64,000 bases of DNA from Phycomyces blakesleeanus NRRL 1555(-). Lineage: Eukaryota > Mucoromycota > Mucoromycetes > Mucorales > Phycomycetaceae. The DNA lies in NCBI RefSeq assembly GCF_001638985.1, contig NW_017265134.1:2828131-2892130 (forward strand). The letters are read 5' to 3'. The notes beneath the pieces are model-generated. The model was not told where the DNA came from. It saw only the letters and a list, made by a program, of their open reading frames with translations, and did not search any database. Positions 1 through 64,000 of the stretch are shown piece after piece. The stretch's first letter is position 1, and every line of letters starts with the position of its first letter. The position numbers were made by a program, and so were the translations under genes.

Positions 1-33
1 AGTCTTTGCATTGAAGAAGTTTCACAAGTTCTT

Positions 34-249
34 GTGGGCAACCACTTCACTTTGTACACGGATCATAAAGCCTTGACATACATACACACGCAGCAAATTA
101 CTAACCCTATGAGGATACAATGGCTCGATACCATCTTGGATTACAGCTTCGATGTGCTTCACATATCAGGTGTATTGAACAAATTGCCTGATCTACTTTC
201 ACGTCTTTTCTCCGTAGAAAACACGCTGGAGGGGGGGGGGGGGGGGTAA
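34..249 (+). pseudogene. RNase H C-terminal fragment of gypsy pol
   Basis: The reading frame carries YTDHKALTYI and ends DLLSRL, the typical C-terminal part of gypsy RNase H, where the Asp of the TDHK motif belongs to the active site. The frame is open from the window start, so only the tail of the domain is visible. It runs into 16 consecutive G bases (231-246) and stops just after them. Codons resume in another frame (about 248-370, Lys/Asn-rich), the expected linker to the integrase. The G run is the likely cause of the break. Confidence 0.75.
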
Positions 250-381
250 TGCGACGAATAAGCCATCAAAAGAGCACAAAGAGCTCATACAAAACCCCAA
301 GTTCAAACACATAGCATACGAAACAAAAAATAAAAATAAAAAATATTCAAAGTACAGATACAAAAAGTATCGTTAGATTAT

Positions 382-1299
382 ATGACACCACCCGAAGAAG
401 AAAGAAGAAAGATCATACAAGATGCACATCTCTTCGGACATTTAGGTGCAGAACACATAGTCGAACTCACCCATAAAAATGGGATGGATTGGACCAACAT
501 AATAAATGATGTACTAGAGTGTGTAAAAGGATATACTGCTTGCCAAAAGTACAACATAACGAGAAAAGGATATAATCCACTCCGACCTATACATGTATAC
601 ATACCAGGAGACCATTGGGCTATTGACTTAGCAGGACCATTAACGCCTACCGATAACGGCAACATGTACCTCTTCGTCATGGTCGATGTCTGCACTCGAT
701 TCTGCCTACTAAGAGCTATCCCGAACAAACAATCGGATACCATCATAAAAACTCTGGTACAAATATTCGGAGACTTTGTTTTTCCCAGAATCATTCAATC
801 TAACAACGGTACAGAATTCAAGAATGAGTTAATGGCGAAGCTCACGGAAAAATCAAGAATAGATCATAGACTAGTAACGCCATATCATCCTAGAGCAAAC
901 GACGTAGCAGAAAGATGGGTACAAACATCCATCCAAGTCATCAGAAAAGTAGTCGAAGAAACTGGAAAAGACTGGGATCATTATCTACCAGCATCACAAC
1001 TTGCGATCAACAACAAAATATCAAAAAGGCTAAACACAGCGCCTTTCTCACTCATGTTCGCAAGAAATATAAACGCCTTCAAGGATTACCGCGAGCCTGG
1101 AACAACACCAGCAAGTCCAATGACACACGATGAGTTATTAAAACGAATCGACCACATAGCGGAGGTAGTATTCCCCGCAATAAAAGAACGAACAGAACTC
1201 ATCACGAAAACGCAAAAAGAAAAAGTTCGACAAAACTCACACAATGGCAAAAATAAATATCGGCAGTTACGTGATGATAAAACTACCAACAAGAAGTAG
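382..1299 (+). pseudogene. Ty3/Gypsy integrase, damaged
   Basis: This encodes the integrase part of the chromovirus polyprotein, which would join element DNA to the host genome. An H2C2 zinc finger is visible (HLFGH ... CVKGYTACQKY, residues about 12-55), then the rve core: WAIDLAGP carries the first catalytic Asp, and AERWVQT after YHPRAND carries the Glu. The middle motif reads QSNNGTEF where the family has SDNG, so the second catalytic Asp is Asn (codon aac near 800-810). The frame ends in Lys-rich shifted sequence at 1299; the true continuation lies in the +1 frame from about 1244. There is no proper start codon, because this is an internal part of a polyprotein. Confidence 0.8.
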
Positions 1300-1867
1300 C
1301 AAACTGGCACCCGCCTACCAAGGTCTATACACAGTCATAAGACAAACCCAAGGAGGATCTTATGTACTTCAGGACGAAACCGGGGCTTTAATGCCTAGAG
1401 ACTATCCACCATTGGATCTGAAACTCATATCAGTTGACGAAACCGCCCTCGCTGATGAACTTGTCGAAGTACAAGCTATCATCAATCACAGAGGCAAAAT
1501 AGGAAGACGAGAATACCTCGTACGATGTAAAGGACAAGGCCCAGAAGAAGACAAATGGCTCACGCCAGATAAATTCACAGACTTAAAAACGATCCAAGAT
1601 TACTGGGCACGACGAGAAAAGCAAGAATTATCAACAACGGACAAAATCGCACCAACGGCTCCCAAAAGAGGACGACCACCTAAAAAAATATCCAACAACG
1701 AAGCAGCCAACAGCGCTCCCAAACGCAGAGGCCGACCATCTAAACAACCCAAATGGGTAGGTCGCCCACCAAAAAATACACAGTCAAACACTCCAGTCAT
1801 GCAAAAGCGTAAGGCACCTAGCAGACCTGCAAATACAATGCAGCGTAACAAACGTACTCGCATCTAA
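1244..1867 (+). CDS. Chromodomain and AT-hook tail of gypsy pol
   Basis: This is the C-terminal end of the same polyprotein, shifted one frame from the integrase. It starts with the GPY/F-like segment (GSYVMIKLPTRSSKLAPAYQG), followed by a chromodomain at residues about 70-115 (VEVQAIINHR ... YLVRCKG ... EDKWL). The last 65 residues are basic and hold three AT-hook-like cores: KRGRPPKK, RRGRPSKQ and VGRPPK. Chromodomains of chromoviruses direct integration to methylated-histone chromatin; AT-hooks bind the minor groove of AT-rich DNA. The overlap with the integrase frame (1244-1299) marks a frameshift, most simply an indel in an A run. Confidence 0.8.
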   Translation: MAKINIGSYVMIKLPTRSSKLAPAYQGLYTVIRQTQGGSYVLQDETGALMPRDYPPLDLKLISVDETALADELVEVQAIINHRGKIGRREYLVRCKGQGPEEDKWLTPDKFTDLKTIQDYWARREKQELSTTDKIAPTAPKRGRPPKKISNNEAANSAPKRRGRPSKQPKWVGRPPKNTQSNTPVMQKRKAPSRPANTMQRNKRTRI

Positions 1868-1906
1868 ATACAATCTTCTGACTATTGTCAATCTAGAAGG
1901 GGGTAA

Positions 1907-2156
1907 TGTTGTATTTGACAGCCATATAAATTTTTATAAAACAAGTCCTATAGAAAACACAGCATTAATTTCAGGAGCCAATGATAAATACGGACCTGAG
2001 AGTAAAGAAGCCTTATAAAAGGAGTGTAACTGTCATAGTTAGAATACCATCTTAACCGATACCAACTTTCTCTTTTTCTCTCTCAATAAACAATCACACA
2101 AAAGTCTCACTTTATTTCTTCGTCTCTTCTCATAAATAACCCAAATACAATATACA
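1907..2156 (+). repeat. 3' LTR of the chromovirus
   Basis: A purine tract (about 1894-1903, agaaggggg) stands immediately before TGTTGTATTTG at 1907, as expected for plus-strand priming and an LTR 5' end. The matching inverted end is CAAATACAATATACA at 2142-2156, giving about 250 bp. A TATA-like ttataaaag sits at about 2012. The exact 3' boundary is uncertain by a few bases, because neither the 5' LTR nor a target duplication can be compared here. Confidence 0.6.
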
Positions 2157-3340
2157 GAACATATATATAAAAGATATGTATTTAATTTTATCAAAAAGCG
2201 AAAGATGAAAGTGTATGGCGAGGGCCATATTGAAGCAACATTAGTGAATGTTATTTTCTCATAATTGAAGTCACCAAAACGTAAAAGGCACGAATTTTTG
2301 GCTAGAATCTTTGTCGTCTCGATTTGCAAGATGATATTATCTTGAAATATATATATATATAGTATGAACATTTCTAGCTTATATCTCAAGAAGTGTCTAA
2401 ATATTGAATATAATAGATGGTATCGTTAAAAGTTCTAATATATTGCTCCAAAAAAAAAGAAAGAAATAAGGACAAATCATGTCACGTAGTTTTCGTGGCA
2501 TATTCTGTTCATCTTTCCTCCATGGTGCATTAACTAAATAGGCCGTGTCTCTATAAAAATCTATTCACAGTGGCTATAAATTATACAAAATATAGAGAAG
2601 ACATACATACATACGTACACACATGTATTCCCTATGAGCTTTATCTTATTTAATAAGAAAAAATAGCATAATTCTTGCGAATTAAAAGTTGTGCAAATTT
2701 TCCAACATTTGAGAAAATCCTGGTTCTAAAAAAGTCGACTTTGGGTCTGTTTCAGATGTCGATTGTCAAATACAGCAGCTTGTAAATTTCATCTTTCTAC
2801 AAGTTGAGAACATTTAACAAGACTATCTAATTCATCTCAATCTCAATCTTGTTTGTATTTTATTTTATTTTTTAAGAAAAAAAACCACACACTGTAGTAT
2901 AATTTATTTCATTCATATTTCTGATTTACAGAATCTGATATATGTATTTCCTGTGATAGCAAAGGCATATAATGTGTGACATTTTATGTTTAAATCATGT
3001 TCATCTTTAATAGGCATGTAATTCATTTATATGGTCCAAATGTTCTTTTTCTTTTCTACTTTTACAGCACTTTGAGTATATACATAACATAAAACTGGTA
3101 TGTAGTTAGTGAAAACTATAAAGCCATTTGATTTCTCTTGAAGGAAGGACAGGAAAGCGTTTCGGCTTTTCAAAGTCGAGATGACTTTTGGAGTGACTGT
3201 AGATATAAGAAAGGCACTAGAATACATCCTCACTCACCCACTCACACATATATATACGCATATATAAGTATCTTTCCTCTTTTTTTCCCTTTATTTTTTT
3301 AAAAAAAAAAAAGAAAAGGAATCATATTAAATATACTGCT
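2157..3340. other. Intergenic, AT-rich
   Basis: I see no convincing gene here. The stretch is AT-rich with short A and T runs. The only long frames are AT-rich, without recognisable motifs or splice support. The last 150 bases, with T and A runs just before 3341, form the TAH18 5' flank. Confidence 0.5.
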
Positions 3341-6300
3341 ATGGAAGATCGCTCTCTACTAGTTCTTTATGGATCCGAAACCGGCTGTGCACAAGATGTA
3401 GCCGAGACAATTGCTCGACAAGGAAAAAGACGACATTTCCGTACTAGAGTGTGTGCCATGGATGATTATGACAAGGTCAGACTAATTTCGCTTGCAATCC
3501 AAAGAGTTCTCTAGTGTAGATTCATATACTGTAAAAGAAGAAGAGGTTGCTCTGATTATTAATCACAACTCATTGCATTCAATCAACAGGCTAATCTAGT
3601 TGATGAATCTTTTGTAATTTTTGTGTGTTCCACAACTGGTCAGGGAGATGAGCCCAATAATATGAAGGTAAATATATATGTGTGTGCTAGAAATTGTTTA
3701 AATAAACTTTATTGGATTGTATACCAGTGTCTTGTGCTTTGTGTAATTATATACTTATGCAAGTGTGTCTGTATATATGTCTATTTTTCATCTTATTTTA
3801 TTTATTTATTTTGGTTTAGAAATTCTGGCGATTTTTACTACGAAAAAATCTGCCGCATGATATATTGAATGGTTTGAGCTGTGCTGTATTTGGTCTAGGA
3901 GATTCGTCTTATCAAAAGTATGGCGCGATAAAAACAACAGCCTTGGATGCAAATCAAGGATGTGTACAAGGTGAACTTTTGATTGAATAGCATCTAACTT
4001 GTGTGTGCTTTTTTTTTGTTATATATATATATAAAAAAAAAAAGATTCAATTATCCATCAAAGAAACTTTATAAGCGATTAATGCAACTTGGTGCAAATA
4101 TGCTTTATGTGCGAGGAGATGGCGATGACCAACATTATATGGGGTAAGTGTATAAATGGGATCTATTGAGCTGTGGCTTACAAATAATCAACTAATTTTG
4201 TGTGTATGTATATTTGTATGTATGCATGTACGTCAATCCTATATAAAAATAAATAAAAATAAAAATCAATGATTAAATAGATTAGATGGCGAGTTGATTC
4301 CTTGGCTAAAGGGTTTATGGGAAAATGTTGCAAACGAATTCCCACTTCCAAAAGACAAACCCATAATTCCAGAAGACGTATTATATCCTTTTAAAGATAT
4401 AGATATGTCTACAATCGCAAAAACAAGACAAAAATATGACACATACACATCTGCATTTATTTATTACCTTGACGATATCTTCTTCTTCTTCTAGTACACT
4501 TCCACCCTCTTTTCACATTGAATTCATAGCTGATGACACTGACAAGGCAGAGTCAAGGCTAGTGACGTCTTATTCAGAAGGAGAGTACGATATGCTTGTA
4601 AAGGCCAATGATCGAATTACGGCCGCCGATCATTTTCAGGATGTACGACACATTGTGCTTCACAACGATTCCAATCCATTTACGTAAGGTTCCATTGATA
4701 ACAACAACAACAACAACAACAATAATAATAATAATAATAATAATAATACTAAGAATGTGGTAACTATGAATTTAACCAACAACCATATAGATATGAAGCT
4801 GGAGATACTGTGTCTATTATGCCACAGAACCTTCCGGATGAGATCAACCAGTTTTTGGAACAGGTTGACTGGGCTGGATATGCGGATCGGTTGATCAAGA
4901 TTACCCCAGCCGACCCAGACCGGAAAGTTCCACCACATTGGCCTGAAACAATGTCCTTTAGAGATTTGTTTTTGTACCATCTAGATGTGTGTGGTGTACC
5001 GCGACGTTCGTTCTTTGAAATGGTCTCTTATTTTACCATGGATCCTAATCATACCGAACGTCTCCGAGAATTTACTCAACCAGAAGGCCAGGTAAATATA
5101 TATATTCTTTCTTTTCTTTCTTTTTCTGCTGCTACTGGTGCCAATAGTTCATTTTCATCTGATACAAATGTTGATTTGAATTTTTCTTCTTGATAGGATG
5201 ACTTGTACGCCTATTGCCAAAGACCACGCAGAACCATTGCTGAGATATTATTTGACTTTAAGCCATTCGATATTCCTTTCGATTATATCCTCGACCTTTT
5301 CCCTCCACTCCAGCCAAGAGCTTATTCAATTGCGTCCAGTATAAGGGTAAGAGTATAACCTCTGTTATTCAATTGTTGCTCTTTGTGTGTATGTTAATGG
5401 ACAATCTTACCATTGAAAAAAAGAGAGAGAGAAAAAGAGTTTATAATAATAAGGGGTGAACCTAATATACATATCTAGTGTGTTCTGTTTATTTGTTTAT
5501 TTATTTATTCTATTATCATTTTATGGTTAGGCTCATCCTGATGAACTGCACCTTTGTATTGCAATTGTTAAATACAAAACCAAGATGAGAAAAATCCGAA
5601 GAGGCGTTTTAACTAAATGGATCTCGACCTTGGCTCCCGGTAAATAATTAACAATACCAAAAAAAAAGTATATATAGACAGACAGACAGACAAGCAAACA
5701 AATCGATCAATTGCTAACAGTACATTCTTTGTGTGTATTCATATGTATATATAGGTGATGTGGTGAGACGTGTACATCTTTCAAAGGGGTCCATGTCCCT
5801 GCCTCTTCCATCAACGCCCTACATTGCAATTGGGCCTGGTAAATGAAGCCTATAAAAAAAATTAAAGAGAATGGCACCTCTATTCATGACTATGCTGTAT
5901 ACACACATACATATGTCTTGTTTTATGAAGATGTTTTTTTATAACTATTCCTTTCTTTTTTGAGAAAAAAAACAACAACTAATGCAATACGCACAAAATA
6001 TTACAATTCTATATATTAGGTACAGGAATTGCTCCTATTAGATCGTTCTTGGAAGAACGGATACTTGATCATGCCAAATGTAAGTTGGTTTTATTAAATA
6101 GCTAAAAAAAAACATTTAGTTAATTAATAAAATCGTATTCATTCATTGACTTGAAATATTTAATCACTTGGATATTTATATTTTTATACGTTTATTTCAA
6201 TAGCAAACGTGTTGTTTGTTGGGTGCCGTAACTTAGAAAAAGACTTTCTTTATGGTGATCAATGGAAAAATTATGTGGCTGACGGATACTTGACCCTATA

Positions 6301-6650
6301 CACTGCATTTTCTCGTGACCAGGAAGAAAAGATCTATGTACAGGATAGATTGCGGGAGAACAGCTCTATGATATGGGATCTTGTTCATAATCAACATGCA
6401 AAGGTTATGTTGTGCGGGTAAGTGAATCAAATCGAATTGAATTGAATTGAATTGAATTGAATTGAATTGAATTGAATATAACTGATTATTTTTCTTTAAT
6501 CTTAGATCTTCTAATAAAATGCCTTCTCAGGTAGCCTTTGCATTTAAGCAAATATTTATGAAGGAAGGTGGACTGGACTCAGAAGAAGCAGAGAGTTATT
6601 TTAGTACTATGATGAAGACGAAGCAATATCAAGAAGAGTGCTGGGCATAA
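3341..6650 (+). CDS. TAH18: NADPH-dependent diflavin oxidoreductase (Tah18/NDOR1)
   Basis: Thirteen exons: 3341-3475, 3590-3667, 3820-3917, 4045-4143, 4281-4406, 4495-4683, 4791-5091, 5197-5346, 5531-5639, 5755-5838, 6020-6079, 6204-6417, 6506-6650. They join into 595 residues, matching the family length of about 600. The enzyme passes electrons from NADPH through FAD and FMN to Dre2 in cytosolic Fe-S cluster assembly. The FMN domain shows YGSETG (10-15), STTGQGD (59-65) and FGLGDSSYQKF (95-105). The FAD domain shows PRAYSIAS (about 382-389). NADPH binding shows GPGTGIAP (about 455-462) and CGSSNKMP (about 546-553), and the protein ends in Trp-Ala. The ATG is the first in frame, ten codons before the FMN loop. 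The donor of intron 5 (GTCTAC at 4407) is atypical but is the only one that keeps the frame. Its stop lies 147 bp from the stop of the convergent DSS4 gene. Confidence 0.93.
6424..6480 (+). repeat. (GAATT)n microsatellite in TAH18 intron 12
   Basis: About nine tandem GAATT units fill the start of intron 12 directly after the donor. A related run of ATTCA units, the same pentamer on the other strand, occurs at about 56921-56948. Such pentamers are prone to slippage and have no visible function here. Confidence 0.85.
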
Positions 6651-6797
6651 TTATTAGAGTTATAAATATATACATAAATACATACATGCGTGCATACATG
6701 CATGTATACATGTTTGTGAGACAAAGTATTATATATAAAAAGAAAGAAAAAAAAACACACACACACACATACATACAATTAATAGAACTTGTTTGTT

Positions 6798-7396
6798 TTA
6801 TGAAAATCTGTAACGGGCACGGCGTATACTGACAAGGTATTCTTTGGGTTCAACTGCAGTGTCATGGTATCCAAGGGGTCCAATATCACAATCTGCACAA
6901 GAAAGATATTTTATGGTTCCCACAGTTTTTGAAAATCCAATATTCTCAAAATCCATCATGTCTTTTAGCTTCCAAAAATGTGTCTCTTCAGGCCTTGTCT
7001 CAGTGCCCTGTGCAATGTCTAATCCAAGGTTTTGTTCGGGGAAAGAGAGCTTTGTTGGATACCAAAAGATAAAATAAAATGAGAACGAGTGAATGAAGAA
7101 AAGAAAAAGAAAAAAATCACGAGACAACGGAGACCATATACACATATACATATACATACACATACACATATGTATATACATATGTATATGTATGCGTGTG
7201 TCTTATTTCATTATTTTATTTAAATTATCGGTAATACCTTTTCTCCATCACGTTCAACCAAGATGGCAGTGTTCTTTCGCATGATGATGCAATTGCAAGA
7301 TTCTTTTGGGCACAAAAGGTCAGCTGCATTCTTTTCGGCCGAGATGATTGTAGTGAGTGGATCGACAATAGATTTGAATGTTACAGGTTGTGTCAT
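6798..7396 (-). CDS. DSS4: Mss4/Dss4 family Rab-binding zinc protein
   Basis: Two exons (7238-7396 and 6798-7049, minus strand) give 136 residues; the family is about 120-145. Mss4/Dss4 binds nucleotide-free exocytic Rab GTPases, stimulates GDP release and stabilises them. The zinc site is made of CPKESCNC (residues 29-36) and CADC (104-107). The family signature FWKLKDMMDFENIGFSK follows at 78-94, and IGPLGYHD after the second cysteine pair. The start is the first ATG of the exon holding the CP motif, and the intron is a normal GT-AG of 188 nt. The gene converges on TAH18. Yeast and animal members share these motifs, so identification is secure although the biochemical role (GEF or chaperone) is debated for the family. 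Confidence 0.9.
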
Positions 7397-8649
7397 TGTA
7401 GTATAACTGTTGTATCAACCAGAAAAGGAAAAATGGGATAGGTGTTTTGTTAACAGATATTAAGAGCCAAAAAAAAAAGAGAAATATACAGGTATACAAT
7501 CAAATGAGGCTGTGGCGTTTGTATGGTATTAGTTTGTGTGTCTGTCTTTCGTCAACCTCTTCCTCGAACAAAGTTGCTTGTAACTTGAATTTATATATAT
7601 GTATATAATTTATTTTATTTTATTTCTTTTAAAGTTCCGCTAGAGTTTGTCTAATGTGTATCTTGGCAACCAAAAATAATATAAAAAATAAAATAAAATT
7701 GTAGTGTAGTGTAGTGTAGTGTATTGTATTGTATTGTATGTCTTTATTTTATTTCTTAGCGTACAGTTGGGTGTGTGCTACCCTTGATTGTGCTCCAACG
7801 GAATGCAGCCGATTGTCTTTGTACCTTACCCAACAATAAACCTGTATTGTGATGGTTTTCCTTTTTGTTTAATAGGGTTTAGCTTGGACTTCAAGTGTGT
7901 GTATGGGTGCTTGTCTTTTATATATATGTAAGTATATACATGATTTTGATATTATTTTATATTATATAAATCTATGACGACATGGACATTACAAAAGGAC
8001 TGATATACAAAAATAAATATAAATACCTGTTATACATAGATTACATTAAAACAAATGGAAAACTTTAACCTGAAATTCGTATCTATCTATTCATTCATTT
8101 ATTGGCTTATTTATTGATAATTTTATTAGATTATTAGATAGAAGCTTAACTTATTGACATGAGTCCCTTTTAATAATAATAATTTAATTATTATTATTAT
8201 TATTTTGGTCGAGGGATTATATGTTTATCACATGCTCTTCTGCATTCTCCGCTAAAAGGGACTTGATCAAAGTGTCTTTTTGTCTGGACCGGATCAAGAA
8301 CGACTGTGATACTCGGATTGACGATGATAATCGCGGGCAAAGTGAAAAAAGGGAAAGAATGGTTGGTAGGACAATTTGGGGATATTTCTTTCTTTTTACT
8401 TTTGGTGTTATAAGAAAATCTTGATTTTAATCTTTAATGTATTCCAAAGCCTTACCTTCAATACCCCCCTCCCCCTTATTATCAATATCAATAGTATTAT
8501 TATTATTATTTTAGAATTTTTTTTAAAAAAATAAAAAATAAAATCATTTTTAGGTGTAGGAATGTTATTGTTAGTTAGCTATCTCCTGCTAAAAATAAAT
8601 TAATGAATGAATATATAGCATTTAATAGTCAAGAAGATAAACAAGTCTT

Positions 8650-8843
8650 ATGGGAACCAACGGAGTGGCCGGAGGTGATGGATTATTTTTGGCTCCGTTC
8701 AAATCAGTTCAGCCCACAGACTACACAAGAGTAAGATAAATATGTAATGAATATAGTGACGACACTAATCAATAACAACAAGTGCTATTTGTTAACAAAA
8801 CTGTGCCTAATCTAAGCAGAAATCTCGACCTGAAAATCACTGA
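8650..8843 (+). CDS. Candidate 34-residue two-exon microprotein
   Basis: An ATG at 8650 opens 27 codons (start MGTNGVAGGDGLFLAPF) that end exactly at a good donor, GTAAGAT (8731). An acceptor at 8819 (taagcag) continues the frame for KSRPENH and a stop at 8843. The composition is coding-like and unlike the surrounding AT-rich DNA, and the intron has a normal size (89 nt) with a cactaat branch-like site. I do not recognise the protein. It could be a genuine small protein, a first exon of something larger, or chance. Confidence 0.3.
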
Positions 8844-9041
8844 TAACCAAAGTGTGTGAATAATGCATATTAAAATAAATATTAAAATAAATAAATAAAA
8901 GAAAAAGCAAAGAATAAATAAATAAATAATAAAAAAAAAAGTCACAAGACATCACGGATAAAGAGTAAAAAAGAAAAAAAGGAAAGAAAGAAAGAAAAAA
9001 AAAAAAAAGGGACGGGCTTTTGATTGTCTCCAAGTTTTTTG

Positions 9042-9072
<31 letters not shown>

Positions 9073-9089
9073 GCCAAAAGTCTCCGCTC

Positions 9090-9097
9090 TATTTAAA
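9090..9097 (+). promoter_or_regulatory. TATA box of the hendecad-repeat gene
   Basis: TATTTAAA lies 94 bp before the ATG at 9184. It is followed by a CT-rich stretch with a run of C (about 9120-9140) and an A/C-rich leader ending acaaaatc before the ATG. This compact arrangement, with a long T run upstream, resembles strongly expressed fungal genes. Confidence 0.6.
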
Positions 9098-9183
9098 CCG
9101 GCCTTTCTTCAAATTTCCATTGCCTTCCCCCCTTCTATTCTGTTACTATATTAAAGAAAATAACCCACACACGCAACAAAATC

Positions 9184-10872
9184 ATGTCATTCGATAACAA
9201 GGACTCTACCATCTCTGCTTCTGAGGCTGAATTCCAGGAACAGTCCAGCATTACCACCACGTCCAACGACGTCCAGGAACAGGTTGTCGACGCGCCTGTT
9301 GCTGAAAAGCTGACATCCAATGAAGACGAAACCACCAATGTTCCTGAGTTGAGCGAGTCTGTTCAGGCCGCCATCGCCACCGTAGTTGCCGCCCCCGCTG
9401 TCCACCTCGAGTCTATCATCCACCCCATAAAAGCTTCCTCTGCCGCAGTAGTATCTGTCGCCGATGAGACCGTCCAGGCTGTTCAGCCCGTTGAAGTCAA
9501 GGAATTGGATGCGTCCGTCAAGGCCGCCATCGCTACTGTTGTTGGTTCCCGCTCTATCAACCTTGATGCCATTGTTGCCACTATCGTCGAAGAGAACCAA
9601 AAGAAGGCTGCTGAGAAGGCCGCTGTCGTTGCTGCTGCTGCTGCTGCTGCCACCGCTGCTGCACTTGCTGCCGAACAGGCCGCCGAAGAAGAGAGACTTG
9701 CTGCTGTCCAGGCTGAGGAGGAGCGTATCGCCTCTGAGGAGGCTGCTGCTGAGAAGGCTGCTGCTGAGAAGGCCGCTGAAGAGGAAAGACTTGCTGCTGA
9801 GAAGGCTGAAGAAGAGCGTATTGCTGCTGAGAAGGCCGCCGAAGAAGAGCGTATTGCTGCTGAGAAGGTCGCCGAAGAAGAACGTATTGCTGCTGAGAAG
9901 GCCGCCGAAGAAGAACGTATTGCTGCTGAGAAGGCTGCTGCTGAACAGGCTGCGGAGGAGGAGAGACTTGCTGCTGAGAAGGCCGCTGCTGAGAAGGCTA
10001 TCGAGGAGGAGAGAATTGCTGCTGAGAACGCTGCTGCTGTTGCTGCTGCTGCCAAGGCTGAGGAGGAACGTATCGCTGCTGCCAAGGCTGCTGCTGAACA
10101 GGCTGCTGAGGAAGAGAGAATTGCTGCTGAGAAGGCCGCCGCTGAGAAGGCCGCCGAGGAAGAGAGAATTGCTGCTGAGAGTGCTGCCGCTGCCGCTGCT
10201 GCTGCCAAGGCTGAAGAGGAACTTGTTGCTGCTGAGAAGGCTGCTGCTGAGAAGGCCGCTGCCGAGAAGGCCGCCGCTGAGAAGGCCGCCGCTGAGAAGG
10301 CCGCTGAAGAGCAGCGTATTGCTGCTGAGAAGGCTGCCGAAGAAGAACGTATTGCGTTCGAGAAGGCTGCCGCTGAAAAGGCTGCCGAAGACCAGAGAAT
10401 TGCAGCTGAGAAGGCTGAAGCCGAGCGTCTTGCTGCTCTTGCTGCTGCTGCCCAGATTGAAGAGGAACGTGTTGCTGCTGAGAAGGCTGCTGCCCTTGCT
10501 GCAGAGGACGAAAAGAGAATCGCTGCCGAGAAGGCTGCTGCTTTGGAAGCTGAGGCCAAGTTAACAAAATCAGTAGAGTCACCAGCGCAGGTCGCCGGTG
10601 TTCAGAACACACAGCAACAGACCGAGCTTGAGGCAGCAGCATCATCCACTATCCAGAGACCCGAGCCTGTTGTACCTATGCCTTTGGCCTCCAGTGATGT
10701 AAACCCCCAGGTACACGCCGCACCTATCCAGCAGCCAGAACAACAAAAGGCTCTTCCTCCTACTCCCCAAGAACAGCAGCAGCAGACTTCCGATGCCCAG
10801 TCAACTCATGGATCCAAAGCAGAGTCAACTGAATCTCAGAAGGCTGCCAGTGGACGTTGCTCCATAATGTGA
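9184..10872 (+). CDS. Ala/Glu/Lys hendecad-repeat protein with CaaX box
   Basis: Intronless, 562 residues, function not recognised. Residues 1-130 are acidic and Ala/Val-rich and contain two related segments (SVQAAIATVV at about 59 and SVKAAIATVV at about 110). Residues about 140-460 are almost entirely repeats of AEKAAEEERIA, an 11-residue unit with some longer spacings (AEKAAAEQAAEEERLA), predicting one long charged amphipathic helix. A Gln/Pro-rich tail of about 95 residues ends in CSIM at the very C-terminus, a CaaX box whose final Met favours farnesylation. Hendecad helices occur in LEA proteins, apolipoproteins and synuclein; with a lipid anchor, a membrane-lining or scaffold role is plausible but inferred. 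Codons strongly prefer GCT/GCC/GAG/AAG, and GC is far above the neighbours, which suggests high expression. Confidence 0.85.
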   Translation: MSFDNKDSTISASEAEFQEQSSITTTSNDVQEQVVDAPVAEKLTSNEDETTNVPELSESVQAAIATVVAAPAVHLESIIHPIKASSAAVVSVADETVQAVQPVEVKELDASVKAAIATVVGSRSINLDAIVATIVEENQKKAAEKAAVVAAAAAAATAAALAAEQAAEEERLAAVQAEEERIASEEAAAEKAAAEKAAEEERLAAEKAEEERIAAEKAAEEERIAAEKVAEEERIAAEKAAEEERIAAEKAAAEQAAEEERLAAEKAAAEKAIEEERIAAENAAAVAAAAKAEEERIAAAKAAAEQAAEEERIAAEKAAAEKAAEEERIAAESAAAAAAAAKAEEELVAAEKAAAEKAAAEKAAAEKAAAEKAAEEQRIAAEKAAEEERIAFEKAAAEKAAEDQRIAAEKAEAERLAALAAAAQIEEERVAAEKAAALAAEDEKRIAAEKAAALEAEAKLTKSVESPAQVAGVQNTQQQTELEAAASSTIQRPEPVVPMPLASSDVNPQVHAAPIQQPEQQKALPPTPQEQQQQTSDAQSTHGSKAESTESQKAASGRCSIM

Positions 10873-12443
10873 ACGAGGAGTAGACCGTTCTTCCTTTTTC
10901 TTTTACAAGAAATAATAATAATAATAATAATAGTAATAATCAAAGCAACAACAACAGCAACAACATCGAACATCGAACATCGAACATTATCAATATCAGC
11001 ACCCAACATCAAACAAAAAAAATCTTTAAAAGCAAATTTTTTTTAAAAATATCTTATATTTCCCCTCCTTCCCACAAAGTCCCAACCTTTTTTTTTATGT
11101 TTTGTAACATGGTCAGGACAAACGTATATTCTCCTTCTATTATTCATTTTATATTACAAAACGTTCTGTCAAATAAAGAAATCAAAACGATACATAGGAT
11201 TCAAAATATAGTGCTTTATTTTTATTTGATTTTAATATATGTTTTGTAGCCCCTTTAAAGAAATTCTGCTTTTTAGTAGTGGTATTTATATTATCTATTA
11301 ATTATTATTAGAGCTGTAACAATTCATTTATTCATGCAAAATATGCTTTTTTCTTTTACATATTTTAAGGGTCTTTACAATATTTATATATATATTGTAT
11401 TGAGATTAACCTTTGTATTGTTCAAATATGTAGTACACAACACCAATAGTACTAGTATTTCGAGATATCGGTATCGGTGCCAATATTGACTAATCATCTA
11501 TAATTTTGAACTCTTTCTTATTTTGGTTGTTATCCGCGTTGGTCAAGTGTAAAAGTGTAAAAGTGCAAAAGCGTCAAAATCAAATAAAAACGTTCAAAGA
11601 AAAAAAAAAGGAAGATGGTAATGATTACGAGATTTTCTAATTCATAAATTATAAATTATAAATTATAAATATAATGAACATCTGTTGTGAAAATGTGTTC
11701 TTTCTCCCTCAAAAAGTAAAAGCCAATCTGGCTATTAGACAATCCTACTTCTTTCAGTATGATCAACTTCTTCCCTCCGTCCCCAACCTCCGTTCCACCA
11801 ACGCTCAAGGCTTACAGTATCAATGTGATCACAAGAATCGTTTTTTTTTTGGGATACACCTTAAAGTGCCATGTGGGAAGCTCATTTCCGACATATTTTC
11901 TTAATTATGTTCCCATTTATTACCAATCGAGTCGTAGCTTTTGATACTCTGAATATTAAAAGGTCTGACTAGCTACAGCTTCATATTTACCTTTTGTCTG
12001 TAATCAAGTCAAAAGCACCTTTGGATATATAATACAAAGATTTATGAAAAATAAAATAAAAATCACACCTTTAACCCTTTTTTGTTTGAGACAAGCTGTT
12101 GGATACAGGAGGGCTTGTGTGGTGTGATTTTGTACTTTTAATGATCATCATTTCCCAGCATTTTGCTTTTTTTCTCTCTCTCTCTGTCTCTTTTAAAAAG
12201 TAGCACCACTTGTAATCAAGAAAGACAATGGCAAGGACGAAGAAGGGGTCATCACATGTATTCTCAAAAATTCAAATATATATATATATATAAATATAAA
12301 AGAGAGAGAATCCAAAAGGTAATTTATTTTCTTATATCAACAACTCTTTCCAAATCTCTTTCACTTCAATTTCAATTTGAATCTTTTGCTACCCCAAAAG
12401 TAAATTCCAAAAAGTACAAGTCACTATCACAAAAAGAAAAGAA
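10873..12443. other. Intergenic
   Basis: This begins with the 3' flank of the repeat protein (AAT runs and three tandem cgaacat units at about 10966-10987). The rest is AT-rich. Frames around 11674-11944 are short, unsupported by splice signals and match nothing I know. A pyrimidine stretch near 12170 and a (TA)n run at 12280 precede the next gene. Confidence 0.5.
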
Positions 12444-12896
12444 ATGACCACCGGAACTACCAAGCAAAAAAAGGCCCAAGTAAGCTCAATGTCAAAGTCC
12501 AAAGAAGAACCAAAGAAGAAGAAGAGCTCGGTCAGTTCCATTTTTGCTTCCAAAGAAGACCCCAAGGCAAAGAAGTCCAGTCCAGGAGCAGCGTCCCATC
12601 ATCACAAGGAGGAGCCAAAACCTAAGAAATCCACTCCTGTAGCATCAACCACCGCCCACAAAGAAGAGTCCAAGGCCAAGAAACCAACCATGAGTTCCAT
12701 GCTAAAATCAAAGGACACCGAGCCAAAGAGAAGCATCTTCACCAAGGACAGAACTCATCCTGAAAGATCCCATTCAACAAAAGACACTACCTTTAAGCCA
12801 GCAATTTCCAAGCCTTCTGGAAGCCTGAGTGATCCAGAGAAGTCTACCTCAAAGCATCCCAAAGGAATCAAGAAAGTCAAGAAAGCCAAGGCATAA
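12444..12896 (+). CDS. Small Lys/Ser-rich repeat protein, unknown
   Basis: Single exon, 150 residues, about a quarter lysine, predicted to be disordered. Five degenerate units of about 20-25 residues centre on SKEEPKKKKSS, SKEDPKAKKSS, HKEEPKPKKST, HKEESKAKKPT and SKDTEPKRSI. They are followed by a Ser/Lys/Pro tail ending in KKVKKAKA. Ser-rich blocks (SSM, SSI) separate the basic motifs. I recognise no family. High lysine and alternating acidic pairs suggest nucleic-acid or cytoskeleton binding, but that is only inference. The ATG follows an A/C-rich leader, as in other genes here. The higher GC and regular repeats argue that it is a real gene. Confidence 0.6.
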   Translation: MTTGTTKQKKAQVSSMSKSKEEPKKKKSSVSSIFASKEDPKAKKSSPGAASHHHKEEPKPKKSTPVASTTAHKEESKAKKPTMSSMLKSKDTEPKRSIFTKDRTHPERSHSTKDTTFKPAISKPSGSLSDPEKSTSKHPKGIKKVKKAKA

Positions 12897-15013
12897 TATC
12901 CTTAAACACAATAGCATATCATCGAGGTAAACTACAATACATTACAGTGTATTCTTAATTGTTTCGATAAATTTGCACTTGACTAACAATATACATTTTC
13001 ATGTATTATTTATTTGTTTATAATAGAACTTGTACGATTCTTAAGGGTTTAACACAATGTTTGCAAGAAACATAGTAGGAAGGATGGCCTCTTTTAACAT
13101 ATTTGCTTAACATCATTCTTGTAAACCGTGCTTGTCCTTCATAAAAGCTCTATCATAACCAAAAATAATAAAAGCAAAAAAAAACATATTATATTTAATG
13201 CAATAAACTTCATCTAGTCTAGCACTCTCTACCTCACTAAATAGCATTACTTTCAGTCACAGATTAATTGTTGATAATATATTGATGTATTCATTTTATA
13301 AGAGAAAGAACAATAGGGTGTTTTTAGGTTGAGCTGAATGTATAAATAACAAGCCTGTCTTTGATATAATAAGAAAGACATATAAAACGGCACATGTAAC
13401 AAGCCATAATACTATAGTTACACATCTTTCCTTACAAGAAGTGTGGTGAGATGAAAGTTGTGGCAAAATGAAATTATAACTCGCTATTTTTTCCTAATAC
13501 GTTGATACGTTCCATATCGATCTCAGTAAAGTGTGGAGGGTACACTGGGAAATCCGAATGTATTTGTACGTCGGGAAGCACTGAGCAATCGAGGAAGAAA
13601 GCCTGTGATAATAACACTCTATCAATTATGCCCATAACAAGTATAATGGGTGCTTATTAATAAGATTCTTGGACCAAAACTAACCCATGTTTTGGAAATT
13701 TATGTGTAATTAAAGAAAAATAGCTAGAGTACCATAGTTGAGTATATTTTATATCTCTTTATACGAGTAACCAACAGACCAAGGCCAGCAGTAATATGTA
13801 TTATACTTTTAGGTTAAAGTAAATTCAATATGTCTTTAACGGCTGACTATCATGTACTGGAAATATATATGCTGCTATATAAATAGGATAAAATTTAACC
13901 CGTGTATTAAGAAAGAAAAGAAGGTAGAAAGTATCCAAAAATATCGTAATTAGCGATATTGATATCAATTTATTAAATGTTCTATACACTCAATCTTTCA
14001 TAGGCCCTACTCGTGCTCATCCAATACAAATATCGCTAATTTGTATTTCACAAAAAGCCGTATCGTGTTTTGATCATATTTTAAAGAGGCATTTTGAGAT
14101 TTTGGATTAGCACTGTGTATTTAATGAGACCCAAACATTGTTTCGTTGCTCGCCTTTCTTTTTATGTTAGTTTTTGGGGGTCGACCAATGCAAATTACAA
14201 TTATTTCTAATATATAAATGTTATATGATGCTATTGGTTTGATAATAGATAAAATGGGGTTTGTATGCTTTCAATACTTCCAAGTCTAATATTGCCCCCC
14301 CAAAAGGCTAATCGGTACTTACAAACACTGTAACTTGTATACACAACTTTGTCCGCATTCACACTCTCTGGAAATCAATAGTGTACTTCTTCTTTCCATT
14401 CTTCTACTAAATTCATCTTTTTTTTTTGTTGTTTTTGTTTTGATACACTTTGGTCCATTCAATTTTTGTACCAATGATTTCTGAATAAAATTTATATATA
14501 TATATAAGTCTGCCAGTGAGAAAACTAAAGCCATAATGTACATATCTCCAATTAGGCTTTTTGACTCTTGTTCTAAAGCACTGTCAATTGATATGATATC
14601 ATTTACTGTTGTGGAAATTTCCCGTTGCAAAAAAAATAAAAATAAAAATAAAATAGCTGGATGTCAATCAGAGTACACTATGTTTCTGGAAATCAATGCT
14701 TTACCTTGGCTACTCCTGTAGCTGAATGATCGTATGGAATCAACCAAATGTGTATGTATATATGTATAGGTATGTATCTATGTATGTCTATACATAGATA
14801 CATACATTCATAGTAGATATACAGCTAGATAAATAAATATAACAAAAAATGTTTAGTGTGGCTAAGGAGGCATTTAACGATCTCCTATTTGACTTCAAAA
14901 GGAAATTCCTCCAATAGCGGAGAATCGGAACCGTCACATCACCTAAAATAGACTTTGACTATGATAAAAAAAAATTGTTACCAAGAATCAAGGGGTTTCT
15001 GTATACACACACT

Positions 15014-15062
<49 letters not shown>

Positions 15063-15124
15063 TTCCTTTTCTTCTTCTCTTCATTTGCATAAGAAGTTTG
15101 TATCTTTACTTGAGCTCCTTTTTG
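12897..15124. other. Intergenic with possible exon fragments
   Basis: No complete gene can be built. On the minus strand 13474-13602 reads as a possible terminal exon: acceptor ttatcacag, 42 codons including LPDVQIHSDFPVYPPHF, then a stop. Minus-strand sequence at 14319-14630 is also open, ends in a Cys-rich part (RECECGQSC) and reaches a GTAAGT donor near 14312. The two may belong to one unrecognised or decayed minus-strand gene. The region ends in a (TA)n microsatellite (about 15016-15060), the 5' flank of the next gene. Confidence 0.3.
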
Positions 15125-18100
15125 ATGGCAAAGAGCAATGAGCAATTCCTCCGCATTGGTGATGACATATTTTTGTTTGATGAAGACAGTAATGTTCTAG
15201 TGGCCGAGAATCCACTCGAGACACGAGCATGTGCTCGCCCTACTGTCAGTAATCACCTGTCGTCTGAATCTCTCGGTACATGCATCTTCACCATCGAGCC
15301 CCAGCAATCCCACACAGAAACAAGAGCCCTAGAGATGTTCCTCGGAGACGATGAGGCCCTCGACACCTTAAGCTCCGAAGGTTCGCCTGAAGAACTAGCG
15401 GAGCTCAGGCAATTGCAGTCCAAGTCCAGAAAGGAACGTCTTCAGAACGACACCGAGAAGAGACGCCTGTTCGGAAAGCCAGTGTTATATGGCCAGGTTA
15501 TTCAGATGTATAATAGCCACTTTAGCAAGTACCTTACAGTAACTGGAAGAACATGCAAGACCGATGTATCACACCTACAAGTTAATCTCTCCAAGGAGAT
15601 AATTGGCTATTTCAAAATCATGCCACGATACAGAATCCGTGTTGATGGAGAACCTGTCCGATGGGGAGACACAATTGCTATACAATGTGTTAGGCCTGAA
15701 GGATATCTCAATGTTGGCACAAAACCACTGCACTCTGACGTTCACTCAACAGACTACTACGAAGTATATTCTCACACCCGTATATCCTCATGGACCATGA
15801 AGTGCCATAGTTCTGCTGCGGTCAATCAAGATGCCACAAAATCAAAGTATATAAATTCCGCACAACTTGTCAGATTTTATCACAAAGAGATGGAAGCTTA
15901 CCTTGAAACACCTGTCCTCGATCGGTAAATTCCACATACACAAACACACACATATATATATATGTATATAAAATGCGATTAGATTTTTCAAAGCTGGATC
16001 TGATCTAGGAATTCATGGTGTATGTATTTATTATTAGAGACGATGGGGATGTACGACTAAAGAAACACATTCTCAACCCTTTGGATCCTAAAGAGAGCGA
16101 TTCCCCATTAGCATTTTGGGAGGTAAGATGTGCAAATGCTTGTGTTGTATCTTTCTCTTTCTTTTAATATGTAAACTAAACATAAAATATATACATTTCC
16201 TGTGCTACATGATCTCCTTTTAGATTGAAAATGCAAAAACGAACAATGGATCCAAGGTCCGGTGGAAAAAATCTGTCCGCATTCGACATGCTGCTTCCCG
16301 GTCATATCTTTATATCGATCCCAACAATGTCCGGATTGATATGTCAACCCACAAAATAACCTTTTCTCTTGGATTGATGAAAGATCCTCCGTGTGTCGAT
16401 AATAACGACGCGACCCTTTTCACACTTGTGCCCATATCTGAACCCACACGTTCAGGAGTACCATTTGGATCTTATATTCGTATTCAACATGTGCTGACCA
16501 AATGTTGGATCCATGCTGCAGGTGATGATGAGGTCCAGAATGTGTCTTCGGTTCCAATGCCTTTTACACTTGCGCCAGATCCGCTTTCTCATATGCAAAG
16601 CAAGATACCTATACCTACGTTGCACAGCATATCTAAAATGAACAAACCGTCCGTAACTTCCACAACCAGTCGTTTGGCAACAAGAAACTATACACGCTAT
16701 GATTCTTCTATGGATGGAAAATCCTATAGTATCTCTCATGAACAAGAGGAAGCATCAGGCTACCATGTCACCGCTTCTCAAGACTTTTATTATCATGACT
16801 GCTTTACGATTACCCTGGTAAACGATTCCCTGAGAGACACTTTCAACTATGTGAATGAACTCTTGCCACGCCTTCAATGGTATCTCAGGAAAGAAAGAAA
16901 GCCAGATCCGGAAAGTGAGGATATCGGAGAAGCAAGCAATTTCCCTATAACACGATCAGAGTTCGACAGCATAACAGAGATTTTGGTATTGTTTGTTAGG
17001 TGTTTTTAAATTGTGCGTGCTTAAGTATTATATTTTTTTTTAAAAAAAAAAACTTGGAAAATGTAGAAAGAGCTTGTGCGGTTCTGTACTGATAGTAAAG
17101 AAGCCGATCTCGTACGCCGTGTAGGGCTCCCAGAAGAATGTGAGTAAAGCTTACCTGAATAAGATTAATATATATATATATTTAAAAAAGAAATATTTGA
17201 AACAGCGAATTGATATATGTATGTGTATATGTATATAGATCATCAAAGTCTTATTCGTGATAATGGTATTATTGAATGCGTTGTCAACATGATCCAAATT
17301 CCATTTTCCTTGGCCAAACGTTACGAAATGAGAAATGACGGACAGTCCGATAATTATAAGAGACGTGAACCAGCTTCTGAGGACGTTGTTCCAATCGATA
17401 CTCTATTTAATCCACAAGAGAGCCGTCTTAAAACAATTCTTACATTGTGTTACAATCTTCTTCGAGTCTTTCTGGTGGGTGGATCCAAATACGAAGAATC
17501 AAACGAGCATGTTAAGAATCAACTGCATGTCGTAAAAGTGGCTGGTGATGTGGGGATCGAGCTGTTTGTCCAGCATCTGGCATATCAAGTGGGAGCCACT
17601 GACATGATGATAAAACTTCTTTACGACAACAACACAATTGTGGAGCGGGTTTCTGCATTCAGACCCTCAGTTATACAGATCTTGATCAATCTTGGTCGTA
17701 AGAAAATGAACGCGGTGATCAGAGGTTTACAGAACTCTACGCCAATGTTAGCCGAAGATGATTATGAGTCAGCTAGCATATTTGATCTTCTTGCTGCATT
17801 CTGTCACACTGAAACCCGTGGATTATTGGTCTTAAACCGTGATCAAATCCTCGACCAGATGTTCAATCTGGCTGATCCAAGTAGATCTTTTTTGGAGATG
17901 CGGATCCCACACGATACTGGTTCTGTAGAAATCAAGTTCTTGAACGACGAGTGGAGAGACCTCGATATCCTTCTATATGAAAATCTACCGACTATTAGGT
18001 GCTTTATCCAGAGCCTTTTAAATCTTGTATATTCCCTTTCATTTGGCGCAAACACAAAGTATCTTGATCTTATACGGCTATTTATTGGAAAGACAGTGTG

Positions 18101-21100
18101 CCTAAAATGCATTGGATACGTTAATCTTCCATGCCAGATAAGAGCGATATTCTGCGATCTATTAAGAGGTTATTATATATACATATACCTATATGCCTTT
18201 GATTGTGCTATTTTTACTCTTACTGATTCATTTTCTTTTGACTTTTGCGTGTAGTACTCTACATTGATATTTCACCCTTTAGTGAAGTTGTTTTATCTGA
18301 CTTTACCATGCAATACAATTTGCTCGATGATTCAAATGAGTATCCTTCTGGAGGAACCGGAAGTGTTGAAAGCAAATCACCGGAATTCTTTGATCATCTA
18401 AAGCATTGGACACTTGTATTTCTAGATGACAAAAGCCATCAGGTTGGTAAATCTTTCACTCTTTCTTTAAACGGTTAAATAAGAAACAAAAAGGTTAAAT
18501 TACTAGCACACACACACACATACATACATACGCATATATATTTATATAATTTATATTGTATTTTGTAGCTTACAGAGCTTAAAGACGAAGTTGCTTTCCT
18601 ATCTTCAGTATTAACCCTTGTAAAAACTCAATTAAGACTTGGGTTTTTTAGTGAAGCTGATGATGTAAAGCGTCTTTTTAGAGCCCTTGTTTATGTATTA
18701 GATGGGCGTACAGATGCTCGGTATGAACTTATATTTTATATGATATTTTTTTTTCTGTTACTTATATTACATTAGTAATGTAGACCATCTCAAAGTGATG
18801 ACTCAGTCAAAAGAACCTAGATACTGGTAAATAAGATACACAAAAAAAACAAATATCTTATATAGCAGCAGAAACCGGACCTAAAAGAAGAAGATATGGT
18901 TTTTAACATAAGATATTCTTGATTATTAGGGTAGAACGGTTTCTTTTGACAGAGGAAAACCAAGGTATTATGAATGCCAAAATTCAGATACTGGAAATCT
19001 TTGATCTCATTTTCGATTTACGGCTACATGTTCGGATGAGCAAGTTAACACACAAGTGGAAAATCATGGAGACGTTAGTTTTCTCTTCCTTTCTTTCTTT
19101 CTTTTATACCTTAGTCTTTATTGATTATAACATTCTTTTTTACATGACTTTTGAACAGGAATACAAGTAGTGAGCCTCCGTTCTCTCTTCGTACTACATT
19201 AACAACAATTTTTGAGGAAACACAATTAAGACAAAGAGAAAAAAGTTTGATGCCTATACTTAAAGATATTTTAAAGTACCAGTACGCACCACTGAAACGT
19301 ATTGCCGTAGTAGTTATGCACAGGATCTACAATGATTGTGAAGGTAAAGGACACGATACATTTTTTTTTCAATAACTACCACCCTATTTTCTGTATTTCT
19401 ATTAACCACAGATTCCTCTATATATGTTAGACTTATTTAAGAAAGCATCCCAAGTTTTAATTCTGAACCAAACACAACAAGTTCTTGTTTACCATGGAGT
19501 AAAGAAACGGTTGACCCAGCTTCGATCCTTCTTGTCTGTGGACCGACTGAGCACACATCACCTTCCACACATTGAACATGTCCTGACCGAGTTCAGTAGT
19601 TTATTTCACGGGAAGACTATCGACTTTAACGATCAGACATGTGCACTTGAGAATTCCCAAGACCAGCGGAATATATACGGAAAGATATTCAAAAACTTAA
19701 AAGCACATTTCGTTGTAGTCCAACTCTTGCGTGCACTCAGGGCACCTCTGATTGAAAGTCAAGATATGTCGGATAGTGAAGAAGAAGAAGATAATGATGT
19801 TCGCCTCAGAACGCTTACAGCTTGCTTCGATTTCTTGGTTGAAATGACAATAGATGATAAAGAGCTCCAGGTAAGCACATATAAGCATATTTAAATGTGT
19901 CTGTGTACAAGAGTTCGATTTAGAAAACACATAACTTAATAGAGTTCTGTTAATTCGTAGGGTCCTTTCGTTTTAAAAAATATCGATCTGCTGATAGATG
20001 CCAGTGGATTCCACCCAATGCTGGCAAAAAGTCTTTACAAACTTTGTGGAAACAATCTTTTCATCAGTGTCCGTGTACGGGAAGAGCATATTAAACATAT
20101 GCTTGAAGAATCACAAGGCCACCAGAGTGAATACTTGCGTATATTGCATGACTTTATGAAGGCTCAAGGAAAACTCATAAAAAAGCATCAAGATTGTACA
20201 ATGCGCCTAATTATGGAGAATCGTACATTGTATGTACCCTTCAACACACCCCAGGACTTGATATCTTCAGAACATATTGATTACTGCGTCGAGTTAATTG
20301 AGCTTCTGTCAGTATGTGGACAAGGAGATAACAGCTTTGGACAATCGGTTAGTTACTTTTTTTAAAAAAAAAAGAATAGTAAAGTAAAGTAAAGTAAATT
20401 ATATCTATATATGTACTAAAATATTGGATGGCTTTTAGTTTGCACGTACCATATTTTCAATTCAGGATGTTACCGCAATAATACAAGATCCATCGTCTCC
20501 ATCAACGCTGAAAACAGCTATGCTGCGATTCCTTGCTTCTGTCTATCTTGATAATACGGAAGTTCCTTCGAGTGTGCCTGTCAGCGATAACAAGAATATC
20601 CGCACAATAATGGAGTCTGCTCACAATGAGATGATAAAAGCCAAGGTCAATCCAACCAAAGATATTATGGATTATGTATATAATGGTGTTCTAGTATTTT
20701 TGAGAGCAGTATTTGAGCATCACATTTCGGTCGAAACAGCAGTAGACGAGGCTTTGTTCTTACTGTGCCCACGATTAGTGGATCTAACAGTGGACTTACT
20801 TACACGTGCTGCAAATGATAAGCATGCCCTTCAACACACGCTTGCATGCATTGATAGCATGATCAATGTGTCGGGTTTCAGAGGTAGCATTGATCCGGAG
20901 AAACTTCGTGACAAATTGCGAGATGCGATCACACGGCTCACAGGCAGCACAAAGCAGAATATCAAACCACTAGATTCAATGAATGCAAAATTCCAAGGCT
21001 TTATTCGTGCTCTCATGGCCCATAATGGTGTGCTGCAACTCCAAAAAGAAGAATTTGAAAAAATGTGTAAGTAAACAGGATATCTCGAATATTCATATTG

Positions 21101-24100
21101 TATTTCTTTAACTCGGTTTTTTTTTTCTACACAGGTTCACATTTCAGTTTAGTGGACGCTAACTCTGAAGAAGACGTCAAATCTTTAATTGACTATCTGT
21201 CGATGATGATGGTATCAAAGAGCCAAGACAAAACAGAGCATTATCAAGTTTCTACAATTGAGATATTGGAAGAAATACCGCTTCGTCATATTCGGAACCG
21301 TTCTGATAAAGCTATGAGTTCAGCTGTTCAAGCAGAAGCATTAGAAGCCAAAAAAGTTCTTGCCCAGAACACTCTTAATCGGCTCGGATGTACACTTGTT
21401 GCCCAGAACCTTTTATCTTCTCCACGACGACAGATTTTTGAAGCAGCCTTGAAACTCTTGATATCTTTGCTTGAAGGTGGAAATAAAAACGTCCAAGATA
21501 AACTAGAAGAATATTTCTACAGTATCCGGTAAGAAACATGCAACAAAAATTATTCACTATCAATCTTACACAACGAAAGCTCTAACATGTATTTTGGTTA
21601 TAGAGAAGAACGCTTTTTTTACTCTTTCCACCAAAGATTAGAAGATGGTATTGCATCTCTCAAAGAAGCTCAACTTCACTTGATTCGCACAGCATACAAA
21701 ATGAACCGGCAACAATGTATATTGAGCCTTGATACGCTCGAAAACCGGTCGATAAAGGCGTTGAAGAAATCTAATGGTCATCGTCGCCACTCGTCTTCTA
21801 TCGACATTTCTCGTAATAGCCATCGAAAACGTATTAAGCAGCAAACACAAACCTCTACAGAATCTGCGCTGATTTACCAAAAGATATCAACACTAATGGC
21901 AAATGAGACTGGCGAATTTGGAACAGCCAATGAAGATTTTGAAGGGATGAAGGATACTATGCGCGCTCTTCAACTTATGGTAGAAGGACACAATATCAAT
22001 TTGCAGACTTATTTGGCCAAACAGCCTGATAATATCAAAAGTTTCAACATTGTACAAGACGTAGTTGAATATCTTCATGCAATTGTGCCATTGTGCAGTA
22101 TTCAGAATGTTAGATTGATCATTCAAGTTCTAGATACTATTACAGAGATGGCACAGGTATATTTTATAACATTAACCTGTCTTGTGTGTGTAAACTGATG
22201 GCTGTTTTTAAAAATAATAATATTACTACAATAATATTACAAACTTAGGGTTGCTTGGAAAATCAGGTATAGTCGTCATCTTTCTTAAAGAAAAAAAACA
22301 TACTTTCAAAAGTGCAATAAGTACAACGCAATTGACAATTTTTTTATTCGCTTTTATACATTAGGTGACGATCTTTAACGACAAAGTCATCAATCCTTTC
22401 AACACTATATTGCGAGAACCTTATGTGAGCTGCCCAAGCTCACTTGTGAATGAACTGAAGGTAGAAGTATTGTACTCTAGACTATATTTTCCTCTAAACG
22501 ATTACCAGTTGCTCATATACATTTTATGTATAAGTGTAAAGTAGTTGTTTGCTTGCTGAGTTTATTAGAAGGAGGAATTGAAAACAGTGATACAATTTTC
22601 AGAGAGATGGCCGCATCTTTAGATCTGTCAATTGTGAAGCGCAATATGAATACAATATACGTGAACAACGTGGATAATCTAGAACACCCTTCTGTATTTG
22701 ATAAGCTTGAGTGCGGTTTTCTTTACTGTATGCTTGTTATGACCCTGTCCCCAGCGCTAGATGAAACTCAGGTAAAAAAGTATTAAGTTAAGCTTACATG
22801 TATATATATATATATCGCTCAACTTAATCTTCACTTGTACATATAGCATTCTATGTTTAGTGGAAATGTTGCGTTCGAATATTTTCAAAAGAACACAGGA
22901 AAGATTGAAGTAGTTATGGACTACGGTCAAGAAAAACAACTCTCTCGCGTTTTGTTTCCTATACCGGAAGTGTGTAACTACCTGCGTGAAGATACAAAGC
23001 AACGATTCTTATGGAATGTTAAACGGTAAGAAGTCAAAAGGTTATAAAAAAAACCCTGGGTCTGCTTCATTTTCAGCACCATGCGTATATTCTAATTACT
23101 TGTTTTTTCTTTTTTTTTGTAGTGATTCGCCGTCTGCTAAAATTGAGGATTTCGTTCAACAGTCAAGTAGTATTATTTATGAGTATGTAAAAGTGAGATG
23201 ATTTTTGTGTAAATGTATAAAATTTATTTAATGCATATTATAATTTAGAATTAAATACCAAGCAAGAGTTGCCAGTAATAAGTACCTCTCGCTACTAACA
23301 GAGTACAGCTCATTCTGGTGGCAGGCGTCATATGGTGTTACTATAATACTAAACCTTTTGATGCTAATTTACTCGTCCTTGTTAACACAAACTGAACCGG
23401 GATCCCGTCACGTTGACCATATCAACACTTTTCGGATATTTTTGGGAGTTATACATTTGTTTCTGTGGGTCTTGTCTACTGCAGAGTTCTACTTTATTCA
23501 ACTTCCAGTTCTGGTTAATCGCCACTCATCTAAAAGCTCGGATATACAATTGGATAACCTGGTCACTTCAGATGAAAGTGTAACTGAAGAAGAAGGTTCA
23601 TTTTTCAGTGAATTATTTTCTCAAAGAGTAAGTTAAATTGAATAGCGATCCTTTGAGCTTCAACTGTCTGACCATCCTCCATTTTTGTGGGTGTGATAAA
23701 TTCTACAAAGAGATTCAACTTGAGCTTTGTATTGGCTAGTATCTCTGAATCTCAGTTTTTATACCATATTTTGATGGTTGGTTTTTCAGCAATTGGATTA
23801 TATTACCCTGGATTTCACGCTATTCATCTTCTCGATTTTGTGTTCCGTGATCGTATTCTTCAAGGAGTTATTTCAAGTATTACTCTTAATGTCAGCTCTA
23901 TCACAAGAACGGTAAGCTACGGGAAAGTTAATCAAAGAACAAATATATTTATATCGATAAATATTTGCTTTATGGTTTTTTATTTGTTTTAGGCACTGCT
24001 CGGAATTATCGTAGTATACATTCATAGTGTTGTTGCCTACAAATACTTCCGCACAGAATTCGATGGGACTAAGGGCTTGTTTTGCGGATCTCTTTCGGAA

Positions 24101-24971
24101 TGCTTTGTCACTATATTATCTCATGGGTAAGTTTACAAAAGCATCAACATAGGTATGTATGTATGTATCAAACTAATACTACGTGTAATCGAATTCAAAG
24201 TATCCGCTCTGGAGGTGGGATTGGTGATATTTTGGAACCAAACGATCTTCAGCCTCGTGGTTGGAGAACTGTGTTTGAGATGTCATTTTATCTGGTTGTG
24301 GTTGTGTTCCTACTCAATGCAATTTTCGGTATCATCTTTGACACTTTCGGTCACCTTCGTGATGGTAAGTCTTGTTCCAACTTTACTATTTTATTAGTAT
24401 CACCAAGAACTAATAACTTACTTTATAAAATAATAGAGCGATCCTCTGTACAGCAAGATATGAAAAATTGTAAGATCCTTTCTAGAAACGACTTTCCTTG
24501 TCTAATAATATATTTTTAGCATGCTTTATTTGTAGTATACACGCTGTTGAATTTCAGCGACATGCTAAGAAAGGCTTCGAAGATCACGTAAAAAATGATC
24601 ATAACATATGGTACTATGCAAACCTTGCCAACTATGTTAACTCACGGAAATTCAATTACTTACTTTATTACGCTTAAAGGCAATACTTGTTCTTCATAGT
24701 TCATTTAAAAAACAAGCATAGAACGGAATATACTGGCCCGGAATCTTATGTAGCAGCATGTCTTAAAGATGTCAACTATAGCTTTTTCCCTATCAACCGT
24801 GCTCTATGTCTAAGATATAATGAGGAAGATGACACAGAGAGGCTTGAGAAGCTGGAGGAGCTGACGCAAAAAATGATAGACAAACTAGGGAAGGTAGAAG
24901 AGTATATTGAAAAGATGTCAGAGACACAGGTTCGCTCAAGGTCCAATAGCCTTATGGTCTCACCAATATAA
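15125..24971 (+). CDS. ITPR: IP3-receptor/ryanodine-receptor-like Ca2+ release channel
   Basis: Twenty-seven exons: 15125-15924, 16038-16122, 16224-16985, 17067-17139, 17239-18168, 18255-18442, 18569-18720, 18776-18826, 18930-19073, 19159-19343, 19431-19870, 19961-20347, 20466-21066, 21135-21528, 21604-22156, 22249-22266, 22365-22460, 22535-22771, 22847-23025, 23123-23182, 23249-23627, 23711-23911, 23993-24126, 24201-24364, 24437-24469, 24520-24610, 24680-24971; about 2,542 residues (animal IP3 receptors about 2,700). The N-terminus (FLRIGDDIFLF) and MIR repeats (YLTVTGR, LVRFYHKEMEAYL) are followed by RIH solenoids, an RIH-associated region (GCLENQ, FEYFQKN ... VLFPIPEVCNYL) and six membrane segments (about 2138-2396). 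The pore filter is GGGIGD (2354-2359). A C2H2 site follows (CFIC 2417-2420, H2438, H2443), then EYTGPESYV and a coiled-coil end. The family releases Ca2+ from the ER as a tetramer. The start is the ATG nearest the conserved N-terminus; a longer frame upstream is (TA)n translation. Confidence 0.92.
24211..24228 (+). other. Codons for pore selectivity filter GGGIGD
   Basis: These six codons encode Gly-Gly-Gly-Ile-Gly-Asp between the pore helix (SECFVTILSHG) and the last membrane segment. Animal ryanodine receptors have the same six residues; IP3 receptors have Val in place of Ile. The conserved Asp and Gly set Ca2+ conduction in the family, so this copy appears under constraint as a working channel. 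Confidence 0.9.
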
Positions 24972-27052
24972 GCTAGTATTTATTTAAGCGATATCTGCTT
25001 ATTTTACATACTGCTTACTATAAAATAAAGTAAAACTAGATTTTTTGATAGTAAAATTAAATGATAAATTTTAGTAAATCTACTCTTTCTCAAAATATAG
25101 AGGTAGTTTTGTGTTTAAAGGTGCTCTTCAGGATAGAGCTCACAGTTTTTATGACAAACTTTATATGTTGAAATATATTCCACAGATACACTGATATTTT
25201 ATCTTTACAACTTATCTATTCAAGTCTATTCCAAATTACAATCTAGCTATTGTGGAAGCAAATAGATTTATTTAAAGTATACAATGATAACAGTCTAAAT
25301 TACAGTAAGAATAAGTAAGAATAGTGAATAATTATATATCAAAATACTAATTGGTAATTAAGTTAAAAGTGGTATGGCTCTTTTACCTAAACCACCAAAT
25401 CTGTCCACTTCGACGGATTCACTCAGGAACTCCATTTCTACTTAATCGGTCTGATCTATTGGACAACCTATTCTCGAGGAATTGGGCTTTAACTTAAGAC
25501 CAAAACAAAAAAGGCACACACAGCCATTGAGCTTTGTCTCCCAGATTCAGAATATTGCAAATATGCAGGTACCAACCCAGGAGTTGTTGACAACAATGAG
25601 TTCTTAGGTGTTCTCAGAGTGCTTTATTGATATAGAATTGCATATTGATATAGACACTAAACACTATATATAGTGAATTTGTAGAAAAGTATATTTTATT
25701 ATATAAAATCTATGGGAAAGCGCTCATTTTAAAGCCAATAAAAATACTTCTCTAGTGGGTGCACTCTCCCCTTTTTTTTTCATTAAATATTAATTTATGG
25801 TTTTATAACACGAATTTGTAGGAAAGTATATTTCTTAGGATTTCACATATGGGAAATCATACATTTTAAAGAAGCGTTTTTGTATTATTTTAAGTGGTTT
25901 TTTTTTGTTTTGTTTATTTTGATAGTTGAAAAATAATATTTTCCTGACGAGAATTCTAGGTTTTTTTGGTGTATTCATTCGGTACAACTATTAAATATAG
26001 CAATACCTCCTACTGTATACTATTGATCTGCTATTATTTTAAGCACTTATGCTGATACTTACTTGAAGAGATAGCCGACTATATAACATAAGAAAACAAA
26101 GATTTTTATATTAGATGATATCATTGACAGTAAAATATATGAAGCTCATTATTTACGGATTTGGTACAATTTTCATTAACTAATAAATGACAGCTAGTAA
26201 ACACTACAACATTAAATCTCTTAGTATGCTAATTGCTGTCAAAATATATCACATTTAGAATTGTATATAATTAGTTTATCCAGCATTTGCTTTGTAACAG
26301 ACTTAGCAGATATTGTTGTTCTGATAAAGTAATGCTTGAACCTGATTGAATACAGTTTACAAAAAAGGAACAGATATAAAAGCGAAGTTAGAATACATGT
26401 ATTTCATAGACATACCACAATATGAATTGTAAATATTATTACGAGTGGCATCAAAATGATATAATAGTAGCTATATTATTAATATTATAAGTATATAATA
26501 AATACTTGAGTAAATGTGTGTCTGTTATCATATCTCTAGTCATATACTTTATCAAAAAGGAGATATATAACTTGACAAACTGTTGAAAAACAAAAGCGAT
26601 GAGTAAAGAAGTAAAATATGAAAGTCAAACAAAGAAACAAAACAAAGAAACAAAACAAAGAAGCAAAAAGAAAAGGAAAAAGCTCTACTATGAATTTGTG
26701 TCAAAAAGTGCAAAAGAGAAAAGAAAGAGAGAGAAATAGCTTGACTTCAAATATATAGATTCCAAAGAATAGTGGAAGATAAACAGTGTTTCAAAAAAAA
26801 GATGGTTTGTTTACCCAAAGATATATCTCTCTCTAATGTCAAAGTAACTATATTTTTTTTAATTAATTAGCAACAGTGCAAAACACTAGTCAAAATAAAT
26901 GTTGGAAGGCATAGCATATATTATATCCAATGGAATTAGGTTAATGGAATTATTGCCGCCAAAAGTAAAAAAACCTTATGGAGTTGAAATATTATCAATT
27001 TGTTCCTTTGATCCAACAAAAGTTTCTTAAAGTGAAATCATATAATTTTGTA
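24972..27052. other. Gene-poor AT-rich DNA with a diverged tandem duplication
   Basis: I find no gene. Two copies of a segment of about 63 bp (25672-25735 and 25809-25871) share gaatttgtag-aaagtatattt, an atatgggaaa-like core and cattttaaag, about 137 bp apart. A minisatellite of aaacaaaacaaag units lies at 26630-26670. Confidence 0.5.
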
Positions 27053-27504
27053 GTGTCCTTTTACTACAACAAATCAAAAGGTCAAGCCCACTAGGGATCA
27101 AGAAGTATACATGAAATCAAAGAGAGGATAAAAGATAATTTTTTATTGATATGAATTTAATTGTTTTATATACTTTTCTAAGCTAATACTGCGCGTTATC
27201 CGCAGTAGTTATTATTTATATTTAATTAAAGGAAGAGTCATTATACTGCGGTTAACTATTTTCAAATTTTACGGATTCATCATGTCGTTTTCGATCTGGG
27301 TTGTTCTTCCAATGCTATAACACAGCCATTATAAATGTCTGTTTCGATTTCTATTCTACTTTTGTTAAGCTATGTGTTTTCTAATTCTTTTGTGAGCAAA
27401 AGGAAATCACTTCGGTCGTCGTTCTCAAAAGAGAACTCTATGTAATCGTCATTCTGATTGGCTGACAAGAATTTGGGCACGACAATCAAAATTAATGTCC
27501 GACA
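27053..27504 (-). repeat. LTR-like repeat, family B, copy 1
   Basis: Read on the minus strand the repeat starts TGTCGGACATT at 27504, 22 bp past the 3' end of the initiator tRNA gene. It ends near 27053, just after the shared GTAAAAGG. Its inner part matches the repeat at 29424-29716 in inverted orientation (for example ATACTGCG-ATTATCCGCAGTA, ATAAAAAGT-like and GATCAAG blocks), with about 210 bp extra near its start. It contains tatataaaac as a possible TATA. The TG start and promoter-like content suggest a solo LTR; the 3' boundary is approximate. Confidence 0.55.
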
Positions 27505-27525
27505 AAAAAGCAGCAAGCAAAAATG

Positions 27526-27533
27526 TAGCTGAA

Positions 27534-27573
<40 letters not shown>

Positions 27574-27597
27574 GCGCTTCCTCTGCGCTATTCAGCT
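27526..27597 (-). tRNA. tRNA-iMet: Initiator tRNA-Met (CAT)
   Basis: On the minus strand 72 nt fold as a cloverleaf with acceptor AGCTGAA/TTCAGCT, discriminator A and anticodon loop CCCATAA. Initiator features are clear: A1-U72 at the end of the acceptor, three G-C pairs next to the anticodon loop (GGG/CCC), and the T-loop ATCGAAA with A54. There is no intron. A run of five T (template 27519-27523) directly after the gene is a Pol III terminator. Confidence 0.95.
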
Positions 27598-27681
27598 AAC
27601 TGCTCTGCTTTGATTGAATCACTAAAATAATTCTATTCACTTAAATTTATATAAGCAATGTTTTGTTAAATTGATAGTATC

Positions 27682-28312
27682 TGTTGTGAATGAGTATTGA
27701 TTACTGCTGAATCTGAGAGTAAGACTGAAGGATAAAATAATATCCTCAGCTATTCCAGTCAAACGGATCTCCCTTTATGATATTATCTAATACACAGATC
27801 ATCATACACATAATTGATTATTTATTATTATCACCATGACATGGGATATACAAATACATATACATTATATATATGGCATCATTATATTTCATCTACATAT
27901 TTCTTTTATTATACAAATACTTAATTGAGAGACTACAACTACAACTATCTAATATTATGAAACATTACCCGAGTATCTGGGTCGGAATACTAAAATATTA
28001 CCAATAGCATAAATGCTCTTCTTTACCAAAACTCTTGGACTGATCTGACTGGAGAAGTATCATATCAATTGGTCTTTCCGGATCTTTCTAGAAGAACAAT
28101 ACTCCTGGAATATGATTCATCGTGATAAAGATTACTTAAGCACACACTGAATTACAAATTAGAAAAACATATAAATATTAGTAGATAGTTCCATATAGAA
28201 AGACAATCGAATTTGATCATTCTTTACTTTTCTTTTGAAATAAACAACCTACACAATTTCTCACAAATTCTTTCGTCTATATTATATTTTGCTTTATTTT
28301 CTCCCCACAACA
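27682..28312 (+). repeat. Solo LTR, family A, copy 1, with target duplication
   Basis: The repeat begins TGTTGTGAATGAG and ends CCACAACA, perfect inverted LTR ends. It is flanked on both sides by GTATC (27677-27681 and 28313-28317), a 5-bp target-site duplication. Length 631 bp with no internal coding region, so it is a solo LTR left by recombination. It starts 84 bp upstream of the initiator tRNA gene. Confidence 0.85.
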
Positions 28313-28469
28313 GTATCTTTTGAAAACTTTTATTTTATTTATATTCTTTATTTCTATATACTAGATGTAATGCTTCTTCTCAAATACTACTTTACAAAAG
28401 TTATTAACTACATATTTTTTCTTTTTTTTATAATATATTTCTTTTTAATTTTTTTAGCTATATCACATC

Positions 28470-29001
28470 TGTTATAAATGAGTATTGACTACTGCTGTAA
28501 TTGAAAATAAGTCTGAAGGAAATAATATAAGGCCTCAGCTATTCCAGTCAAAGATGTCTACCGATTACTTTATTATTTAACACACAGGTTTAACATGCAT
28601 GATAATGATTATATTTCATATGATGATATCACCATAATATGGGATACATCAGTGAATTATTATAAGCATAATTATAACTCATAAACACATTTACTTTCAA
28701 TGTTAATGCTTCATTGGGACTACACACATTGATATAATTAATCATACATTAATTATCCCAAGATCACGTTACTCTGATTAAGGCTCAGATAGGATTGATT
28801 ACCTGACCCCAGTCATATAATTTTCCCAATCCAAAACAATATAAATAGCAGTAGTAGTTCAGTGTAGGAACCTGGTCAAACTTTGATACAAAATCTTTCT
28901 CAATAAATAAAACCTACACAAGTTCTCATAAATCTTCGTTCCTAATTTCAAATCTTCAATTTTTCCTCTTAAAAACTTCTTCAACTTCAACCACCACAAC
29001 A
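28470..29001 (+). repeat. LTR, family A, copy 2
   Basis: It starts TGTTATAAATGAG, then repeats several blocks of copy 1 (GAGTATTGA-TACTGCTG, CTCAGCTATTCCAGTCAAA, AAATAAA-ACCTACACAA-TTCTCA). It ends CCACAACA at 29001. It lacks a matching target duplication and is followed by about 60 bp that recur at 30839-30897, so it is probably the left LTR of a truncated element. It is clearly diverged from copy 1. Confidence 0.7.
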
Positions 29002-29062
29002 AATATGTTTTTATATGTGATAAATCCAACATCCAAGTGTCTGAATCACCACAAAAATCAAG
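29002..29062 (+). repeat. Short internal element sequence, also at 30839-30897
   Basis: About 60 bp directly after LTR A copy 2 (aatatgtttttatatg ... aatccaaca ... gtctg-at-accaca) match 30839-30897 with some changes. The simplest reading is the leader region of the family A retrotransposon, left behind here and again 1.8 kb downstream. Confidence 0.5.
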
Positions 29063-29315
29063 GAAAAAATAGAAAAAAGGGGAAAAGCATTTAAAGTCCA
29101 GCAGGAATTTAAATGTTGATAACAAGAAAAAAGGAAAAAGAGGGAGAGATAAAATAAATCCAAGAAATCGGATTTTGTTGTGTCTGGAGATGGGGTCACG
29201 ACTTTGCACTGTCCATAACTTAATAGTCTGTCCATAAGTTGACGTCACATCAAGCAAATATACGTTTTTGGTTAATGCTACAAAATTTTACAACACTTGC
29301 GTTAAAATATCAAGT

Positions 29316-29388
29316 GGGACTATGGCCCAATGGACAAGGCGTCTGACTACGAATCAGGAGATTCCAGGTTCGACCCCTGGTAGTCTCA
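29316..29388 (+). tRNA. tRNA-Arg: tRNA-Arg (ACG)
   Basis: 73 nt forming a full cloverleaf: acceptor GGGACTA/TAGTCTC, anticodon stem TCTGA/TCAGG with loop CTACGAA (anticodon ACG, read as inosine), T-arm CCAGG-TTCGACC-CCTGG and discriminator A. No intron. TTTT at 29395-29398 is the likely Pol III stop. Confidence 0.95.
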
Positions 29389-29423
29389 CACTTATTTTGT
29401 TGAATTAACTTTTGTCGTATGTC

Positions 29424-29716
29424 TGTCGGACATTATTTTGATGAATCCGTAAAATCTGATGATGATTAACCACAGTACCTCTTTATGCGCAGTAACATCT
29501 TCCTGAGCATTAACCGCAGTATAATGGCTCTTCTTTTATTTAAGTATAATATAATAGCTACTGCGGATAATGCGCAGTATTAGTTTAGAAAACTATATAA
29601 GACAATTCAATTCATATCAATAAAAAGTACCTTTTATCCTCTCTTTGATTTTACGTGTACTCCTTGATCCCCAGTGGGTTTTACCTTTTGACTTTGTTAC
29701 AGTAAAAGGCCTGTCA
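29424..29716 (+). repeat. LTR-like repeat, family B, copy 2
   Basis: It starts TGTCGGACATT at 29424, 36 bp past the tRNA-Arg gene, and shares most of its length with the inverted copy at 27053-27504. It ends near ctgtca at 29716. A TATA-like tatataagac (about 29595) is present. A 12-nt inverted pair, gatccccagtgg (29666-29677) and ccactggggatc (29772-29783), spans its 3' side. Probably a solo LTR; the right end is uncertain. Confidence 0.55.
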
Positions 29717-31991
29717 AGTCTCGATCTGATATTTCTTTTCTGGCTCTTGTAACTAAGTCGCAAAATCAGTACCACTGGGGATCGGCAGGTTTTTAAGTTA
29801 AGAATAAAGATGATTTCTATTAAATGTAATTCTTGACTATTTATACAAGAGGATTGTTTTTTTCTTATTAAAATAATAGCTACAGTAATATGTCTTAGAT
29901 GGTAGCTCTCTAGTAATATCTCTACAAGTATACTTCTCATTTCCAACATCTAAAACATAGATTAAAGAACAATTGACAAAGTCAAGATCTTCTATCCTAA
30001 AAAGTCAACTCTGACACATAATTGAAATCGAAATTCACAAGCAATCAGTAATAATTCTTTTTAAGATAAAACATCTTGTCATTGCCAGTAGTATTTCCGA
30101 TACAAAGTAATAAAATGGTTGAAGTGTAGTTAGATATTATTATTATTTTACCATCTTAAGCTATTTGTCAAGTTTTAATTTTTGGAACTTCATCATTACT
30201 GTTAAATTCGCCCCTTGCTAGTATCTTTGTTTTCTTTACTGTTTCAATTCACTTAATATTTATAACAAACAAATCTTTTCAGTATGTTTTGCAATAATTT
30301 TAATCTTCTTTTCTAACTGTTCTCATAGTTGACTTTTAGAATTTTTAATAAAAGTAGTTTCACTCAGAACAAGATAATAAAATTAATAATAGAGATGTAT
30401 AGTGATATTTTGAGAATGTATATAATGTATATAATTTTTTTAATTCAGAAATAAAAATGACTTCTTTTATAAGAAAACACAATCTGCTCTTGTTATTATG
30501 TCTTAGTTCTTAAGAATTTCTTCATTTAATATATTTGATTATTAGAGAGTATTTAATGCTTAACTAGTTATCGGTATTACAATTATGGCATCAAGTCATA
30601 AATCGTACTTCTTTAGCTCTTGACTATTCTTTTCTCTTTTACACTAAAGCTTTAAAATTTCCTACTAAATTAGCTTTATGTAGCTTTGACACAGTTCATT
30701 TGGCAGTATGATATAATTATCTTAACGATCTTTAAGGTATTATCTACAGTACTAGCTGTAATAATTATTGACCAAATTAATCGTTTATATATATTTTATA
30801 TGCTGACAAGATGATAGCTGCTAAACTATCCCAATATGAATATGTTCTTATATGTCACAAATCCAACAGCCGGGCGTCTGGATTACCACAAGTCTATTGT
30901 ATTCTCATTGGAAATGAACAGATGAATGTCTGTAAATGAGATTGTAACGCTTAGCAGCTGGTCCTCAGACATAGATTTTTTTACCAACATTACTGGAGCA
31001 ACCATATCCCTACCACTGACTTTGCAAGTCTGGTCTTACATCTACCAACAACTACACCCTCCACTACTGTAGACTTGAACGATAGAAACATAGGACAATA
31101 CATTGAGAAAGTTGAAGATCCTGATATTAAGGATGATTTTTTTTTGACACATCAGATATGGTGCCTCTTTGAAGTCGCAATTATTCCTTCCCTATTTTGG
31201 TTTTTTGGTCTATCAAATGAATTATAGTGGTAGACAGATACATTTTGCCCAAAAGTAAATTTTATTTGTTCTTTTTTTTAAATGAAAATGATTGGACAAA
31301 CGTGAACAATATTTGTTCAAAAGGTTATCCCTCTTTTTTGAAGAACAAATTCTTGAATAATCTACAAAAACAGAATATAATAGGTATACATGACAATTTG
31401 TACCACGTTAAAATAAAGAGCATTTTCTGTTATCGATAGCGATTTGCTCTGCATAATAAAATTCTGTGAGTAGTATAATAAACTTTTCTGTTGCAATAAA
31501 AAAATCCGTGGGTACTTATAATCGATTATGCATTCCATACGTACTTGTTATATATAATTATAAGCCTCACTTTCATACTTGCTGAGAGTGTAGCCAGAAG
31601 GTTTCATTTACTTTAAATATTATATATATATATAAATATCCTAACAGTCTCATGCAAAATAGATGATATAACCAAAAATTTACTGCTAAAGAAAATCTCT
31701 ACACATATGACTTGTTTAAACTGCTTCTAACCTATGCACATAAATTTAATCTAGCTAGTGTACAATCTAGCTCGCTTTTAATAAAATAAGATAGTAACAG
31801 AAATGAAATAAAGTAGATGAAAAATGCGTGCCTTTGGTCAAATCAAAGTTCTCGCAGAAAGTCCCGTCAAAATATGGAACAAAAGTAAGGTTATGTCTGC
31901 GTGACTCCTTTGCCGTTGCATATTCATAATGTACCCTTTTGACCTCGTCTATTTTTGACATTTGTTGCTACTGCGCCAATTATTCTTAGAA
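29717..31991. other. Gene-poor DNA, possible retroelement remnant
   Basis: Mostly AT-rich without genes. Around 30839-31230 the DNA is less AT-rich and starts with the family A leader. It contains a plus-strand open stretch (about 30955-31226, including TTTPSTTVDLNDRNIGQYIEKVED) that could be a decayed gag-like region, but I recognise no motif. The final 230 bases form the 5' flank of the sorting nexin gene. Confidence 0.4.
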
Positions 31992-33918
31992 ATGAGCATT
32001 TCAAAGAACCCCCACAGACTTTCTTATCAAAGCTCATGCGATTGTGCCATTGATCGAGCAATCCGCCTAGGGAACAATTACATCTTCATTACTGGGGCTA
32101 CTAGACAGGCCGACACTCCAGCTGCAAAAAGTTATATAGTTTATCACATCCGTGTGGGAGTTAATAAAGTATGTTGGAATATTGTATTTTGCACGGAATC
32201 TCTGACACAGACAACAGGATATTGAAACAAAACATCGATACAGTGATTTTGAATCATTACAAAGATCATTATCAAAGTTGCATCCTATTATTATAGTACC
32301 TCCTATTCCCGAAAAGCACTCATTAGGTAGGTCAATTTATTTTGTCGAGGCGTGCCTTGACTAAACATCTTTGTACAAATATTTGAGCAAATAGCATCAT
32401 ATGCTGCAGTTCAAACACGAGTCAAGGATGACCTATCCATGGTAGAGAAACGAAAGAGAATGTTACAGACATTCTTGAACAAAGTAGCCAGACACCCAGA
32501 GTTAGGCCGAGATCATGTGTTTCACGATTTTCTTGACTGTACCAAAATATGGGTATTGTTGTTTGATAATAAGTCTTCGCTGTATATGAAATATAGTAAA
32601 ATAATCATAAAAGAAATCACTAATGACAATGTGGCCTTTAGACAAATGTTGTTCGTTCACCACCTCTGTCCACACTTCCCAAGAACTTGCTTATGATGGT
32701 TTTAAGAAAGCAGCAGGATAACCAAATCAAGATCCTTCCTGTAAACTTAATTCCTTCTCAAAGCACATATACTTTGAAGAACCCTGACCCACGTTTCGAG
32801 CAAATTGAACAAACAACATTCCGTATTGCTAATTATATGACAAATCATCTAGACAAAAGTCAGCGCAAGGTGATTCGTCGTCTAGGAGGTGTGTCATGAG
32901 AGAATAGTGATTAATACGCTTCTAATTCATTTTTCAGAACTTGTCAGTGATTATGCGGAAGAAGGAGCAGCTTACGGTCAATTGAGCTTGAATGAAACAA
33001 AAGAAGTATCAAAGGCTATCAGGAAAATAGGGTTTGCAGTCGAAACTTCTTGTGCAGAGACAAATCAAATGGTATACAAAAATAAACAAACATGAGCATC
33101 ATAAACATAAATAATTTTATGAAAGGGATAATTTAAGCAAAGAATTGTTTTAGTTTATTTCATTGGAAGGCGAATTTTCGGAGCCAATCCAAGAACACGC
33201 CCAGCTTGCGCACATCGTCAAGCAAGTGCTTAGGTTTAGGTCTCAAAAGCACGCACAAGTAGAGCTCATAGAGAGTGTCCTGGCAAGCAAGCAAAAAGCA
33301 TATGATAATCTCCAAAGAATTGAAGAAGATTCCGAGCGCTTACAACAAACCATGACGACAGAAGAAGCAGAGGCGGATCAGCCACCCACAATAACCCCAG
33401 AAGATATTTCTCCCGAAGATTATTACTCCCCAGTACTACAGCGCAATAAAATAAGACCCAAACGACAATGGTCAGGGAAACCATTTCAATTTTTCAGTGC
33501 AGTAGGGAACACATTTAGTAGCATACTTGATGTGGATCCAGAGACTACACGACGTAACCAAATCGAGAAAACAAAAGACGTGATCGAAAAAGTAAGAAAT
33601 AAACACCATGTAACAAAGTATATTAATTATTGTTTATAGCTTCAGGAGGCACTGCAATTGACTCGCGATGATTTATTAGAGGCATCAGCAAATATCGATG
33701 AAGATCTTATTAGATTTCAGCGCCAAAAGGCAAAAGATTTGCGTGATATGCTACTAGTTTACGCAAAAACTCATATCCGCCATTGTCAAAAGGTTTGTGG
33801 TGGTCACCTTAATGTCCTTTTGTTTCTAACTTATAAATTCTACTAGAACAAAGAAGCATGGCAAAAAGCTCGTACTGAGGTAGACACAATCCCCAGCTGG
33901 CCGTTTCCAAATAAATAG
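31992..33918 (+). CDS. SNX41: PX-BAR sorting nexin (Snx41/Atg20-like)
   Basis: Eight exons: 31992-32168, 32218-32326, 32395-32552, 32642-32888, 32938-33071, 33154-33591, 33640-33792, 33847-33918; 495 residues. The protein should bind PI3P on endosomes and act in retrieval from endosomes and selective autophagy, usually paired with Snx4/Atg24. The PX domain (residues about 20-140) shows SYIVYHIRV, RYSDFESL (the Arg of the PI3P pocket) and VPPIPEKHSLG, then EKRKRMLQTFLNKVARHP. The second half is a helical BAR region with long Lys/Glu-rich helices and ends PSWPFPNK. PPIPEKHSLG and the SPPLSTLPK linker fit Snx41/Atg20 better than Snx4. The ATG is the first after an in-frame region lacking other ATGs. 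The stop is 88 bp from that of the convergent TCD1. Confidence 0.87.
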
Positions 33919-34006
33919 TTTTCCATATCTACCCATATGGCCCTTTCCATATTATGTGCTTTAAACCAGACTCTATGGATTTATGTTTATTTATACGAGA
34001 TATATA

Positions 34007-35667
34007 TTATTGTTGAGCATTAAAGAGAGCTTGAAACCGTCTTTCTTGTTCGATTCGCTTATTTACAAATTCAACCACATCTAAAGTCCACACTTCAGTC
34101 TACGTTTAACACTTTGATAGATCTTACCTTTTCCATACTCTTCTAACAGATCTACTCCCAAAGGAAGAGCTTCATGATCTCTAGCCTCGTTCTTGTTCAT
34201 ACAGACTGTGTTCAGGTATCCAAGGGGTTTACTAGTATCCCATCGCACTAAAGCTACACGATCCTGTGGTCCAGACAACACACTCTTACCCTGCCACATT
34301 TCTTCAAAAATATACCCTACGTCCTGAACTGACAATGGACATGACCTAGTATTTCATAATTAAATAAACATTGCAGTTTCATATTATTATTTCACATCTT
34401 ACTTGTTGTTGAATCTCACAGACTCTCGGGTCTCAAGATCACGAAGCATGCGGCTGTAGACTCCATCTCGTAGACGTGGCGAAGGGTCTTCGTAGGCACT
34501 AAAGTCTGACAGTCGGAGGATGATATATGTAGCAATGGCCATTCCATACTGACTGGTAATTGTACCCAAGGAAGGTAATACTCGGGTTGGAAAGTCGGGG
34601 AAGTGTTCAATTTTTTCTTCTGTTTTGGCATTAATTCAGTAAATGTACAAAGCCTTCTTTCTTTTTCAATACTATTTTTGATTCCTTACTATCTCCTGTG
34701 ATGTGCAGCGGCTTTTCAGTTGAGAATACTACAGGTACACCTCTGTCTACACCAAGCTGTCTTAAGCGACGTCTCACAGCACGGGACATGGGATCCTCTA
34801 ATGAATGCATGAGTTAATAAAGGATAATGGAAAAGAAAAAAGAAAGATTACCCATTGTATCACTAATATCGAGAATTGCGATGCGTGTCGGATCTGCTTT
34901 TCCACCAGCACTCATAGCACTGATAACCTTGATGCCTTTCTCATGACAGTACTTGATCAACTCTACCTTGTCTTCTACGCGGTCAAGTGTGTCCACCACA
35001 TAAGCCGGGTTACCTACCAAAATGTCTCAGCCTATTATTCCGGATATGCGTTGTTCAATTTACCCGCCAGGAGAATATACATGTTTTCTTTTGTCAATCT
35101 TTCCACTCTACAGTCTAGTCTTGCAAAGGGGGCTATGTTCTTAAAGTGCTTTTTGAGTACCAATGCCTTTGCCACACCAACATCTGCCGACTCGGCTACT
35201 GCATGGTGAGAGAGGCTACCCAGGGTGATGGGATTGGGATCAATAATACGCATGTGCTGAATCCCAGAGCGTAAGAGCATTAGTGCAGCCCAGGATCCTA
35301 CACTGCCAGCACCAACAATCACGATATGAGCTCGTTGGAGTTCTTTAACTTTGTCGTGACCGAGAAACGCGATATTACGAGCAAGTTGTTCATCAATCAA
35401 TGATTGGTCATGGATGTGGAAATTTGTTTCTGAACCATTGTCGACTATTCCAAATGCATTGAGCTTAGTCTGGGGAAGATTGATTGTCAAGAGATCATTT
35501 TTTAGATCGCGTGCTTTTGATTGTCGTTTGATTGCTTGGTAGCCAAGGATTGTAGAGGCAGTTAAGGCAGAAGCAGCTACGGCAGTAAGAGTGACCCTTG
35601 CGGCAGAAGGATTTCTGTCTATGAAATTTCCAACAAGGGTTCCAAATCGTTCGAAATATTCAGACAT
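34007..35667 (-). CDS. TCD1: E1-like tRNA threonylcarbamoyladenosine dehydratase
   Basis: Six exons on the minus strand: 35064-35667, 34852-35013, about 34691-34797, 34403-34619, 34128-34345, 34007-34080; about 460 residues (yeast Tcd1/Tcd2 430-450). The enzyme uses ATP to cyclise t6A at position 37 of ANN-decoding tRNAs; yeast members sit on the mitochondrial outer membrane. Residues about 20-45 form a membrane anchor (RVTLTAVAASALTASTILGY). EQLARNIAFLG and the nucleotide motif VGAGSVGSWAALML (about 115-128) are E1/MoeB-like. RIIDPNPITLGSLSHHA and DTLDRVEDK follow, then EDPMSRAVRRRL, VPVVFSTEKP and LVRWD. The start is the ATG before the anchor. Exon 3 boundaries may be off by one base. Minus-strand neighbours are unrelated. 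Confidence 0.88.
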
Positions 35668-38600
35668 TGTATAAAATGATTAAGAGAGTTTTTTTTTTCT
35701 TTTTTTTTCTTTTTTTCTTTCTTTTCTCTCTTTTTACTCTATATCTATCTTTCAATATTAGGTGTTTAAAAATAAAATTAAATCGCTTCTAAATATTGTG
35801 TTTTCAAAAAATAAATAAATTCTTAAGCTGTCAATATATTTTTCACAAACATTCTCCAATTAAATTCACAAAATATATTTCGTAACTCAAAAAGCACGCA
35901 CAAATAAATATGAGATATTATTGAACAAAATATCTAAAAAGTATATATATAAATTATTTGATTTTCTTTACAAAAGCCTAGCATTGACCTAAGCTCGTAT
36001 GGTTCTTTGCTGGTAAAGTATCTAAAGTTTTTTCATCTAGTATACATTAGGGAGTTTAACCAGCTCTCCACTCTTGATATTTCTATGTAGCAGTATGTTC
36101 TTCAGGTGCAAAAAATTGTAAGTGACATAATGCAAGTAAGTAAAAAAATACTGACAGTTTTTGCTGGTGGAGTATTCAAGAAAGTAGTGCTCATATCTTC
36201 CGCAATCATTCTTTTTCTTTCTCTTTGAGTGTACCTTATAGACCATGTGTACGTATAGTATTCTTTTGTAGAGCATCGTCTCACCTGACGGAAGTTTTCG
36301 CCATCACTTTAAGCAAGTGAAAACACCTGTTCTCAATTTGGGTCTATTACACACGAAGAAGCATCATTCAACTCTTCTTTTTTTTTCTATACATGATCAC
36401 TTAAAACTTCAATAATGCTATAATAACTGTTAAAGAGTAATGCTAAGCGCTCTATGATAATAACCACTGGTCTATCTATTTTGAGGCCATATTCATCTGG
36501 ATATATACGTTATACTGATTAAAAATAAATAAGTTAACATTAAATAAATACTGTGTACCTTTTCAAACTTCTTCATGACTTCATGTAGAGTATACAATTC
36601 TAGTCCAAATTTGAAACATTAGATGATATTGTTGCTTTATGCTGTGGCCAACTCGACACAAGCAGCAGTGACACAAAGACTATAGCCGTTTACCTTTTGT
36701 TTAATTCCATAATAAACATTGAATTGTTACGAGAAGCTTTCCAACTAATGTCGATAATTGTTTGGGAGGTGTTTTAGATTTGGCGTCTTTTTCGTAACCA
36801 ATTGTGTTATTCTGTACCAGCAGTTTTGAGTGAAAGACTTTTTACCAATAGGGCGATCAGAATTGACGATTATGTAATAATTTACAAATAACTGTGCACG
36901 TATGACTATGTTGCGAAAATGCTTACATACTTTTAGTACTTTGTCAACACTTATCTCTTTGGTACCTTTTCTCAATATTATCGCCGGCTTTATTTTTCTA
37001 GTCATTGTAGTAGTGTTTCCCAGCAAACCTTTCATTTCTTTAGCTTTTGTCAATTTATGGTTTGGACAGCTTTTTGACATTGAATTGTTATTGTCAGGCT
37101 GCTTGCAGCTTAAACAGACAATTCTGTTAGCATCTTGGTATTCGTCGGCTTACTTATACTTTGCTCACTTCGCAAGCTTTGTTCTATTATCTTGTTTGCG
37201 ACTGCGCTTTGTACTTGTACTAACTAACCAAATAATTCTCTGTTAGCATTCTCAATTTAAACAATTCCATAAACGATACCTTGTATTGAATTATTTTGAT
37301 ACTTCTTACATATACGACCTCTCTTTGTGTGATGGTCAAGTTTACCACAATCTTTGCCTTTGACTTTAGCTAGTATAGGTTAATATTCTGCTGTCCAACT
37401 CTAATAAATTTGTATCTTACTTTGTTCTTCGTGCCTTTTTTTTATCTATTTCAAACTCTCAAGAATATCATTAATTTTTTGTTTAAATATTGTGCAGTTT
37501 GAGGAACAAAAGGTTGAAAAAAGGAGAAGAATATCAAAGCATCTTCAACAGTGATTAAACTTTTAATTTATCTAAAGCCAAACACCACCACTTTAGTTAA
37601 AGAAAAGCCAACTTTTCCCAACAGCTCAATTTATCTTTTTCTTTAAATAAATTTTGAGAGCGTCTTTATCAATCAACTTTAAATTCTTGACAACTTTAAT
37701 CCAATTATCCAAAACTGGTGTCTTTTTATCTAAAACGAGGTAGACCGGTTGTCCCCAATGAGACAGGTTAAGAAAAGATAACCATACTATTCTAAGAAAG
37801 AAAAAAAAAAACTATTTGTCACAATTTATTTAAATATTTGATACTAAAACAAAAACAAACATAACCCATACAAAAATTGAAAACTTTGGTTCAAATAAAA
37901 TAGCAATAATTGCACTAGTTGTTTAGTATCTTTTTTCTTTACTTCATATACTGTATACTCATCTTCTAACATTTATGATAATACTTCTTTCTAAAGTTTC
38001 TTATATGTTTTTTATACTGTTATCAATTTAATTATTCACTACCCATTTGTACTATCAATTTGTCTAAATTTATGAAAGCCTTTCAAATTTCTATAACTGT
38101 CTTGATAGTTAAAAGTTATCTTGTGTGAATTCAATTGCTATATTGTGTGACATTCGATCCCTAACCTTAGCTACTTCTCCACTGTTTATTTCAATTGGGC
38201 ATACTATTGCCCTTAGAGCCCTTATAATCTAAAGTTTCCAAGATTTTCAAAGCTGCTAAATTCTTTGAATTATCTGATGTTTTTGATACAGTTAACGCTT
38301 TATTTAGAAGAAAAATAAATTTTTTATCCTTTTTTTTTTATTTAAATAGCAATTTAATTTTCAATGATTATTATACATTTTTCTTGGTTGCTGTGATTTA
38401 AGAAATAAAGTGAAAAAATTAGAAAATAGTTCAATTGCTATGTTAGAGAATGACATTAGATTCTTTTCAAAGGAAAACATATTCTAGTCAGTAAACTACT
38501 TCATTAATGCCTTTCAAAAAGACATTAAGACCTCTCTTTTAAATATCCAGCCAATTTAAGGAAGGTTCTTGCTACTTTGCTTGTCCCTATTGCTCATCTC

Positions 38601-39213
38601 AATTAGAAACAGAATTACAACGTAAGTTACCTGTACAAGAGTAATTCATTAACTTGTTTTAAAAATATAGACACCAAATATAAGTCATATGCAGAGAATT
38701 TCCCTTTCTTTCTAATAATATATATGATTCATAGTACTGGTATTAGGACAAAAAAGTAAAAGCGACATCGAACATTGTTTATTGATAGAGGTTTATTGCT
38801 TTTAATATACAAGAAAGAAAAATAATAAGACATTATAATGATATAGTAAAGTATCAGCATAGCTTGTAGTATTGAGTATATATAGTATGTATGGTGTAAG
38901 TGTATTAGAATACGAGTAGTAATGATTTGACAAAGTGCATGATGTTGCCATAGTAATTGATGGAATAAGTAATAATAGGATAGATAAATAAAGACTGAAA
39001 TAGGGGTTTTTACAACTTATAACAGAGGGGGAGAAGGTAAAATGGAGATGAGATTAATGGTGGAGTCTTTATACGTCCCGACTATGGAGCCATACTTCTT
39101 TTCGGTTGCTCTCTTCCAATCGTGTATATACTCGAGCCACCTTGTGTTACACTGTCACTTACTTATTTTACGTATCTCTAAGGTCGAAACGGAAACCAAT
39201 AGCTATCAACGCA
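35668..39213. other. Gene-poor AT-rich DNA
   Basis: No gene could be supported over 3.5 kb. T-rich tracts at 35690-35730 form the TCD1 5' flank. At 36745-37246 two open frames overlap on opposite strands; the minus one (111 codons, including VIRAQLFVNYYII) has a transposon-like flavour but no recognised motif. The remainder is AT-rich with A and T runs. Confidence 0.45.
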
Positions 39214-41094
39214 TCAATACCACTCACTCCCTTGAAGTCCCTTGACATTATAGCTTTGGAAACCTTTACAGCGTAAAAGAACATGTTCTTCAGTAAATTT
39301 ACTTTTCCAAAATTCGTCTGACATGTCGTCTTCTTGCGTTCGTTTCGATGCCGCGCTTAAATTATAAACCCTACTAATAGGCCGTAGAGGGTTTATATTT
39401 TTTAAGGCATGTTTTGTATCGTGTATATTTAACCATTTAAGAATACTGTTAGGCTCTGTGTATTTACGACCCAAGTAGAAATTAATCTGTGATCTTGAAG
39501 CCCTTTGATTTCCTCTCGTGAGACCAAGCGGTTGACCAGGTAGATTTTCAGGTGTTCTATCTATTTCTTCACTCTCTTGGTCAAGGATAAGATAGTCCAG
39601 CAAACGAGCTCTGGGACCTTTGGTGACGGACTTTTCGTATTTAGGTTCTGATGCCAAGAAGCTCACGTTAATAAATTGTAATACTCGGAAATCAGTGTAG
39701 GGCATGTCGATACGAATATTGTTTGATGAAGGGTAAAGGGGTCCACTGATACTAGAGCAATCTAATCGCATTTTCTTCAAATTCCTACACCGGTATGAAA
39801 GATATTTGTACAGAGATGGATTTGTTCTGGTATTCAAAAGTGTGATTGCTTGTAGCCCATGAGCATTTTCTAGAATTGATTCATAAACTTCTGTATTATT
39901 CAATCGATAGAGGTATTTGCATTTAAGCGTAAGTGTCTTCAATACTGGACATTGATTTAAAAGCGTGTCAAGAGAAATGTGTTTCGGTTCCATTACAAGG
40001 TTTAATGAAACAAGTCGAGGGCAAAAGTCAAATGTCACAGATATACCATCAATACTTGGATGTTCTTCAAAGACTTTACACGAAAAGCTTTCGATGGTCT
40101 TTGAACAAACGCTCATACTCTCTTCAAGGGAATTTTCTGGTTTCGGCCAACGATAGTAGTTCAAATGTACTTCATTCCACAGAGATTTGATAGGCACTTT
40201 GAGGATGTGCATTACTTTCCAGAATTTGGTGTCGGCTGGAACTCCTCTTATTCCTGTACCATTTAGCACAACTTTTTTGAGATGTGTAAAAGCTGTAGAA
40301 AGGGTGGAAAACACGACAAGTGCATTTTTCCAGCTCTCTTCAGAAGAGTTCTCCTTGTTCTCAACCCACTCGATGTATTGCAGGGATGGATATTTACACG
40401 CAAAGTAGAACAGCCAGTATGGTTTGGTGTATAGGATGTTAATATTCATCCGTTTAATTTTTTTTGCAGGCATCGTTGTCTTGATATCCTCCAGATCTCG
40501 TACATGGATCACAGAAAACAGAATATCCATTTTTAGACTTTCCAGTTCGGGAAAAAAACTATGAATTTTATCAAGGTCTTCCCATGTGTACGTTGATTTT
40601 GTACTAATGGGACCTCTAAGCGCCAAAGTTTTAAGATTAGGCAAGAGAGACAGAACCTGGAGGATACTAAATAGCTCTTTGTCTGAATCCACCTTCGGAA
40701 TGACGACATCGATATCCTCAAGAACATTCCAAAGGGTCCAATCGGTATCTTCACTGAATATGTTGGTGCTTAGCTGATACGAGCGAATATGGAGGCGCCT
40801 CAAGTTTCGAAAACGGTCTTGCAGAGCAAGAAGTTGAATATCAGTAATACAGAAACTGTCAGCAAGGTAAATTTCGTGTACATAGAAGCAAAGGCTGTGA
40901 GGACCAGCCGAATGGTAATAAAATTTGTCGAAATCTTCACTGTTGGTGAGATAAATATTATCCCACAATCTCTCCTGGAAGGGAGCTCTCCAAGATTTAC
41001 ACACTACAGAACATTTGCTTGCGCATTGTTTACTGATGTGCTTTGAGATGACACTGAGGACTTCAAAAGGTAATTCGGGCATAATTACAGGCAA
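39214..41094 (-). CDS. F-box / leucine-rich-repeat protein
   Basis: Intronless, 626 residues. The N-terminal F-box (residues about 6-50: LPFEVLSVISKHI ... CSVVCKSWRAPFQERLWDNIYL) would bind Skp1 in an SCF ubiquitin ligase. The rest consists of irregular leucine-rich repeats with LxxLxLxxN/C-type spacing (for example NLKTLALRG, CPVLKTLTLKC, CRNLKKMRLDCS, FRVLQFINVS) that would select a substrate. The target cannot be told. Two Met codons (1 and 5) are possible starts; both keep the F-box whole. The C-terminal 120 residues are polar and may be disordered. Lack of introns contrasts with every large neighbour and fits a recently expanded gene family. Confidence 0.88.
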   Translation of the reverse strand: MPVIMPELPFEVLSVISKHISKQCASKCSVVCKSWRAPFQERLWDNIYLTNSEDFDKFYYHSAGPHSLCFYVHEIYLADSFCITDIQLLALQDRFRNLRRLHIRSYQLSTNIFSEDTDWTLWNVLEDIDVVIPKVDSDKELFSILQVLSLLPNLKTLALRGPISTKSTYTWEDLDKIHSFFPELESLKMDILFSVIHVRDLEDIKTTMPAKKIKRMNINILYTKPYWLFYFACKYPSLQYIEWVENKENSSEESWKNALVVFSTLSTAFTHLKKVVLNGTGIRGVPADTKFWKVMHILKVPIKSLWNEVHLNYYRWPKPENSLEESMSVCSKTIESFSCKVFEEHPSIDGISVTFDFCPRLVSLNLVMEPKHISLDTLLNQCPVLKTLTLKCKYLYRLNNTEVYESILENAHGLQAITLLNTRTNPSLYKYLSYRCRNLKKMRLDCSSISGPLYPSSNNIRIDMPYTDFRVLQFINVSFLASEPKYEKSVTKGPRARLLDYLILDQESEEIDRTPENLPGQPLGLTRGNQRASRSQINFYLGRKYTEPNSILKWLNIHDTKHALKNINPLRPISRVYNLSAASKRTQEDDMSDEFWKSKFTEEHVLLRCKGFQSYNVKGLQGSEWY

Positions 41095-41866
41095 AGTAAA
41101 GATTCTCTGTCGTGATCTGGACCCAGCTTTTTAACTGAAAAATAAATAAATAGAGAAGGCGCAGCTTTGAAAACCATAGAAAAATAGTACTGCATTTTAT
41201 GATTGTACACTTTAGAAAAAAAATGTACAAAACATTACACAATGTTTGCTTGTGCACAATTCAAAAAATCTATGCACCCACTAAGATTTCTACAAATTAA
41301 GCTTCAAAAATTGCTTAAGGCTCTGAGTGATTATACCTTCCTTATAAGGGATGTAGACCACGAACAGAAAGATTCAAATCCAGGTTGCAAGATCTGAAGA
41401 TTTAGAAGGCGTAAGTATGGAGAATATTATATAAAAAAACAGTGCTATAATTATCTACTACATACTGCGGCAGCTATTCTAGTATAAAGCTATTTAAGAT
41501 ATCTACTTAAGATTAAGTCAAAGAAAGTATAGTTCACTCAGTTTATATAACAGCAGAATATTTAATAATTCTACCATATATATATTGTAGTGAAATACGT
41601 GTCAGATTTTCATTCAAAGATTCTTGTTGCAAGGCTCAGCATTTATTGGCATTTTTCAGCAAAAAACATTATTAATTATTGAAAATAAAATAAAATAATC
41701 CCACTATTTTTATTAATGCTTTGCACATAAATAATGAATTCTTGTGGCTATTTTCTGTTCAGATTTGAAGGGGTGTATTTTTATTTTTATTTTCATGTGT
41801 GAAACATTAGTTATAGTGTATATCAGAAAAAAATAATACAGAAAGATGTATATGGATATTGGCTCT
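41095..41866. other. Intergenic, no feature seen
   Basis: AT-rich spacer between the F-box gene 5' end and the 3' end of the deubiquitinase, both on the minus strand. No open frame with recognisable content. Confidence 0.5.
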
Positions 41867-44800
41867 TTATCGTACTGTTGATCGCACGTAGAATAGGTTG
41901 TAAGCTGCTCGACTCTGTTGTTTTTAATAATAATAATTATAAAAAGATAAATTAATTTGGTTTAAACACTTGTTTGTTCTGTATAGCTATATATATATAT
42001 ATTGGATAAACATACCATAACCTTGTCTTCATCACAGACAGAAAATCGAGTATCATCAAAATTATGCCATTGGTCTCTGTACTTGTTACGTACACACGCA
42101 GTATCTGAAGGAATAAACCAAAAATACATACAATAGTTAATTAGATCATCTCATTCACAAGTAATAGTATTACTTACAATGTCCGCCAGTAAGTGAGCCA
42201 TAGTGATTCTACATACATATGTACATAAATGCATTTAGTAATCATGTGATATAAAAAAAAGCATTACTTACAGATACAGCATACAAGTCATAATTGAATG
42301 ATGGTCTCTCCTGCGATGGATCTGTCATTGTACTAGGCACATATCCAGAAAGATCAAGTCCTCTAGAAGCATGTTTAATGAGTTTGTACGCATTATATTA
42401 AACTATACACGATTAACTTACTTTAGTGGATATGTAATCATGGTCTCTAATTTATCTCTAAAGGGTCCATCGAATGAGAAACGTTTCAAATGTATGAGAA
42501 GGACATCAGGAAGACGGGATAAAGTTAGGCTTTTTGTGGCACGACGACGTTTTTTACAAGTTGGGCAGTTCCTAAAACATATTATCTATTAGTTTTTCCT
42601 TTTCTTCTTCTTTTTGTCTAGACACACATGTGCATATGTATTTACCATGCATTGTCTTTTTCTAAAACTTCTTCTTTGACAAAATAATCCAGGCATTGGA
42701 AAAGAGATACACTTGGAGGGCCACTACGTTTAGCTGGTATTGGTAATGAAAGTGACATGAAGGTGTTATAGGTTGTAGATGTCTACATAAACGATTTTAA
42801 AATAAGCCAATACATCCATAATACTCAGAAATACATATATACTACTTACAGTATTGCATGACAAACATCTTAATCGACTTCGGTATTGTCCTTGGAAAAG
42901 AGTAACAATCAAACTAGCATTGCGAGCCAAGTATTTTTCCCATGCTATTCCACTGGCCTTCCAATCGGGTAACTTTTCAAAGGCGGCCTCTTCCTCTGGG
43001 CTTTCCAAAGTCGGTGATGGGCGCCTTATGACAGTATTAACATCTTCATGAAGACCATCGAGCAAGAAGTTTAAAAACTCTTGGGAATCTTGTTGCTCAG
43101 TACCAGAAAACTGGGGTGCAAATTTAATAAGGGATTTCTGATAGAAAATAGGAAACGAAAAGTTAGCTTATATTAAATTTCCTTTTCTTATTAAAACCTT
43201 GCGTGAACTGAGGAAATAAAGAAATAAAAGACTTACTCGGAATGTTACAGGAGATATAAAGTTGTAGTTGTCATTCCACATCACACTCAAAAGTTCAGCA
43301 AAGCTTTTTGCTAATACACCTCCTGTGCCCAGTGGGTTTTTGCCATTGATGTGATTTTTATAAGTTCCAGCTAAGATACAATTCTGTCAGTTATTGTTTA
43401 ACTTAACATATATACGTGTTTATAAACTCACAAATAAAATATCGCGCTAGTGGAATTGTTCCACTCAGGCACTGGATAATAGAGTTCATAAAACAAGTGT
43501 TTCCCAAGTTCTTTAGACCGGTTGTTCCAACCACAACGCCCAGCTGAGAAAATGAGCTATTGGATACTGGCGCTTGAGAGTGGGTAGTAATCACAGAAGG
43601 ATGAGGCCTAGTGAGACCAGCAGGTTTTACTGGCAAAACAGGAGGCATTTCAGTAGATTTTGGTGGACCAGTAGAAGGAACATTGTTTGGGAGTGTGCTA
43701 ACAAGGTGCGGTGGTGGAGCTGGTGGCGCAGTTGGGTAAGGTGGTTGGATGCGCGATGGAGGTGGAGGCAAAGGGTGTGAGGGCCTGTTGGTTTCTGGCG
43801 CGGCACCATAATGTGTAGTTGTAGTGTCAGTAAATCCATGAAATGGATTATCAATAAAGGTGTTCTGTCTTCGGAGACCAGTTGTTGGTTGAGTGGAGGA
43901 TGTGACTCGTTCATTGATCGAACTATTGGGATGAATTTTTGGATATCTGGTTTCAACCGATTCTTGTTTTGGAGTACTCGGGGACGAATTTCCTCCATAG
44001 CGCTCTGGCTGAGGCATACCCATAGGTGCCGAGTAGCTCAAAGAAGAGGAAGAGCCATTTTGGCTAAATATTCCTTGCAATGCTGGGCGTGCACCATCGA
44101 CCGGACGACTAGGAGAAGTGGTAGTACTATTTGCATAGTCGGGGAACTAGAAAAAAAAATCCATATTTTTATATAGTCAATATAAATTTGAGAAAGAAGA
44201 GAATCAGTTGTTAAATAAGAAAATAATTACATATTCGTAGGCTGTTTGGCGCACTTGGGGTGATCTTCTGTCATTATAATCCGAGCCTTTTCCAACCACA
44301 CTGTAAAGCCAATGCTCTTTAGGTTTACTATTTGATCTTTCTGATCTTGCTGAAGAAGGTTCTTCTTCCACCGAAGCTTCTGGATTAAAGCTATAAATCC
44401 CCTTTTCTCCTATTTTTTCTTGCCAGGCATCAAACCCACCAGCTAGAAGCATAGGTACTCTTCCGAGCTTTTTTGTGAATTCGAGTTGATAGATAGCCAA
44501 TTTCAAATTTCGTAGTGTTTCACTTTCATCATGTATTCCTTGGGAACTTTGGTCATAATACACAACTACATCAAATTTGTTGCGATGACTAAAGACATAC
44601 TGGTCTGACTCTGAATTGAGAATAAGAGATTCTTCAATTTTCATGGATGACACGCTAGAAACCGATTGGTACGATAAGTAAACCCAACTTTATACACCAA
44701 GAAAGACTTACTTTTTCTGCATGACCAAGGGCTCAAGTTGGACAACCCACTTGTGTTTTATGCATGCTCTACGGAATACATTGCGTGGCCGAACATCCAG

Positions 44801-45845
44801 CACCAAGACACTTGGCGGGTTGTCTCTCTTGGTAATCCAGTGAGCTAGTTCTCTGGGTTCAACCACCAATGAAAACGAAAATGCATAGTTTGTACGTGGA
44901 GGGAGTTGTAGGGTAAACTCGGAATACTCTTCGCCAGAATAAGAATCCGAACCACCAGAAATCTGAATAGGTTGATCTAAGGGAGGAGTTGGTATTTGAC
45001 GTGTAGGAAGTGGTCTGTAAGGCTCTGGTATTGGCATGGATATAGGAAGGGGGTTATCTACTGGTAACTTCGGAGGGACAGTGGAGCTGGGTTTGTGAGT
45101 TGGGACAGGCGGAAGACTGTCAAGCATGGATAGAGGTGAACTGGTGTGGGATGACCCACTGCTGTTATGTTTCCCGATTGTATTGTCGAGATCATCGGCG
45201 AGAGATGGAATATCAGGATACCTTTTTAGCACACTTTCGAGGTCTTCTTCATCGGCTACGGGTGCAAGACCTTCAAAATGAATGTTTAATTTTTTTTTAA
45301 TGCCCTCGAGCTTCACTATAAGAATGTTCGAAGCGCGCTAGTGCCAAGCATTGCCAAGTTAATATCATGTCACAAAGCAGACAAAAGGATTCGTACCGTC
45401 TCCAGTTTCTGGTAATCATCCCTATTATTGCCAGTATTGTATCCGGGTTTTTTGGGAAGAACCTCAATTGCAATGCTACATGATTACAATGAGCATCAAA
45501 GCGTACCTTGTAGGAAGAAAAGAAAAACTATATTTATATATTTATATATTTACTTGCAACCTCGTAGAAAGTACACATATGCAGCATCGAGAGATCCATT
45601 TGCTAATGCTCTTTCTCCCTATAAATTTAAATAAGTTATGAGTGGAAGCTTTTAATAGTAATGAGTATTTGTACCTGGTCAAATGTGGTGTTTGCAGAAT
45701 GTAACCAAGCTTTAATACTGTATGTTTTAATATCTGCTTTGTTCACTTCTGCTTTCTTTTTTAGTTCTTCAATGGAATTTGCGGGTGGTTGGATAGGAGA
45801 ATTCGGGAAGGAGTTGTTGTAGGGTGGGGATGCAGAGACGCTCAT
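41867..45845 (-). CDS. DOA4: Ubiquitin carboxyl-terminal hydrolase, Doa4/USP8 type
   Basis: Fourteen exons on the minus strand: 45675-45845, 45554-45618, 45397-45475, 44712-45310, 44231-44654, 43432-44146, 43237-43370, 42850-43137, 42646-42782, 42422-42571, 42272-42362, 42178-42208, 42016-42104, 41867-41914; 1,006 residues. It would remove ubiquitin from cargo at ESCRT-III on endosomes. Residues 1-105 form a USP8-type helical dimerisation/MIT-like domain ([33 protein letters not shown]). A rhodanese-like domain ([23 protein letters not shown]) follows, then a Pro/Ser-rich linker. The peptidase begins at [12 protein letters not shown] (catalytic Cys about 664). A zinc site (CLSC, CPTC) lies in the fingers, and [14 protein letters not shown] supplies His 961. 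The end [11 protein letters not shown] is typical. A longer start at 45971 would add a hydrophobic 42-residue leader and is less likely. Confidence 0.9.
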
Positions 45846-46536
45846 TAGTAGATTTAGATTTGTGAATACAGTACGTAATGCAGGTGATTCTAAGAAAGAG
45901 CTGAATAACAAAAAAATACTGTAAAATAGGAATAGTTTCCACCGTCTCGGAATTGATGGAACCATTTTCAAATCATAATGTCGCTACTTGAATAATACAC
46001 TATTCTGCCTTTTCATTAGAGTGCTTTTTAGGAAAGACATATAAATTGAGGATATACTGACAATAGCTTTAAAGTTCTTGATAGTAACATGGTGCTTTGA
46101 TCTTTAAAAAATATGGTCAAAACTTATATCTTATTTCCATATTTCTTCCTTAAAATTTTATCTTTCGCCTAATGATTTAAAAATACTTACCAATGATTGG
46201 TTAAAGTGAAGGTTTCCAGCTATTTATTTATACATGAATTATATGATACTGTTCTTATTTTACCTTGCTCTTTAATAAATACAGTACCTCCAGTGTCAAA
46301 TGGCGCTTTTTTAATAAGCCTTGCGTTTTTTAACTTCTCAATTGGTGCTTTTGTCTAGCCCACATTTGACTAGCCCAAATTGCGCTTTTGGAAATCTCAA
46401 GTTACATATCAATAATCATCAAAGTTCAAAACGATGAATATATGGTCTAAGAGAGATTTCATTTGCAGAAATTTATCAAGTAGGTCCACAGAATGGGAAC
46501 TAAGGTTCCTGTGAGCATATGTACACACCATCTTAA
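45846..46536. other. Intergenic
   Basis: 5' flank of the deubiquitinase, then AT-rich DNA with no recognisable gene. Confidence 0.45.
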
Positions 46537-46738
46537 GAGCCGGATTTGGACCCAATCGAACATGTTTGACATGCTCTAAAAGCCAATGTTCAAGAGAGAA
46601 AGGGTTCTATAAGTACCATCTAAGGATTTGAAGGATTGTATGCTCCAGGAAGGGGGTTAGCTTAACTCAAAGGGTCTTTACAATATTGTAGCAGGTACTC
46701 ATAATAGAGTTGCGTCCAAGCGACAATCAAATTTCGTA
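46537..46738 (+). pseudogene. Tc1/mariner transposase C-terminal relic
   Basis: In one frame the translation reads EPDLDPIEHV-stop-HALKANVQE, then in shifted frames KDCMLQE and AGTHNRVASK. This matches the end of Tc1-type DDE transposases, where the third acidic residue sits in S/PDLNPIEHVW. The Trp codon has become TGA, and at least two frameshifts are present, so the copy is dead. Confidence 0.7.
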
Positions 46739-46814
46739 GTGGCCACATAATATATTACTTTCTTCGTCTTCTAATTCATAAAATATATATACATATAAGA
46801 AAACGCTAATATTA

Positions 46815-47148
46815 GGGGGACGACATTTTCTGATGGGAAACAATGTTTTGATTTTATTGGACCACAAATTGCGACTTGCTGTTCGGTAGCGAATACTTAT
46901 ATCTGGTCCTTAAGGATCCATACTTATAATAATAAAAAATACTTTAATATAAGGCAGGATACTAGTTTTGGCCAAGTGTAAAAGCATCCTCTTAAATATG
47001 TAATGCTATATTTAAAGCTTTATATTACCTGCAATGAATTAACTGATATATAGAGAATAATAAAATAGTTACCTAACATCTTAATTCAAGTCATCATATT
47101 CTAATAGGAAATGCCGTACCCCACCCTGGAAACGTCGTGCCCTTCCCT
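46815..47148. mobile_element. Short inverted-repeat element (MITE-like)
   Basis: The left end GGGGGACGACATTTTC (46815) and the right end, whose complement is AGGGAAGGGCACGACGTTTCC (ending about 47148), form imperfect terminal inverted repeats. TA lies on each outer side (att-a / t-ta), as in Tc1-type insertions. It has about 330 bp and no coding capacity. Confidence 0.45.
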
Positions 47149-47623
47149 TATGGCACCTTTCAAGTACATTCGAGTTGGTTTACTCTCTCTAGTTACAAGT
47201 ACAAACTCCTGAATCTTTGCAATCACTATTGTAATGGCACTATAACCTTTAACTGGTGACACAGGAAGAGGTTTTTGGGTAAAAAAAATACTCCTTTCAA
47301 TTGAAAAAAAAACGGATATTTTTATTGATAGGATTCGTATTGAAGTGATTTCTAGAAAGTACTTATTAACACCATGATTTTTAAATTGCTAATCTGCAAT
47401 AAGCAAAGACGTCTATTTTTTATCTACGAAATTTTTTTTTTTATACAATTGATTAATAGTTCTTATGAGATGACTATACAATAGAAAAGGGTTTATATTT
47501 AAATATTGAATTAAGAATTTCAGGACACGTCGTTTTACTTCAAAGGATTAGAGAAAAGACATCGGACCTCGGACAAGTAGTCACAATAAATTAGTCCGGC
47601 AAAAAAAAGTAGTGCCCCATTCT

Positions 47624-47638
47624 GAAAATGTCATCCCC
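47624..47638 (-). repeat. Isolated end of the same inverted-repeat family
   Basis: The complement reads GGGGATGACATTTTC and is embedded in a longer match to the right end of the 46815-47148 element (gtgccccattctgaaaatg against gtaccccaccctggaaacg). No partner end is seen to its left, so this copy is truncated or its left end has decayed. Confidence 0.45.
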
Positions 47639-47802
47639 TCCCTCTTCTCTGTAATTTTATCGTTTCCTACTACATAGTCCCCACACTTTGTGTGTTCATC
47701 AATCTCTCCCCAGGCATCTACCTCTCCTTCTTTAGGAAGTACGACCTGTTTTTGGGCAATTTAATAATAAAACTTTGTCAATTCAGGTATCAGCAATCTT
47801 AC

Positions 47803-47817
47803 GGGGACGACATTTTC
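47803..47817 (+). repeat. Left end of the same inverted-repeat family
   Basis: GGGGACGACATTTTC recurs exactly, and the following 60 bp (atgagacaatg ... cacaaata-tgttgcga) resemble the interior of the 46815 copy. The right end is not identifiable; the next recognisable item is a truncated F-box and a transposase relic. Confidence 0.45.
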
Positions 47818-48086
47818 TTTTTTTTTCTTTTTTTGTATGAGACAATGTGTTCTTTTCACAAATAGTGTTGCGAGAGACACACCTTTACACGAAATAATGC
47901 TTGTATTAAACTAGAAAATAAAATACGAAATGATTTTGGTCATTACTTTCATTCCACTGCTGTTACCTTAGATGTGTTGGATTGTCATGGATGATTCAAA
48001 GGAAGCTAACTTATCGTGTAGAATGTCTCTAATAATAAAAATATCAGCTGGAGTCAGCAAAAAAAAACTTTTTTTCTATCTCTTTA

Positions 48087-48170
48087 ATGACGTTTAAATT
48101 ATCGAAACTGCCTTTAGAATTATTATATATTATATGCGAATACTTGGATATAGATGCTTCCCAAACATGA
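48087..48170 (+). pseudogene. Truncated F-box N-terminus
   Basis: ATG at 48087 opens 27 codons, including KLPLELLYIICEYLDID, a clear start of an F-box. It is cut by TGA at 48168-48170, and the DNA continues straight into transposase-like sequence. It is the 5' stub of an F-box gene, or a decayed copy of one. Intact F-box/LRR genes exist in this window (39214-41094), so the family is present. Confidence 0.55.
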
Positions 48171-48432
48171 AAGGATTTCATATTGTAATGGATAAGGCTC
48201 CAATTCACCCTCGCGATGTCGTTGATCCTATTGTTTCACAAAGAGAATATACATGCCAGTATACCTTCCTCCATATTCACCTGAGCTCAACCCTATTGAG
48301 ATACCTTGGAAGTATTTAAGGATCGAGTCAAAAGAGGGAATTTGACGGATGCAGAAACACTTTCTTCGAGAATAATTGAAGACAGTGAGGATGTTTCTGC
48401 TGAACATTTACAGACTTTTATCTAGCACTCGA
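48160..48432 (+). pseudogene. Second DDE transposase relic (Tc1/IS630 type)
   Basis: KGFHIVMDKAPIH is the region around the second catalytic Asp (family: V-D-N-A-P/x-I/x-H). After a frameshift comes YLPPYSPELNPIE, the third acidic motif. Further stops and shifts follow (SSRIIEDSEDVS-like end at 48360-48420). It differs from the relic at 46537 and so belongs to a separate subfamily. Inactive. Confidence 0.75.
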
Positions 48433-48628
48433 TAAACGTAATTCCTAATTGTAACTGAATTGAGCATACCGAACAAAAGTCACATGGAACACAAGCTTGT
48501 CAGAGGCAAAAAAAAATGGGCATGCGATTCGTTTGATTAAGAAAAGTTGGTGATTAACAATCATTTCTCCGTAGTAATAACTATAATAAGAGTAATATAG
48601 ATATATATATATAGATATATTTGTCACC

Positions 48629-50199
48629 ATGAGTCTTCGAAAAAGTACAAGAACTATTGTCAGAACAAGTACACTATTTTATGGAGAAAAGCCCATTCCA
48701 AAGCTGGCCACAAAAAGGTACTACGGTCATTTTATAGTTTAAATGACTAACTGATTAGAATGATTAGCAAATCATCAATGAAGAAGGTGAGACTATCTTG
48801 TATCAATAAAAACAGTATTCTCGACCAACTATTTGACTCTTAGAAGAACAAGACAGCTGCAGTGACAAGGACCACAAAAAAGGTACATGACCATTAGACT
48901 TTACCTTTCAGCTATATATATAGACAAAAAAGAAAACTAAACATTTAACACTCACACACTTTACTGTAAAGCTAAAAGCTTCAAGTGATCCTAGCTCGTC
49001 TAATGTTATTTCCGCTGCTTCTGCAACCACCATAAGTGATGAAAAGAGTGCCGAGTTGCGCACCTTTGATATCCAGGATGCCATTGATCATCTCAAAGTA
49101 TCTGATCCTAAATTAGCACCCTATATGACTGAAGAATCCTTTGAGTATCTTCGGAAAAGACTAGGAAATGCAAATACAAAGAATCCATTTCGGTAATAAC
49201 TCAAATACTTTATACGCATACCTTAAATGTACTCTAAAGATATGTTGTCTTTAGCGCCTTAGCAACTTCAATAATTTATCAGCAAATTCATGGAAAGGCC
49301 GCGGCTGCAATCTGCACCAGGTTCATAAAACTGTTTGATCCACCTGTCCCTGTTCCGGATATTGTAAACTCTGATTTTGATTGGTTTCCCACACCTAAAA
49401 TTGTACTTGACAAGACTCTAGAAGAATTAAAGGCTGCTGGCCTATCAACAAGAAAGGTATAAGAGAAAGAAGGAGAGAGAATTAACCATATTTCGGGCTA
49501 CTTGAAGGTGTCGAAATCATTTTCTTTATTAATAAAATATTTGTGCAAAGGCAGAGTATATTCAATCTTTAGCAGAAAAGTTCAGAGATTGTTCTGTAGA
49601 TATAGACCGTCTTCAAAGCATGTCGGACGATGAGTTGTCCCAATTCCTGTGCTCTGTCAAGGGTATCGGTCAGGTAAATGCACACACACATATAGATATT
49701 TGCATATATATGAAATTCAAGTCACTTAATTATGCTTATCTTCCTAGTGGACAGTAGATATGTTTATGGTATATTCTTCTCATTTTTTGGTTATAACGCA
49801 CAAGATATAACAAACCACACACCCACACACAATAGATATTCAACCTTGGACGACCGAATGTCTTACCATTGACTGATCTTGGTAATTTAAAATATATATA
49901 TATAATAACCCTGTACTAAAACAAGTAAATAAATAATAATAATAATAAAAACACTTGTTCATAGCCGTGAAAAAGGCAGTTGCCCGTCATTTTGGACTTC
50001 CAATTGGTCCCAAAAAGTTTCCTACTGCAGATGAAATGTGCAGAGTAACCAAGATATGGGAGGTTTGTACATTCCATTTGAGTTCTGTGATCAATCAATT
50101 AAATATTAAAGCTTAATACGCAATTTTCTGCAGCCTTATAGAACTGTAGCAACATTGTACATGTGGCGCGGCTCTTCGACTGTTATATCTGCAGATTAG
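48629..50199 (+). CDS. MAG1: DNA-3-methyladenine glycosylase (AlkA/Mag1 type)
   Basis: Ten exons: 48629-48717, 48768-48786, 48844-48882, 48972-49192, 49255-49456, 49551-49673, 49748-49768, 49836-49881, 49965-50062, 50134-50199; 307 residues. The enzyme removes alkylated purines to begin base-excision repair in the nucleus. The first 70 residues are Lys/Thr/Ser-rich (a likely nuclear signal, KSSMKKKNK). The HhH-GPD fold follows: SIIYQQIHGKAA, the hairpin VKGIGQWTVDMFMIF (about 220-235), then LPLTDLAVKKAV with the catalytic Asp, and KIWEPYRTVATLYMWR. All are diagnostic for AlkA/Mag1. Two exons of 19 and 21 nt are required to keep frame. The next gene starts 298 bp downstream on the same strand. 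Confidence 0.92.
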
Positions 50200-50496
50200 C
50201 ACACAATATATCTCTTTTTCGTTTTTTTTTTATCTAAATATACTATGAAACAAAAAAGACCCCAGATGTATGCTGGTTTTATACCAATTCGATACTATAA
50301 AAGCCGCTCTGTCCCAAAGATACTCTTATTCTATTCATTAGCTGACTTATATCGTCGAAATACTAAAAGAGGATAGCCTCTCAATACCTTGGAGCTTTCA
50401 TCAAGTTCTTGACTTCTTCTACAGCACGTGACCGTTAATCAAACCTAACATCCTTTCAAAGGCAAAAAAATAAAAGGAATCAATGCCTCTCTAACC

Positions 50497-51172
50497 ATGT
50501 CTTTCATTCCTCGGGTCGGTATCTCCATTGCAACCAAGGCATGCCTAAACCCCGGACCATTAGCCAGACCATTGATCAGACGAGCCTTTCTGACTCCAGT
50601 ACGGACAATGTCTACTCCAACGGCTGCCTCGGCCAGCCGAGATCAGCAGAATAATCTACGTGTGGCAGCATCACATTTTAAGCGTCAACGACATCTTCCT
50701 TACTTCTTGGAATATCTCATGTGGGTCGTATTTGGCTCAGAGGCACTACATTTGATATGGTTAAAGATGGAATACAAAGAGTACAAGGAAAAGGTTGAAC
50801 ACAAGATCCAGTTGCTTCAAGAAATCGTTACTCGTATTGAGCAGGGCCAAGAGTTCACCGATAGTCTCAGAGAAGAGATTAAGATGGTCTTGTTGAATAA
50901 TAAGCAGGCTTCAGCAACCAACGATGTAGATATTGATGATGCCTATTTGGAGAAACGTATGTCCAATTTCTTATTTACTTTTAATTTATTTTACTTATTT
51001 ATTCTCATCTCTTCTCACATATTTTATTCTTAAAGTAATTGCATCTTCTGAGAAACAATCAGTGGCAGAAGACGGAGCAGAGTTTAATGGGCCAGTTGAA
51101 GAAAAGAGAAGCACAAGATGGGTTGAATCGACCGAAACAATAGATGGAAAGAAGAAGCCTGTTTTCTTATAG
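50497..51172 (+). CDS. Unnamed mitochondrial-type membrane coiled-coil protein
   Basis: Two exons (50497-50956 and 51036-51172; GTATGT donor), 198 residues, family not recognised. Residues 1-40 are rich in Arg, Ala and Ser and have no acidic residue (SFIPRVGISIATKAC ... RRAFLTPVR), which reads as a mitochondrial presequence. One hydrophobic segment at about 68-92 (LPYFLEYLMWVVFGSEALHL) is followed by a charged coiled coil (about 93-135). The tail is acidic and polar and ends in KPVFL. Topology resembles small inner-membrane assembly factors with one membrane span and a coiled coil, but I cannot name the family. It converges on the NADH dehydrogenase gene, stops 198 bp apart. Confidence 0.8.
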
Positions 51173-51369
51173 AGTTTATTTATAATCATTGCATAGAATG
51201 TATATATATATATATATATATAAATATATAAATTCAAAAAGAATCCTTAAAATCGACTGATGTCCCGACCAAAACACCATGTGAGAAACCTATATATATA
51301 TTTAAAAAAAAGATAGTGAGACTTCATAGATCTAGCAGAAAAAAAAAGCAAAAGGAAGGAAAGATAGAT

Positions 51370-53996
51370 TTACCAGTGGTATGGGATGAGCATTCGATTA
51401 CGGAGACTCATACTCATGCTGAAATAAGCAGATCTCCATAACAACCAAGGAAGGTGCCCAGATTTTTTGGCTAGCTGATGGACAGACGACATGTCAACAA
51501 GTGCCTCTGAAGATCCAATGTATGCCATCATGCCTCGATTCTTGAATTCAAAGCAATTCGCTTCCATATCAGATCCATGGACCACCATCTTATTAAAGAC
51601 TATAGATTCGAGTGGGTCATTCTGTCTTTGCTTTTATAAGAGAGAGCTTTAAGAAAAAGAAGGATACCTTTACTGAGATAAATAGCCTTTTGGGTAGCAA
51701 CTAAAAGACGCATATATTTATAGAAGGTTAAAGAGTATAATTGAAAACATAATTTATAATACCTTGGGCTGTAGCTGGAAGATCGTTGTCTTTTATAGTC
51801 GCGCAGTCTCCCAAAGCATAACTAAGATAAAATCAAACATCAACAAAACAAGAGCTTAATTTCTTGTTTGGGTATTAGTCTTACACATTTGGATATGGCT
51901 GCTGAGTGGTTTCATCAATCACCCGTAGTTTCGAGTCCGTGAGGATTCTAAACAAGATAATTAATAAGCCAGTAGATATTAAGTCAAGCTCAAACCTTTG
52001 TTTTTTTGTATCCATTACTACATTCTCGAGTGATTTAACAAGTGGGTTCTGCATTAACCCAGTAGACCAGACTAGGAGACCATACGGAACTATTTTTTTT
52101 ATTTCTTTCACTGTCAGTATATAAAAATATTAACTTTTCTTTATCACTTAAAAGTACACACCGTTGCCTTCATCACGAATAACCAAATGGTCAGATTCGA
52201 CTTTCTCAACATGTCTCTCTAAAGTTAATAAAGTTAGGTCAAGACTAATTCCGGAACAAATTATTCAAAATTACGTGTTTTTATCTGAATGCCTTTTCTG
52301 TTGAACTTCTTGTGTGCATAATCAGAGAGATTTGTATCAAAAGACCCAAGGATGTGTGGTGCAACATCATAAAGAGTCATTCGTGTCTTTGACATCAAGT
52401 CTGGATAGAGTCTGGACATATCAGATGCAATGAAATCATATAGCTCGGCAGAAAACTCGATACCCTTCACACAAAATTGAGCAGTTAGTAGTAGTAATGT
52501 AAGGTAGAATTATAATACTACTATTATTCTTACAGTTGGGCCTCCTCCTACAACCACAAAATGAAGCCTGTCTTCCTTTTGCTTGCTTGTTAGACCAGAC
52601 TGAGATGCATATTCAAAACCTGTATAGAAAAATAAGATGGAATTGAGGCATTTGTAGATGCAGTAACATACATTCTATGACACGCTTTCTGATTCTTCTA
52701 GCGTCATTAACATCCTTTAAAAAGTGTCCATATTCTTTGACGCCTGGGATTCCAAAAGTGTTTGAGTAGGAGCCAACGCCGATAACAAGCTTATCATAAT
52801 CCAACGTAAATTTGGTGCCGATATCTTTAAAAATTATACGCTGTAAGTACGTAGGAAAAGATTGTATACGGAGAATATCAAGCTACCTCCTTCATGATGT
52901 GAGGTACAGTGAATAACCTGATTAACCAAGTCTATTAAAAAGTACTATTAGCTGCGTTGCCTTTTAATATATATATATATAAAGGAATACACACCAATTC
53001 TGTCACATCGAGCTTGCATAAAGTCAATATCTTTTGAATACCCACGCACGGGCTCTGTTATGCATCTAAATTCGAGAGTCCCAACAGATGTGCTATATAG
53101 AATATAATTATTCGCATTATTTCTAAAAGTATTAGTATACAATTAAAAAAAAATGGGGTTTTTGGTTTTGCTTCAAACAAAAAGTAAAAATACTTGCCTT
53201 GCAAGAAGGGGTGTAAATACAAAATAATTTCTTTTTATGTTAAGCAAAAGAAGATTATTAGATGATATATGGCTCATTATGTTCTTAAAGGCTCCTCACC
53301 TTGGAGAGACTACGGAAACATTGTAATCTTCTTTATTAAGCTCTCTCATTAGCTTGAATCCTGTATGTCAAATATATATTTAGATTTTTAAAGAAAGAGA
53401 GAAAAAGTTTAAATGTTTCTCAAGTTGTTACCAGCCCAACCGGAACCTAGTAATATGACATTATTTTAAATTTGATTTTTAAGAAAAATGTCAGTCAAGG
53501 ATGCTTTCACATGTCACACAGTGGATTGCTCTTACCAAGAATGACAATCCTTCCTGATGTGGTCAATGTTTCACAAAAAGAAAGAAAGAGGATCAAGATG
53601 TATTTGTTATGACATATTGCTAAACGGATCAATGTTTTATTGGACATTACCTTGGGATCTTGCAATGGTCCTGGTTTTGTTTCGTATAAATTGTTTACCT
53701 GTACAATTTGATTAGAATATTTATAAAAGTAGTATATTGATTGTAAAACTTGCCATGTTGTTTTGCTGATATGTGGAGTGAGGCTACTCTATACTGATTT
53801 GGTCGAATTCCATGAGGAACAAGAGCTGACCCTGGGTGACTCTTTTGAGCCCAACGGGTACCTAGCGGAATCGTTTGATAGGACGTCAAAGCAACGACAT
53901 CTAAAGGTGAGATAGAGATTAAAATAAAGTAAATAGGTGGTTGGGTTATAGGTTAAGCTATAAGTTACCTGATCTTCTTGTTAATGTAAGGAGCAT
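51370..53996 (-). CDS. NDE1: Alternative NADH dehydrogenase (NDE/NDI type)
   Basis: Eighteen exons on the minus strand: 53969-53996, 53754-53900, 53651-53698, 53536-53553, 53432-53446, 53300-53360, 53198-53230, 52995-53092, 52887-52931, 52672-52824, 52534-52619, 52275-52464, 52162-52218, 51996-52110, 51885-51947, 51763-51821, 51668-51700, 51370-51599; 492 residues. The rotenone-insensitive, non-pumping enzyme passes electrons from NADH to ubiquinone at the mitochondrial inner membrane. An Arg/Ser-rich leader is followed by the FAD fold VILGSGWAGFKLM (about 79-91), RNYFVFTPLLAS and YDKLVIGVGS. The NADH fold VVVGGGPTGIEFSAEL comes next, then YALGDCAT, LPATAQVA and the membrane-binding end LLWRSAYFSMSMSLRNR. 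No EF-hand insert is seen. Introns 2 and 7 use GC donors (GCAAGT). Whether it faces matrix or cytosol cannot be told. Confidence 0.92.
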
Positions 53997-54809
53997 GTTT
54001 GCTAAAAAAAAAGAGAGAGAGATCCTTGTAAAATTGGTAAGAGTCAAAAAGGTAGTAAGAGGGTTTATATAGTATATATATATAGATTAAAGAAATAAAA
54101 TTAAAATAAAATAACTAATGACAAAGCTTGTTTCAAAGAGCTATTCACCTCGTGGGTTTCATAAGAAAAGACCAAGTTGGCCATAAAGATAGAATACGAG
54201 AATGATAGGCCCAATAGATGACCAGAACAAGGTCTGAATTGGAACCATGCTCATTCATGTGAAGATACGGGAACAGATGTGGCTTTGATGGGTGGTCATA
54301 AAGGATTCTAATAAAGGGGTAGATTATCATTCTAATTTGGTGCAAACTTATAGATCATTGGAACCAAATGGTAACAAGATAAATAAATACATAGTATATG
54401 TTAGGACTGGATTGTCTTGATGCGGGGAAGCGTACAAAATACTAGATTAGGAGAGATAAAGGAAAAATATGGATATGTCATCTCAAATGGCAGGACTAAA
54501 GTGTATCTGCAATCAATGAAACTCTTCCACATTTGGCTCTGTACTGTAATTGGTTCTTTCGGCCAAAGTGGGACAGATGCTTTATACTATACCATAATCA
54601 AACTGATGAACTCAAAGGTCTGCATCTTGCACAGTATTATCTGTACATACATGTGATTTCAATATACCTTTATGTGTTTTGTAGTTAAAATTCAATTCCT
54701 TAGAAAAATGCCTTTGGATACAAGGTTTTCTAGGTTTCAAAAATTATAAAAAAAGATCTTTATTTTATTTTAATTTTCTTTTAAAAAAAGAGTTGTTCCA
54801 AAATTCTTT
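53997..54809. other. Intergenic
   Basis: 5' flank of the NADH dehydrogenase gene, a (TA)n stretch (about 54070-54085) and AT-rich DNA. Short frames at 54145-54345 (-) and 54417-54656 (+) have no recognisable content. Confidence 0.45.
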
Positions 54810-56744
54810 TTATGTAATAAGAGGTAACTTTTCTTCTATTTCTATCAACATTTCACTAGCAATAGCTTTTGTCTCATTCCATGTACTGTGCAAGAAACGT
54901 ACTGCAAATGGATGCATCCCTGGCGAGTTGTTGTTCATGATTTCCTAAAGAATATAAGCCAGGATTAAATACTATTAAGGCCAACAAACTCCAACTATAA
55001 TCAATACTCACTTCCAACTCCTCTACTTCTCTAGCAGCTTCTTCGTGAACTTGTCCACATATTGACTGTAGCATAATCATCACTCTTCGCTCATTGTCAG
55101 CACTAATACGCTCTGTCTGGCCCATTACAACATCATTCCACTGCATAACCCGACGATTAAATCCGGGTCTACCTGCGCCTTCCAAGGCCAACAGTCGCAA
55201 AGCACAAAGCAATCTGAATGATACATCGCCCTTTTTTATAGAATAGTCACTACAATTATATATTAGTAAGGATATTGATAATTCGGGTTTAATTTTTCAT
55301 GTATAGCAGTAGTAAAACAAAGCCCAAATCTTACCCTGAGTATCTATGGTGCAAATTCATATTAGTCTCATTGATCTGTAAGAATAAGAAATAAACATGC
55401 TTACCCAGCTCCCTCCAAGATTTGTTTTTTAATGATAGCGCCCTCGGGTGTTTCCATATCATCAAATAAAGACCACACCTCATCATCCAATTGTATATAA
55501 TTGAATACATTATCAGGCACAACAAATCCATATTCTTTCAATATGGCCAAATTATCATGTGGCCCATAGCTGATAAAAACTTGCTCGCCCTTGGCATAGG
55601 GCACCAATGTCTTGATCTCAAAACACTGGTTTTTGATATTGAAATCGCTCTGAATTTTGGCATCCCAGGCATGGTTGAGAAAATCAAGCATAGGTGCAAG
55701 TGCCATATTTCCTCCCTTTGCAGTAGCATCTGCGGTTTTTAGGTGGATGCATCTAGTGTTTACTATAAATTTAATATTAATCGATGATTCTACATATATC
55801 AATAATATAATTACCACACAACCAAGCCCACTCGTATTCCTCATAAAGAATGGGCTCTTGGGACTGAAGAGAGTCTCTTTTACTCTTCGTTTTTTTTTAA
55901 AAAAGAAACATTCATCTGTTTAGCCAATAGAGATACTAGAAAGCATACCTATATATATTAGGTCAACTCACATTAAAGAATTTTGCGGCTGCTACAAAAT
56001 CCTCTTCGATTTTGTGTTTCTGTTGGGCTACTTGTTCTAAACCAAACCGGGTAAATAAGACTATTGTTAAGTTGTAGATAGTAGTTACCTGTCAATGAAT
56101 GTGGTAAGTGATTTTGGAGTTCTGTGGGATACTTTACAGGCATGGTGCTGAAATGGGATGGAAGTAAACTAGTATATGGTTCCCACCAAGACTCTCGATC
56201 ACGACACAAAAGAACCAGATGTAGTGCCAGGAGTTGATGAGTGCTTAAAGGGTGGGGGCCATAAATAGCCATGAGGCTCTTGTTGGTTATAAGGAAACGC
56301 CTAGGTACCGAGACAATGACTTCTCCAGCCTGTACCTTACTTAATATGTGCGTTGATTTATAAACTATCATATTTTCTTTCTACCTCAATAGGGCTCATG
56401 GCCATCATACCTTGAGAATATGCATATTATTACCAAAACTTTATCACTTTCGGAGCCTTTTTTTTATTACTTACCACGACCAGTGTCTGCATAATTATAG
56501 ATAATCAAATACACGTGTTAGTGAGTCGTGAAAATAAAAATAACAAGTAGCGGGAAGACTTGCTTGGGAAATGAGCAAGTTCTAGCTTTGTTTTTGGAAA
56601 GTCATTTGAATCGAGCCATTGAATGAACTGCTCATACTTTTGATCATGGACAACTAGTAATGAGATTCCCGGAATGATTATTAGCCTCATTGTATTAGTA
56701 CTTATTATTATTACTTTACCTGTGCCATGTGTTTTGTCTATCAT
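54810..56744 (-). CDS. SET-domain protein methyltransferase (SETD4-like)
   Basis: Eleven exons on the minus strand: 56720-56744, 56564-56653, 56475-56486, 56385-56410, 56089-56335, 55972-56036, 55815-55863, 55405-55762, 55335-55343, 55012-55249, 54810-54944; 417 residues (human SETD4 440). The family transfers methyl groups from S-adenosylmethionine to lysine. The split SET domain shows HFPNTGRGM (the GxG motif), VQAGEVIVSVPRRFLI, ILYEEYEWAWLC, PMLDFLNHAWD (AdoMet-binding NH) and EQVFISYGPHDNLAILKEYGFV (catalytic Tyr). A helical Rubisco-methyltransferase-like substrate region follows (RLLCALRLLALEGAG). Intron 2 has a GC donor (GCAAGT). Exons of 12 and 9 nt are needed; the 9-nt one is the least certain. 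The first intron carries a TACTAAT branch site. Confidence 0.85.
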
Positions 56745-57870
56745 TCTGACCAAAACAAAATCAATTGGTTAGTTATTATCTTCTGTCCTGAAAAAAAACA
56801 AGAAAATATGTAAAGGGTTGTAGGCTACTTGAGACGATATAAAAAAAGTGACTCACAAAAAAACTGCATTATTCTTACACATATTTTTTTGGCGTTCAAT
56901 CACAGTCAAGTCACCCACAAATGTAATTCAATTCAATTCAATTCAATTTTTAATAAAATGCCTGTTGTCATTAAAACACTACATACTTAATACAAATGTA
57001 CTGCTCCTTGACAGGACAAGCTTTATTTATTGTCTGAAATAGCCACAGCTCTCTTCTACTGTTGGTCATCATAGAATATATTTTCATTTAAGGCATTTAG
57101 GTAGCTATTCCTCTAAATATACACTATGCTAAAACAAAAGAGCGATTTTGGTGAGATTTTTGCAAGTTTTTCGGGGCTTAAAGTGTTTTATATTGCCCTG
57201 TAAATACAGTAAAAAGAAAAGAAAAGAAAGATGGAGAGAATATTTCGGGTGTGTACAAGAAGTATTGCTAAAACATGCATAGAATAGTGGGTTTAGTCAG
57301 TAGGAGAATAAATCCCAAAGGTAAAACATGCTCGATATAAACTCTAATACATCTCTCATGACATGTTCCAAAGCCCAAATCCCATAGTAGTTTGATTACA
57401 TAATGACTGAAAGATAACAATCTTACTAGCTGATGCGATAAAAGTTAGGGCTAAAGAGAAAAATTTAACTGAATTGATAAAGAGGCTCTCATAGAGTGTA
57501 TGACTAATTATACTTTTAATGAAATATGATAAAAGTAAAAAAAAAAAAAAAAAAAAAACAACAGCATTTGAGGTACTTCAAGGAGTGCGATATCAATTTT
57601 TCAAAACACGTCTCCATTTTTAGAAGTTTTACAAGTCCAAAAAAGTACAGGGACTTGAAAGTCCGTAGAGCAAATCCCTGCAAGACAGCAGGGACCAATA
57701 TACATCGGATACCCAAATATGGTGTTTGACTTTGCTTACTATCGACACCATTAGTAAGAAACATTTTATTTTATTGCCCTGTCTCATTCTTTTAGTCTCT
57801 TGTTCATTTTACACTATTGTTATTACTATTACTATTACTATTACTGTTACTATTATTATTATCTTTAAAT
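56745..57870. other. Intergenic
   Basis: AT-rich spacer with an (ATTCA)n pentamer run at 56921-56948 and about 20 consecutive A at 57537-57558. No gene recognised. The final 60 bases are (TTA/TAC)n repeats that give a meaningless Leu-rich extension to the next frame. Confidence 0.5.
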
Positions 57871-58908
57871 ATGACATTCAACAACTTTAAGTTTGTTTCC
57901 GTTGATCCTACTCAACCTGCACCACGTGGTCGACAATTGCATCAAGCCATTGCTAATGAGAATGTCGAGACAATTGAAATCCCAGTTATATCTTGCGATG
58001 AAGTACCTATACCTGACAAAGTCCAAGAAGTCGAAAATTTCGAAGACGATGAAGAACCCGAAAATAACGCTGGCGTAGAAAGCTCTTCTGAAAGAGCAAA
58101 CGATCGTATCTGGTGCAAAAATGCTACAAAACTATTTTTAAAAGTTGTCTTAGATACAGATATCTACATCAAAACTAGATCTGCAGGTGGTCACAAGAGG
58201 AAGATTGGCCACCTCTGGGACAACTTTTTGGTAACGTTCAAGAGTGAACCAGAATTCAAAAGCTTGCCTCGTTCGTTCAGGAGAGTGGTGGACAGCAGCA
58301 AGTGTAACAGCAAGTTCAGGTCGTTGAAGAAAACATATAAGAAAGCTACAGATAAAGTATTGGCCCATACTAGTCGTGGTATTACTCGCTCCCGCCCACC
58401 TTGGTTTGACGAAATGTGTCAAATTTTCTCGAATTGTGATTCAGTACAAACAGCGGTTGAAGAACCTTCTGCCACAAGATCTGGTTCGACATCCTTCCGT
58501 GTCCCTCTCACTACGTCACGTAATCAAATCCAGCCACTCAATGTTGATCACAATGATCCAATTTTCGACCTCATAGCTTCAGTGTGTACATCCGTAACAA
58601 AAGAAGTGAGAGTCTCTGTACGTGAATTCGCCGAGGCATTCCTTGATACCATCGAAGAAAAAGCAGAAAAGAAGAGGAGGGTTGATGCAAAGATGGAGTT
58701 GAAGCTGAGGAAAGTTGTGGCTTTAGAGAAGCGGGTTGAGTTGATGGAGAGAGAAGCCGAAGACAGAGCTCTTGAACGGGAAAGAAAAGAGAAAAAAGAT
58801 GCCGCACTTCTTTCGCATTACAAGACGATGAATGAAATTTTATCGATTCTTGCAAAACGAAGTGTACAAAGCAGCAACAGCCAAAACAATAAAAAGGGTG
58901 AGGCTTGA
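57871..58908 (+). CDS. Myb/SANT-like (trihelix-type) DNA-binding protein
   Basis: Intronless, 345 residues from the ATG at 57871; the upstream in-frame Leu run is a translated microsatellite. After an acidic N-terminal part, residues about 78-190 have the layout of a Myb/SANT-like domain: RIWCKNATKLFL, HLWDNFLVTF and KFRSLKKTYKKATDKV ... RPPWFDEMCQIF, with aromatic residues at the expected helix spacing and KF..L...YK, the trihelix signature. A long Lys/Glu coiled coil follows (about 255-320; EKKRRVDAKMELKLRKV), suited to dimerisation. Such proteins are often encoded next to, or derived from, Harbinger-type transposons, but no transposase is recognisable nearby. Transcription-factor role inferred. 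Confidence 0.65.
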   Translation: MTFNNFKFVSVDPTQPAPRGRQLHQAIANENVETIEIPVISCDEVPIPDKVQEVENFEDDEEPENNAGVESSSERANDRIWCKNATKLFLKVVLDTDIYIKTRSAGGHKRKIGHLWDNFLVTFKSEPEFKSLPRSFRRVVDSSKCNSKFRSLKKTYKKATDKVLAHTSRGITRSRPPWFDEMCQIFSNCDSVQTAVEEPSATRSGSTSFRVPLTTSRNQIQPLNVDHNDPIFDLIASVCTSVTKEVRVSVREFAEAFLDTIEEKAEKKRRVDAKMELKLRKVVALEKRVELMEREAEDRALERERKEKKDAALLSHYKTMNEILSILAKRSVQSSNSQNNKKGEA

Positions 58909-59049
58909 AATAAAATCAAATCCGTATTTATTTGTTTTTACCGTGTTATGGTATAGAGATGAATATATGACAAAATAGTACTTTAGGGTGTGCGAACTTT
59001 ACAATCCGTTCATCGCTCCATTTCATTTTATTACGCCTTGCTCTTTAAG

Positions 59050-59700
59050 TCATCTATAATTAGCATTGAGGCAAGATTTGGTTAAGGAATTCATTTTGCT
59101 GTGATTCTGTTGGTGTCTGTCGTCTTTAGAGAATGGCTCTACCGGTAGATCTGTCTTATCGTTTTCATCGCCTTCCAAAACCGCACGAATCTCAGTTTCA
59201 TTGTCAGTATTGACAGTGATAGTATCACAATTGTCAATATATGGACTATGTAAAGCACAACAAGTGGTAACATTCAACAACATTTTATCAGTGTTCATCG
59301 TAAAGAGATATTTGCATATGTCCCTCAATTGTGACACGAGATAATTAAACAACGTTTCGATCATATCCCAACCGGGTGCCTTCACCTTGTTGTTTATTGT
59401 TGTTGTTGTTGCTGTGGCGGATCCAGCATTTTCGATAGAGAAAGGAATCAAAAGCTGGGGAATAAAAGGTTACGCGAGATCTGTCTATTAAAAAAATTTA
59501 AAACAATCAAATGTCAAAATGATGTGGCACAGATAATGAATAATATTTGATACTAATCTTCAAGTGCCTCTAATGGTGTATGTGCCATCAAAACAGTGTT
59601 TTCTGGGGCTAACTGAGAGACTCCTTTTGGCTCGAAAACATGCCCACCCATCCGCAATATAATTTTTTTCTTGCTCTTCGCCACCTGAATCACTACTCAT
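59050..59700 (-). CDS. Hypothetical protein, possible two-exon gene
   Basis: Minus-strand frame 59050-59451 codes for about 133 residues (GWDMIETLFNYLVSQLRDIC ... DTITVNTDNETEIRAVLEGDE) and opens after an acceptor ttccccag. Upstream at 59700 an ATG starts MSSDSGGEEQEKNY and runs 29 codons to a possible donor GTTAGC; joining them keeps the frame. Composition is protein-like, yet no family is recognised. It stands tail-to-tail with the Myb-like gene (58908), so both may derive from one element. Treat as a candidate. Confidence 0.3.
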
Positions 59701-61482
59701 TTTCCGTAGTGTAGGTTGTTAAGTGAAGACCAATTTCTCATTAACCATATACAATCTAGGCTAAAGCCGATGCGAATATTGTGTGATAGACGTTTTCTTG
59801 GCTTGGGATCGGTTGGCATATGAGAAGAGGCGAAGATCGCAGAATAAATGTCGAAGACTTGTATGGCTTCTGGTATTTGTATAAAAGGAACTTGGGATAC
59901 TCAAACTTATCAACTTGACCAAAAATGAGAAAATAAAATCTGGGTAAATGCCTAGGGGATCTCTGGGATATCCACAAGATGTGTTGGTACATACATTTAG
60001 TGCCAATTTACATGTGGCATGTAGACCAGGGTCAGCGAAGAGGGAAACAGCTGAAGGATCGATGCCCGAGTTTCTCTAGGAGTTGAGCAGCACAAAAGAA
60101 AGCAAGGTCGTATGCTGTTAAATAATGCAGAAATTTCATAATGAGTACAATAAAAATAGTGTGCCAATATGAGAGCATATATTATATTAGAACGTTGCTA
60201 GATAATATTTTATAGATGCTCAAACATTGTTATTCGTGCTTCCAGCCATATCTTAAAAATGTTCTAGCATGTTATCAACTCTTGCCCTTGTCACTTATAT
60301 CAGACACCAAATAGAGCCCGATGTGGTCTTCTACGTTAATATTAAAACAAGGTTTTATTTACTTTAAAGAGAAAATCTTATAAATTGTTCTGGATATACT
60401 AATTCAAATTATTTAGAGGGCAAGGCTTCGTTATACTTTGAGCATCGTTTGTGAAAATAGAAATATTGCTGATATCCTGAAACTTCAACACATCCTTAAC
60501 CAATTGTTTCATTATGACACTTTTTTCTGGAAATACTTATACAGTGACATTTAAGATTGAAGTGCTATAAGGTTAATAGATAATGTTCTGAAGGGTCTTC
60601 GTGTAAGACGAAGACTAAAAAGAAAAATAAAATAAATATTCCAACCTGGTCATTGCCAGGTATTTCCAAAATGCTTTCCTTATTTATTTTTGCAAAGTCA
60701 TTACATTTGAATAACTTAGAAAATTATTGTATTATTAGTGTATGTACAGCATGGGGAGAGTGGAAGGTGTTTTGTATTAATTACAAAAATATGGCGAGAA
60801 AAAAGTAAAATAAATAAAATATGTCTTTACCCTTGAGCCACAATAACAAAGAAGTATGAATATTTGAAATCGAAACAAATAAAAAGAAAGAAAGAGAAAT
60901 AGCGTTGAATCAGAATCCGACTTCAAAACAAGAAAGCTTTCCAAAGTCTCCTACTAAAGGCATATTTTTTTTAACTTTAGTTTAAAGCAAGTGTAATTAA
61001 TAAAGTATTTTTACCTTAACGTCGCTTTATAATATTATAGTAAATCGGATTTTTACAGACCGAGGTTAAGACAAGGTATATTGAACCAGTCAAAGTAATA
61101 AGAGCTCCAATGCTTTTATTTGGTACAGGAATGTCTTGAAAAGTCTGTGGAATCTAAAGGCTTAAATTGTGGGGTTACCGGTGTTGTCGTTTTTTTATCG
61201 AGTGTTTAAAGAAGGAAGAATGGAGAGAGTAAAAGAAGAGAGATAGTTTGCACGTGATATGGTAACAGTAATGGTATACAAGTTCAAGATATTACAATTG
61301 TAAATATTAATTTTTTTGTTTGTAAGAAGCACTTTATTAGGCTTGGGGGGTCTGGTGACACTCAAAAGGAGATAATCAAAAGAGTGATCACAGCATTTGT
61401 TTGGAGGGTTTTCTAGCTTTTTCAATGTTTTTGGGTTTTTTTTTGTTTTTGTTAATTATAATAAATATAAGTATAAGTTTTT
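59701..61482. other. Intergenic with possible coding relic
   Basis: On the minus strand about 59760-60115 keeps coding-like stretches in two frames (DLAFFCAAQLLEKLG, then after a shift DPSAVSLFADPGLHATCKLAL and GYPRDPLGIYPDF). It reads like a gene or transposon ORF with one frameshift; I do not recognise it. The rest is AT-rich; the last 60 bases before 61483 are T-rich, the likely 3' tail of the LINE. Confidence 0.35.
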
Positions 61483-63764
61483 TTAAAAGAGAGGATTGAG
61501 GTCTAATTCTTGGCAAATGCGGGTTAGGGTCTTGCGAGCCGTACCAACAACAGCAGACGGAACAAATGGTGAATCGTCAAAAATGAAAGTCCAGTGGTGA
61601 CGCCATATCGCAAGGAGGGTGCATCCAAAGACGGTAGAAGGGGGAATAGAAGAGTTTAAGGAAGAGGGAAAAGAGAAGAAGTGAAAAGCGTTGTGTAGTG
61701 CGGTTGGGGTAGGTATTGTGCCAAAGAATTCCAGCCACATGCCGATCCACACCGCGTTTTTGAGAGGACAAGTGAAGAAGAAGTGGTCTTGGGAGTCGGA
61801 GGAGAGAGAGTAAATAGAGCAGGTAGGAGAGGGAAAGGCGAGAGGAAGCAAAGAGTGAAGACGGGCTCGGCAAGAAATCTTGTCGTGTAGACCACGAAAC
61901 CAAATATTACGAGCCACCAGGGGAAGGGGGAAAGACCAAAATTTCCGCCAATGACGAGAGCCACGGGGGGGATCGAAATAGCGGGCACGGACGAGATGGT
62001 GGGAGCACAGCCCGCGGAAAGTGCGTGTGGAAAGACGTGCCCAAGTCTGAGAAGGTACGAGCGCATTAAAGAAAGGGAACAAGTCAATGGATGTGTCATC
62101 TTGAACGGGCAGAGACGGATATTGTTCGGTCAGTTCACGAGGAGAGCAGCAAGCGCGAACGATTATCGGGTGTAATGTGAGGGTGTTGAGTTGAACTCGG
62201 CTAAGGAACTTATTAATAACACGAGAGCGTTGATGGCTGCTGATGATGGAGATGGACCGTAGCGACGCCAGGGCAGGGTCAAAGGTGTAGAGGTGGGAAA
62301 CCAAAAGATCGTTCCAGGATGGGGGGAAGCGTGCTTGGGAAGCAGGGACAATGGTGACCGCTGAGAGAGGCAAAGCAAGGCAAGTAGTCGAATTTACCAC
62401 AACATTATCAAAGTTGTGCGGCAGATGGTCAATGGCAGCGAAGACTAAATGTAGAGGAGAGGTAAGATCCCGCCATCCAGAAGGACGCATACTTGGAAAT
62501 AGAAGGGGGAATAGGGGAGAAAGAGAAGGAAGTGAAGCCTGTAACAAGCCGGACATCCAGCGCGGGACCAAACCAGCGGGGGACCGAGGAGCGCGGACGA
62601 TAGGTTGAAGCCAACGAAGTTGTAGAGCGCTCTGCTGCGTCTTAGGATCGATGATACCAAGTCCGCCTTGCACGCGTGGGAGGCAGAAAGTATCCAAAGA
62701 AATCGGGGGGAAGGTGCCACGTTGAAGGAAGCTACCCATGATGGACCTGATCTTCTGAAAGAAGGACATAGGTAGAGAGACCACACGCAAAACATGCCAA
62801 AGCTGAGAGAGTATGAGAGATGTTAGAACGGTGGCTTTACCCCGAAAGGAGAGAGAGAGCGAGATGAGTGAAGATTGCAGCTGTCCTCAATCCTTTGGAG
62901 AAGAGATGAGCAGAACGAGTCCCGTTGAGCCTTGGAGTGAATCAACGGAAAGCCAAGATAACGGAGAGGTACGGGCGAGGTGCGGTCATGCCAATCGGTA
63001 ATGTTATGACGACGGAGGGTGGAGGTCCAATCGGGGAGAGGACTACCAGATAGTGAGAAAGCTTGCGTTTTGTGGAGGTTGATACGCGCATTGGACGCAG
63101 CGGAATAGGTGGTGAGATGTGTGTGGAGTCGAGTAAGGTGAGCCGGATCTGGGAGAAATACCAGAAGATCGTCGGCATAAGCTAGAAGTTTAATAGGAGG
63201 AATAGTAGCCACACTATCAGGGACAGAAGGTCGAAAACCGAGGAAGGATTGATCACTTATAACCCGTCGCAACAAAGGTTCAAAAGCCAAATTGAACAAG
63301 ATGGGAGAGAGAGGGTCGCCTAGACGGAGGCCACGCAATTGTGTGAGAGGGCGAGATAGGAAGCCATTAACGTTGATCTGAATATGTGCAGAGAAAAACA
63401 ATTGGGTGATACAAGTTATTATAGATTTAGGAAAGCGAAAGTGATCAAGAACTCGGCGCAAGTATTCTGGGTGGACTCGGTCGTACGCTTTCTCCTGATC
63501 AAGAAGAAGACCCACTCCAGTCGAGCTTTCCTGAAGTGCCTGAGCCATGACCATCCGGGTGAGCATCCCATTATCAGCAATAAATCGTCCTTGAACAAAG
63601 CCAGTTTGGTAGGGAGTGACAAGAGGAGTGGCAGCAGGGATCAAACGAGAGTTAAGAAGACGAGTGAAGACCTTAGCATCAGTGTTGATAAGTGCGATGG
63701 GTCGCCAATTCCGAAGGGAGGTAAGGTCGCCTTTTTTCGGGAGAAGACACACGCAGGTGGACAT
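61483..63764 (-). mobile_element. Non-LTR retrotransposon (LINE), RT and C-terminal part
   Basis: Minus-strand frame 63764-62823 is a LINE reverse transcriptase: LRNWRPIALINTDAKV, GFVQGRFIADN, DQEKAYDRVHPEYL, the catalytic YADDLLVFL and INLHKTQAFSL. The protein continues in another frame at 62790-61483 (QGGLGIIDPKTQQSALQLRWL, then the C-terminal HFFFTCPLKNAVW zinc-like motif). The two parts are separated by a frame break inside a CT run (about 62857-62870), as expected of a 2-bp slip or error. The endonuclease and 5' end would lie past 63764, where the sequence turns into homopolymers. GC content is clearly higher than in host DNA. Confidence 0.88.
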
Positions 63765-63768
63765 CCAA

Positions 63769-64000
63769 GTGGGGGGGGGGGGGGGGGGGGGGGGGAAAAA
63801 ACCCCCCCAAAAAAGTTCCTTTTATACCCCCCAAAAAAAAGGGGGGGCTTCCGGGGGGGCCAAAATGAAGCCCAAAAACCCCCAAGGGAAACCCCCCGGG
63901 ACCGGGGTACTGGGATTGGGGGGACCGAAGGGTTTTTAAAATTTAAAAAAAAGGGGTTTTTTTTTAAAAAAACTTGGCAAAAAAAAAAACCCCGGGGTCT
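63769..64000. other. Low-quality or artefactual sequence
   Basis: From about 63769 the DNA is a run of about 27 G followed by stretched runs of A, C, G and T without codon structure, although the LINE reverse transcriptase frame reads cleanly up to that point. This pattern is unlike the rest of the window and looks like a contig end or badly filled gap. Confidence 0.75.

What the first reader, a model, noticed from the sequence alone, without database searches (positions are those of the whole stretch)
15125..24971. Full-length IP3-receptor-like calcium channel in a fungal genome
The 27-exon model closes into one frame of about 2,542 residues with every landmark of the family: N-terminal MIR region, RIH and RIH-associated domains, six membrane segments, GGGIGD filter, CFIC...H...H linker and EYTGPESYV. 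To my knowledge IP3/ryanodine-type channels are missing from ascomycetes and basidiomycetes, where vacuolar IP3-evoked Ca2+ release has no known receptor. An intact gene in a fungus with otherwise ordinary fungal genes is therefore of real interest for the evolution of Ca2+ signalling.
Basis: partly seen in the sequence, partly recalled or inferred. Interest (0 to 1): 0.85.

Follow-up and report, generated by a model that had tools for sequence, protein, structure and literature searches.

The report
Fungal IP3-receptor-like channel, IP3 pocket lost
This fungus carries an intact gene for a calcium-release channel of the IP3-receptor family, already on record and shared with many early-branching fungi, but the fungal versions compared here seem to have lost the site that binds IP3 while keeping the site that senses calcium.

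Summary
Window 15125-24971 (+) carries one intact 27-exon gene (26 of 26 introns GT-AG) for 2,551 residues, identical to a deposited protein named "IP3 receptor" of Phycomyces blakesleeanus (Mucoromycota). It lies on a multi-megabase contig, so contamination is very unlikely. The novelty claim does not hold: of 78 hits to its C-terminal third, 43 are early-diverging fungal proteins, and a 2022 review already cites IP3 receptors in Mucor. No named hit is an ascomycete or basidiomycete.

The useful result lies elsewhere. Of nine IP3-contact residues of IP3R1, the 29 fungal proteins I aligned (of 43) keep 0-3 (Phycomyces 2); 10 canonical animal receptors keep 8-9. The five activating-Ca2+-site residues are kept (4-5 of 5 in all 29). 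Genome searches found no PI-PLC, with weak controls, while PIP5K and inositol-phosphate kinases rang. An AU test, with groups named after a first tree, rejects fungi plus canonical animal receptors as a clade. Best reading: a vertically inherited, Ca2+-gated release channel of the IP3R/RyR superfamily, probably not opened by IP3. Nothing was tested biochemically.

The parts
15125..24971 (+). whole gene, start codon to stop codon, 27 exons, 2,551 aa; IP3R/RyR-superfamily calcium-release channel
   Evidence: frame closed, 26/26 GT-AG introns, identical to P0001 (Phycomyces blakesleeanus 'IP3 receptor')
15125..15924 (+). exon 1: suppressor (beta-trefoil 1) domain and start of beta-trefoil 2
   Evidence: Ins145_P3_rec match 5-229; exon 1 alone matches solved IP3R1 N-terminus 3uj0 at 1.1e-11
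16038..16122 (+). exon 2: loop that binds the P4 phosphate in animal IP3Rs (RTTGRQSATS there), here HILNPLDPKE, residues 277-286
   Evidence: animal contacts T267, R269, S274 are here L279, P281, E286
16224..16985 (+). exon 3: rest of beta-trefoil 2 (MIR) and start of ARM1
   Evidence: MIR match 242-398
17067..17139 (+). exon 4: start of ARM1 helix h3, with E573 at the place of animal R504
   Evidence: h3 stretch EEYHQSLIRD, residues 572-581, runs over the exon 4/5 junction
17239..18168 (+). exon 5: rest of the ARM1 contact helices (animal K508/R511 -> S/R; Y567/R568/K569 -> H/V/K) and RIH region
   Evidence: RYDR_ITPR 32.3 bits at window 17208-17810
18776..18826 (+). exon 8, 51 nt, 17 residues, missed in my first model and present in P0001
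21604..22156 (+). exon 15: start of RIH_assoc / ARM3 with activating Ca2+-site residues E1867, H1869, E1921, Q1924
   Evidence: RIH_assoc 1850-1945; site positions; animal residues from PMC8930994, placed on the alignment by their spacing
22249..22266 (+). exon 16, 18-nt micro-exon GCLENQ, residues 1925-1930
   Evidence: Q1930 invariant, G1925 and N1929 nearly invariant in the 21-row alignment A2
23123..24364 (+). exons 20-24: membrane domain, filter GGGIGD (2363-2368), S6 helix
   Evidence: Ion_trans 2143-2415; positions and hydropathy
24437..24971 (+). exons 25-27: C-terminal linker/zinc-finger domain (C2426/C2429, H2447/H2452), EYTGPESYV with T2473, C-terminal tail, stop codon

Best explanation
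It is the only member found in this genome of an old fungal branch of the IP3R/RyR superfamily: a tetrameric intracellular Ca2+-release channel with the usual build (N-terminal trefoils, armadillo solenoid, six-helix pore, C-terminal zinc linker). It was inherited vertically in Mucoromycota, Basidiobolus, Entomophthora and chytrids. Cytosolic Ca2+ bound between ARM3 and the C-terminal linker domain most likely opens it (Ca2+-induced Ca2+ release); IP3 most likely does not, because the IP3 pocket has been replaced by a different, conserved loop. Shown here: gene structure, domains, conserved pore and Ca2+-site residues, loss of the IP3 contacts, tree position. Inferred: tetramer, location (endoplasmic reticulum or vacuole), Ca2+ gating, insensitivity to IP3.
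For: Intact 27-exon frame identical to P0001. Four Pfam domains in IP3R order. Nine IP3-contact residues (named for IP3R1 in PMC9663519): identical in 0-3 of 9 in 29 fungal rows, Phycomyces 2; 8-9 of 9 in 10 canonical animal rows. Five Ca2+-site residues (named for IP3R3 in PMC8930994): 5 of 5 in 27 and 4 of 5 in 2 of the 29 fungal rows, counting D as kept at the E1946 position. The replacement loop NPL(D/N)P is present in 17 of 18 Mucorales rows; the other is a gap. Fungi form one side of a branch (26 of 26 rows, SH-aLRT 100). Fungi plus canonical animals as a clade is rejected, p-AU 0.017. Phycomyces genome: 0 matches for PI-PLC-X, PI-PLC-Y and the PLC EF-hand-like family, and 0 for E-[LIVMF]-D-x-W-D-G, against 18 matches for PIP5K and 8 for IPK.
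Against: No binding or channel data. Pocket loss is read from a sequence alignment that is ambiguous around Y567-K569; Phycomyces still has R511 and K569 equivalents, and a shifted set of basic residues could bind IP3. S274 is S in only 5 of the 10 canonical rows, so that position carries little weight. The IP3R3 Ca2+-site numbers were placed on the alignment by residue spacing (E-x-H, E-x-x-Q), not by a tool. PLC absence rests on an exon-by-exon genome search in which no control genome rang for PLC, so the tool itself says it does not show absence; a heavily split PLC gene could be missed. The tree's outgroups are long branches, mostly unnamed, that do not form one side of a branch; the AU groups were named after the first tree was seen; fungi plus the divergent lophotrochozoan type has support of only 51-86.
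Confidence: 0.72

Rival explanations
1. A true IP3-gated receptor: the fungal pocket binds IP3 with other residues, and the gene is the missing receptor for IP3-evoked release in this fungus.
For: Ins145_P3_rec and MIR domains kept; R511 kept in 27 of 29 fungal rows; K569 equivalent kept in Phycomyces; deposited name 'IP3 receptor'; matches to the IPK family, whose members act on inositol phosphates (family knowledge), at five places in the genome.
Against: T267, R269, S274, R504, K508, Y567 and R568 all changed in Phycomyces (to L, P, E, E, S, H, V), and 0-3 of 9 kept in the 29 fungal rows; no PI-PLC found in the genome.
Confidence: 0.13
2. The remodelled pocket binds a different ligand (another inositol phosphate, pyrophosphate or nucleotide), which co-gates the channel with Ca2+.
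For: The replacement loop is itself conserved: NPL(D/N)P in 17 of 18 Mucorales rows; proline at the R269 position in 27 of 29 and an acidic residue at the S274 position in 28 of 29 fungal rows. IPK-family matches at five places in the genome.
Against: Conserved loops can be purely structural; no ligand is indicated; the acidic change argues against a phosphate ligand.
Confidence: 0.12
3. Contaminant or pseudogene in a fungal assembly.
For: None found.
Against: Intact frame, 26/26 canonical introns, contig position 2.83-2.89 Mb in a 53.5-Mb assembly, letter-for-letter match to the deposited Phycomyces protein, nearest row in the tree Apophysomyces and a clade of 10 Mucorales rows.
Confidence: 0.01

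Closest known systems
Deposited Phycomyces blakesleeanus 'IP3 receptor' (P0001) and its Mucorales orthologues
   Same: Identical protein (Phycomyces); 44-78% identity over the aligned part in 17 other Mucorales proteins; the altered IP3 loop in 17 of 18 rows, the other a gap
   Different: Nothing for P0001; the name implies IP3 gating, which the sequence does not support
Animal IP3 receptors, IP3R1-3 (canonical)
   Same: Domain order, GGGxGD filter, CFIC...H...H linker, EYTGPESYV, Ca2+-site residues
   Different: 7 of 9 IP3-contact residues changed in Phycomyces; clade with fungi rejected, p-AU 0.017; 23-24% identity to the canonical rows
Divergent IP3R-like proteins of molluscs and the annelid Owenia (probably the IP3R-B type, a name recalled from Alzayady et al. 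2015, which is not held in the library)
   Same: Nearest animal group to the fungi in both trees (support 86 and 51); also lack the RTTGR loop
   Different: They keep 4-5 of 9 IP3-contact residues but only 1-2 of 5 Ca2+-site residues, the reverse of the fungi
Oomycete IP3R homologues
   Same: PMC9694693 reports limited conservation of IP3-contact residues and doubts classical IP3 signalling (passages read)
   Different: Stramenopile proteins, not compared here
Ryanodine receptors
   Same: Pore and C-terminal domain homologous (RyR1 3.4e-57 for the whole protein; RyR3 1.9e-45 for the pore piece); PMC8930994 says the Ca2+ site is shared with RyRs
   Different: Half the length; no RyR or SPRY domains among the 4 Pfam matches; IP3R1 scores better than RyR on the pore piece

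Membership tests
IP3R/RyR superfamily | Ins145_P3_rec - MIR - RIH - RIH_assoc - Ion_trans order | tested here: met
   one search gives four of the five; RYDR_ITPR (RIH) only in the genome scan, 32.3 bits, not for the whole protein
IP3R/RyR superfamily | GGG[IV]GD selectivity filter and CxxC...H...H linker next to the pore | tested here: met
IP3R/RyR superfamily | Activating Ca2+ site between ARM3 and the C-terminal linker domain (E1882, H1884, E1946, Q1949, T2581 of IP3R3) | tested here: met
   5 of 5 in Phycomyces; residues named in PMC8930994 and placed by their spacing
IP3 receptor in the strict sense (IP3-gated) | IP3-contact residues T267 R269 S274 R504 K508 R511 Y567 R568 K569 | tested here: not met
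   2 of 9 in Phycomyces, 0-3 of 9 in 29 fungal rows, 8-9 of 9 in 10 canonical animal rows
IP3 receptor in the strict sense (IP3-gated) | Binds IP3 and releases Ca2+ on IP3 | not testable with these tools
   needs expression and assay
IP3 receptor in the strict sense (IP3-gated) | Orthologue of canonical animal IP3R (clade with them) | tested here: not met
   fungi plus canonical rejected, p-AU 0.017; outgroups are long branches and the groups were named
Ryanodine receptor | About 5,000 residues with SPRY and RyR repeat domains | tested here: not met
   2,551 aa, four Pfam families, none of these
IP3R-B type | Clade with divergent lophotrochozoan members | tested here: inconclusive
   support 86, 51

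The most novel reading that the evidence does not exclude
The whole fungal branch gave up IP3 and became a Ca2+-only (ryanodine-receptor-like) release channel, or a receptor for a different ligand in a remodelled, conserved pocket, in fungi that, like Phycomyces, may also have lost PI-PLC. If so, the 'IP3 receptors' annotated in early fungi are not the receptor for IP3-evoked vacuolar release, and classical PLC-IP3 signalling had already been dismantled in this lineage while its channel was kept.
Probability: 0.35. Interest if true: 0.65.

Novelty: new member of a known kind. Interest (0 to 1): 0.45.

Why it matters
It bears on two statements at once. The printed claim that fungal genomes lack IP3R/RyR genes (PMC3410928, 2012, passage read) does not hold for early-diverging fungi. 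The database name 'IP3 receptor' for such a gene is probably misleading about what opens the channel. It gives a concrete, cheap test (IP3 binding by the N-terminus) of whether fungi lost IP3 gating before some of them lost the channel.

Tried and rejected
Contamination and pseudogene: rejected. A second, canonical IP3R copy in the genome: only one RYDR_ITPR and one RIH_assoc match, both in this gene; the tool calls its counts lower bounds. PKA-regulatory-subunit neighbour, suggested by a fused Dichotomocladium protein (P0009): the 12 cNMP-binding matches in Phycomyces lie on contigs other than C1, and the extra 406 residues lie after the channel's C-terminus, so it is probably a merged gene model. 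PLC: 12 matches to an HNTYL-like DNA pattern (22 matches to the reversed control pattern) were read by eye for about 120 codons and none continues as a PLC. Papers: Alzayady 2015, Corrochano 2016 and Cai and Clapham 2012 are not held. A fungal Ca2+-transport review (PMC6997533, term search only) has 0 occurrences of IP3R, IP3 receptor and ryanodine. Library searches Phycomyces + IP3 receptor, IP3 receptor + chytrid + calcium, and Mucoromycota + calcium + IP3 receptor returned 0 papers; ITPR + Mucor + fungal + calcium release returned only PMC9694693. The section on inositol signalling of a Mucoromycota lipid paper (PMC10629195, section read) does not mention a PI-PLC. No structure was predicted: the proteins in hand are over the 1,200-residue limit, and I chose not to fold single exons.

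Slips of mine: one search printed no sites because its reference row lacks the animal motif; it was redone. One search translated one exon in the wrong frame and was not used. My first reading by eye gave E at R568 and K569 in Phycomyces; the alignments give V and K, which I report.

Rows dropped: alignment A3 holds 29 of 43 fungal hits. Left out by my choice, as near relatives of kept rows or partial: P0003, P0004, P0007, P0009, P0010, P0013, P0014, P0017, P0036, P0048, P0051, P0057, P0059, P0062 (8 of these, P0003 to P0017, are in the 18-row alignment A1). The 10 'canonical' rows are picked from 23 animal hits other than Owenia; the 6 'divergent' rows are 5 of the 14 mollusc hits plus Owenia, which I placed there after seeing its loop. 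The first tree uses 47 of the 53 A3 rows, the second 24 rows.

Full report
Observation. The span 15125-24971 on the + strand was read exon by exon. A first model gave 26 exons and 2,534 residues. Comparison with the nearest deposited protein showed one missed 51-nt exon, 18776-18826. With it the gene has 27 exons, 26 of 26 introns are GT-AG, the frame is closed at 2,551 residues, and the product is identical, letter for letter, to P0001, deposited as "IP3 receptor [Phycomyces blakesleeanus]".

Setting. The window lies at 2,828,131-2,892,130 of contig C1 in a 53.5-Mb, 60-contig assembly. Phycomyces blakesleeanus belongs to Mucoromycota, Mucorales. The genome search gives one RYDR_ITPR and one RIH_assoc match, both in this gene, so it is single-copy at this sensitivity.

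Domains. Pfam gives Ins145_P3_rec, MIR, RIH_assoc and Ion_trans in IP3R order. RYDR_ITPR is seen only in the genome scan. The filter GGGIGD, CFIC and EYTGPESYV are present, and the two linker histidines are nearly invariant over 53 rows. The best solved relative is IP3R1 (1.9e-106), with RyR1 at 3.4e-57.

Distribution. A search with residues 1690-2551 returned 78 proteins at E <= 0.001: 43 fungal (20 Mucorales, 3 Basidiobolus, 1 Entomophthora, 19 zoosporic fungi), 24 animal, 1 ciliate, 10 unnamed (counted from the names shown). Of the zoosporic set I checked Quaeritorhiza and Clydaea in the taxonomy; the rest are called chytrid from general knowledge. None of the 68 named is an ascomycete or basidiomycete. 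PMC3410928 states that IP3R and RyR genes are absent from fungal genomes (passage read). PMC9694693 cites an IP3R in Mucor (passage read). So the family is known in early fungi, and the 2012 statement is too broad.

IP3 pocket. PMC9663519 (passages read) names T267, R269, S274, K508, R511, Y567, K569, R504 and R568 of IP3R1 as contacts of IP3. In alignment A3 (53 rows) the 10 canonical animal rows keep 8-9 of these 9, and the 29 fungal rows keep 0-3. Phycomyces keeps R511 and K569 only; T267, R269, S274, R504, K508, Y567 and R568 are L, P, E, E, S, H and V. R269 is kept in 0 of 29, K508 in 0 of 29, R504 in 1 of 29, R511 in 27 of 29. S274 is S in only 5 of 10 canonical rows, so it says little alone. 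In 17 of 18 Mucorales rows of alignment A1 the animal loop is replaced by NPL(D/N)P; the remaining row has a gap.

Ca2+ site. PMC8930994 (passages read) names E1882, E1946 and the main chain of T2581 of human IP3R3, with H1884 and Q1949 near; I placed these on the alignment by their spacing. Fungal rows: E 29 of 29; H 29 of 29; E 16 and D 13 of 29; Q 28 of 29 with one gap; T 28 of 29. The six divergent lophotrochozoan rows show the reverse: 4-5 of 9 pocket residues, 1-2 of 5 Ca2+-site residues. This contrast is the main result. The eight unnamed rows are mixed: 0-9 of 9 and 2-5 of 5.

Tree. On 786 columns and 47 rows the 26 fungal rows form one side of a branch (SH-aLRT 100), as do the 10 Mucorales (100) and the 12 chytrids (97); the 4 Basidiobolus/Entomophthora rows do not. 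This is as expected for vertical descent. With four long-branch outgroups, fungi plus canonical animals as a clade is rejected (p-AU 0.017) and canonical plus divergent animals too (p-AU 0.0017); fungi plus the divergent type is in the best tree but weakly supported (51; 86 in the larger tree, where two unnamed rows join the divergent type). The groups were named after the first tree was seen, the outgroup rows did not form one side of any branch, and both trees are quick searches, so the root is unsure.

PLC. In the same genome PI-PLC-X, PI-PLC-Y and the PLC EF-hand-like family give 0 matches. The coding pattern for E-[LIVMF]-D-x-W-D-G, a PLC signature recalled from general knowledge, gives 0, as does its reversed control. 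Twelve matches to an HNTYL-type pattern do not continue as PLC. PIP5K gives 18 matches and IPK 8. For the three PLC families nothing rang in the 14 control genomes either, and the tool warns that this does not show absence; loss is likely but not proven.

Mechanism. The conserved pore, linker and Ca2+ site indicate a Ca2+-activated release channel. The changed pocket indicates that IP3 is probably not its ligand. Tetramer, membrane of residence and gating are inferred by homology.

Verdict. Real, intact and ordinary as a gene; already deposited; not the first in fungi. The informative part is the loss of the IP3 site with retention of the Ca2+ site in the early fungi compared. I saw no paper on that point in the held library by the searches; two searches listed only 20 of 612 and 20 of 345 papers, and three likely sources are not held, so priority is not established.

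Noticed in passing
window 382-1864 (+): Integrase core and zinc-binding domains, then a chromodomain match below its cut-off: probably the remnant of a Ty3/gypsy-type retroelement upstream of the gene.
   Followed up: no
window 61483-62790 (-): zf-RVT domain just under its cut-off (27.4 against 27.5 bits), probably a retroelement piece at the right end of the window, where GC is highest.
   Followed up: no
window 9184-10872 (+): A 562-codon open frame with no Pfam match, the longest single open frame left of the gene.
   Followed up: no
P0009 (Dichotomocladium elegans): Deposited channel protein carries a PKA-regulatory-subunit-like tail in 406 residues after the channel's C-terminus; probably two merged gene models, since Phycomyces has no cNMP-binding match on contig C1.
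   Followed up: partly
P0019, P0020, P0022, P0027, P0030, P0064: Mollusc and annelid IP3R-like proteins keep 4-5 of 9 IP3-contact residues but only 1-2 of 5 Ca2+-site residues, and all six are gapped at the first two positions of the GGGxGD filter in the alignment: a divergent animal type worth its own study.
   Followed up: partly
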